A DNA stretch of 31,442 bases. It comes from a virus. The DNA lies in the IMG/VR virus record IMGVR_UViG_3300036772_000553, positions 1 through 31,442 of that record; one strand, written 5' to 3'. The notes under the pieces are model-generated. The model was not told the DNA's origin, ran no database searches, and saw only the letters and a program-made list of their open reading frames with translations. The translations under genes and the position numbers were made by a program. Positions 1 through 31,442 of this stretch are shown here, piece by piece. Within the stretch, counting starts at the first letter, position 1, and each line of letters begins with the position of its first letter.

Positions 1-2496
1 GCCGGTAACAGCAAAATTCGCCACCGCGCCCGACATGCTGTCAAACATCCCCACCGTGGCCTGGCGTGCACGATCGGCCAGGTTGCTCTGCGTATCGACC
101 CAGTCCTGCATCCCGGCGCTGGCGCCTCCCTGAAAGTCCTGCTCAGCGGCAGCGCGGTCTTTGGCCCCCTGGCGCGAAATATCTATGCGTTTTTGCTCTT
201 CACTGCGTAAAAATTCCGTCTGTCGCTGATATTCCACGGAAGCATGATCAGTAACCTCTTTATCCAGTTGCGTCCTGCGGGCAGCAAATTCCTCATGGAT
301 CCGGCTCTCAGCCTTGTTCTGCTCAGCTATCCGATGGCTCTGGGTGATACCGGAGACATCTTCTTCAATCTGCTGTTTCATTTTTGCGGTCGTCAGCTGA
401 ATAGACTGCTGCTCTTCCATCATCTTTTTTGCCAGCGCCTGGTGTTGCAACGCCTTTTCCAGCCCGATATTAATCTGCAGCTGCGCTTCAATTTCACCCC
501 GCTTTGCCAGCACCGACTGCTGCGCGGCGGTCAGGTGTTTTGCAGAGTATCCGGCAATCTCCTGCTGGAAGGCGGCCCATTTTTTCTCGGAGTCCGTGAG
601 CTTTACCGCGGTATCACTCTGCTCACGAAGAGAGGCGGCCTGTTCTTTGAGCGTGGCAAGGCGCTTCGTGCCCTCATCATCCTGGTATGCCTTCGGGTGT
701 TTTTTGCTGTCATCAACAACATCCGCCACTGCATCTTTCTGGCCCGCACCTTTCTGAGCCTGTCCCCCCTGCCAGATCTGATCGCGATACCCCTGCAAAC
801 CGGCGGCCATCCTTGCCAGTCGCGCAGCATTATCTTTTTCAGCACTCTCCCAGATTGCGTGCATCTGCTCAGCTTCAGTACGAGCCCCTTCAGCCATCGG
901 GGCAAAGAGACTCTTGAGGCCCGGAATGTTTGCAGCCTTATTGAGCACCATCGATGTGAGCTGGTCGATTTCATCGCTACCATGCGCCAGCAGACCTTTG
1001 ATCTCATCAACAATCGCCCCGACCGTGTCAATCACCATCGAGGCCATGGCATTAAAATCCACACCTACCGCGGTGGCGGTATCTGATGCCCATTTTTTCA
1101 AATCATCCCAGGTTGTTTCCAGTGGTGACAGACTGGCGATGATGTCTTTGCTGCGTTTGTCCATAGTGTCAGCAAAGAGATTTGTGAGCTCGGTGGCGGC
1201 CCGGGTGTGCTCCCCGGCCTTATCCAGCATCACAATGTGCCGGGCCTGAGCGACAGTCAGAAAATCATACTGCTCATTGAGCTTCTTCATTGACTGAACC
1301 GGGGAGTCCGCGATTTCACCGAAATAGCGTTCGATATCTTTAGCGCTTTCCCCGGTGGCGCGTGACCACTCCTGCGTGGTCCGGGTAATGGCTTCGATTT
1401 GCTTACCGGTATATTTCCCCTGGTCCACCAGGCTGCTCATCAGGGCAGCGGTCGCCGAAAAGCTGCTGTGCGTCTCGTTACCGATAGTCTCCGCTGCCGC
1501 GGCCATTTTTCCGGTAGTGTCATACGCCGCACCGCCGGTCATCACAATCGAGCGGGTCATGTCGTCGAACGTTGAACAGGCATAGGCCATGCTGGCCGGA
1601 ATGGCGGCCACTGTCGCCACCAGTGCTCCGATCCCAAGCGTCACCGGGTTCAACGCCCCCAGTACAGCCCCCAGAGCCGGACGGATCCCCCCGAATGAAT
1701 CGCGAACCTGCCCACCCTGCTCGATAAGAATAAGCAGCGGGTTCTGGCCACCGGCCAGCTGCGTGACCACATCTGTCATCTGCATGGGCAGGAAGCGCAG
1801 CGCCTGGGTGTATTGCCCGACCGAGATGCCGGCCCGCTTCGCCGCCTGCTCATGATGAGAAAGCGCCACAGGAACCGCCCCCAGCTCATGCCCGGCCTGC
1901 TCTGCCGCATCAGCCATCGCGTAGAGCGCCATTCTGTCTTTTTCCACTGCAGCGGCAAATTCATGATATTGCGCCGTCGGTAACGCACCACTGATATGCA
2001 GATCGTTAATGTGAGCAAACCGTTCATCCAGTTGATTGAATGCCCGGGCGAGGGGGTTCATCTCCTCCATCAGCTTCTTTACCGCGGCGGACTGGGCTGC
2101 GGATGCCCGCTGCGTCTCCTGAGCCACTTTCTCCCTGGCTGCGGATTCAGCGGTCGCCGAGCGCTGCACTTCTTCAGCCAGTTGTTGCTGTGCTGTCTTC
2201 ATTTGCAGCACTTTCGTCAGCTGTAAATCTAACGCTGCTGCAGTTTCCCTGGCGCGAGCAGGCGTTATTGCCCCTGCTTTTTCTGCTGCTTCCAGCGCCT
2301 GATACCCACGCTCCAGCTTGTTCAGGGCGCGGGCTATTGGATCATAACTTTCGGCCAGTCTTTTCGCCGCCGTCTGCTGACGTTCAAATTCTTTCTCCGT
2401 CCGCCCCAGACTGTCGACGACCTCCTGTGTGGTCTCCTTCAGGCTGACATCGTCTGCTGAATAGATTACCTGTAGTTCAGCAAGGGTCTCCGCCAT
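1..2496 (-). CDS. H: Tape measure protein, lambda gpH-like (3' end outside window)
   Basis: This protein sets tail length and passes through the tail tube. 832 codons are visible and the frame is still open at base 1, so the C-terminus is missing (lambda gpH is 853 aa in all). Residues about 222-266 (GISVGQY, then a TDVVTQLAGGQ-type block and GGQVRDSFGG) match the conserved block of gpH that lies near residue 60 in lambda. This protein therefore carries about 165 extra N-terminal residues. They are Ala/Glu/Gln-rich, coiled-coil-like, and contain two copies of a 40-residue unit (residues 51-90 and 146-185). The last visible residues resemble gpH just before its C-terminal quarter. The start ATG overlaps the end of the T frame by 20 bases and has a GGAGG about 10 bases upstream. 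Confidence 0.95.
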   Translation of the reverse strand, partial: MAETLAELQVIYSADDVSLKETTQEVVDSLGRTEKEFERQQTAAKRLAESYDPIARALNKLERGYQALEAAEKAGAITPARARETAAALDLQLTKVLQMKTAQQQLAEEVQRSATAESAAREKVAQETQRASAAQSAAVKKLMEEMNPLARAFNQLDERFAHINDLHISGALPTAQYHEFAAAVEKDRMALYAMADAAEQAGHELGAVPVALSHHEQAAKRAGISVGQYTQALRFLPMQMTDVVTQLAGGQNPLLILIEQGGQVRDSFGGIRPALGAVLGALNPVTLGIGALVATVAAIPASMAYACSTFDDMTRSIVMTGGAAYDTTGKMAAAAETIGNETHSSFSATAALMSSLVDQGKYTGKQIEAITRTTQEWSRATGESAKDIERYFGEIADSPVQSMKKLNEQYDFLTVAQARHIVMLDKAGEHTRAATELTNLFADTMDKRSKDIIASLSPLETTWDDLKKWASDTATAVGVDFNAMASMVIDTVGAIVDEIKGLLAHGSDEIDQLTSMVLNKAANIPGLKSLFAPMAEGARTEAEQMHAIWESAEKDNAARLARMAAGLQGYRDQIWQGGQAQKGAGQKDAVADVVDDSKKHPKAYQDDEGTKRLATLKEQAASLREQSDTAVKLTDSEKKWAAFQQEIAGYSAKHLTAAQQSVLAKRGEIEAQLQINIGLEKALQHQALAKKMMEEQQSIQLTTAKMKQQIEEDVSGITQSHRIAEQNKAESRIHEEFAARRTQLDKEVTDHASVEYQRQTEFLRSEEQKRIDISRQGAKDRAAAEQDFQGGASAGMQDWVDTQSNLADRARQATVGMFDSMSGAVANFAVTG
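1942..2346 (-). repeat. Duplicated 40-residue unit in tape measure N-terminus
   Basis: Residues 51-90 (beginning YDPIARALNKLERGY) and 146-185 (beginning MNPLARAFNQLDERF) align without gaps: x-P-(I/L)-A-R-A-(L/F)-N-(K/Q)-L-(E/D), then A-G-A-(I/L)-(T/P) and A-A-A-(L/V). They are separated by about 55 Ala/Gln/Glu-rich residues. This looks like an old internal duplication in the tail-length ruler. It was seen by eye on the translation. Confidence 0.7.
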
Positions 2497-2815
2497 AGCG
2501 CACACCTCCAAAAAGCCCCGATGCAGCCAGCATCAGGGTGTCGTCGTCCATCTCTTCCGGCTCAACCTCCTGCGGTGTCAGCAGGCTGAAGTCTTCCGGC
2601 GTGAAGTCGGTGCTCCGGCAGGCCAGATTCACCAGCGTGGCACTCAGTGAGGCAAACTGCGCATCGAGCAGCGTATCGGCAAACCAGTGTGTGCGGTAAA
2701 AGCTCACCCACTCACCGTATTCACAACTGGTCATGGTGGCCAGCATGCACCGCCAGTCAGGTCGCCCAAACTCGCGGGCCAGTCGCATCGCAAAACGCCG
2801 CGCCTCACTCAGGAC
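2477..2815 (-). CDS. T: Tail assembly chaperone T domain, expressed as G-T fusion by -1 frameshift
   Basis: This open frame lies -1 relative to G and stays open back through the G stop codon to the slippery site, as in lambda. If ribosomes slip at 2815-2821, translation continues VLSEARRFAMRLAREF and ends at 2477. That adds 112 residues to the first 125 of G, about 237 aa in total (lambda gpGT is 279). In lambda the T domain recruits the tail tube protein while G coats the tape measure. The 3' end overlaps the tape measure start by 20 bases. An internal ATG at 2788 could start a free protein, but lambda T is made only as a fusion. Confidence 0.8.
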   Translation of the reverse strand, partial: VLSEARRFAMRLAREFGRPDWRCMLATMTSCEYGEWVSFYRTHWFADTLLDAQFASLSATLVNLACRSTDFTPEDFSLLTPQEVEPEEMDDDTLMLAASGLFGGVRYGGDPC

Positions 2816-3189
2816 TTTTCCGGCGACAAGGGCTCCACAGGCGTGTCATTTCCCGCATGAGGCTGGCCTTCATCAGCAACCAGGCCACTGAGGACCAGCA
2901 CCCGGTAAGCCGCCGCCGAGAGTGCGTCCGCAGGCCAGGTCTGCAATGTCTGTTGCATCAGTTTGTCAACATCCGTGTCAGGCGCCGCATGCCAGAGAGC
3001 GCGCGAAACCAGCCAGGCATTGCCCATCACCGTTTTACGTCCTGTGCCTGCGGCAATCGCCAGCGGGCTGGCTCCTTCCGGGGTCGCCCCGCCGTCAAGT
3101 TCCACCAGAAACTCCAGGTACTCCACGCGCTGGAGAGCGGAGAGTTCTGACAATTCCTGCGTATCAAACAGCTCTTTTTTCAGATTCAT
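2809..3189 (-). CDS. G: Tail assembly chaperone gpG-like
   Basis: A 126-residue protein. Residues 14-24 (ELSALQRVEYL) match lambda gpG (ELSALQRIEHL), and the WPADALSAAAYRVLVLSGL block matches gpG (WPTEAISHAENVVYRLSGM). gpG binds the tape measure protein during tail assembly and is absent from the virion. The gene follows the major tail protein gene after a terminator hairpin and precedes T and the tape measure gene, the canonical order. It ends PLSPEKS just past a slippery AAAAG, so the same mRNA can give both G and G-T. Confidence 0.92.
   Translation of the reverse strand: MNLKKELFDTQELSELSALQRVEYLEFLVELDGGATPEGASPLAIAAGTGRKTVMGNAWLVSRALWHAAPDTDVDKLMQQTLQTWPADALSAAAYRVLVLSGLVADEGQPHAGNDTPVEPLSPEKS
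2815..2821 (-). promoter_or_regulatory. Probable -1 ribosomal frameshift site (GGAAAAG)
   Basis: On the minus strand the zero-frame codons are CCG GAA AAG TCC TGA. Slipping back one base at G-GAA-AAG moves the A-site tRNA from AAG to AAA, a perfect re-pair. The P-site tRNA moves from GAA to GGA, which mismatches in the middle position. The lambda G-T site is GGGAAAG. The new frame is open and enters T directly. The position, two codons before the G stop, is typical of tail chaperone frameshifts. Confidence 0.7.
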
Positions 3190-3202
3190 GTTTCATCCTG
3201 AT

Positions 3203-3229
3203 ATAAAAAAGCCACACCGGTGTGTGGCT
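3203..3229 (-). terminator. Intrinsic terminator between major tail gene V and G
   Basis: Read on the minus strand, AGCCACAC-ACCG-GTGTGGCT forms an 8-bp perfect stem (3210-3217 with 3222-3229), followed at once by six T. It lies just after the V stop and before the G start. It probably limits expression of the assembly chaperones relative to the abundant tube protein. Confidence 0.85.
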
Positions 3230-3247
3230 GAAAGTAAAAGGGAGAGG

Positions 3248-3988
3248 TTATGCCACTGTGACGGTACTAACGCCCACAAAGCCCCCGTCATTGCTCATGG
3301 CCACAACGTCCACCTTGCCCGTTTTAATACCTTTCACGGTCACTTTGTTACCACTGAGTGTGACCGTCACCGTCGTCGGATCTGCGCTGGCCACACGGAA
3401 GGTGGCATCGGTCGCGCCCGCGGGCAGCACGGCAAGGGTGATATCAGCAGAAGCCCCCACCGCCACACTCACCGTCGGTGGTGTCAGCGTGACACCCGTT
3501 ACCGCCACTACCGGTGTGCGGGTATCTTCAGCCAGAGACGGTTTGCCGATATTGGTGAATTTCACGGCCCGGGTGATGGTCTCGTTTGCGGTGACCGACT
3601 TACCAAAACCGGTAATAATGGCGCGGAACACATCCACGGTGCCGTTGGGGTATTTGATTTTATAAGCCTGTACATCACCGCTGTAGAACAGCTCAAGCAG
3701 TTTTTGTTGGCCCGTTTCACCGGGTTTCCAGGCGAGGGTAATGGAGGTTTCACCGGCAGATTTCACGCCCTGAGATTTACTTTCCCAGTCTGCATCCGGA
3801 TCGTCGAGATAGCTGTCATCCTGCGTCTGCGCCGTCAACTCACCCAGTTGCAGCGTTTTCACGCCTGCTGAACGTGACCATTCCGTATCCGTCAGGACAG
3901 CCGCAAAGGGATCGCCCGCGCCGGTGTACAACCAGAATGAGGTGCTCGCGCCTTTCGTTTTTACCTGTGCTGCATTTTGTTGTGGCAT
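3248..3988 (-). CDS. V: Major tail tube protein, lambda gpV-like with C-terminal Ig-like domain
   Basis: Forms the tail tube. It is 246 aa, the same length as lambda gpV. Matches include DDSYLDDPDADW (gpV DDSYLDDEDADW), FTLAW/ITLAWKPGE, the YKI-PNGTVDVFR block and KPSLAED (gpV RPSMAED). Residues about 160-246 form a Big_2-type immunoglobulin-like domain (VTGVTLTPPTVSVAVGASA, then VKGIKTGKVDVVAMS), which decorates the tail surface in lambda. The start ATG is 8 bases after the U stop, and a terminator follows the gene. Confidence 0.97.
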   Translation of the reverse strand: MPQQNAAQVKTKGASTSFWLYTGAGDPFAAVLTDTEWSRSAGVKTLQLGELTAQTQDDSYLDDPDADWESKSQGVKSAGETSITLAWKPGETGQQKLLELFYSGDVQAYKIKYPNGTVDVFRAIITGFGKSVTANETITRAVKFTNIGKPSLAEDTRTPVVAVTGVTLTPPTVSVAVGASADITLAVLPAGATDATFRVASADPTTVTVTLSGNKVTVKGIKTGKVDVVAMSNDGGFVGVSTVTVA

Positions 3989-3995
3989 ATTTTTC

Positions 3996-4403
3996 TCACA
4001 TGTCGTAGCGCAGAAGATAGGTCACATCTGCCGATCCCCAGGTCATCGCCTGGTCATCACGCTGATAGTCATACCCCTGCGGGATAATGGATTCGAGCAG
4101 CCCGTTCAGCGTGCCGGCGGTGTCCATGGCGGGAAGAACAACATTTTCCACCTGGTCGTCGAGCGCACCATCTGGCTGCGTGGCTTTCAGAAACACTTCA
4201 ATGTGGAGCGTGGCGCTCCAGTTATTGCCATCGAGATAGTCACCGGTACACTGCGCATCCGACAGATACACAGCGACCGCAGGCAGGTCGCTCACATCCA
4301 GAAAACCCGGGCGACCATCAAACCAGGTCACAACCCCCTTTCCCGAACCCTGTGACTTAAGACAGACCATCACGGCCTGCCGGATAGCACGGTGTTGATT
4401 CAT
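3996..4403 (-). CDS. U: Tail terminator protein, lambda gpU-like
   Basis: A 135-residue protein (lambda gpU is 131) that caps the finished tail tube and stops polymerisation. The DLPAVAVYLSDAQ, LHIEVFLKA, GYDYQRDD and SADVTYLLRYDM blocks align with gpU (DFPAVAVYLTGAE, LHIEVFLPA, GYDYRRDD, SADLTYVITYEM). The start ATG begins right after the Z stop with no spacer, so the two are probably translationally coupled. Confidence 0.96.
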   Translation of the reverse strand: MNQHRAIRQAVMVCLKSQGSGKGVVTWFDGRPGFLDVSDLPAVAVYLSDAQCTGDYLDGNNWSATLHIEVFLKATQPDGALDDQVENVVLPAMDTAGTLNGLLESIIPQGYDYQRDDQAMTWGSADVTYLLRYDM

Positions 4404-4919
4404 TCAGAACCTCGCGTCCATTTTTGTTTTAATGGCATGACTGATGTCTGACGCTATATCGGCGCGCTCCAGCTCTGCCACAAAGGCCGCTTTCAGCGCA
4501 CCGGCCAGTGGAAACTTCACCACTTCAATGCCATAACGGGCCTGACCCACACGTCGTAAAATTTGTGGACCGTAGCGCACAACGCGAACAAACCCGCCGG
4601 CAATAAAATGGCGCCCGGCATACACGCCTCCCGGGCGGCTGCGGCTGCCTTTAACCACCCTCACTTTCCCGGCCCGGATAGCGGGCATATTCCGGGTATT
4701 AATCCGCAGGATGGCGCGTGGTTTGCTGGCAGTGGCTTTCTGCAATCGTGCGCGTCGTCTGACGGCTTTCACGGGCAACCGTTCATCCGACGCCACCTTC
4801 GTTGTCGCCCGTTTCGCCGCCTGACTGGCTACCCGGTTGAGCGTCTGCGCCGTAATACCCCCGAGCGCATTCCCGGCCATACCTGCCATAAGGGTCACGA
4901 GCGTATCTGTTGTTTTCAT
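4404..4919 (-). CDS. Z: Minor tail protein, lambda gpZ-like
   Basis: A 171-residue, very basic protein (lambda gpZ is 192) needed at the tail-head connection end during tail completion. Shared features are LNRVASQAAKRA near the N-terminus, a run of Arg/Lys, RPRAILRINTRNMPAI-type and YGIEVVKFPLAGAL (gpZ YPIDVVKIPMAVPL). The start at 4919 is chosen because GTGAGG lies about 8 bases upstream. A GTG four codons earlier is also open. Confidence 0.9.
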   Translation of the reverse strand: MKTTDTLVTLMAGMAGNALGGITAQTLNRVASQAAKRATTKVASDERLPVKAVRRRARLQKATASKPRAILRINTRNMPAIRAGKVRVVKGSRSRPGGVYAGRHFIAGGFVRVVRYGPQILRRVGQARYGIEVVKFPLAGALKAAFVAELERADIASDISHAIKTKMDARF

Positions 4920-4927
4920 GTATGACC

Positions 4928-5203
4928 TCACTCAATTCGTATCAGCGGCTTACCGTTAAAACGCCTGTGCTCCGTTACGATGTGATCCCGCCCCCGCCAG
5001 CTCACCTTCTGCTGACGACGCGGCTGATAAGTGTCGGAAAACACCACCAGGACAATCCCCTCGCCATTCAGCGCAGCCATCTCAAGTGACTGGGTTTCTT
5101 CCACCACCTGATACGTTTCGCCCTCAATGACAGCCTGTTTCGACATGCGATCCATCGTCACCTTGTCCATGCGGGCACTCAGTTGCTCAAAAGGTGTGGT
5201 CAT
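4928..5203 (-). CDS. Head-tail joining protein, lambda gpFII-like
   Basis: A 91-residue protein at the FII position, between capsid and Z. Its short N-terminal helix (FEQLSARMDKVTMDRMSK) followed by beta strands and a WRGRDHIVT turn fits the FII fold, which closes the portal vertex and takes up the tail. Identity is inferred from position, size and N-terminal pattern more than from residue identity. The start at 5203 has GGAAAGGG upstream. The gene is separated from the capsid gene by a terminator at 5244-5264. Confidence 0.7.
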   Translation of the reverse strand: MTTPFEQLSARMDKVTMDRMSKQAVIEGETYQVVEETQSLEMAALNGEGIVLVVFSDTYQPRRQQKVSWRGRDHIVTEHRRFNGKPLIRIE

Positions 5204-5243
5204 AATTTTCCCTTTCCGGCACATCGGTGCCGGATTACAGGCA

Positions 5244-5264
5244 TAAAAAAAGCCCTGACGGGCG
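5244..5264 (-). terminator. Intrinsic terminator after the protease/capsid gene
   Basis: On the minus strand GCCC-GTCA-GGGC is followed by seven T. The stem is short but GC-only. It lies 26 bases after the capsid stop and upstream of the FII-like gene, so part of the late message should end here. Confidence 0.8.
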
Positions 5265-5289
5265 TTCGGTTGAAGCTGAATGGGCGGGA

Positions 5290-7272
5290 TTATTTGCCGG
5301 TGGATTTCACCAGTCCGCGATGATCCAGTGATGCCACACCGGCATCGATGCGCACTTTGGTGGCAATACCATCGGTCGTAAACCCTTCCTGCTGGTCAAT
5401 ATATGGCGCGTCCATCCCGTTCAGGTAGGCCACCTCAATGGTGTCAGTGCCTTTCGCGGCGGCCAGATACCAGGCAGCTGGATCGTTTTCATCCAGGCGC
5501 GCTTCGGCAATCACCTGCGCAAAGTTCTGCACCGGGTTAATAATGCCGGCATTCACGTCCGCCCCTTTCACGCTGGCAGACTTAATGGTCTGGTTCGCGG
5601 TGGTTTCCAGCGCCACCGGCACCAGCATAAAGGCCGGTCGGATATTCAGGGAGCGCTCACCTTCTTTCTGCAGACGCATCAGCTTACGTGCATCGTCCAG
5701 GCTACTGACCGAAATGGCGCCGGATGAGAGGTTCTTGTGGTCAGCATGGAACATCGCTTTACCGTCAGATAACTTCGCATTACTGGTCAGAACCAGATAT
5801 ACCATGTCGCCGATGGTCGCTTTGGCCGCACGCCCCATCTTCATCGGCACATCGGTCAGCTGATTCAGGTCGTCGTTAATAATGGCCTGACGGGTGATAG
5901 AGAAGATTTCACCGTAGGTGGCCAGCGCAATGGTTTCACCTTTATCACCGGTGGTGATGTACTTATATTCCGCCCCTTCATTCACCTTGCGCAGCGACGG
6001 GAAGCCCCCGAGACCCACACGGTGTGCGGTTTTAAAGTCGGACAGCTGGCCTTTTTTGGTCCACAAATCAAAGGTCTCAGCCGCTTCATCCCAGCCCTGC
6101 AGCAGCGCTTTGTTGGACACATCCAGCAGGATATTGCCAAAATCCGAGGTGCTGTGGGTCAGGGACAGGCCAATCATCTGCATCGGATTGTAGCTGGCTA
6201 CCCCAAAGCCACGCTCGGTCAGCGACATACGCGCACACTCACGCAATGTCATGCCGTTATAGGCATTATCACGCTGAAATTCCTCATAACCTGCACGCGC
6301 CATCAGTGCCTGACGAATGCCGTCGCCGGTGAAGTTACCGTTTCCGGCATGAATATGGTCGACGTTTTTATTGGATGGCGTCACACCTTCCGCCATTTTC
6401 GCCAGCAATTTCACCCGGGCACCTTCAAGACTGCACTCCACATCTTCCACACATTCAGCCTGCAGCTCTGTGAAACGCCCGCCAAACATAGCAAACAAAT
6501 CTTTGATACCGTGAATACGCTGCTTCTGCGCCTCACGCTCCTGCGCCAGAATTGCCGTGTGATCCGGTTGTTGTGGCTGAACAGGCGGTGTTTCGATAAC
6601 CGGTGGCTTCTGGGTGGTCGCTTTTGGCGGGGTGATCATATTACGGATACCGTTTGGCATTTTTTCAAATTCCTCAATACGTTTTGACTGAATACAGGCC
6701 ATTGCCTGCATTGAAGGGGTGACCTGGTCTGCAAACCCGAGAGCAAGGCATTCGTTGCCATCCATCCAGGTCTCATCTTCCAGCATGGCGGCAATCTCTT
6801 CCGGCGTTTTACCGGTTTTTTCGGCATATGCGGGGATAAGCACACTTTCCATCTTGTCGAGCAGATCGGCGTAATCACGCATATCATTGGCATCCCCGCC
6901 CGCAAAGCCCCACGGCTTGTGGATCATCATCATAGTATTCGCTGGCATGATGATCGGGTTGCCCACCATGGCAATCACCGACGCCATCGAGGCCGCAACG
7001 CCGTCGATATGTACGGTGATGGCCGCACCGTGGTATTTCAGGGCATTAAAAATGGCAATACCCGCAAAAACATCGCCACCAGGGGAATTGATATGCAGAT
7101 TAATGTGGGTGACATCTCCCAGCGCCTCCAGATCTGCCACAAACTGCTTTGCCGTGACGCCCCAGTAGCCAATTTCATCATAAATATAAACATTCGCTGA
7201 GTTGTTCGCGGCGGCCTGCATGCGAAACCAGCCGTTACTGTTTTTTGCGCTCGCTTTTGGCCGGCGGTTCAT
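5290..7272 (-). CDS. ClpP-like prohead protease fused to major capsid protein
   Basis: About 660 residues in three parts. Residues about 20-190 are a ClpP-type serine protease with the probable triad Ser95 (GVAASMAS), His118 (MMIHKPWG) and Asp171 (WMDGNE). Residues about 210-310 are a Pro/Gln-rich linker and a helical scaffold-like segment. Residues about 315-660 are the capsid domain (AMFHADHKNL, then a TDGIATKVRIDAG end). In this known fusion family the protease matures the prohead and the C-terminal part becomes the shell, replacing lambda C, Nu3 and E. The start at 7272 overlaps the portal end by 38 bases. The frame is open to 7440 and an ATG at 7221 is also possible; no start has a strong ribosome site. 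Confidence 0.9.
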   Translation of the reverse strand: MNRRPKASAKNSNGWFRMQAAANNSANVYIYDEIGYWGVTAKQFVADLEALGDVTHINLHINSPGGDVFAGIAIFNALKYHGAAITVHIDGVAASMASVIAMVGNPIIMPANTMMMIHKPWGFAGGDANDMRDYADLLDKMESVLIPAYAEKTGKTPEEIAAMLEDETWMDGNECLALGFADQVTPSMQAMACIQSKRIEEFEKMPNGIRNMITPPKATTQKPPVIETPPVQPQQPDHTAILAQEREAQKQRIHGIKDLFAMFGGRFTELQAECVEDVECSLEGARVKLLAKMAEGVTPSNKNVDHIHAGNGNFTGDGIRQALMARAGYEEFQRDNAYNGMTLRECARMSLTERGFGVASYNPMQMIGLSLTHSTSDFGNILLDVSNKALLQGWDEAAETFDLWTKKGQLSDFKTAHRVGLGGFPSLRKVNEGAEYKYITTGDKGETIALATYGEIFSITRQAIINDDLNQLTDVPMKMGRAAKATIGDMVYLVLTSNAKLSDGKAMFHADHKNLSSGAISVSSLDDARKLMRLQKEGERSLNIRPAFMLVPVALETTANQTIKSASVKGADVNAGIINPVQNFAQVIAEARLDENDPAAWYLAAAKGTDTIEVAYLNGMDAPYIDQQEGFTTDGIATKVRIDAGVASLDHRGLVKSTGK

Positions 7273-8743
7273 CCGGCTTCGTTGTTTCGACACTGGCAAC
7301 TCCTTTGTCATTAGCCGGGTCGGTATCGAATACCAGACCCAGTTCATGGTTTTCATCGATTTCCGCCTTACGGCGGCGTTTAACTTCATTCGGGCTGGCA
7401 CCGCGTGCCTGCACCCAGTCACTTTCCGTCGCTGCCCCACCGCGTATCAGAACCCGCCACGAGTTGGCCTCCTTCAGGGGGTCGATCCACGGCATCACCG
7501 GCCCCCGGAAAACCGCGTTATAAAGCGAATGGCGATCGAGGTCGGCGGGCGGTTTCAGTACGCCTGCGGCAATGGCAGCAGCCAGCCAGGCGCGATAAAC
7601 CGGACGACTGACGGCGGCAATAAAGGCATCCTGCAAAATGCTGTACCCTTCGTAGGCTTCCACCAGTTCCTGTCGCTGAGCACTGTAGGTCCCGTCATAA
7701 TTGCGGGCGATACTGGAAAAGCTCCCGCGGGTGCCGGCTGAAACGGCACGCAACTGGCCGTTACGGAAACTTTCCAGATTAGGGTTTGGCCTGTCGGACT
7801 TGATGGTGTCAATGTCCTCTCCGGCCTCCAGGCCATCCCAAATCATGCCCGGCTGAAAATCAATTTCGCGGTTGTCATCAGCGTCACTGGCATTGTAGGT
7901 CGCCGGATCTCCTTTTTTGATGTACAGCCCGAGGGAGGCGGCAATGCGTGCAGCCGTCAGCTCAGAGTTCTCATACTCCCCTAACGCCGCCAGCCGGATA
8001 ATCACACCGGACAGCAGAGAGTGCCCCCGAACCTGATGCAGCCGGCGCATAAATTTAAGGTGCAGCATGCTGGCGGCGGACACCTCTTTGGTATCACCCG
8101 GCGTAATCCCCTGCACCGGTCGGTGTTTGTACACCTGGTATTTCACCGCTCGCCCCCAGTCGTTGAGATAAATGCCCTGCTGAAGGCTACTGCCCTGATC
8201 GGTAGCGCTCAGAGGAACATAGTCAGCTTCCAGTGCCTCTATCCAGAAGGGGATCCCCTCAACCGGCACCAGTCCTGCCACCGCTCCGGACACCAGTTGC
8301 CCAAACACCTCACCATCGCGCAGCCAGCTCCGGGCCATCAGACGCTCCAGCACCGGGCGGGTAAATTGCCCCGTCACATCCGGTGAGACTGACCAGGCGG
8401 CCCAGGCTGTTTGTATTTGCCGGGCAAAATCAGCATGCAGCTCGCCGGTTTTAGTCAGAGGGTGTGGCTCCACGCTGATACCCCGTGCGCCGACAATCCG
8501 TTCTTCGAGCTTATCCAGAATGCCAATCACCAGATCGTGATTGTTATCCAGCCAGCGGGCCTGCTCCCGAAGGGAGCGACCGGCCAGATCCGTCAGTTGA
8601 TTTGCGCTGCGGTTTTCACGCTTAGCCCGGTGGGTTCGGGACGGCAGCGCCGCCTCATAAGCCCGGACTTGCAGGCGTGAACGTAGCCGCGCCGCCTTCC
8701 AGCCCGGGGAAATGAGCCCCACAACTTCATCGAGGAGACTCAC
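7235..8743 (-). CDS. B: Portal protein, lambda gpB family
   Basis: A 502-residue lambda-family portal (lambda gpB is 533). It forms the dodecameric DNA channel at the capsid vertex. Characteristic pieces are the N-terminal DEVVGLISPGWKAARLRSR, an NHDLVIGILDKLEERIVG-type helix, RLHQVRGHSL, and a C-terminal segment ending in a charged RKKQ tail. The start is GTG at 8743, overlapping the stop of the gpW-like gene (CTGTGAGT), with GAGG about 5 bases upstream. Confidence 0.95.
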   Translation of the reverse strand: MSLLDEVVGLISPGWKAARLRSRLQVRAYEAALPSRTHRAKRENRSANQLTDLAGRSLREQARWLDNNHDLVIGILDKLEERIVGARGISVEPHPLTKTGELHADFARQIQTAWAAWSVSPDVTGQFTRPVLERLMARSWLRDGEVFGQLVSGAVAGLVPVEGIPFWIEALEADYVPLSATDQGSSLQQGIYLNDWGRAVKYQVYKHRPVQGITPGDTKEVSAASMLHLKFMRRLHQVRGHSLLSGVIIRLAALGEYENSELTAARIAASLGLYIKKGDPATYNASDADDNREIDFQPGMIWDGLEAGEDIDTIKSDRPNPNLESFRNGQLRAVSAGTRGSFSSIARNYDGTYSAQRQELVEAYEGYSILQDAFIAAVSRPVYRAWLAAAIAAGVLKPPADLDRHSLYNAVFRGPVMPWIDPLKEANSWRVLIRGGAATESDWVQARGASPNEVKRRRKAEIDENHELGLVFDTDPANDKGVASVETTKPDEPPAKSERKKQ

Positions 8744-8955
8744 AGGAACCTCGCCAGCTTATAACGAGGGCGCCCACGCTGACGGGCATCGAACGAGGCC
8801 AGTCTGGTCTCATAGGCGGTAAGTCCCTTGCGGATGTCGCTCAGGTTTTCCATCGTCATGCTCTGGCCATTCATCGTGATGGATTTGCCAGCCAGCACCG
8901 CCCGTTCGGCATCGCGGTAAGCCTGGATGATTGTTTCAAGTTCGCTGCGGGTCAT
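8740..8955 (-). CDS. W: Small head-completion protein at the gpW position
   Basis: A 71-residue protein between terminase and portal, the exact place of lambda W (68 aa). It is helical with a short beta hairpin (AGKSITMNGQSMTMENLSDI) and a basic C-terminus (ARQRGRPRYK), the layout of gpW, which plugs the portal and prepares for FII. The start at 8955 is chosen because AGGAGG lies 9 bases upstream and ATGA overlaps the terminase stop. An ATG two codons earlier is too close to the ribosome site. Confidence 0.8.
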   Translation of the reverse strand: MTRSELETIIQAYRDAERAVLAGKSITMNGQSMTMENLSDIRKGLTAYETRLASFDARQRGRPRYKLARFL

Positions 8956-11066
8956 ACCCATCCCCCTCCTGATTTCATGGTAGGCCAGGCATTTGCCTGC
9001 CCGTTTTGGGTTTTACGCTTGTCCGGTGCTGATTTCTCAGCTGCTTTCTTTGCAGGTACCGGTGCACCAAGTGATGTCGGTTCGCCCTGGGTTTCCTGCG
9101 CCACGCGCAGCCATTTCGGCAATTTTTTATCCCAGTTGATTTTTTCGTAGCCCAGCAAAATCGCCAGCGCGTGGGCGTAGCAAAGTAAATCCAGCGCTTC
9201 GTTATTGCCGCGACCGGGTTTCAGCCATTTACCGTCAGGCTGACGTTCTTCATAGGTCAGTTCGTCGTAAAACCACTCACCCAGCCAGTCAGGAATGTGG
9301 ATATAGTTGGCCCCGGGGACATCACGCGCCAGGGCATTGCTGATGCGATCTTTCAGCTGATTGGTCTGCAGCAGATAAAGCGGCACATTGCCGGTGACCT
9401 GAGCGCGACGGTTGGAGCGGTCGGTGTTATCGGGAAAGGTTTCGGTAATGAGCTTGCTGCGGGTCAGACTGTCACCCTTAAAGAGATAGAGTTTCTTTCT
9501 CAAGCCGTCGCGCTGACACTGTAGCCAGAAGGCATACGCATTCCCGGTCACCCCATCCTCCCCACCGGAGTCAATAGCCATCGCCTGCACCGGCATCGAA
9601 ACCTCCGGGTTATCCGCCATCGGCCAGCACTTTTCCAGCACATCGGTGCGCAGCAGCTGCCAGTCTTCCAGGTACGCCGACGGATTGACTGGCAGACTTT
9701 CACCGTTCTCGTCCGCACGCAGGGAAAAGCGGATATTGTAACGGTCCACTACCCAGCGCTCCCCGTGACGGCCATAGCCGGTGATTTGCACCACGAAGCG
9801 ACGATTTTTGCCCCCCTGCACATCCACTGTCGCCACCAGAAACAACACGCCCGCCGGTACACTGCGTTTCGGTACCGGTTCGGCCCGCGCCATCAGCACA
9901 TCGGTACGGCGCTGATCCGCACAGGAACGGGGTAAATACGGTACCCCCCAGTCCGTGTTGTAGACGGATTTCAGTGTTTCTTCGCTGCCGGTGGCCTCGT
10001 ATTCCTGCTCGGCGGTGAGCAGTTTGTACACCAATTGCGACCAGGTCTGATAAGCCGCTGCCGGGCCTTCCATCCAGAATGACGCCACCCGGGAGCGACG
10101 GGCTTCGCCGGAGATGATCCCCTCAGGGCTGATGGTCTGCCCCTCCTTCAGCCAGACACCGCGGTTATTCAGCTCCCGCTTCTGGTCTGCGGTAATTTTT
10201 CCGGCACAGTGTGGGCAGACAATATGTGCCTGCTCGCTGGCTTTAAGCGGGTCACGTTCTTCACGAAATCCGGTCATGGCCGACATCTCAGGCTGAAAAT
10301 AGCTGTGACAATGCGGGCATGGCCAGTACCAGCGACGCCGGTCACCGCGATTGTAAAGTGACATGATACCGGTGCATGGCGGGGCTTCATGCGCCGCCGT
10401 TCTGCGCCACTTGGTATCTTCAATGTCCCGACCGGGCGAGGACTCAACCAGCGTCATCCCTGCTGACATAAAGGTCGTGGTGCGCTTGGACGCCAGAGAG
10501 AACGCATCTCCTTCACCATCGACGTCTTCCGGGAAACGGTCGTAGTCGGTGAGCGCTACGCGCTTATAGTCGGAAGACGAAAAAATACTGATCGATGGCC
10601 AGCCAATTTTAAGAAACGAACCGTCACGGAACATTTTATCGTGGACGTTATTGTCGTTCCGGCTGGGACTCAGTCGCTTAGCCATTTCCGGACTGGCCCT
10701 GAACATGCGGGCAAGGCGTTTTTTGGAATGCTCCTGCGCCTTGTCCTGGGTCATCTGAACCACCAGCATGTCGCCGGGATCGCATGTCACGCTGTACACT
10801 ATCCAGCCGTCAATCAACCCCAGTGTTTTACCCGCACGTGCCGGACAGACAAAGATCACCGCATCGAATTCGCGAGAGGATAAGAGGTTCATGGCCTCTA
10901 TCATGTAGGGGGTCAATCCTGGCTCCCACGGCATGGCATTGCCCGCCCCCATGGGAACCCGCATATAATCTTTCACCGCTTCGGCGACCTGCATTCGTCG
11001 GGGAGGCTTAAACAACGCCGCCACGTTCTTACCCACGCGGACCGCACTGGCATACTGGCTATTCAT
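8952..11066 (-). CDS. A: Terminase large subunit, lambda gpA family
   Basis: The packaging ATPase and cos-cutting nuclease, 704 residues (lambda gpA is 641). The ATPase P-loop variant is CPARAGKT at residues 74-81, and an LTDYDRFPED segment near 173-182 fits the acidic strand. Two CPHC pairs (CPHCHSYF and CPHCAGKI) form the zinc-ribbon insertion seen in GpA proteins. VATVDVQGGKNRRF near residue 412 starts the nuclease domain. The start overlaps the Nu1-like stop by 8 bases, with AGAGG upstream. Confidence 0.96.
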   Translation of the reverse strand: MNSQYASAVRVGKNVAALFKPPRRMQVAEAVKDYMRVPMGAGNAMPWEPGLTPYMIEAMNLLSSREFDAVIFVCPARAGKTLGLIDGWIVYSVTCDPGDMLVVQMTQDKAQEHSKKRLARMFRASPEMAKRLSPSRNDNNVHDKMFRDGSFLKIGWPSISIFSSSDYKRVALTDYDRFPEDVDGEGDAFSLASKRTTTFMSAGMTLVESSPGRDIEDTKWRRTAAHEAPPCTGIMSLYNRGDRRRWYWPCPHCHSYFQPEMSAMTGFREERDPLKASEQAHIVCPHCAGKITADQKRELNNRGVWLKEGQTISPEGIISGEARRSRVASFWMEGPAAAYQTWSQLVYKLLTAEQEYEATGSEETLKSVYNTDWGVPYLPRSCADQRRTDVLMARAEPVPKRSVPAGVLFLVATVDVQGGKNRRFVVQITGYGRHGERWVVDRYNIRFSLRADENGESLPVNPSAYLEDWQLLRTDVLEKCWPMADNPEVSMPVQAMAIDSGGEDGVTGNAYAFWLQCQRDGLRKKLYLFKGDSLTRSKLITETFPDNTDRSNRRAQVTGNVPLYLLQTNQLKDRISNALARDVPGANYIHIPDWLGEWFYDELTYEERQPDGKWLKPGRGNNEALDLLCYAHALAILLGYEKINWDKKLPKWLRVAQETQGEPTSLGAPVPAKKAAEKSAPDKRKTQNGQANAWPTMKSGGGWV

Positions 11067-11598
11067 CAGTCACCTCTGCTCTTTCATCCTGATTAAATAT
11101 CGCCGCAGCACTGGCCTGATAGGTGCGTTCAAAAAGAGCATCACGCAAATCGTCAATCGTTTCCTGCACCATCGCGAGGCCCTTCGGCGTCATCCCCCCA
11201 TCACGTTCAAGCCGGTCAGGCAACGTTTCAAGCTGCTGGACAACGGTCTTGATGGTGGCGGCATACACACTGGTGACCTCATGCTCAGGGATCAGCTGAC
11301 GTAACTCTTTCTCAAGCCAGATACGGCCTTTTTCTGAGTCATACCAGTCTTTACGCTCTTTCGGTGGCATCTGGCTGGGGTCGTGTAAGACATCCGGGTC
11401 CTGTGACGGGGAGGTACGAAACAATGCCGGCGCGGCATCTTTCAGATCAAACACCGGACTGCCACGGACTTCGCCCACCACCGGCACCCGCCCCTCTGCC
11501 AGCCGGCTCTTTACTGTCCTGCGATCGATGCCAAATGCCTCAGCAAGCCTGGATACACTCCAGTGATAAACACCGCCCATATCGCTGACATTTGACAT
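11059..11598 (-). CDS. Terminase small subunit, Nu1-like (DUF1441 family)
   Basis: A 179-residue DNA-recognition subunit (lambda Nu1 is 181). The N-terminal winged helix-turn-helix is VSRLAEAFGIDRRTVKSRL at residues 15-33. The middle is Pro-rich and the C-terminal half is helical (TIKTVVQQLETLPDRL), probably contacting the large subunit. It should bind repeats in the cos region just upstream, where several TGTACA sites lie. The start ATG has GGAGTG 4 bases upstream. Confidence 0.9.
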   Translation of the reverse strand: MSNVSDMGGVYHWSVSRLAEAFGIDRRTVKSRLAEGRVPVVGEVRGSPVFDLKDAAPALFRTSPSQDPDVLHDPSQMPPKERKDWYDSEKGRIWLEKELRQLIPEHEVTSVYAATIKTVVQQLETLPDRLERDGGMTPKGLAMVQETIDDLRDALFERTYQASAAAIFNQDERAEVTDE

Positions 11599-11872
11599 AC
11601 TTCACTCCATGTACAGCTCAGATGTACAGCTCGATTCGGCCTTTCATTTTTATAATCAATGCGTTAGCACATACCCACCTGTACATCGCTAAAATCAAAA
11701 TGCACAGATGGAAACCCGATTAATTTATAGTAATCAGTAAGTTAACTGACCTGTGGTGGAGCACATGAAAATGCAAAAATGTGCCGCTGGCCGGGGCGCT
11801 GATGACCCGTGGCAGGGGTACCCCGCCGGGAGTACCTTTTGAAAATATGCAGGCCTGTACATGTATTGCCAC
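11599..11872. other. Probable cos packaging region upstream of terminase genes
   Basis: A 274-base gap with no credible gene. It holds four TGTACA palindromes (11610, 11623, 11680, 11856), two of them within ATGTACAGCTC direct repeats 13 bases apart. There is also a perfect 10-bp palindrome GGGGTACCCC at 11815-11824. In lambda, cosN lies about 190 bases upstream of Nu1. Here that distance falls near 11790, close to the GC-rich palindromic part. The exact nick site cannot be placed from one sequence. Confidence 0.5.
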
Positions 11873-12217
11873 TCAGAAGCCCAGGCGCACACGTCCTTCA
11901 GGGTCACCTGCATTGGTGGTGATCCATGACGTGCCTGCCAGTGCATTGGCCTTATTGCCACTGTCCTTATCCTGCGCCGTCAGCTTGCCATCGGCAGTGA
12001 GCCAGAGGCGGGCACCCCGCGCCCAGGTCTCGGTGTCCACCTTTGGCAGGACGAACACACCTGTCATCACCAGCACACCCGAACCGTCATTGGGGATGTC
12101 GTGATGTGCCACACCCACCACGGCACCGACAACGACTGGCTGACCTGACACCACATCCTTGCCCGTGCTGTTATGCCAGTCCATCGTATTGCCGTCTTCG
12201 TAATAGTTCTTCGCCAT
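11873..12217 (-). CDS. DUF2190 family protein, probable capsid decoration protein
   Basis: A 114-residue, all-beta looking protein: MAKNYYEDGNTMDWHNST, GQPVVVGAVVGVAHHDI, GVFVLPKVDTETWARGARLW. DUF2190 proteins sit on phage capsids as cement or decoration proteins. They are normally coded next to the capsid gene, whereas this one lies upstream of the terminase, on the other side of cos. GGAG lies 9 bases upstream of the ATG. Confidence 0.8.
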   Translation of the reverse strand: MAKNYYEDGNTMDWHNSTGKDVVSGQPVVVGAVVGVAHHDIPNDGSGVLVMTGVFVLPKVDTETWARGARLWLTADGKLTAQDKDSGNKANALAGTSWITTNAGDPEGRVRLGF

Positions 12218-12316
12218 CGTTATGTCTCCGCTTATTAATGAAATAACACTCGTAGCATCCTGTTGATGCAGATGCTGGCATTTTCGCAGGCACTCAATGA
12301 ATGCCTGCTGAAATGC

Positions 12317-12499
12317 TTAGGTCGTACTGCCATCACCGGCAGGCGCACCCAGAAGACCGGTGAGCGCGGTATCGACGGCACTGTCAATCTGACTGTCCAG
12401 ATCCGCTTTAATCTGCGCCTTCACTGCGGTGACTACCGCGGTGGACTGCAGGGCATTTTTGACCAGGTCATTTGTCACAACATCTTTAATATCCGGCAT
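12317..12499 (-). CDS. 60-aa hypothetical helical protein
   Basis: Not recognised. The product begins MPDIKDVVTNDLVKN and is mostly helical with alternating Val/Ala and acidic residues, ending in a Gly/Ser/Thr tail. The start at 12499 is chosen for AAGGAAA about 6 bases upstream; a longer reading to 12565 lacks such a site. It lies 99 bases upstream of the DUF2190 gene. An inverted repeat (GCAGGCA/TGCCTGC, 12286-12308) just after its stop lacks a T run. It may be a minor virion or decoration partner, but only position suggests this. Confidence 0.65.
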   Translation of the reverse strand: MPDIKDVVTNDLVKNALQSTAVVTAVKAQIKADLDSQIDSAVDTALTGLLGAPAGDGSTT

Positions 12500-12585
12500 T
12501 ACTGTTTCCTTTCTTTTATTACGGCCTTGAAGCCAGTTGAGAATAATCACGCGGAGGCTCCGCATTCAGGTTTACAGGGACTAAC

Positions 12586-12930
12586 TTAACGGCGACGCCC
12601 AGAACTGCGGGTCGTCGTAAACGAAGAGCGGGATGAATAACCACCCCGCCCGTAATAACGTCGCGGTGAGGGGCGACTGACCACTACCGTGGTGTGATGG
12701 CTGCTGTAGCCACCATGACCACCACCGGAAAGCAGATGCCCCATCAGCAGGCCGTTAAAAAAGCCATTGTCAGAGTTTTGCACCACGGCTGGCGGCGGGG
12801 CTTGCTGATAAACAACCTGTGGTTGCTGCACAGGGGATGATTCAACAATGCGCGGTTCACTCTCGTCATGACAGGCGACAAGAACCAGCACAGCCAGAGC
12901 GGCTGCGCCAATGAAGTAACGTTTTTTCAT
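12586..12930 (-). CDS. Small prophage lipoprotein
   Basis: A 114-residue protein with a lipoprotein signal: MKKRY, a hydrophobic stretch, then lipobox LVAC with Cys20. The mature part has a Pro/Gln-rich linker, Gly/His-rich and Ser/Tyr/Arg-rich segments and a basic RRR end, so it is probably largely disordered at the membrane. Similar short lipoproteins occur in enterobacterial prophages near lysis genes; a role in surface change or superinfection exclusion is only a guess. Two terminators lie between it and the next gene upstream, so it may have its own promoter. Confidence 0.8.
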   Translation of the reverse strand: MKKRYFIGAAALAVLVLVACHDESEPRIVESSPVQQPQVVYQQAPPPAVVQNSDNGFFNGLLMGHLLSGGGHGGYSSHHTTVVVSRPSPRRYYGRGGYSSRSSFTTTRSSGRRR

Positions 12931-12956
12931 GATTTACTCAGGTAGGTTAAAGCCAT

Positions 12957-12979
12957 TAAAAAAGCCACTCGTAAGTGGC
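12957..12979 (-). terminator. Intrinsic terminator (second of a tandem pair)
   Basis: On the minus strand GCCACT-TACG-AGTGGC is followed by six T. It lies about 20 bases further along than the terminator at 12995-13014 and before the lipoprotein gene. Confidence 0.8.
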
Positions 12980-12994
12980 CTTTGTGATGGCAAT

Positions 12995-13014
12995 AAAAAA
13001 CCGCCCGGAGGCGG
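12995..13014 (-). terminator. Intrinsic terminator (first of a tandem pair)
   Basis: On the minus strand CCGCC-TCCG-GGCGG is followed by six T. It is the first terminator met after the gene that ends at 13036. Confidence 0.85.
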
Positions 13015-13035
13015 CCTGGTTAATTCTCGTAGGTG

Positions 13036-13389
13036 CTATATTTTAAGTTTTCCATATATAGCATCTATTTCCTGAGCTTCTTCTTTCTTTTTGGCGAGCT
13101 CAATGGTTTCAATATCTTTCTGAATTTGTTGGGAGCCAATTAAGCTGTCGTTTGCTTGCTGAACAATAATCTTCACAAGGTTTACGGCCTCCTGCAACTC
13201 AGACGCCTCACACCAAATCACAATTTCTTTTTCAGCTTTGAATAGCTTGATGCTATAGCGCGCTTCGTTCGCTAATCTTTCAAAATGTGGCACCCACTCT
13301 TTCGCTGGCTGCCCTGAAAGCACCAAGACTCGGTCGCCTAACCCCAGAGACTGGGAGCTCTTTTCGGTATTTAGTTCTTTTATTTTCAT
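13036..13389 (-). CDS. 117-aa hypothetical protein, possible late moron
   Basis: Not recognised. It begins MKIKELNTEKSS, has a beta-rich centre (RVLVLSG, YSIKLFKAEKEIVIWCE) and a long charged helix at the end (IQKDIETIELAKKKEEAQEID). There is no signal peptide or membrane segment. It is more AT-rich than its neighbours, lies 79 bases downstream of Rz, and is followed by two tandem terminators, the pattern of an inserted extra gene. The start at 13389 has AGAG 8 bases upstream; a GTG three codons earlier is also in frame. A poor promoter-like TATTCT lies just upstream. Confidence 0.75.
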   Translation of the reverse strand: MKIKELNTEKSSQSLGLGDRVLVLSGQPAKEWVPHFERLANEARYSIKLFKAEKEIVIWCEASELQEAVNLVKIIVQQANDSLIGSQQIQKDIETIELAKKKEEAQEIDAIYGKLKI

Positions 13390-13468
13390 TTTTAACACTC
13401 TAAAGAATATGAATGCTTATTTTGCTCCAAGTTTAATAAGAGAAACAACATTTCATTTTTTCTACTTG

Positions 13469-14014
13469 CTATTTTTCCTCATTAATATTACCAGCAATTG
13501 CATTGTATGACCGTTCACACGTAAGCCCAGCTATTCGGCTGTCGTCAGCTGTTGTTGCCAGCTGCTGATTTCGTTCGACAGATTTGCTGAGCATGTCGGC
13601 AAGCAATACTCCGGCGTTGGCTTTTGTCGCGCTTGCACTGGCAATGGCGGAAAGCTTGCTGGTTTCACTTGCTGCGAGCTGACGCCGGATGTTTGCAATG
13701 GAGCGTTGCAACTTGTCATTAGCAGACTGAGCGTTAGCAGCATCAAGCCACGCTTTATCGAGTTGGGTTTGTGCATCGGCGGTTACCTGATTGATTTGGT
13801 TTTGACGGCGCTGTTCTTCGTTGCGCTCTGTAAGCTGCTTAGCGACTAGCGCAGCCAGGTCGTCAGCGTCACGCTTTGCCCACTTCAGTTGCCAGACCTG
13901 ACGCTCGTCCGACTGACCGGAGATGTAGCCATGATGGTGAATGCCCCATAACACCGCAGCCACCAGCACAAAGGCACTCAGTGGCTTCCAGATAAGTTTC
14001 AGTAATGGAATCAT
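13469..14014 (-). CDS. Rz: Rz-like inner-membrane spanin
   Basis: A 181-residue i-spanin with one N-terminal membrane segment (about residues 10-26) and a long periplasmic coiled coil rich in Gln, Glu and Ala (residues about 45-125). It fuses inner and outer membranes in the last step of lysis together with the Rz1 lipoprotein coded inside it. The ATG overlaps the endolysin stop (ATGA). Confidence 0.93.
   Translation of the reverse strand: MIPLLKLIWKPLSAFVLVAAVLWGIHHHGYISGQSDERQVWQLKWAKRDADDLAALVAKQLTERNEEQRRQNQINQVTADAQTQLDKAWLDAANAQSANDKLQRSIANIRRQLAASETSKLSAIASASATKANAGVLLADMLSKSVERNQQLATTADDSRIAGLTCERSYNAIAGNINEEK
13531..13776 (-). CDS. Rz1: Rz1-like outer-membrane spanin lipoprotein nested in Rz
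   Basis: An 81-codon frame wholly inside Rz and +1 to it, as in lambda. It has a basic N-terminus (MHKPNSIKRG), a hydrophobic stretch and a lipobox LMTSC with Cys23. The mature part has the Pro-rich section typical of Rz1 (ASFPPLPVQARQKPTPEY). Its predicted partner is the C-terminal part of Rz. The start at 13776 keeps the positive charges before the signal; a later ATG would lose them. Confidence 0.9.
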   Translation of the reverse strand: MHKPNSIKRGLMLLTLSLLMTSCNAPLQTSGVSSQQVKPASFPPLPVQARQKPTPEYCLPTCSANLSNEISSWQQQLTTAE

Positions 14015-14625
14015 ATCAACAGCGCCGCCTGCGCCCGGTTAAAGCGAGCCTTGCGGTCGTCGATACCGTTCTGGCCACCGTTGATAATCTGCGTTACGCG
14101 AATCATGTCGCCGGAATACAGCAGGCAGCCACGCAAGGCGTAATACCAGGCGGCAGAACGTGCAGCATGCTTTTCCTGCTCGAGGAGTTCAGGTGTGCTG
14201 ATGAGGTCAAGCTTCAGCGCGGTACCGCATTTTGTGTAATTATCCCGCCCCGTGATTTGCAACAGCCCACGTCCACGGTATTTCCAGCCATCACCCGTTT
14301 CTTTATTACCCATGCGGCTGCCGTAGACCAGATTGGCAATCTGAGGCTGGCGAGCTGTTTGCGTGTTGGTTCGTCCAAGCATTCCGCACTGATAAGGTGT
14401 CAGGCGATTACCGAAGGTTTTCTTCAGACCCTCCACGGAATAGTTGAAGTTTTCCACCAGCGTGCCGAATCCGGATGATTCATGCCCGACCTGTGCAATA
14501 AACATCGCCTGGTCAACGGGTGATGTAATACCGAACTCTGTCATCGCGGCATCGATGTGCGGAAACCAGCGTGTGGTGAATTCAGCGCTGATGTCAGCCG
14601 CCATCTGAAATTGTGATTTATTCAT
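14011..14625 (-). CDS. Endolysin, glycoside hydrolase family 19
   Basis: A 204-residue lysozyme-like GH19 enzyme that cuts the glycan strands of peptidoglycan. The catalytic Glu49 lies in GHESSGF. ENFNYS (58-63), GDGWKYRGRGLLQITGRDNY (residues about 111-130) and TQIINGGQNGIDDR near the C-terminus are family signatures. There is no signal peptide, so release should need the holins coded upstream. It follows the 3-TM holin gene by 3 bases and overlaps Rz. Confidence 0.95.
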   Translation of the reverse strand: MNKSQFQMAADISAEFTTRWFPHIDAAMTEFGITSPVDQAMFIAQVGHESSGFGTLVENFNYSVEGLKKTFGNRLTPYQCGMLGRTNTQTARQPQIANLVYGSRMGNKETGDGWKYRGRGLLQITGRDNYTKCGTALKLDLISTPELLEQEKHAARSAAWYYALRGCLLYSGDMIRVTQIINGGQNGIDDRKARFNRAQAALLI

Positions 14626-14628
14626 TCG

Positions 14629-14925
14629 TTACTCGATCTTATCTGGATTGTTATACCTGAAAATTTTCAGGACATTGCCACCGGACAAAACAACGACAGC
14701 AGCAAAAGCCACAAAAACAACGGTGTCGGGCAAACCCACCGTTTGGTAGTGTCCTGTCAGAATCAAAATGGCGATTGTTCCTGAGGAGACGATCAGAATG
14801 AGAGATATCAGGCGGGCAACAGGGTGATAGTGCAAACCACGACGCTGAAATGTACCCAGTGTGATAGCGATGGTTAAGCAGCTAAGAATGTAGAGCATCA
14901 ATAGCACTTCATTTAGGGTTACCAT
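14629..14925 (-). CDS. Three-TM phage holin-like membrane protein
   Basis: A 98-residue protein with three membrane segments (about 5-24, 36-57, 67-87) and a charged C-terminus. The RRGLHYHPVARLISLILIV pattern and the GHY motif before the third segment fit the 3TM holin family of Gram-negative prophages (PF05449 type). It probably forms or controls the membrane lesion that frees the endolysin. The ATG overlaps the upstream membrane-protein gene by 17 bases and has GGAGGG just upstream. Confidence 0.8.
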   Translation of the reverse strand: MVTLNEVLLMLYILSCLTIAITLGTFQRRGLHYHPVARLISLILIVSSGTIAILILTGHYQTVGLPDTVVFVAFAAVVVLSGGNVLKIFRYNNPDKIE

Positions 14926-15328
14926 TGCCCCCTCCAGAGAATATCCTGCCCATGGCAGACGCCAGCATTGAGAAATTCAGCTTTCGAAGATTTATCAATA
15001 TGTAAACGCCAACCGAGGCCGCGACCGTCGCACCGACCGATTTACTGACGACAACACCTGGCGGGAGCTGAATGTATTTGTCGACCACGAATGCAATAAT
15101 GCCCGTAGTCATATCAGCAGCCAGGACGCCGATAAAAAAAGATGCAATGAAGAAACCAACCTGCATCCAACGACTCAACTCATTTGCCGAGAGAACATAA
15201 ACGACCGCCCCAGCGAATGCGCCGATAAATACCCCTGCATCAGTACCTTGCAACAGGCTGGCGAAAGTTACGCCGGTAATACCGACCGTAGCGACTCCAG
15301 CGCCTGATAACGTGATGGGTTCGCCCAC
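14909..15328 (-). CDS. Four-segment membrane protein, putative holin
   Basis: A 139-residue protein with hydrophobic segments at about 10-26, 32-47, 57-77 and 97-113, and a Gly/Asn-rich tail. GVFIGAFAGAVVYVLSANEL is typical of a family of putative holins in enterobacterial prophages. The start is GTG at 15328, chosen because a perfect AGGAGG lies 5 bases upstream. The open frame back to 15370 has no such site. With the 3TM protein it makes a two-holin or holin/modulator pair. Confidence 0.8.
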   Translation of the reverse strand: MGEPITLSGAGVATVGITGVTFASLLQGTDAGVFIGAFAGAVVYVLSANELSRWMQVGFFIASFFIGVLAADMTTGIIAFVVDKYIQLPPGVVVSKSVGATVAASVGVYILINLRKLNFSMLASAMGRIFSGGGNGNPK

Positions 15329-15350
15329 TTCCGCCTCCTGAAATAAGAAA

Positions 15351-15368
15351 GCCCCGCAAATGCGAGGC
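15351..15368 (-). other. Inverted repeat / possible terminator before holin gene
   Basis: GCCTCGCA-TT-TGCGGGGC on the minus strand gives an 8-bp stem with one G-T pair, followed by TTTCTTATTT. It lies 22 bases upstream of the holin start. It may be a weak terminator that Q-modified polymerase passes. Confidence 0.5.
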
Positions 15369-15427
15369 AAGAATTTGAGTTAAATCAATCGAGTTAAGAC
15401 GCCGTCTGTTAGCCTGATACATCAGCC

Positions 15428-15449
15428 CACCCATGTAGACGCATGGGTG
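15428..15449. other. Inverted repeat CACCCATG/CATGGGTG
   Basis: A perfect 8-bp stem with a 6-base loop (TAGACG), followed on the plus strand by TTTAAAA. It lies between the divergent holin gene and the plus-strand 71-aa ORF. It could be a protein-binding palindrome or a weak terminator. Confidence 0.45.
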
Positions 15450-15495
15450 TTTAAAATCAGAGGAATGGCTGATTATCTCTGGTTAAGGATGAAAA

Positions 15496-15711
15496 ATGGA
15501 AAATCTCCAGTCTCTCGGAGAGCAAATGCTAATCATAAACAATACCCTTAAGTCCCTGGTTACAACTCAGCAACTAATAGCTCAAACTCTCTGCGGCTAT
15601 ATCGTCCTTTCCGGGCACAAAGAAACGTTTATTGATTTTATCAAGCAGGCATCAACAAATATGGATAATTGGAGTGCTCAATATATATACAATCTGGGTT
15701 GTACAAATTGA
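15496..15711 (+). CDS. 71-aa hypothetical protein on the opposite strand to the late genes
   Basis: Not recognised. The product starts MENLQSLGEQML and is helical with Leu/Ile heptad-like spacing, then ends with Trp/Tyr-rich residues. AAGGA lies 6 bases upstream of the ATG. The gene is AT-rich and reads against the methylase and holin genes that flank it. No strong promoter is obvious. It could be a small lysogeny-expressed moron or a chance frame; the ribosome site favours a gene. Confidence 0.5.
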   Translation: MENLQSLGEQMLIINNTLKSLVTTQQLIAQTLCGYIVLSGHKETFIDFIKQASTNMDNWSAQYIYNLGCTN

Positions 15712-15741
15712 CACCAATCAATCCTGGTAGTCTAAACCGAA

Positions 15742-15763
15742 AAAACCACCGAAGCGGGTTTAT
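15742..15763 (-). terminator. Probable terminator after the methyltransferase gene
   Basis: On the minus strand AAACCCGC-TTCG-GTGGTTTTTT folds into a 7-8 bp stem with one bulged C, one G-T pair and a stable TTCG loop, then runs into T. It lies right after the stop at 15765. Confidence 0.55.
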
Positions 15764-15764
15764 G

Positions 15765-16820
15765 TCAGCTTGAGGCCTTAACCATCCCTCTTTTAATTTC
15801 TTCAACTGTTTGCCTGAATCGTTCTTCTTCGAGCTCAACGCCTACAGCTTTACGGCCCAACGCCATCGCAGCCTTGATTGTCGAACCTGACCCCATAAAG
15901 AAGTCAGCGACTACATCGCCTGCTTTGCTGCTGGCACTGATTATCTGTCGCAACATGTCCGCAGGCTTTTCACAGGGATGCTTACCCGGATAGAACTGGA
16001 CAGGCTTGTGTGTCCATACATCGGTGTACGGAACAGAGACTGAAACAGCGAAAGGACGCCGGAGCGCTTTGAACTCACCCAGCAGATCAGAATATTGCCG
16101 GTTTAACGACTGCCACGTTGCCACCAGCTGGTGGTGTGGTTTATCAAGTTCATGGTTTACATGTTTCTCGATGGCAATTTGCGTGAACAACTCCTGCAAC
16201 TTCAGATAATCAGCCTCATTCGGCAGTTGCCACTGGCTGGCGCCGAACCAGTGCGAAACCATGTTCTTCTTGCCCGTCGCATCGGCGATCTGTTTTGAGG
16301 TTACACCCAGCGCTATGCGTGCATTACGGAAGTAATCAATCAGCAGGGTCAGTACATGCTGCTTAGCATCGCTGCACTGCTCAGCGTAATTGTCGGGCTT
16401 ATACGGTCCCGGATAATGCTCAGCGAACAAGACGCGTTCAGTTGCCGGGAAGTAAGTACGCAGGCTTTCTTTATTACAGCCGTTCCACCGCCCGGACGGT
16501 TTGGCCCAGATGATGTGGTTCAGAATATTGAAGCGGTGGCGCATCAGCAGTTCAATATCAGCAGCCAGTCGATGGCCACTGAACAAATAGATGCTGCCGT
16601 TAGGCTTCAGCACTCGCCAGAATTCAGCCAGGCATGTATCAAGCCATGCCAGATAGTCCTCATCACCGCGCCACTGGTTATCCCAGCCGTGCGGCTTTAC
16701 CTTGAAATAAGGGGGATCAGTGACGATTAAATCGATGGAATTATCCGCAAGGGAAGCAAGAACCTGAATACAATCAGCGTTGAATAACTCAGCACTGTTT
16801 ATTTTTACAGTATTTTTCAT
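15765..16820 (-). CDS. Beta-class DNA (adenine N6 or cytosine N4) methyltransferase
   Basis: A 351-residue SAM-dependent methylase with motif IV DPPY at 35-38 before motif I FMGSGST at 308-314, the circularly permuted beta-class order. The KPHGWDNQW block follows DPPY. Between them is an insertion (about 155-215) with ALGVTSKQIADATG, which looks like a helix-turn-helix and may give sequence recognition. It may protect phage DNA from host restriction or change transcription. No partner nuclease is present. There is no clear ribosome site at the ATG, but a 24-codon leader ORF ends 7 bases upstream. Confidence 0.92.
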   Translation of the reverse strand: MKNTVKINSAELFNADCIQVLASLADNSIDLIVTDPPYFKVKPHGWDNQWRGDEDYLAWLDTCLAEFWRVLKPNGSIYLFSGHRLAADIELLMRHRFNILNHIIWAKPSGRWNGCNKESLRTYFPATERVLFAEHYPGPYKPDNYAEQCSDAKQHVLTLLIDYFRNARIALGVTSKQIADATGKKNMVSHWFGASQWQLPNEADYLKLQELFTQIAIEKHVNHELDKPHHQLVATWQSLNRQYSDLLGEFKALRRPFAVSVSVPYTDVWTHKPVQFYPGKHPCEKPADMLRQIISASSKAGDVVADFFMGSGSTIKAAMALGRKAVGVELEEERFRQTVEEIKRGMVKASS

Positions 16821-16827
16821 AGATCAG

Positions 16828-16902
16828 TCAGCGGGACTCTGATAGGCTCACTGGGCTTTGCGCAAAGCAGTGGGCCTGGGTTCGCTTGTGACCTTTCAGC
16901 AT
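16828..16902 (-). CDS. Possible 24-codon leader ORF of the methyltransferase gene
   Basis: A short frame that begins MLKGHKRTQAHCFAQSP and ends with SESR. Its TGA is 7 bases before the methylase ATG. The long hairpin at 16845-16876 lies inside it. No ribosome site is clear. It may couple or attenuate translation of the methylase. It is too short to judge by coding statistics. Confidence 0.4.
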   Translation of the reverse strand: MLKGHKRTQAHCFAQSPVSLSESR

Positions 16903-16940
16903 GAGCGAATGACTGGTGAGTGCTACCAACACCACCAGTC
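16845..16940 (-). other. Three consecutive stem-loops in the methyltransferase leader
   Basis: First, 16845-16876: an outer stem GGCTCACT/AGTGGGCC and an inner perfect GCTTTGC/GCAAAGC with a two-base bulge. Second, TTCGCT (16881-16886) pairs with AGCGAA (16904-16909). Third, GACTGGTG (16911-16918) pairs with CACCAGTC (16933-16940). None has a T run, so these are more likely leader RNA structure than terminators. A fourth palindrome, TGCCATT-T-AATGGCA, lies at 16962-16976 over the stop of the gene upstream. Confidence 0.65.
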
Positions 16941-16967
16941 GCCCATTTTCACAGCAAGAATTGCCAT

Positions 16968-17168
16968 TTAATGGCAGCGTTTGAAATTCTCACCGTCTGC
17001 ATCCTCTACCGCCAACCCCGCCATAACCAGTTGCGTCAGTATCAGCTGACAACGCCCTACACTTATACGCATCAGGTTTGCCAGGTATTCAACCGACTTC
17101 CAGTTTTTGTGGCTGAGGCAGCTATAAAGAATTTTCGCGGTGTATGTCATATCTTGCTGTTTTAGCAT
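16968..17168 (-). CDS. 66-aa winged-helix-like hypothetical protein
   Basis: No firm family. The pattern ILYSCLSHKNWKSVEYLANLMRISVGRCQLILTQL is that of a winged helix-turn-helix, and AVEDADGENFKRC could be the wing. It is the first minus-strand gene after Q once the reversed cassette is skipped, so it may regulate late or methylase expression. AAGGG lies about 10 bases upstream. Confidence 0.65.
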   Translation of the reverse strand: MLKQQDMTYTAKILYSCLSHKNWKSVEYLANLMRISVGRCQLILTQLVMAGLAVEDADGENFKRCH

Positions 17169-17358
17169 GTCTTCTACCCTTTATTTTTGGCGTGACACAC
17201 AGATAACTCTAGTTCGGTAAAGCAGCAAGCTGAAAGGTTTGTTGGTTAGTCTGGGAGAGTAATTATTAGACTCATGCGTTAAATTTACGCGTTTGTTACA
17301 TATTTTGACTGATAAGCGTTGTGTCTTTGTGACCACTCTTACCACTCTACAATAGTTT

Positions 17359-17387
17359 TTGCGTACGCGTTAGTATTTGATTACAAT
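17359..17387 (+). promoter_or_regulatory. Sigma-70-type promoter of the reversed cassette
   Basis: TTGCGT (17359-17364), 17-base spacer, TACAAT (17382-17387). The spacer starts inside the perfect palindrome GCGTACGC (17361-17368), a possible operator. Expected start of transcription is near 17394, about 26 bases before the first ATG. It would be active in the lysogen unless repressed. Confidence 0.65.
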
Positions 17388-17419
17388 AAAAATAATCCAA
17401 CCTTAACTATGGGCCATCC

Positions 17420-18241
17420 ATGAACTTTTCTGACGTTAAACAAGGAAATCTCACTAAGAAGTGTCTCGTTAGAGCCTTCAAAGTTAACAGTGCATCTACC
17501 GATGTACTTTTTAAACAAGTGTCTCAGTCAAAAAAATTCCAATCTGGCTCAATTATTAAAATTAATGCTGAAAAGCACCTAATGTTAAAGGCTTATGAAA
17601 CAAATAATAATATCCATTATTTGCACATTGCCTTATACAACCCAAAAGCTCAGGTATCTATTACTCCATTAGTTAATACAGTGAGTGATTTGCTTGATGT
17701 CGAAAACCTCGATGACCTTCATGCTTTTTTACTTATCAAAGATAATAAAATCGCATCTTTGATGCAAATATCCACAAACTGGTGTGAAGTTAAAATTGCA
17801 AAAATATTTAACCAGTTTGGGATAAAAATAACCCCATCGGCAATATTGCAAAAAAATGTTGTCCAGCGGATTAAAGATGACAAGTTGAAAGCATTACATC
17901 TAAACATCGATGTGGATGAAGCAGATTTTGTAAAAGCACCAGGATTAATAGAATCAATATTTAACAAAGAGCCGAAAGTTAGGGCTAAAGGTATCTCAGG
18001 ACATTTAACTATTGATGCAAAAGGAAATGCCGAACTGGCACAGTCAATAGAAAATAACCCTGCCGACTGGGTATCAGATCTTGACAGTGATTTTTATATT
18101 GAAACTAAGAAAGGTGAGAAAATTACTAGTGATGATCTCAAGCTAACCAAAACCTACTTCACCGTGCCATACGGTTCTAAGTCTATCAACGCAAAGTACG
18201 CAAAAGAAATCCTAGAGGATTTTGCTGCAAAAGAGCTATAA
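17420..18241 (+). CDS. RexA-like soluble partner of a two-gene exclusion-type cassette (inferred)
   Basis: A 273-residue cytosolic protein without signal or membrane segment. No sequence family is certain. It resembles lambda RexA (279 aa) in length, in partner and in the order of features: a strand block FLLIKDNKIASLMQI (RexA FLFVEGDTIGFARTV, from memory), then a helix, a VVQRIKDD-KLKALHL segment, a GHLTID strand and a C-terminal helix. RexA is the DNA-binding sensor that triggers RexB. The gene is AT-rich (about one third GC), opposite in strand to its neighbours, has its own promoter, and is followed 28 bases later by a 4-TM protein gene. The ribosome site is weak. KwaB of Kiwa is an alternative analogue. 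Confidence 0.55.
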   Translation: MNFSDVKQGNLTKKCLVRAFKVNSASTDVLFKQVSQSKKFQSGSIIKINAEKHLMLKAYETNNNIHYLHIALYNPKAQVSITPLVNTVSDLLDVENLDDLHAFLLIKDNKIASLMQISTNWCEVKIAKIFNQFGIKITPSAILQKNVVQRIKDDKLKALHLNIDVDEADFVKAPGLIESIFNKEPKVRAKGISGHLTIDAKGNAELAQSIENNPADWVSDLDSDFYIETKKGEKITSDDLKLTKTYFTVPYGSKSINAKYAKEILEDFAAKEL

Positions 18242-18269
18242 TCTAGGTATAGGTTATCAGGAGGCTTAA

Positions 18270-18755
18270 ATGCTAAAAAAAATTAATACTACAGGGTTGA
18301 TTATTTCAACACTGAACATTTTAGCCTCCATCAGCTTTTCTATATTTCTTACTGATAGCCTGACCAATAATAGTGATGCATTAAACTTAGTCGCCAATGT
18401 TTTTTCCATTCTTTCAGGTTTTTTACTTTTAGTGATAACAATGTCGGGTGAAAACTCGGCCATCATGGATAATATAAGTGACCTTGATGCAGCCTATCAA
18501 GAAAAGCGTTTTCTTATGCGCTTTAATAAATACTACGCTCTCTTTTTACTATATATATTAACACTGGCTTTAATATTTGTTTTTTACCTTATTTCAAAAA
18601 ACAAAGAAAATACATCTCAACTTTTCTCATTAACAAAGTCAGTCATAGGCCACGCCATCGCATTTTTGACCTGTTTTTCTTTCATTCAATCAACCTTCAT
18701 CCCTTTAAAAATAAAAGAGCTTTTCAGAGAAAAAAGGGAACTTAACAAAAAATAA
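18270..18755 (+). CDS. Four-TM membrane protein, RexB-like partner (inferred)
   Basis: A 161-residue inner-membrane protein with segments at about 8-28, 38-58, 88-108 and 123-146, short loops and a basic Lys/Arg-rich tail. Lambda RexB is 144 aa with four segments and a similar charged stretch between the second and third (here MDNISDLDAAYQEKRFLMR). RexB is held to be an ion channel that depolarises the infected cell. A perfect AGGAGG lies 5 bases upstream of the ATG, much stronger than for the first gene. The gene ends at a bidirectional terminator. Confidence 0.6.
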   Translation: MLKKINTTGLIISTLNILASISFSIFLTDSLTNNSDALNLVANVFSILSGFLLLVITMSGENSAIMDNISDLDAAYQEKRFLMRFNKYYALFLLYILTLALIFVFYLISKNKENTSQLFSLTKSVIGHAIAFLTCFSFIQSTFIPLKIKELFREKRELNKK

Positions 18756-18773
18756 GCCGCTTTCGCGGCTTTT
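18754..18773. terminator. Bidirectional intrinsic terminator between cassette and Q
   Basis: AAGCCGC-TTTC-GCGGCTT with TTTT after it on the plus strand, and TTATTTTTTG after it on the minus strand. It closes the plus-strand cassette and can also end early-right transcripts coming from Q. Confidence 0.9.
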
Positions 18774-18775
18774 AA

Positions 18776-19123
18776 TCAAGCTAAAATTATATATAACATT
18801 CCATCAATAAATCCTAGCGCGGTCTGTAGCTCCTTTCTTATTGTTCCATCTGAGCACTTCCGCTTCTTCGCAATAGCCCGCAACGAGATACCGATAACAA
18901 AGTGGGCCATGACCAACTCATACTCTTTCGGCTTATATTGCCGTAAGCGAGCCACACAACCATCAATCATGATCCCTTCATCATCACAGCACTGAGGTCG
19001 TGATTTCTTCCCATGTGGAATAAGCCCCTTAAAACCCGCAGCAATCGGCTGCCAGTCAACACCACTACTATCTGAAGCTGCCCATGCTCCCCAGCGGTCT
19101 AAAACTTCGTACATATCACGCAT
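18776..19123 (-). CDS. Q: Late antiterminator Q (PF06530 family)
   Basis: A 115-residue protein: VLDRWGAWAASDSSGVDW, IAAGFKGLIPHGKKSRPQCCDD, YKPKEYELVMAHFVIGISLRAIAKKRKCS (helix-turn-helix), then IRKELQTALGFIDGML. It modifies RNA polymerase at the late promoter so that it ignores terminators such as those at 13.0, 5.2 and 3.2 kb. The ATG has AGGAG about 10 bases upstream and overlaps the TGA of a mini-ORF. The late promoter should lie downstream, but the reversed cassette now separates Q from the late genes. Confidence 0.93.
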   Translation of the reverse strand: MRDMYEVLDRWGAWAASDSSGVDWQPIAAGFKGLIPHGKKSRPQCCDDEGIMIDGCVARLRQYKPKEYELVMAHFVIGISLRAIAKKRKCSDGTIRKELQTALGFIDGMLYIILA

Positions 19124-19199
19124 AATTGTTTTCTCCTGTTCCGCTGGTGATGGCCAGTCCCTGTGGGCTGAAGTGCTTCAGTGCTGATTCAAGTTTCAT
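19116..19199 (-). pseudogene. 27-codon mini-ORF, remnant of another Q-type gene N-terminus
   Basis: It starts MKLESALKHFSPQG, which resembles the N-terminus of the larger Q antiterminator family (PF03589; typical opening MNLEALPKYFSPKSP, from memory). It then runs only to GENNYA. Its ATG overlaps the dnaB stop (ATGA) and its TGA overlaps the Q ATG. It may be a recombination scar left when one Q type replaced another, now serving to couple Q to dnaB translation. Confidence 0.5.
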
Positions 19200-20566
19200 G
19201 CAGCCCTCTCGTTCTTGCTGTATCGGCGGGATTTGGCTTCAGGTTGCTGGCGGCTCAGTTGCTGTGCTTGTGCCTGGTCAGTGGGATAGAAATGCCCGTT
19301 ATTGAATCGACGATAAACAGTACCAAGCGCACCGTTACGGTTTTTGGTCACATTGATTTCAGCAATACCGCGTGCGGGTGATTCCGGGTTATAAACCTCA
19401 TCGCGGTAAAGCATCATGATAATGTCAGCGTCGGCCTCAATCTCACCTGAGTTTTTGAGGTCCGCATTGAGTGGGCGCTTGTTAGGGCGTGATTCAACAC
19501 TGCGTGATAACTGGCTCAATGCGATAACCGGTGTTTTGTTAGTTTTCGCCAGCGATTTAAGCCCCTTCGAGACTTCACCCACCGCCAGATCGTGACGGCT
19601 GTTGCTGTGCAGTTTAACCAGTCCAATATAATCAACGGCCACCAGCACCGTATCCGGGTGTGCCTGCTTGTGACGAATCGCCGCCTGTTTAATCTGATCC
19701 ACATTGAGATCTGCCGCATCGATGATCCAGATGTTGCGACCGGTCATGCGTGCGATGCCGTTGGAAATTCTTGCCCAGTCTTCATCCCCCAGTTTGTCGG
19801 GGGATTTGAGGCGTGATGCAGAGATGCCGCCAGCTGCTGAAACATGACGCTCGGCTATCTGAATGGCGCCCATCTCCATGCTGAAAAACAGAACGCCCGC
19901 ACCGGATTCAGTCACCTTGTCGAGGATATCCAGCACCATTTCGGTTTTACCCATCGATGGACGCGCCGCCAGCAACACCAGATCGGTTAAATCCAGGCCG
20001 CCAGTTATCGAATCCAGTTCATCAATACCCGTCAGAATGGTTCTGCCTTCGCTGCGACCGCTCATTTTATCGTCCAGCCGCTGAATAATTTCAGGCAGTA
20101 AATCATCAATGATTGTGGCCTTTACCGCGTTATCTTCCGTCTCAATAGCGCCCACGACGGCTTTTACTTCATCCAGCGCAGCCAGTGCCTGTTCACTTGT
20201 TACGGACTGGCGCAGTCTACCCAGCGTTGCCTCCAGGACGTCCTCCGCAGTACGCAGGGCCGCATTTCTTTTCAGAACGACGGCATACCGCATGAGAGAG
20301 GATTTAGCCCAAGCTTTGTTACCTGCTTCCAGAATTGTCGCTTCGTGCTTTGGCAGCGACTCGCATAGCAGTACGGGGTCAATGATCCCCGTCGTTTTTG
20401 CCTGCTGGCAAATGCCTTCGAAAATTTCACGATACTGCCAGTTGCCAAATACAGTCGGTGGAAGTGTCGAAATAATCTCCATCACTTCAGGATCGGCGCC
20501 ACGCAGGAACATTCCACCGATAACCGCACCTTCGATGTCCTCGTTTCGCCACAGGGTTGCACTCAT
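19196..20566 (-). CDS. Replicative DNA helicase, DnaB family
   Basis: A 456-residue DnaB-type hexameric helicase (compare P22 gene 12). The N-terminal domain spans about 1-110. Walker A is ARPSMGKT at 201-208. VLFFSMEM, the Walker B strand VLVAVDYIGLV, the ALSQLSRSVESR sensor and GEIEADADIIMMLYRDE follow in the usual order. It unwinds the fork so the phage does not depend on host DnaB. The ATG overlaps the stop of the loader gene. Confidence 0.96.
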   Translation of the reverse strand: MSATLWRNEDIEGAVIGGMFLRGADPEVMEIISTLPPTVFGNWQYREIFEGICQQAKTTGIIDPVLLCESLPKHEATILEAGNKAWAKSSLMRYAVVLKRNAALRTAEDVLEATLGRLRQSVTSEQALAALDEVKAVVGAIETEDNAVKATIIDDLLPEIIQRLDDKMSGRSEGRTILTGIDELDSITGGLDLTDLVLLAARPSMGKTEMVLDILDKVTESGAGVLFFSMEMGAIQIAERHVSAAGGISASRLKSPDKLGDEDWARISNGIARMTGRNIWIIDAADLNVDQIKQAAIRHKQAHPDTVLVAVDYIGLVKLHSNSRHDLAVGEVSKGLKSLAKTNKTPVIALSQLSRSVESRPNKRPLNADLKNSGEIEADADIIMMLYRDEVYNPESPARGIAEINVTKNRNGALGTVYRRFNNGHFYPTDQAQAQQLSRQQPEAKSRRYSKNERAA

Positions 20567-21447
20567 GCCGCCACCTGCCCTTTCTGCTTGCGATAGCTTC
20601 CCCAGTCAAAAATTAACTCGGTACCACCCCCTTCAACCATACGATCGGTCAGGCGCTCGCCGATAGCATCAGAAATCTGTGCAGGTGTGAGATTGCTCAA
20701 CAGGATAGTCGGCAACATGCGTTCGTAACGAGTGTTGAGAATGTCGAACAGAATGATTTTCTCTGCATCGGTACCATACTGAAGGCCAACCTCATCGATC
20801 ACCAGCAGATCCCGACTGGTGTACAGGCCAACCAGCGCATCCTCAGTTGTATCGGATTCTTTGGACCAGGTACGCTTGATAGCCCGGATGATGCGCATCA
20901 CTGAGGTCATCAGAACTGTGCTCTGATGGTTACGGATGATATTTTTCGCCAGCGCGGTAACCAGGTGATTTTTACCGGTACCCGGCTTACCCGTGAGAAT
21001 AAGACTGGTGCCGTTCTCCAGCATCTCAGGCCATGCAGATGCATAAGCTTTCAGGATACTCAGGCATTTTGCAGCACTGTCACAAACCACTTCGTAATTG
21101 CTGAATTCGCAGGCTTCAAATCGTGGGGCGATGCAGGCATTCTCCAGCAAGATATCAATCTGGATCGCTGTTTTTGTCTGTGCGGCTGCGTCAATTTCCT
21201 TCTGGATACAGACCGGGCAACGGGATGACTTTTCAGACACACGACCTCTGAATTCCATCCAGATGCGGTTTTTCTGATAATCGCCATGCAAGTTACAGGT
21301 TGCTGGTTTTGTTTCCTGCTTGTCATAGCAGCGATCTGTGGTTGCAACCTCACCACCAGCGAATGCCAGCTCTTCCAACAGGTTATCCATCGTTGCGCCC
21401 AGCGACTGAATATCTCGCTTGCGGTGATCTGAAGTCATGTAGCTCAT
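20563..21447 (-). CDS. DnaC-like helicase loader (AAA+ ATPase)
   Basis: A 294-residue AAA+ protein. Walker A is GKPGTGKNH at 153-161 and Walker B is LLVIDEVG near 213. The TILLSNLT sensor and a C-terminal arginine-rich segment follow. An N-terminal Cys/His cluster (Cys51, His54, CPVC 77-80) may bind zinc. It should load the DnaB-like helicase, a pairing in place of lambda P. ATGA overlaps the O stop, and GAGAGG lies 6 bases upstream. Confidence 0.92.
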   Translation of the reverse strand: MSYMTSDHRKRDIQSLGATMDNLLEELAFAGGEVATTDRCYDKQETKPATCNLHGDYQKNRIWMEFRGRVSEKSSRCPVCIQKEIDAAAQTKTAIQIDILLENACIAPRFEACEFSNYEVVCDSAAKCLSILKAYASAWPEMLENGTSLILTGKPGTGKNHLVTALAKNIIRNHQSTVLMTSVMRIIRAIKRTWSKESDTTEDALVGLYTSRDLLVIDEVGLQYGTDAEKIILFDILNTRYERMLPTILLSNLTPAQISDAIGERLTDRMVEGGGTELIFDWGSYRKQKGQVAA

Positions 21448-22310
21448 GCGTTACCTCTCGCCCATACTGGTGTACTGGTTTTGCCGTAGTCACGTTCGTT
21501 AAATCCGGAGTGCTTGCTATCCTGCGGTTTGGCCTGTTGCGTACCCGCCACCACCCATGCGTTTTCAAACTCAAGACCCGTGCCGAAGAACCTTGTCCCC
21601 TGCATCACAAACTCAGTGCCGATTTTCCCGAGAGCCTGCTGGTATGCAGCGTAACGATTAACCCCTTGCAGCATGGCCTCAACGGACACACCTTCCCGCA
21701 GACGTGCACTCCACGACTGGTAGGCCTTGTTTTTAGGGTTGCTGCCTTGCCGTGCTGGATAAGCTTTCCAGGCGGTTTCGAATTCAGGAGAATATTCACT
21801 CTTTGCTGGCTTATCAGGTGTACTGGCGGCAGCCTGTGCACCAAGAGGTTTAGTAATCTCTGTTGTAATATATGTTGTAGTAACCTGTAGAGATGAGGCG
21901 GATTTACCCTCATCCATCGGGGCAACCTGCTCTTGTCGATCAGGGCAATTTGCACTCATCGAACAGGGCATTTCTTCCGAAGGTTCTTTGAGTAGTTCAC
22001 TGCCAAAATTGATGGTGTAAAAATTGGTTCGGTCATGCTGAGATTTGTTCAGTTGCTCAACATCCATAACCCCTTGCTTCACCAAGGAGGTAAACGCACG
22101 TTTAACCGTATCGACAGACCAGAAAGGGAACTGTTTAACCCACGCTTCGTAGCTGTTGAATACCCAACGACGACCGTCATGATCGACCCCTTGCTCCCTG
22201 TCGACCAGCCAGTAGTTAACTTGCTGAAGTATGATTGACTCGTTAAGCCCAATGCGCACAGCAAGTTCTGGATTAATAACCAGCGGCCTGAAATTAAACA
22301 AAAGGCTCAT
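21444..22310 (-). CDS. Replication initiator, O-like
   Basis: About 288 residues. The N-terminal half is a winged-helix domain (ELAVRIGLNESIILQQVNYWL, then SVDTVKRAFTSLVKQGV). A low-complexity Ser/Thr/Ala linker covers about 125-165. The C-terminal part is DnaD/DnaT-like (FETAWKAYPAR, YQSWSARLREG, MQGTRFFG). It should bind origin repeats and recruit the loader and helicase. The linker codon region holds 23-bp spaced repeats, as lambda O holds ori. The start at 22310 overlaps the antirepressor stop (ATGA) with GGGAGG 7 bases upstream. Confidence 0.85.
   Translation of the reverse strand: MSLLFNFRPLVINPELAVRIGLNESIILQQVNYWLVDREQGVDHDGRRWVFNSYEAWVKQFPFWSVDTVKRAFTSLVKQGVMDVEQLNKSQHDRTNFYTINFGSELLKEPSEEMPCSMSANCPDRQEQVAPMDEGKSASSLQVTTTYITTEITKPLGAQAAASTPDKPAKSEYSPEFETAWKAYPARQGSNPKNKAYQSWSARLREGVSVEAMLQGVNRYAAYQQALGKIGTEFVMQGTRFFGTGLEFENAWVVAGTQQAKPQDSKHSGFNERDYGKTSTPVWARGNA
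21845..21970. repeat. Candidate replication origin: iterons plus AT-rich stretch inside O
   Basis: On the plus strand CATCGGGGCA (21915), GATCAGGGCA (21938) and GAACAGGGCA (21961) recur every 23 bases. A weaker GATGAGGCGG at 21892 is in the same phase. Beside them lies an AT-rich stretch (about 21845-21886) with two TGTTGTA copies 12 bases apart. Lambda ori has the same plan within the O linker. Confidence 0.55.
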
Positions 22311-23131
22311 GCTGCTGCCTCCCATTCAGTGATGTGTGTGAAATCACCGTTCCAGTTTTTCTTCATTGGAAGGCTTCCCTTGAGATAATGGCGATAAAGC
22401 CAGATTGCGCCCTTGTGCAGCAGGATTGGTTTGAAGGTGTCGCGCATCGTTCCATCTTCCTGTTCGACCTGACCACGGCGCTCTGTGAGATACTGGTCGC
22501 GTGCATAATTGCCAACGCGCCAGCGCGGAAGCTTAGATTCAGGGCGATCATCGAAAAGCCAGTTATGATCTTCGAGGCACGCATTAACCTGACGAACGTT
22601 GACGCCATTAAACTGCTTACAAAACTCATAGGGAGTAATGCCGCCCGCAATCAAGTTTTCCAGGTGGTCGATATACTTAGACTGACGATGGGAATAGCCG
22701 ATAGCGCGGCGCTCAGCTTCCTTGGCGTCAGCCCACGCTCGGGCAGCGGCTACCTCGTCGCTAAAATCTGGGAGGTCGTTAGATGGTGATAGGCTGTATG
22801 AGCCAGTGGCTCGGATGGATGGCAACACATCGGTGGTGATCCAACGCTTGAAGCGTTTGGCTTGAGGTTTACGACTTTTGAGGATTAGCGTGTAAAGGCC
22901 GGATTCGTTGACCAACATTGGCTTGCGGCCCGAACCCGAATAATCTTCGTGTTCACAAATATCTTCATCATCTACAGACAGTAGAGCTTTGTTTGTATCG
23001 CTAAGCCCAAGTGCCTGACAAGCATCGACGGCAAAGAACCATGGCGACTGATTAATAACAACACTACGTACTGAGGCTAAAAGTTCACCAGCACTTGATT
23101 TAAAATCGAAGGTTCTGATATTGTCTTTCAA
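22307..23131 (-). CDS. Antirepressor-type protein, Bro-N plus ANT (KilAC) domains
   Basis: A 274-residue protein. Residues about 1-110 are a Bro-N domain (WFFAVDACQALGLSDTNKAL, VNESGLYTLILKSRKPQAKRFKRWI, LPSIRATGSY). Residues about 165-265 look like the KilAC/ANT domain (ITPYEFCKQFNGVNVRQVNACL, LLHKGAIWLYRHYL). Such proteins bind DNA or neutralise repressors. It lies between the cro-side small gene and O, where lambda has cII. The start is a TTG at 23131 with GGAGAG 7 bases upstream; no ATG fits the domain start. Confidence 0.88.
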   Translation of the reverse strand: MKDNIRTFDFKSSAGELLASVRSVVINQSPWFFAVDACQALGLSDTNKALLSVDDEDICEHEDYSGSGRKPMLVNESGLYTLILKSRKPQAKRFKRWITTDVLPSIRATGSYSLSPSNDLPDFSDEVAAARAWADAKEAERRAIGYSHRQSKYIDHLENLIAGGITPYEFCKQFNGVNVRQVNACLEDHNWLFDDRPESKLPRWRVGNYARDQYLTERRGQVEQEDGTMRDTFKPILLHKGAIWLYRHYLKGSLPMKKNWNGDFTHITEWEAAA

Positions 23132-23150
23132 GGTTTATCTCTCCAATAAA

Positions 23151-23412
23151 TCAAAACAGGCCGGATGAGTGGCAACTCTTCCCGGCTTTTTTCTTGCCTG
23201 CTTTCCGTTCAGAAATCGTTGTCTGCCCAAGCGCCCACTGCCGCGCCCGAAACAAACAGTCTGCAAACATACTTCCCTTACGGCTTGCCTGAGAGCATCG
23301 GCGGTAATACTCAATGCCGTGTTCTGCCCCCCCCTCCTGCGACCACCTCACTGAAACCTTCAGCTACCAGCGCAGTGATGATGTGTTTGCGGATGAATGC
23401 TTCTGGGTTCAT
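23151..23412 (-). pseudogene. Small early gene split by a frameshift at a run of eight G
   Basis: From the ATG at 23412 the frame reads MNPEAFIRKHIITALVAEGF and then, after the poly-G run at 23327-23334, meets a stop at 23311-23313. Without one of the eight G it would go on as AEHGIEYYRRCSQASRKG and end at 23151, giving about 86 residues with a basic tail. The two halves join smoothly, so this is one gene with an indel, a phase-variable tract or a base-calling error. Function unknown. It follows cro. Confidence 0.65.
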
Positions 23413-23442
23413 GTCGCGGCCTTTGATATTGTGCGGTGGAAG

Positions 23443-23679
23443 TCAGGAGGCATTTGCTTCAGATTCGCTTTTGAAAACTAATTGCTCTTTTTTGATAAGG
23501 TTTTTATCAGGGAATAATCTTGACGCCGACTCGATAGCTAAGGCCAATCGTGGCGAAGCGTTTCGGTACCCATACGCTATAAGGTTTAAGTAGCCAGCCG
23601 AGGTACCGGCCCTGCAGGCCAAATCTGCCCACTCTTCAGGAGTGGACGACTTTCGCCAAGTGAGTAGTTGATTTTCCAT
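23443..23679 (-). CDS. cro: Cro-like repressor
   Basis: A 78-residue helix-turn-helix protein (ADLACRAGTSAGYLNLIAYGYRNASPRLALAIE) divergent from cI across a 104-base operator region. This is the place of Cro, the lytic-side repressor. The HTH style is close to the YdaS/Cro group. AGGAG lies 5 bases upstream of the ATG. PR should be blocked by CI at the operator inside its spacer. Confidence 0.85.
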   Translation of the reverse strand: MENQLLTWRKSSTPEEWADLACRAGTSAGYLNLIAYGYRNASPRLALAIESASRLFPDKNLIKKEQLVFKSESEANAS

Positions 23680-23690
23680 GCACGCTCCTT

Positions 23691-23784
23691 TTTATCAAAG
23701 TTTATCTTTACGATAAACAAATGACAAGGTAATTTATCATTTTGGGTATTTATCATCATGATAAATAATGAGAGCATTGATAAA
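23691..23784. promoter_or_regulatory. cI-cro switch: PR, probable PRM and operators
   Basis: PR (minus): TTGTCA at 23722-23727, 17-base spacer, TAAACT at 23699-23704. Operators are 17-bp TTTATC-N5-GATAAA: TTTATCTTTACGATAAA at 23701-23717, between the PR boxes; a poorer copy at 23733-23749; and TTTATCATCATGATAAA at 23749-23765. Centres lie at 16-bp multiples (23709, 23741, 23757). Half-sites occur at 23691 and 23779. A possible PRM is TTGGGT at 23742 with ATAATG at 23765. Confidence 0.8.
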
Positions 23785-24545
23785 TGGATATTAAAGACAT
23801 CAGACGGCGCAACTTACTTGCGCTAATAAACGACTACCTTTTCCGTCACCCTAAATCTGGTAAGGCGGGCTTTGCGGAAGAGGTAGGCATACCCCCTTCT
23901 CAACTCAGTCAATTAAGTAGCGACAGAGGAATTCGCAATATAGGTGATGTTATGGCCAGACGAATCGAGGTAAGCCTTGCTTTACCACATGGCTGGATGG
24001 ACTCCCCTAAATGGGATGCCAGTAACGAAACCCCCATGCTCAACTATTCTGTCGTGGAACCTCTAGTCGAGAAATTTACACTTCACAGCGAGCCAGAAGG
24101 CTACCCTGATCAAAAATACAGGCTTGAGGTTTTAGATACTGAGTTTAGCTGCGGGGGCGGAAGGTTAAACTCTGAATATCCAGAAGTTATTCGTTCCATT
24201 GAGTTAGATCCGGAAGAGGCCAAAAGGATGTTTGGTGGTCGGCAAGCCGCATCTCTTAAGATAGCCACAGCCATGGGGGATAGCATGTTAGGCAGCATAT
24301 TCCCTGGGGAGCTAGTTGTATTGGATGTAACGATTAAACGTTTTATAAGCGATGGCATTTATGCTTTCGTTTATGGGGATAATTTCCATATCAAACGCCT
24401 GCAGCTGTTAAAAGACCGGATGATTGTAATTAGCGATAATGCTTCTTATGAGCGATGGGAAGTGACAAATGAAGATGAGGAATTATTCCATATACAGGGT
24501 TTTGTTATAGGTAAATGGCAAATGTCTTATACCAGACTCGGTTGA
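23784..24545 (+). CDS. cI: CI-like prophage repressor with S24 autocleavage domain
   Basis: A 253-residue LexA/CI-type repressor. The HTH lies in about 28-48 (AGFAEEVGIPPSQLSQL). The C-terminal S24 peptidase has Ser167 (GDSM) and Lys204 (FHIKR). A Cys123-Gly124 pair before the peptidase fold is the probable self-cleavage site under RecA, so induction by DNA damage is likely. The ATG overlaps an operator half-site (GATAAATGG), suggesting autoregulation. A strong terminator follows. Confidence 0.93.
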   Translation: MDIKDIRRRNLLALINDYLFRHPKSGKAGFAEEVGIPPSQLSQLSSDRGIRNIGDVMARRIEVSLALPHGWMDSPKWDASNETPMLNYSVVEPLVEKFTLHSEPEGYPDQKYRLEVLDTEFSCGGGRLNSEYPEVIRSIELDPEEAKRMFGGRQAASLKIATAMGDSMLGSIFPGELVVLDVTIKRFISDGIYAFVYGDNFHIKRLQLLKDRMIVISDNASYERWEVTNEDEELFHIQGFVIGKWQMSYTRLG

Positions 24546-24562
24546 TAACCCCCTCACTACAT

Positions 24563-24587
24563 AAACCGCCTAAATGGCGGTTTTTTT
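24563..24587 (+). terminator. Intrinsic terminator after cI
   Basis: AAACCGCC-TAAAT-GGCGGTTT followed by more T. It separates the repressor transcript from the left operon. Confidence 0.92.
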
Positions 24588-24604
24588 ACACCTTTCAAAA
24601 AATA

Positions 24605-24691
24605 TTTATCATTATTTATCAGAAACATAATCAAAATCCTGTCACAAATGATAAATTATGACTTTACCAAACTTTATCATTGGGATAAATT
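24605..24691 (+). promoter_or_regulatory. Left early promoter PL with repressor operators
   Basis: A perfect operator TTTATC-ATTGG-GATAAA at 24673-24689 matches those at the cI-cro switch. Half-sites TTTATC lie at 24605 and 24615, and GATAAA at 24650. A promoter TTTACC (24663-24668), 17-base spacer, TAAATT (24686-24691) encloses the operator, so repressor binding should block it. Confidence 0.75.
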
Positions 24692-24722
24692 TAACTCATC
24701 GGCAAACAACGGAGCCAGTGAG

Positions 24723-24935
24723 ATGAACCAAGAAACACAGCAAACATTGGAAAGCCACACTCTCAGGCAGGCATGTCACCAAGTGGATGAAGTAATTAAA
24801 TGTCTTTCTCTAGTTCAACATTCAGAAGTGAACGAAAACGTCGCAGCTGTAATTCTTTTATGCAAAAGGACTCTTGCCCATGCAGCGGATGAACTTAACG
24901 AGATGTTTGGTGCTGACTGGCCGGAGAATAAGTAA
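24723..24935 (+). CDS. 70-aa helical protein, first gene of the left operon
   Basis: Not recognised. It begins MNQETQQTLESH and is fully helical (CHQVDEVIKCLSLVQHSE, VAAVILLCKRTLAHAADELNEMFG). The start at 24723 is chosen for GGAG 8 bases upstream; the frame upstream runs through PL and cannot be coding in the PL transcript. It resembles the next products in layout: two helices, with the second rich in Leu/Ala. It is probably an early host-takeover or anti-defence factor. Confidence 0.75.
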   Translation: MNQETQQTLESHTLRQACHQVDEVIKCLSLVQHSEVNENVAAVILLCKRTLAHAADELNEMFGADWPENK

Positions 24936-25144
24936 TGAAAACTCCTATAGAGATGCTTGAATCAGTTAATGCAGAGATCATCGAAAACACAGCGTTACTT
25001 GAACTTATATATAAAAACAGCGCTGAAGACCCCCAGCTAGATTGTGCTATTGCCTGCTTATTAAGATCGCTTTATCGGACTAGAGAAAAAGCAGAAATCT
25101 ATGTTGAGGAAATTATCTCTAATACCGAAGGGAAAAGGCAATGA
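24935..25144 (+). CDS. 69-aa acidic helical protein of the left operon
   Basis: Not recognised. It begins MKTPIEMLESVN and reads IIENTALLELIYKNS, then LDCAIACLLRSLYRTREKAEIYVEEI. The two-helix layout is like that of its neighbours. The ATG overlaps the previous stop (TAATG), with GGAG 8 bases upstream. Confidence 0.75.
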   Translation: MKTPIEMLESVNAEIIENTALLELIYKNSAEDPQLDCAIACLLRSLYRTREKAEIYVEEIISNTEGKRQ

Positions 25145-25518
25145 ATAATCAAAGGGCAATGAGTAGCATTGAGAGAGCAAAAGCAGTGGTGATATGTTTA
25201 ATCGAGGCTAGGGATCAGTTAAGTGATAAAGATATTGAAAGTAATCTTTTCACTATTAACTCATTGTTATGCGATGCCAGTGAGCATGGGGGAAGCACAA
25301 CAAAAGCAGCGACTGCAAGCATCTGTGATATAGCAGATGATATATTTAATGTGCTGCATGAAGCGGAGAAAATGAAAGAAACAGCCTGTATGTTCCTTGA
25401 TAGCTGCTTCACCAATAAAGACAATGGCTCTCGAAATTTAATAATGACTTCTGCTTTAGCCGATTACGCAATAAATATCACCAGATTACTCGAAGAGTTA
25501 GAATCAAAAATTAATTAA
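25141..25518 (+). CDS. 125-aa helical protein of the left operon
   Basis: Not recognised. It looks like two copies of the small helical layout of the neighbouring genes: AKAVVICLIEARDQL with INSLLCDASEHGG, then ICDIADDIFNVLHEAEKM with ALADYAINITRLLEELESK. It overlaps the previous gene by four bases (ATGA) and has GAAGGG upstream. A 69-base gap follows. Confidence 0.75.
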   Translation: MNNQRAMSSIERAKAVVICLIEARDQLSDKDIESNLFTINSLLCDASEHGGSTTKAATASICDIADDIFNVLHEAEKMKETACMFLDSCFTNKDNGSRNLIMTSALADYAINITRLLEELESKIN

Positions 25519-25587
25519 ATAATTCAAATTTTAATACAGCTTTATAGCTGGGGGATTCCACACCCAAATTTCGGAGAACATTTTATT

Positions 25588-25698
25588 ATGAATTTTATTA
25601 AAGACGTTAATGCATATAAAAACGCATTGCTCTATGCCGCGCACGGACAAGAAGTAATTGCCTCTTTATATCTTCGCAAAGCTTACGGAGTGAATTAA
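25588..25698 (+). CDS. 36-aa small protein of the left operon
   Basis: It begins MNFIKDVNAYKNALLYAAHG and ends KAYGVN. It is a helical peptide. GGAG lies about 11 bases upstream and its TAA overlaps the next ATG (TAATG), so translation is coupled as in the rest of the operon. No family recognised. Confidence 0.55.
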   Translation: MNFIKDVNAYKNALLYAAHGQEVIASLYLRKAYGVN

Positions 25699-25898
25699 TG
25701 AGAAATTCAAAACTAGATATTATCGACGTACTTAACGCTGCAAGTAAATCCCGACAGCTTAATGCACTTCTACAGAATATTTTTGAGAAAGGTGCAGATG
25801 GTTGCAATCCAGATAACGAATTATTGGGATTGGCTTATGACATTTCAGGCGTAATAACTCGCTTCATGGATGGACTGGAAAGGGAAGAAGATAAATGA
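25698..25898 (+). CDS. 66-aa helical protein of the left operon
   Basis: Not recognised. It begins MRNSKLDIIDVLNAASKSRQ, has an NALLQNIFEKG helix and a final GLAYDISGVITRFMDGLERE helix. The layout is like that of the products of 24723 and 24935. It overlaps its neighbours on both sides by four bases or fewer. Confidence 0.72.
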   Translation: MRNSKLDIIDVLNAASKSRQLNALLQNIFEKGADGCNPDNELLGLAYDISGVITRFMDGLEREEDK

Positions 25899-26248
25899 CA
25901 AACCTGATTGAAACCCGTCGCCGTCGCATAGTTATTGCAAAGCTGAATTCAATGGAGCGAAAAACCGGTGGTCACCTTGTTGTCGTTAAGTTACCAAACA
26001 ATGAAGTAGCCACTGTCGAATTAAACGAAGAAATTCTGATTAAGGCTTTAAAGAAAATATTCGAAGCAATGGTATTTGATTCAAATAAACGAACCGAGGC
26101 CGAAAAGCATATATCAGACCACTACAGCGCATGTATGGGTAACAAATTAAACAAGCTTTCACCGCTTGGCTTTGAGTTCATGAATGCGGTAATAGCAAAT
26201 TTAGCTGAACAGGCATTCGAACATAAAGGAGTTGGCAATGGCAACTAA
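25895..26248 (+). CDS. 117-aa hypothetical protein of the left operon
   Basis: Not recognised. A basic start (MTNLIETRRRRIVIAKLNSM), a short beta section (GGHLVVVKLPNNEVATVEL) and a helical rest. ATGA overlap with the previous gene. The final codons overlap the ribosome site and start of the next gene. Confidence 0.72.
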   Translation: MTNLIETRRRRIVIAKLNSMERKTGGHLVVVKLPNNEVATVELNEEILIKALKKIFEAMVFDSNKRTEAEKHISDHYSACMGNKLNKLSPLGFEFMNAVIANLAEQAFEHKGVGNGN

Positions 26249-26471
26249 ACAGCCATCCAATATTTTAAATAATCTGACTATTCCACTTCCTCTTTTAAAT
26301 GTGGACTTACATGTATTACCAGACTTTACCGGACGCGTTGTTCTTTATATCGAAAAAGGCATCGTCAAATGTGATCGAAGACTACGCGATGAAGAACACA
26401 TTTGCGCGTTGGGCTCATTTATCGAGATGGCCCGAGAAGCTGGATGGCCTTTACAGAGGCCGAACTCATGA
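26238..26471 (+). CDS. 77-aa hypothetical protein of the left operon
   Basis: Not recognised. It is beta-rich at first (LTIPLPLLNVDLHVLP, GRVVLYIEKGIVKC) with a helical end (GSFIEMAREAGWPL). The start at 26238 is chosen for AAGGAG 6 bases upstream; a TTG two codons earlier lies inside that ribosome site. The stop overlaps the next ATG. Confidence 0.7.
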   Translation: MATKQPSNILNNLTIPLPLLNVDLHVLPDFTGRVVLYIEKGIVKCDRRLRDEEHICALGSFIEMAREAGWPLQRPNS

Positions 26472-26689
26472 CACTGACAGCGATCCGCATTCCCGAGTGG
26501 GTTCACGAACAAGCTGTTCACAAACTTGGAAAGTACAGAAAGCGACGGGTAATAGCCTGCCGCATACAGGGCTCGGGAAATCTGAGTCTTAAGGTTAACC
26601 GGCGCTGGCGGCTTCTCTCCAGAGATGGCGGCCAGAACTGGGAAGTAATGAGTCATGAACGCTACAGCAAACTGAAGGACAGAAAATGA
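26468..26689 (+). CDS. 73-aa basic hypothetical protein of the left operon
   Basis: Not recognised with certainty. It begins MTLTAIRIPEWVHEQ, then KYRKRRVIACRIQGSGNLSL and a WRLLSRDGGQNWEVMSHERY block. The basic and Trp-rich pattern suggests nucleic acid or RNase-toxin-like contacts, but no active site is visible. ATGA overlap at the start. An ATG 24 bases upstream (MAFTEAEL) is also open. Confidence 0.7.
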   Translation: MTLTAIRIPEWVHEQAVHKLGKYRKRRVIACRIQGSGNLSLKVNRRWRLLSRDGGQNWEVMSHERYSKLKDRK

Positions 26690-27072
26690 TGACCACCAGC
26701 AAAGTTAGAACAGGTATCGACGCGGCGTTTAGTCGCCCTCTCCGTCCGGTTTATATCGTGACACGTCATGGCTATCGCAAACGCTGTCTGAGTCGTAGCG
26801 CTGCGCTGAACAACCTGGCGCATTACATGACCACTCACGCCTTTCATCTGGTTGGTATCAGGACCCATAACCCGGATATGCCAGTTCAGCGAGACGGTGT
26901 GATCGTCCACCAGCTCGGACAACCAACTGAAGTTTACCTGTCTGCTCATGCTCGCTGCATTCGCCGTATTCGTCACCTGTTAGCCCGTAAACGTGAGATC
27001 CAGCAGTGGCAGGTAAAGCACGACGCATTAACCGATCAGTACCGCGAGTTCATGAAAACGAAGCCATTTTAA
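26686..27072 (+). CDS. 128-aa basic hypothetical protein of the left operon
   Basis: Not recognised. It is Arg/His-rich: RPVYIVTRHGYRKRCLSRSAALNNLAHYM in the first half, HARCIRRIRHLLARKREIQQW in the second. It may bind nucleic acid. It overlaps the previous gene (ATGATG). Twelve bases later an ORF6N gene begins with its own strong ribosome site. Confidence 0.7.
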   Translation: MMTTSKVRTGIDAAFSRPLRPVYIVTRHGYRKRCLSRSAALNNLAHYMTTHAFHLVGIRTHNPDMPVQRDGVIVHQLGQPTEVYLSAHARCIRRIRHLLARKREIQQWQVKHDALTDQYREFMKTKPF

Positions 27073-27083
27073 GGGAGAGACAA

Positions 27084-27833
27084 ATGAAATCTATTGTTAT
27101 TAAAAATACTCAACTTCCTGTCGTAGATTACCGCGGTCAGCGAGTAGTTACCTTCTCAATGGTAGATGATGTACACAACCGTCCTGATGGAACAGCCAGC
27201 AGAGCATTCCGTGAAAACCGAGACCGCTTCATTGAAGGGGAAGATTTCTACACTGTTAGCACCGACGAAATTCGTCGGGACAAATTTTATACACTATCAG
27301 TGATGGCCCGAGGTCACGTTACCTTCCTGACTGAATCCGGCTACTTGATGCTGGCAAAATCACTTACCGACGATCTCGCCTGGCAAGTACAACGCGAACT
27401 GGTGAGCTCATATTTCCGACAATCGCAGCCTAAAACCCAGAATGAAATCATCGCTGCTATGGCGCTGGCTAATGTTGAGCAAGAGCGACGTCTGGTAAGT
27501 GTAGAAGAAAAAGTTGAAGACGTAGCCGCTACTATTCAGCAAATAAAACAAGGTTCGATCCCCACTGGCTGGGCTGGTTATTCCCTTCTACGAGTGAAGT
27601 GCGGCATGACCGATACGAAATGCCGCACCCTGGTTAAAAGCTATAGCGTTGCAACTGACACCATCACAATCATGACCCCTGACGGCCAGCCTCGTCCTAT
27701 GAAGATTGTGCTTGAGCCGGATTTCATGACGACTTTCCGCACGATGATGTCAGAAGCGGAGCAGCGCGGAACGAAGTGGCATCACCCTCAAATGGGGCTG
27801 TTCCAAGTTATCGGATGGGAAGCGCAATCATGA
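27084..27833 (+). CDS. ORF6N-domain (KilA-N-like) putative antirepressor or regulator
   Basis: A 249-residue protein. The N-terminal 115 residues are an ORF6N/KilA-N-type DNA-binding domain (LPVVDYRGQRVVTFSMVDDVHNRP, RAFRENRDRFIEGEDFY, FLTESGYLMLAKSL). A helix pair follows (ANVEQERRLVSVEEKVEDVAATIQQI), then a C-terminal domain with KCGMTDTKCRTLVKSYS. It is a second antirepressor-like regulator besides the Bro-N protein, under PL control. GGGAGA lies 5 bases upstream of the ATG; an open frame from 27006 has no such site. Confidence 0.85.
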   Translation: MKSIVIKNTQLPVVDYRGQRVVTFSMVDDVHNRPDGTASRAFRENRDRFIEGEDFYTVSTDEIRRDKFYTLSVMARGHVTFLTESGYLMLAKSLTDDLAWQVQRELVSSYFRQSQPKTQNEIIAAMALANVEQERRLVSVEEKVEDVAATIQQIKQGSIPTGWAGYSLLRVKCGMTDTKCRTLVKSYSVATDTITIMTPDGQPRPMKIVLEPDFMTTFRTMMSEAEQRGTKWHHPQMGLFQVIGWEAQS

Positions 27834-28219
27834 GTAACCCACAACTGAATCGTACGCTTGCCCTTATTAGCGAAGCTTACCTGATTCATTTGGTAACGCT
27901 TCATCGCCGCCCAGTTTATCGCCATGAAAACGGTGATATCGCCCTCAATGCTTCATCTATTGCAGGTTTTATCGATGGCTACTTGGCGGAGCGTTGGTCA
28001 CCTCTGAAGCGTACTGGGATGTATATGCAATTACTGAACATTGATGCAATGACCGAACGCTGCAAGACCGGCTACCTCGTTCACTGGGGAGAGGTACCCC
28101 AACTTAAACCGCGCGGCATTCGTTTTATTGATGCTATGTTCCGCAGGTTCGGCGAGATGGTTCAAGAACTTGGTGGTCAAGAAGCAGCGCAGACATGGGT
28201 TAAGGAGCAGGTGAAATGA
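27830..28219 (+). CDS. 129-aa hypothetical protein of the left operon
   Basis: Not recognised. It begins MSNPQLNRTLALISEAYL; WSPLKRTGMYMQLLNIDAMTERC and RFIDAMFRRFGEMVQELGG follow. Mostly helical, soluble. ATGA overlap at both ends (27830 and 28216). Confidence 0.72.
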   Translation: MSNPQLNRTLALISEAYLIHLVTLHRRPVYRHENGDIALNASSIAGFIDGYLAERWSPLKRTGMYMQLLNIDAMTERCKTGYLVHWGEVPQLKPRGIRFIDAMFRRFGEMVQELGGQEAAQTWVKEQVK

Positions 28220-28440
28220 AGATCGATCATCGAGTTCAAGGCGTTATCTCAACGATAACCATCACAAACACGGTAGTTGAGCTCCGCAAGCACAACCGTG
28301 CTGTAGATTCCGCCCTGATTATGGCACCAGGCACAATCGTTAAACGTAGTGGCGTATTTTTCATGAAGTCAGTTATCACCGGAAAATCTCGGGATGTGCT
28401 GCGGGCCTATCGGGTAGCGGTAAGGGAGGCAGCACGATGA
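28216..28440 (+). CDS. 74-aa basic hypothetical protein of the left operon
   Basis: Not recognised. It is beta-rich (VQGVISTITITNTVVEL, GTIVKRSGVFFMKSVITG) with a basic helical end (RDVLRAYRVAVREAAR), which could bind nucleic acid. ATGA overlaps at both ends. Confidence 0.7.
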   Translation: MKIDHRVQGVISTITITNTVVELRKHNRAVDSALIMAPGTIVKRSGVFFMKSVITGKSRDVLRAYRVAVREAAR

Positions 28441-28841
28441 GCAATATTCAGTTGGAAAATGGACGTATCAATCTGGAAGGGTTGAATGGTATCGCGGAGC
28501 ACCTCAAAGCACTGGCTATCACCAACAGAACTTTGGATATCTTGAAGGAAAAACTGTCCCGCAGTGAAGACAAAGACAGCGACTGGCATCATCGGGCAAC
28601 AGCAGCCCATAAAGCCTGGTTCTGGATGCGTAGCCGTATTTGCGAACGTTTGTCGGTCCTTCGTAGAGAAGAGAAAGAAATGAACGTTATGCGTGCCCGC
28701 TTTGAAGATGAAGAACTGCTGACACTTCTGAGGAAGCAGGTAACGAAAGCGGATTTGGCTTCATTACGGTTAGTCGCTCGCGCCATTGCAGAAGGACGCC
28801 TGCAGGCCGATTTAAACAAAGCTGAGGTGCGCAATGACTGA
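28437..28841 (+). CDS. 134-aa helical hypothetical protein of the left operon
   Basis: Not recognised. Coiled-coil-like throughout: AEHLKALAITNRTLDILKEK, KAWFWMRSRICERLSVLRRE, then KADLASLRLVARAIAEGRLQAD. It overlaps the next gene by 8 bases. Confidence 0.72.
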   Translation: MSNIQLENGRINLEGLNGIAEHLKALAITNRTLDILKEKLSRSEDKDSDWHHRATAAHKAWFWMRSRICERLSVLRREEKEMNVMRARFEDEELLTLLRKQVTKADLASLRLVARAIAEGRLQADLNKAEVRND

Positions 28842-29157
28842 AGCCAATATTTTCGATCTGGCGCAAATCATCAAAAGTGCATGGGGTGACCCTGGCGATA
28901 TTACCAGTGCGGTATGGAAAGCTGGTTATCGCAAGCCTGAAAAATCAGCAGAGGAAGCAGTATTGTTGGCTATTGACCTGATCGGTGAATATCACGGCTA
29001 CGATATCCCACGCGAGCACTGGCCTGAAACTTATGACCATGTGCTTTCAGGAGAATTGAACCGGATTGTTTTTGATGCCGAACGGCCTGATGCCGCGACA
29101 CCCGCCTGCATCGCAAAGGCAATTATCGCGGCTGGCTACAGTAAGGTGAACGTATGA
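28834..29157 (+). CDS. 107-aa hypothetical protein with AGY helix motifs
   Basis: Not recognised. It carries two helices that end in AGY: ITSAVWKAGYRKP (about 24-36) and CIAKAIIAAGYSKV (about 92-105). Similar ends recur in the two products that follow. Acidic in the middle (YDHVLSGELNRIVFDAE). It overlaps the next ATG (ATGA). Confidence 0.7.
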   Translation: MTEANIFDLAQIIKSAWGDPGDITSAVWKAGYRKPEKSAEEAVLLAIDLIGEYHGYDIPREHWPETYDHVLSGELNRIVFDAERPDAATPACIAKAIIAAGYSKVNV

Positions 29158-29468
29158 TCGAGCACTCAACGAAATGGCAGATTGCCCAATACACACCTGA
29201 TCCGAAAACAGTGTGCGCATTCTGCAAAGGAGCCTTTGCAGATAAATACCTGATTACCGGTCCTGACGGGCTGAATATCTGCCTGGACTGTGCCGAACTG
29301 TGCGCTGAAATCGTCAGTGAGCGGAAAAAAGGGCAACGGGAAGAGGCTGTGAAAGAGATGCTGCGCGTTGAGATGGCGATGGAAGATAGTTATCAACCTG
29401 CCGATCTGATGTATCGGTTGTATGACGCAGGGTTTCGCCAGATGCACAATGGAAGGGCTAATGGATAA
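29154..29468 (+). CDS. Free-standing ClpX-type zinc-binding domain protein
   Basis: A 104-residue protein. Residues 20-54 match the N-terminal zinc-binding domain of ClpX: Cys21-x2-Cys24-x18-Cys43-x2-Cys46, the same spacing as ClpX Cys15/18/37/40. It shares LITGPDGLNIC (ClpX LIAGPSVYIC) and CAELCAEIV (ClpX CVDLCNDII). No AAA+ domain follows; the rest is a charged helix and a DAGF motif. In ClpX this domain dimerises and holds adaptors and substrates such as lambda O, so this protein could interfere with or redirect ClpXP. That role is inferred. Confidence 0.85.
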   Translation: MIEHSTKWQIAQYTPDPKTVCAFCKGAFADKYLITGPDGLNICLDCAELCAEIVSERKKGQREEAVKEMLRVEMAMEDSYQPADLMYRLYDAGFRQMHNGRANG

Positions 29469-29778
29469 GCTAAGCCGCCAGCAGTTTGGGTCTGCATTCA
29501 TGGATATTTTTGGCAATCCTACGGGAATTATCACACAGGACAATATCCGCGATCTGGATATCGGTATGGAAGAGCTTGAAGCACTGTGGAATGCCAGTCG
29601 GTCAACACCTGTGACACTGCCGCCAATGTTCGATCTCGAAGGAAGATCGGGGAGGAATTTTATTATTGCCGGCGCACACAACAGTGCAATCGCTATGTGT
29701 TCAATGGCGATAAAGGCAGCAGGTTATAAAAGTGAATGCTCGCCACTCAATTGCAGCGAGGAAACAAACAATGACTAA
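29461..29778 (+). CDS. 105-aa hypothetical protein of the left operon
   Basis: Not recognised. It begins MDKLSRQQFGSAFMDIFG and has an IRDLDIGMEELEALWNAS helix and an AMCSMAIKAAGYKSE end with the AGY motif of its neighbours. The start at 29461 is chosen for GGAAGG 4-5 bases upstream; an ATG at 29449 is also possible. It overlaps the previous gene by 8 bases. Confidence 0.7.
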   Translation: MDKLSRQQFGSAFMDIFGNPTGIITQDNIRDLDIGMEELEALWNASRSTPVTLPPMFDLEGRSGRNFIIAGAHNSAIAMCSMAIKAAGYKSECSPLNCSEETNND

Positions 29779-30007
29779 CTCCGCTGACCTGAAAGACACA
29801 CTGGTAAAGGCTAGCGTCCAAATTGACGATGGTTGCGACTTTACGAAACGCCTGGTTTGGAAGATGAATGCCAGGCGGGATATGCGGAACGGCGTCAGTG
29901 TACCGATGCCACCAGCTCCGAAAGTTGCAGCGGTGAGGATCGAACCGAAGAAGAAGCCCCAGAAACGGGGTTATCGGGTAGTGCAAAAAGCGATTGGCGC
30001 GGTGTGA
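29771..30007 (+). CDS. 78-aa basic hypothetical protein of the left operon
   Basis: Not recognised. It begins MTNSADLKDTLVKASV. The second half is Pro/Lys/Arg-rich (MPPAPKVAAVRIEPKKKPQK), probably unstructured and nucleic-acid-binding. GAGGAA lies about 8 bases upstream of the ATG, which overlaps the previous stop. Confidence 0.68.
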   Translation: MTNSADLKDTLVKASVQIDDGCDFTKRLVWKMNARRDMRNGVSVPMPPAPKVAAVRIEPKKKPQKRGYRVVQKAIGAV

Positions 30008-30014
30008 GGTAGTT

Positions 30015-30200
30015 ATGGCCACGAGATATATTGGACTAAAAGAAATGTGCAAACTGACCGGAAAAAGCCACCCGACACTGTGGCGCATGTGGGAAAAGAA
30101 GAAGGATTTCCCAGCACCGCACCGTAGCAAAAGTGGTTCCTTCCTGGGCTGGCCTGAGCATATTTATGAAGAATGGGTGAAGCAGCAGGCCAGCAATTAA
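30015..30200 (+). CDS. AlpA-like excisionase/regulator
   Basis: A 61-residue MerR-like winged helix-turn-helix: YIGLKEMCKLTGKSHPTLWRMWEKKKDFPAP, then GSFLGWPEHIYEEWV. This is the AlpA-type fold used as excisionase or integrase activator in P4-like systems. It is the last gene of the left operon and converges on the integrase, leaving 3 bases between stops. The start at 30015 is chosen for GTGAGG 5 bases upstream. Confidence 0.82.
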   Translation: MATRYIGLKEMCKLTGKSHPTLWRMWEKKKDFPAPHRSKSGSFLGWPEHIYEEWVKQQASN

Positions 30201-30203
30201 CTC

Positions 30204-31442
30204 CTACACTGCGTCAGGCGACTGGCGCAGTGCATTCAAACGTTCTTCCCACTGATTTATGATTTCCCACTTCTCACGAAGGTATGCGTAACGGTCATAA
30301 TGCTTTGTCGCAACGCCTGGCTTCTTGTGGTTTTGTAGCCGGTCGCGCATCTCCAGGCTGATCCCCATATCACCAGCCAGCGTTTTAAACGTTCTCCGGA
30401 CATCCCTCGGAGTGAAGGGCGTAAACTCTTCTCGCTGACAAAATTTTCTGAGCTGCTTTCCGTATTCAGCAGACAGTAGATGCCCTTCTTTCGTGTTACC
30501 GGGGAAAAGATAAGGTGAGTCCGCATAACGTTTCAGTTGCCCTTCGATAATCTTCGTAGCTGATTTGGTCAGCGGGATAACGTGAATATCCCCATTTTTG
30601 GAAATGTGCTGCGGAACAGTGAGCGTATTGTTCCTTTTATCCCAGTTATCGCGGGTATTCGTCATAATTTCCCACGGACGCTGGCCGCCGGTATGCAGGC
30701 ACAGCAGCAAAAGCTGAGCGTAATCCGGGTTCATTGGGCATTCCTCTTCAGGAACGCTAACCAGTCTCAGCAGTTCGGTTAACTCGTCCCACGAGAGGAA
30801 GCGATCCAGTGCTTTATCTGCACCTTTTTGCGGAGGAACAACAGATACAGGGTTGCGATCCAGCCCGTAGCGAGTCTTTCCGTTTATATTGGCCGGATTG
30901 TTATCGGCGAATAAACCAAAATTAAAAATCGCATGAAGATTTGCGCGCACTTTGTTAGAGCCCGCCACCGCTCCACGCTCTATAAACTCAGCCAGAACAT
31001 ACTTAATCTGAAGGGGGGTAATCTCCTTTGCTGGCATGCCTGCATTTATATGTGGGCTTGCTAATACCTGCTTTAACCTGTCCTCTGTCTTCTTCCAGGA
31101 GCGTTTCTCTAGCCTCTTCTGATCAGCGATATAATCATCAAATAGCTGCTTGACTGTCGCATGCTCGTACACCACTTTATCAAGGGTATCGACGTTGGCA
31201 GCTGCATCCCGGGCTTTGCTGGTAGCTTCGGATAAACTCAGGTGCGGATAGTCACCCAGCGTGAGAAATTTTCTGGCCCCATCTTTATGGTATTTGTAGA
31301 CAAAAACTTTCCGGCCAGATGGATAAATCTTCAGCCCCAACCGCCCGGTGCCACGCGAAGCGGAAGCTTGCCAGACATAGTAAGCCTGATCCTTTGGTTT
31401 GATGCCCTTTATCTTACTGTCGGTGAGAAGTATTCCAGCCAT
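30204..31442 (-). CDS. int: Tyrosine recombinase integrase, P4-like
   Basis: A 412-residue integrase. The N-terminal DUF4102-type arm-binding domain (LTDSKIKGIKPKDQAYYVW, LKIYPSGRKVFVYKY) covers about 5-90 and the core-binding domain about 95-180. The catalytic set is Arg255 (HTGGQRPWEI), Lys282, Arg349 (TPRDVRRT, with Arg in place of the usual first His, as seen in part of this family), His372 and nucleophile Tyr382 (HYDRY). The ATG is the last codon of the window, so the ribosome site, promoter and att site lie outside. Confidence 0.93.
   Translation of the reverse strand: MAGILLTDSKIKGIKPKDQAYYVWQASASRGTGRLGLKIYPSGRKVFVYKYHKDGARKFLTLGDYPHLSLSEATSKARDAAANVDTLDKVVYEHATVKQLFDDYIADQKRLEKRSWKKTEDRLKQVLASPHINAGMPAKEITPLQIKYVLAEFIERGAVAGSNKVRANLHAIFNFGLFADNNPANINGKTRYGLDRNPVSVVPPQKGADKALDRFLSWDELTELLRLVSVPEEECPMNPDYAQLLLLCLHTGGQRPWEIMTNTRDNWDKRNNTLTVPQHISKNGDIHVIPLTKSATKIIEGQLKRYADSPYLFPGNTKEGHLLSAEYGKQLRKFCQREEFTPFTPRDVRRTFKTLAGDMGISLEMRDRLQNHKKPGVATKHYDRYAYLREKWEIINQWEERLNALRQSPDAV
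30207..30232. other. Strong hairpin between convergent excisionase and integrase ends
   Basis: CACTGCGTCAG-GCGA-CTGGCGCAGTG forms an 11-bp stem with one G-T pair. It lies in the last codons of the integrase gene. No T run follows on either strand, so it may slow or end both converging transcripts or shield the mRNA ends. Confidence 0.65.

Follow-up and report, generated by a model that had tools for sequence, protein, structure and literature searches.

Two adjacent genes located between the antiterminator gene Q and the late genes of a lambdoid prophage, named here A and B, probably constitute a RexAB-type exclusion cassette of a new sequence family, carried in a cargo slot beside Q. The prophage record occupies the whole window, that is, the complete stretch of 31,442 nucleotides analyzed. 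The probability that the A-B pair is a superinfection-exclusion (abortive-infection) cassette of the RexAB type, carried as a moron, is estimated at about 0.65. The cassette most likely defends its host cell from infection by other phages, a role that we infer and that would act through depolarization of the membrane.

The cassette is an AT-rich two-gene unit on the plus strand (32-37% GC, versus 46-54% in both flanks). Its neighbours (a methyltransferase gene, a 66-aa gene and Q) lie on the opposite strand, and in the window the minus strand also carries the genes just left of 17.2 kb and all those from Q through the replication genes. The GC contrast and the strands of the neighbours agree with the preliminary description made from the letters alone, in which an AT-rich block opposed to its surroundings had been noticed. 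The two open reading frames described there, for a soluble protein of 273 aa and a protein of 161 aa with four membrane segments, were also recovered, B showing four long helices in its AF2 model and four by hydropathy. The intergenic gap between A and B is 28 bp, and the remaining features are listed in Table 1. The terminator stem closing the cassette is real (z about -3.4), its T-run being strong only on the minus strand and short on the plus strand, so that the term bidirectional previously applied to it was generous. Neither Rfam families nor tRNA genes were found in the window.

Table 1. Features of the A-B cassette and its borders in the window.
Feature	Position	Strand	Remarks
Conserved regulatory block CTCTTACCACTCTACAATAGTTTTTGCGTACGCGTTA	17336..17372	no strand	common to the cargo slot in many lambdoid prophages
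Cassette promoter TTGCGT-N17-TACAAT	17359..17387	+	-35 weak, -10 conserved
Gene A	17420..18241	+	273 aa; phrog_23561 (unknown function)
Ribosome-binding site of gene B, AGGAGG	18259..18264	+	
Gene B	18270..18755	+	161 aa, four-helix membrane protein
Terminator stem between B and Q	18754..18771	no strand	
Antiterminator Q (PF06530)	18776..19123	-	convergent with the cassette; marks the right edge of the cargo slot and is conserved there

Other features of the window were recorded. The DNA methyltransferase (PF01555, 15765-16820) matches a 221-residue profile over 311 residues, which points to a long insert within the methyltransferase domain, and it carries a helix-turn-helix-like stretch. The 66-aa gene (phrog_331, 16968-17168), located to the left of the conserved block, shows weak helix-turn-helix similarity. 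A second AT-rich stretch (24300-26400, 36-42% GC) contains small plus-strand genes to the right of an S24-type repressor.

The promoter TTGCGT-N17-TACAAT, already proposed in the preliminary description as belonging to the cassette, is weak by consensus alone (3/6 positions at -35 and 5/6 at -10) and was not listed by a generic consensus promoter scan. Despite this weak match, the proposal is supported by the conserved spacing, since a TANNNT hexamer is found 17 bases after TTGCGT in 43 of the 68 distinct block copies among the matches listed, versus 0-9, mostly 0-4, at other offsets in the same copies. Hexamers similar to TANAAT recur 5' of A in its relatives. This spacing is evidence for a promoter resident in the slot and used by any cargo that happens to be there. 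In the late-region copies of A, the conserved block, ending in TTTTTGCGTACGCGTTA, stands 5' of the gene; it is missing in the copies of the type found in phage 2G7b, so the block is a feature of the site rather than of the cassette.

The slot itself was delimited by an exact scan of viral contigs with the block, which gave at least 120 stretches, 80 loci of which were read; the loci were therefore selected by exact match to the block and the cargo counts describe that set. In most of the 80 viral loci sampled the conserved block of about 40 bp precedes unrelated cargo that is convergent with Q, and part of the block is present in 569 E. coli records. Among the matches listed, the Q gene was recognized in 62 sequences (window included), 625-2991 bp past the block and with the cargo between them, and in most loci the longest nearby open reading frame starts 20-190 bp from the block on the same strand. 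The cargo of the 80 loci among the matches listed comprises about 25 families, with names assigned from scanned representatives: a NA37-like nucleoid-associated protein (PF04245), which is the commonest (19/80 by cluster), phrog_2802 (11 loci), the A-B pair (9 loci), Kiwa (7-8 loci), the PADLOC candidate PDC-S42 (6 loci), GmrSD_N/NsnA (4 loci), an AAA ATPase with a methylase (3 loci), and the further PADLOC candidates PDC-M53A and PDC-M31A, both present. Many of the cargo families went unmatched in the defence library that was searched.

Several of these cargoes have features of their own. The NA37-like genes (for instance in loci L215, L233, L211, L174 and L238) are often accompanied by a second gene of about 330-407 aa, and the three tested gave no PADLOC match; together both genes are a possible undescribed defence pair. 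The phrog_2802 protein (about 308 aa, unknown) is found in L185, L162, L166, L180, L188, L206, L232 and L237, and in L185 it is followed by a 177-aa protein, membrane-bound by appearance. These two genes may be a further cassette of the soluble-plus-membrane type, with no profile relationship to A-B. In E. coli EC71 (L007, 6145-9297) the slot contains, behind the conserved block, a gene for a 1050-aa metallophosphoesterase.

In the available parts of the open-licence literature on defence hotspots, P2, P4 and phi80-type positions are described and the Q-proximal slot was not found, although an earlier description elsewhere is possible. As presented in those parts, the P2 and P4 hotspots (Rousset 2022, Vassallo 2022) are likewise fixed places, within one phage family, at which defence cargo can be exchanged, whereas the present slot belongs to lambdoid phages, lies between Q and the late genes and has a conserved upstream promoter block.

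The block stands at the start of the late genes, with tRNA genes nearby in some E. coli copies, and in phage L tRNA genes are likewise located at the start of the late operon. On the minus strand it contains ACGCGTACGCAAAAA, TATTGT and then, in many relatives, TAAGAG. This layout resembles that of phage 21, in which a Q-binding element lies between the -35 and the -10 and is followed by a -10-like pause element. The block was searched for an 8-bp tandem repeat of the kind that Q binds in phage 21, and it contained no more than a 4-bp ACGC repeat, 6 bp apart, so a second function of the block is put forward with caution: besides the putative -35 of the cassette promoter, it may carry on the opposite strand the elements of a Q-dependent late promoter, and Q could occlude the cassette promoter. 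A broader proposal, which is tentative and has less than even odds, is that lambdoid prophages have in this slot a general, pre-wired dock for defence systems, where a single element would combine the Q-dependent late promoter with a back-to-back cargo promoter. Q, produced only in the lytic cycle, would occlude the cargo promoter, and the induced prophage would silence its own defence in this way.

The sequence comparisons have revealed that A-B is not a member of the lambda RexA/RexB sequence families. No significant similarity was found between A and lambda RexA or between B and RexB, either by BLASTP or by profile comparison (hhalign in local mode), and the same kinds of comparison gave nothing significant for A and B against distant RexA relatives or against gp30/gp31 of mycobacteriophage Sbash. 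The Pfam models RexA (PF15969) and RexB (PF15968) matched neither A nor B at E-values up to 1, nor A and three of its relatives at E-values up to 10; as positive controls, they recognized lambda RexA (1e-97), lambda RexB (8.5e-92) and locus L282 (7e-67). No function could be assigned to A or B from Pfam, NCBIfam or PADLOC, PHROGs placed A in an unnamed family, and a sequence search of the PDB gave no match. Sbash gp30/gp31, a proven Rex-like system, likewise fail the Pfam RexA/RexB models, and for this reason the term RexAB-type suits A-B best, on the basis of its predicted fold, its architecture and a single genomic position in common.

The AF2 model of A (pLDDT 83, pTM 0.75) was compared with the PDB by using Foldseek, and the top six matches were, in this order, Iml3, lambda RexA (8TWQ), Iml3, CENP-L, CENP-L and Iml3; 7pkn_L and 7r5s_L are presumably CENP-L, judging by how the chains are lettered in these CCAN entries. 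The match to 8TWQ has an E-value of 1.3e-3 and a probability of 0.98, with a low TM-score (0.31), and the PDB matches as a whole have modest E-values (1e-3 to 3e-2) and low TM-scores. The argument for the fold therefore rests on the coherence of the matches and on the fact that RexA had been named beforehand in the preliminary description. In BFVD, the matches at ranks 6 and 14 are RdgC-type proteins, and both RdgC and IML3/CHL4 have been named as fold relatives of RexA (PMC11077077). The N-terminal part of the model is beta-rich to about residue 154, and the rest consists of strands 156-165, 192-199, 225-229 and 243-248, with helices between them, and a C-terminal helix, an order of elements that agrees with the described RexA layout. 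The low TM-score to 8TWQ is attributed to a probable domain swing between open and closed forms. A is thus predicted to have a two-domain fold of the RexA/RdgC type and is a putative DNA-binding sensor. A fold unrelated to both RexA and KwaB had been anticipated as the outcome that would speak against an exclusion cassette; instead, 8TWQ was the second PDB match and appeared together with its fold relatives, the link to lambda RexA being found by structure and not by sequence or profile. The two components of a RexAB-type system were recognized, a two-domain soluble protein of the RexA/RdgC type in the predicted model of A (TM-score 0.31, low) and an adjacent small four-helix membrane protein in B.

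Small prophage membrane proteins often act by blocking DNA entry, as Sie/Imm-like proteins, or as part of toxin-antitoxin morons, and B could be of this kind, with A as its regulator. This explanation is quite improbable, because the domain and family scans gave no helix-turn-helix or antitoxin match for A, which has a predicted fold of the DNA-clamp type instead, and because A never lacks its partner B.

The conservation of B equals or exceeds that of A, with near-invariant stretches in a membrane helix. The stretch between helices 2 and 3 is also conserved, with F81, R84 and F85 invariant, and in Sbash gp31 defence requires the central cytoplasmic loop that joins helices 2 and 3 (PMC6426596). 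In BFVD, the model of B matched at rank 5 a Sbash protein of 165 aa, weakly (E 0.28) and with a four-helix bundle, which is a generic fold. The entry is likely, rather than certainly, gp31, which has 165 aa, since the nearest other lengths among the listed genes are 164 aa (gp13 and gp66). These observations are consistent with B as a putative channel or effector. The opposite division of labour, with A as a toxic antiviral effector that the membrane protein B sequesters until infection, has been reported for the Rex-like proteins gp30/gp31 of Butters (PMC12894663) and would fit the same gene order and protein types. It is nonetheless unlikely for A-B, because the conservation of B and its near-invariant helix stretches would be expected of an active channel no less than of an anchor, and the closest structural hints, lambda RexA and Sbash, are systems in which the membrane protein is the effector.

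The preliminary description had also compared the cassette with Kiwa, and this comparison did not hold. Kiwa likewise combines a membrane protein and a soluble protein, and true KwaA-KwaB pairs hold the same lambdoid slot in other prophages (KwaB with E 2e-126; in L197 a 172-aa protein is followed by KwaB), so that B could be KwaA-like and A KwaB-like. The gene order is reversed in A-B, however, the fold search gives folds of the RexA type and not of KwaB, and a PADLOC scan of B gave only a chance match to a 2TM effector (E 5) and none to KwaA. A as a KwaB was ruled out by the absence of matches to any PADLOC KwaB model or to Pfam KwaB (DUF4868) and by the profile comparison with the KwaB proteins of the slot (0.2% probability), which makes a Kiwa-like system highly improbable.

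With A alone as query 23 viral loci were found, and with the A alignment 39 (overlapping) viral loci and 5 genome loci, in Raoultella, Enterobacter, Providencia, Pseudocitrobacter and Lonsdalea. B stands directly 3' of A in all of them, some copies of A or B being broken (L003, L080, L029), and B alone as query gave further loci, with A upstream in 9/9 inspected; the pairing is obligate in every intact locus checked. In E. coli SCU-308 (L003) the decayed cassette, with A frameshifted and several stops in B, still lies between Q and the late genes. In a blastn search of E. coli, 13 genomes contained 80% or more of the cassette region. When the window is compared with its relatives, dN is 0.12-0.18 with dS saturated, and closer pairs with enough changes to be measured show dN/dS values of about 0.01-0.09; judged by these substitution rates, A and B are real genes under purifying selection. 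A search for bridging distant homologues in 369 and 395 genomes gave only the already known Raoultella copy, no plasmid copies of the cassette were found, and A-B was phage-borne throughout the contexts examined.

Phage 2G7b carries a diverged A-B pair (29% and 37% identity) 99 bp behind cI, and in L080 a copy is located behind a different cI, which is the rexAB position of lambda. Other copies follow a umuC-like gene (L081) or are found in different places (L082, L086), and this variety of contexts indicates that the pair is a mobile moron. The copies directly behind cI, together with the reported ability of lambda RexA to bias the bistable switch (PMC11077077), could also suggest a modulator of lysis-lysogeny, in which A would bind operators and bias the switch of its own phage, exclusion being a by-product. 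This role is rather unlikely, as most copies are far from the immunity region, beside Q, where other phages keep unrelated defence systems. The presence of known and candidate defence systems in the slot, the relatives in the rexAB position and the 8TWQ match support the distant RexAB-type or new exclusion cassette originally proposed.

As a RexAB-type cassette, A-B shares with lambda RexAB (T4 rII exclusion) the soluble-then-membrane order, comparable sizes (279/144 versus 273/161 aa), a similar pI of the soluble protein (8.6), the multi-helix membrane partner and the location in a prophage, and differs from it in having its own promoter in the interval between Q and the late genes instead of being co-transcribed with cI. 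Two-gene Rex-like defences are also known in Sbash (gp30-gp31) and in the Gordonia phage CarolAnn (gp44-gp43, likened to A-B by description). The Sbash genes directly follow the lysis genes, at a distance from the repressor, and those of CarolAnn are co-expressed with the repressor (PMC6426596). Both arrangements recur among the A-B copies. The Sbash system is experimentally proven, has other hosts and lacks significant sequence similarity to A-B. RexABpp of Pseudomonas putida (PP_5643-5644) likewise combines, by description, a predicted RexA-like fold with a 4-TM protein, and is prophage-borne and invisible to BLAST; HHpred ties PP_5643 to RexA (98%), whereas A has no such profile link to lambda RexA.

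A model of action can be borrowed from RexABpp (PMC12894663) and Sbash (PMC6426596), every step beyond the gene anatomy being reasoned by analogy. In the lysogen, the cassette would be transcribed from its own promoter. A, probably as a dimer clamping DNA, would sense DNA-protein intermediates of an invading phage and activate B in the inner membrane; B would open, the membrane would depolarize, growth and phage synthesis would stop and the infection would abort. Because the -35 sits in a block that is probably also part of the Q-dependent late promoter, the cassette may be turned off by Q once its own prophage enters lytic growth.

The Q-proximal slot and its block provide a simple route by which candidate defence systems can be collected. 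The RexAB-like systems described before number only five (PMC12894663), so one more family, distributed among enterobacterial prophages and accessible in E. coli, offers a tractable comparison for the long-standing question of what triggers RexAB.

Follow-up and report, generated by a model that had tools for sequence, protein, structure and literature searches.

Lambda O is a textbook client of ClpXP and is recognised via the zinc-binding domain (ZBD) of ClpX. Within the ClpX hexamer the ZBDs dimerise, and their docking sites for SspB, RssB, trigger factor and lambda O overlap on a hydrophobic surface. Degradation of lambda O does not occur when the ZBDs are missing and is sped up by partial ZBD removal, its rate being tuned by how many ZBDs the hexamer carries (PMC7804408). 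Residues F16 and I46 of ClpX are reported to form a hydrophobic side pocket that is needed for the trigger-factor effect and that overlaps the site of lambda O, SspB and RssB (PMC7804408).

In the window (i.e. the whole stretch of 31,442 nucleotides that was analysed), the gene at 29154-29468 encodes a 104-aa protein that resembles the N-terminal ZBD of ClpX (PF06689; structures 1ovx and 2ds5) in its CxxC-x18-CxxC arrangement, its GP...IC..C core, the helix that follows, and the hydrophobic residues at the positions of F16 and I46. It differs from ClpX in lacking the AAA+ domain, in the replacement of Tyr34, and in having a PDPxxVC segment before the first cysteine and a long helix plus an AGYRK tail after the finger. 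Gene 19 of Shigella phage Sf6 (PHROG 3680) belongs to the same family and occupies the same site before xis/int, although it is about 27-30% identical to the 104-aa protein, the cysteine spacing in the family is x17 or x18, the ClpX Pfam score is weaker or absent, and the C-terminus is different. Another solo ClpX ZBD from the early region of temperate phages (PHROG 5259, here called the cII-O family) is encoded in the right (replication) operon, has an x19 spacing and lacks the AGYRK tail. TraR, DksA and lambda Orf73 (PF01258) are small C4 treble-clef proteins as well, Orf73 being from the same lambda region, whereas the 104-aa protein is without their N-terminal acidic helix and ExxRK motif and has other conserved residues.

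Domain identity and phage family

An initial annotation had claimed a stand-alone ClpX ZBD for this gene, which is borne out by the match of residues 20-56 to PF06689 (zf-C4_ClpX; E = 1.5e-6), with 28.4 bits versus a curated cut-off of 27 bits. Residues C21, C24, C43 and C46 are spaced as in E. coli ClpX, and the alignment to ClpX takes one compensating insertion plus deletion. The top sequence matches in the PDB, albeit weak, were both ClpX ZBDs (1ovx, E = 0.015; 2ds5, E = 0.029), and the sole matches in an NCBIfam search were the N-termini of two ClpX models. The ClpX models scored 20-23 bits versus cut-offs of 359-371, and the protein does not belong to the ClpX unfoldases (TIGR00382), being without the AAA+ ATPase domain. 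The absence of this domain, which had likewise been claimed, was confirmed by a Pfam search of the ORF for AAA+, which gave no match.

In the AlphaFold model of the protein the pLDDT is above 90 across the finger, and the helix is modelled confidently too. When the PDB was searched with this model, the best match was ClpX and the next was 2ds5, the ClpX ZBD in isolation (probability 0.97, TM 0.69 on target, 2.1 Å), with no match below E 0.001; a viral structure search returned no informative name, and none of the defence-system models matched the protein. The phrog_3680 profile was matched at 6.2e-11, and a search of the whole 31,442-bp record gave a single match to the 104-aa protein. The identity of the domain, a ClpX-type ZBD, is secure.

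Since four-cysteine treble clefs are easily confused, ClpX and TraR/DksA were compared. The profile comparison gave E 7.9e-13 for the host ClpX ZBD versus E 7.9e-6 for DksA/TraR. In all 30 distinct members the equivalent of F16 is F or L and that of I46 is I, L or M; these positions are mostly hydrophobic in the cII-O family as well, whereas most DksA/TraR proteins have polar or charged residues there. Tyr34, which is invariant in ClpX (in a reference set made up of Enterobacterales genomes), is replaced by N, H or S in 30 of the 30 members. The TraR/DksA fold is related to that of the 104-aa protein, while the finger either derives from ClpX or is ClpX-like, and has diverged from it across the whole family. 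The F16 and I46 equivalents may be retained only for the fold.

Relatives occur in phages (Sf6 gene 19, Kapi1, TL-2011a and other Stx phages, Hafnia phage Meifeng and Providencia phage PSTNGR2lys) and as prophage genes in Hafnia, Kosakonia, Raoultella, Morganella, Providencia and E. coli. A single sequence as query gave one close relative in the viral contigs and no relative in the genomes, so that an alignment had to be used instead; this gave 111 IMG/VR relatives (80 of which were kept) and finds in Hafnia, Kosakonia, Raoultella and Morganella genomes. The Sf6 allele is present in 311 of 5426 E. coli genomes and is labelled 'hypothetical protein' among the matches listed, and a DNA-level search of E. 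coli for the copy in the window gave nothing. One match in the phage collection (L008) turned out to be bacterial ClpX on a mislabelled contig (carrying a trigger factor-clpP-clpX-lon cluster) and was excluded.

All 22 aligned members match the PHROG 3680 profile, and 21 match PF06689 at E up to 1. For the Sf6-like and Providencia-like branches the PF06689 score is under the cut-off (17-22 bits or no match), which suggests that the domain may have taken on a different role by drift. The 'exactly the ClpX spacing' of the initial annotation holds for this copy (x18) but not for the family, as the 30 distinct sequences are divided between spacers of 18 (15/30) and 17 (15/30). This variable spacing had been overlooked, together with the C-terminal module and the existing phage family (Sf6 gp19, PHROG 3680). 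The family signature consists of PxPxxVC before the first cysteine, the ClpX-type finger and a long helix; most members also carry the C-terminal YDAGYRK module (16 of 22 match phrog_3483), which is poorly conserved among the Sf6-type members. In all pairs with estimable dS, dN was far smaller than dS (e.g. 0.10 vs 0.48 and 0.06 vs 0.42), and the family is under purifying selection. Public libraries already contain this domain and this phage family, with no function assigned.

The AGYRK/AGFRQ module (PHROG 3483) forms the C-terminus of the zinc protein and is also found near the N-terminus of the neighbouring protein (28834-29157). It may be an interaction module shared by phage early proteins.

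The early operon and its predicted control

The ATG of the ZBD gene overlaps the stop of the preceding gene (ATGA, with AAGGTG upstream), and its 3' end overlaps the start of the next gene at 29461 (Table 1). With overlaps at both ends, the gene is therefore part of a tightly packed operon. This plus-strand operon comes after the gene of the CI-like repressor and is closed by the excisionase-like gene, which faces the integrase. All 25 family loci whose sequence continues downstream for 3 kb or more have an integrase ORF there, the family members being placed at the end of a CI-controlled pL-type operon, directly before the integrase.

Behind the repressor gene there is a T-tailed hairpin, followed by a promoter-like site (TTTACA-16-TATCAT, at 24585-24612). 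The octamer TTTATCAT has six copies in the window (1.08 expected by chance), all of them at 23733-23765 and 24605-24680, and one perfect palindrome, TTTATCATCATGATAAA, is present at 23749 within the right-side operator-like sites. CI-type operators with TTTATCAT half-sites are predicted on both sides of the repressor gene. These flanking repeats have the layout of OR and OL, on the basis of which the ZBD gene is assigned to a CI-controlled pL-type operon. The earlier description as an early phage gene is supported by the position of the operon after the CI-like gene and by the promoter-like site at its start, which overlaps TTTATCAT.

Table 1. Positions of the features in the window.
Feature	Position	Strand	Evidence or remark
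Stand-alone ClpX-type zinc-finger protein gene (Sf6 gp19 / PHROG 3680 family)	29154..29468	+	ORF, 104 aa
ClpX-type zinc-binding domain, residues 20-56	29211..29321	+	PF06689 match; C21, C24, C43, C46
Long helix and C-terminal 'YDAGFRQ' module (family consensus YDAGYRK), residues 61-98	29334..29447	+	phrog_3483
Upstream operon neighbour with AGYRK module, function unassigned	28834..29157	+	phrog_36275
Downstream operon neighbour, function unassigned	29461..29778	+	phrog_343
Excisionase-like gene	30015..30200	+	phrog_66 excisionase 6.6e-6
Tyrosine integrase	30204..31442	-	PF00589 2.4e-9, PF13356
CI-like repressor, S24 peptidase domain	23784..24545	+	PF00717 9e-12, phrog_4
Operator-like TTTATCAT sites, right-operon side of repressor gene	23733..23765	.	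sequence repeats
pL-like promoter overlapping operator-like TTTATCAT repeats	24585..24680	+	TTTACA-16-TATCAT
O-like replication initiator, a candidate ClpXP client encoded by the phage	21444..22325	-	phrog_270 1.1e-39
Probable moron pair	17420-18241, 18270-18755	+	273 aa; 161 aa, probable membrane protein

The right operon contains genes for an antirepressor-type protein, the O-like initiator (which is also matched by the O-like families phrog_678 and phrog_391), a DnaC-like loader and DnaB. Two distinct antirepressor-type proteins, Bro-N and ORF6N, are encoded at 22307-23131 and 27006-27833, in the right and left early operons, respectively. The genes of the probable moron pair gave no Pfam match above the cut-off and no PADLOC match; they are on the strand opposite to that of the late-region genes around them, between the DNA methyltransferase and Q antiterminator genes.

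Proposed role and rival explanations

On the best reading, which is quite possible although just short of probable, the protein is a docking domain detached from ClpX that joins the docking network of ClpX early in infection, as a decoy or dimer partner, and thereby shifts the substrate choice of ClpXP. A pL-type operon under CI control would express a detached ZBD together with its PDPxxVC segment, long helix and AGYRK module. Since the ZBDs dock partners and dimerise on ClpX (PMC7804408), such an early free ZBD could capture partners or swap dimers: it would bind the usual docking ligands of the ClpX ZBD (SspB, RssB, trigger factor and O-type initiators) or, alternatively, pair with a ClpX ZBD by replacing its partner. 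The substrate choice of ClpXP would then change, most usefully by sparing the O-like and other early proteins of the phage or by re-aiming ClpXP. For the 104-aa protein we infer zinc binding, dimerisation and contact with ClpX or adaptors, as well as the direction of the effect. In this manner the widespread PHROG 3680 family may interfere with the target selection of ClpX.

Action via ClpX, which the initial annotation had brought forward (as competition for adaptors or substrates, poisoning of assembly, or an adaptor function), can reasonably be inferred. It gains weight because the F16/I46 positions are hydrophobic and because an independently placed solo-ZBD family adjoins an O-like gene, and it loses weight because no member has kept Tyr34 and because the Pfam score of some branches is under the cut-off. 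The PDPxxVC segment and the AGYRK tail, for which ClpX has no counterpart, also argue against a role through ClpX, as does the fact that the ZBD gene adjoins xis/int, and not O, in this phage.

The main rival is a regulatory role independent of ClpX, in which a generic treble-clef scaffold outside the ClpX pathway serves as a DNA-, RNA- or protein-binding early regulator (like the Ea8.5-type exo-xis proteins), for example of the lysis-lysogeny decision or of excision, without contacting ClpX. This is possible, if on the doubtful side. The strict xis/int linkage of the family would fit with such a regulator, and so would the loss of the ClpX Tyr34, the sub-threshold branches and the extra AGYRK module that is common to the neighbouring protein (28834-29157); in addition, lysogenisation is generally altered by exo-xis genes (PMC3824215). 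However, it leaves unexplained why the pocket positions have stayed hydrophobic and why solo ClpX ZBDs turn up repeatedly next to O and to further genes of replication.

Second in line, and unlikely, is a transcription modulator of the TraR/DksA/Orf73 type, i.e. a small RNA polymerase-binding protein with a C4 zinc site, encoded in the exo-xis region. The TraR homologue Orf73, which acts on RNA polymerase, does come from the same operon region of lambda (PMC9239242), half of the PHROG 3680 family has the TraR-type x17 spacing, the DksA/TraR profile match (E 7.9e-6) points the same way, and one member matches phrog_54 ('DksA-like zinc-finger protein'). Nevertheless, TraR/DksA membership (PF01258) was rejected, as the 104-aa protein was not matched and just 2 of 22 members were, at a best E of 0.22. 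When the TraR motifs DxxDxA (N-terminal) and ExxRK (C-terminal) were sought in the members, each was found in 0 of 30; just 11-25 residues precede the first cysteine, so that there is no coiled coil, and the F16/I46 positions are hydrophobic instead of polar.

We know of no adaptor that docks with a ZBD, the known ones using short tails, and this, next to the poor conservation of the C-terminal module in Sf6-type members, speaks against a phage adaptor whose ZBD would tether to ClpX while its C-terminal module delivers a host target (e.g. a restriction, repressor or defence protein). An adaptor role is unlikely, slightly more so than the TraR-type one, even with a two-part architecture (the ZBD is followed by a distinct C-terminal module that another protein has as well), with known adaptors acting by docking on the ZBD (PMC7804408), and with EcoKI proteolysis by ClpXP in restriction alleviation being established (PMC11109961).

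Solo ClpX zinc-binding domains elsewhere in phages

The cII-O family, with proteins of about 62 aa, is encoded between cII and an O-like replication gene in 61 IMG/VR loci (L133:4001-4189 and 60 similar loci, L129-L189), and a further example is L096:1459-1647. Of 63 loci, 57 have cII upstream, and in 56 O starts 18-24 bp downstream. The domain shares about 50% identity with the ZBD of the host's ClpX, and in one Klebsiella phage (ST974-OXA48phi18.2) it has been named 'ClpX superfamily protein'. In a subset of the family (e.g. CVFQWVDIVF) the extra Cys that ClpX has after the fourth zinc ligand is replaced by Trp.

A third form, with an N-terminal segment and a near-unchanged ClpX ZBD, is encoded by the P2-like PhiR44_2 (L213:3824-4156) and P88 (L215:3824-4156), where the gene is located directly after replication and partition-like genes; the P88 protein has been named carboxylate-amine ligase, with a ClpX note. 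In Pseudomonas phage PP9W2 a fourth form, again a solo ZBD, is found beside a TraR-like gene and DnaB.

Tentatively, several unrelated lineages of temperate phages could have recruited a motorless ClpX docking domain, each at its own early or replication locus. These proteins would be a class of decoys for ClpXP or of regulators that swap dimers, and would protect or time O-type initiators and other clients. The literature searches, made in one open-access library, gave nothing relevant on stand-alone ClpX zinc fingers in phages, nor a phage protein that works through the ClpX ZBD; it seems that repeated, separately placed detached ClpX docking domains in temperate phages, one of them fixed beside an O-like gene, have not been discussed there. 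If these proteins do bind ClpX or its adaptors, phages thereby have a compact genetic means of acting on proteolysis in the host, and biochemists gain natural ZBDs of separated function. Owing to the cII-O family, with its fixed place some 20 bp before O, the idea is open to a direct test.

Among the Raoultella-family genomes sampled, 5 of 149 have a PF06689 match besides ClpX. One locus in a genome of this family (L211:3187-3555) encodes a protein of about 120 aa in which a different N-terminal domain is joined to a ClpX ZBD.
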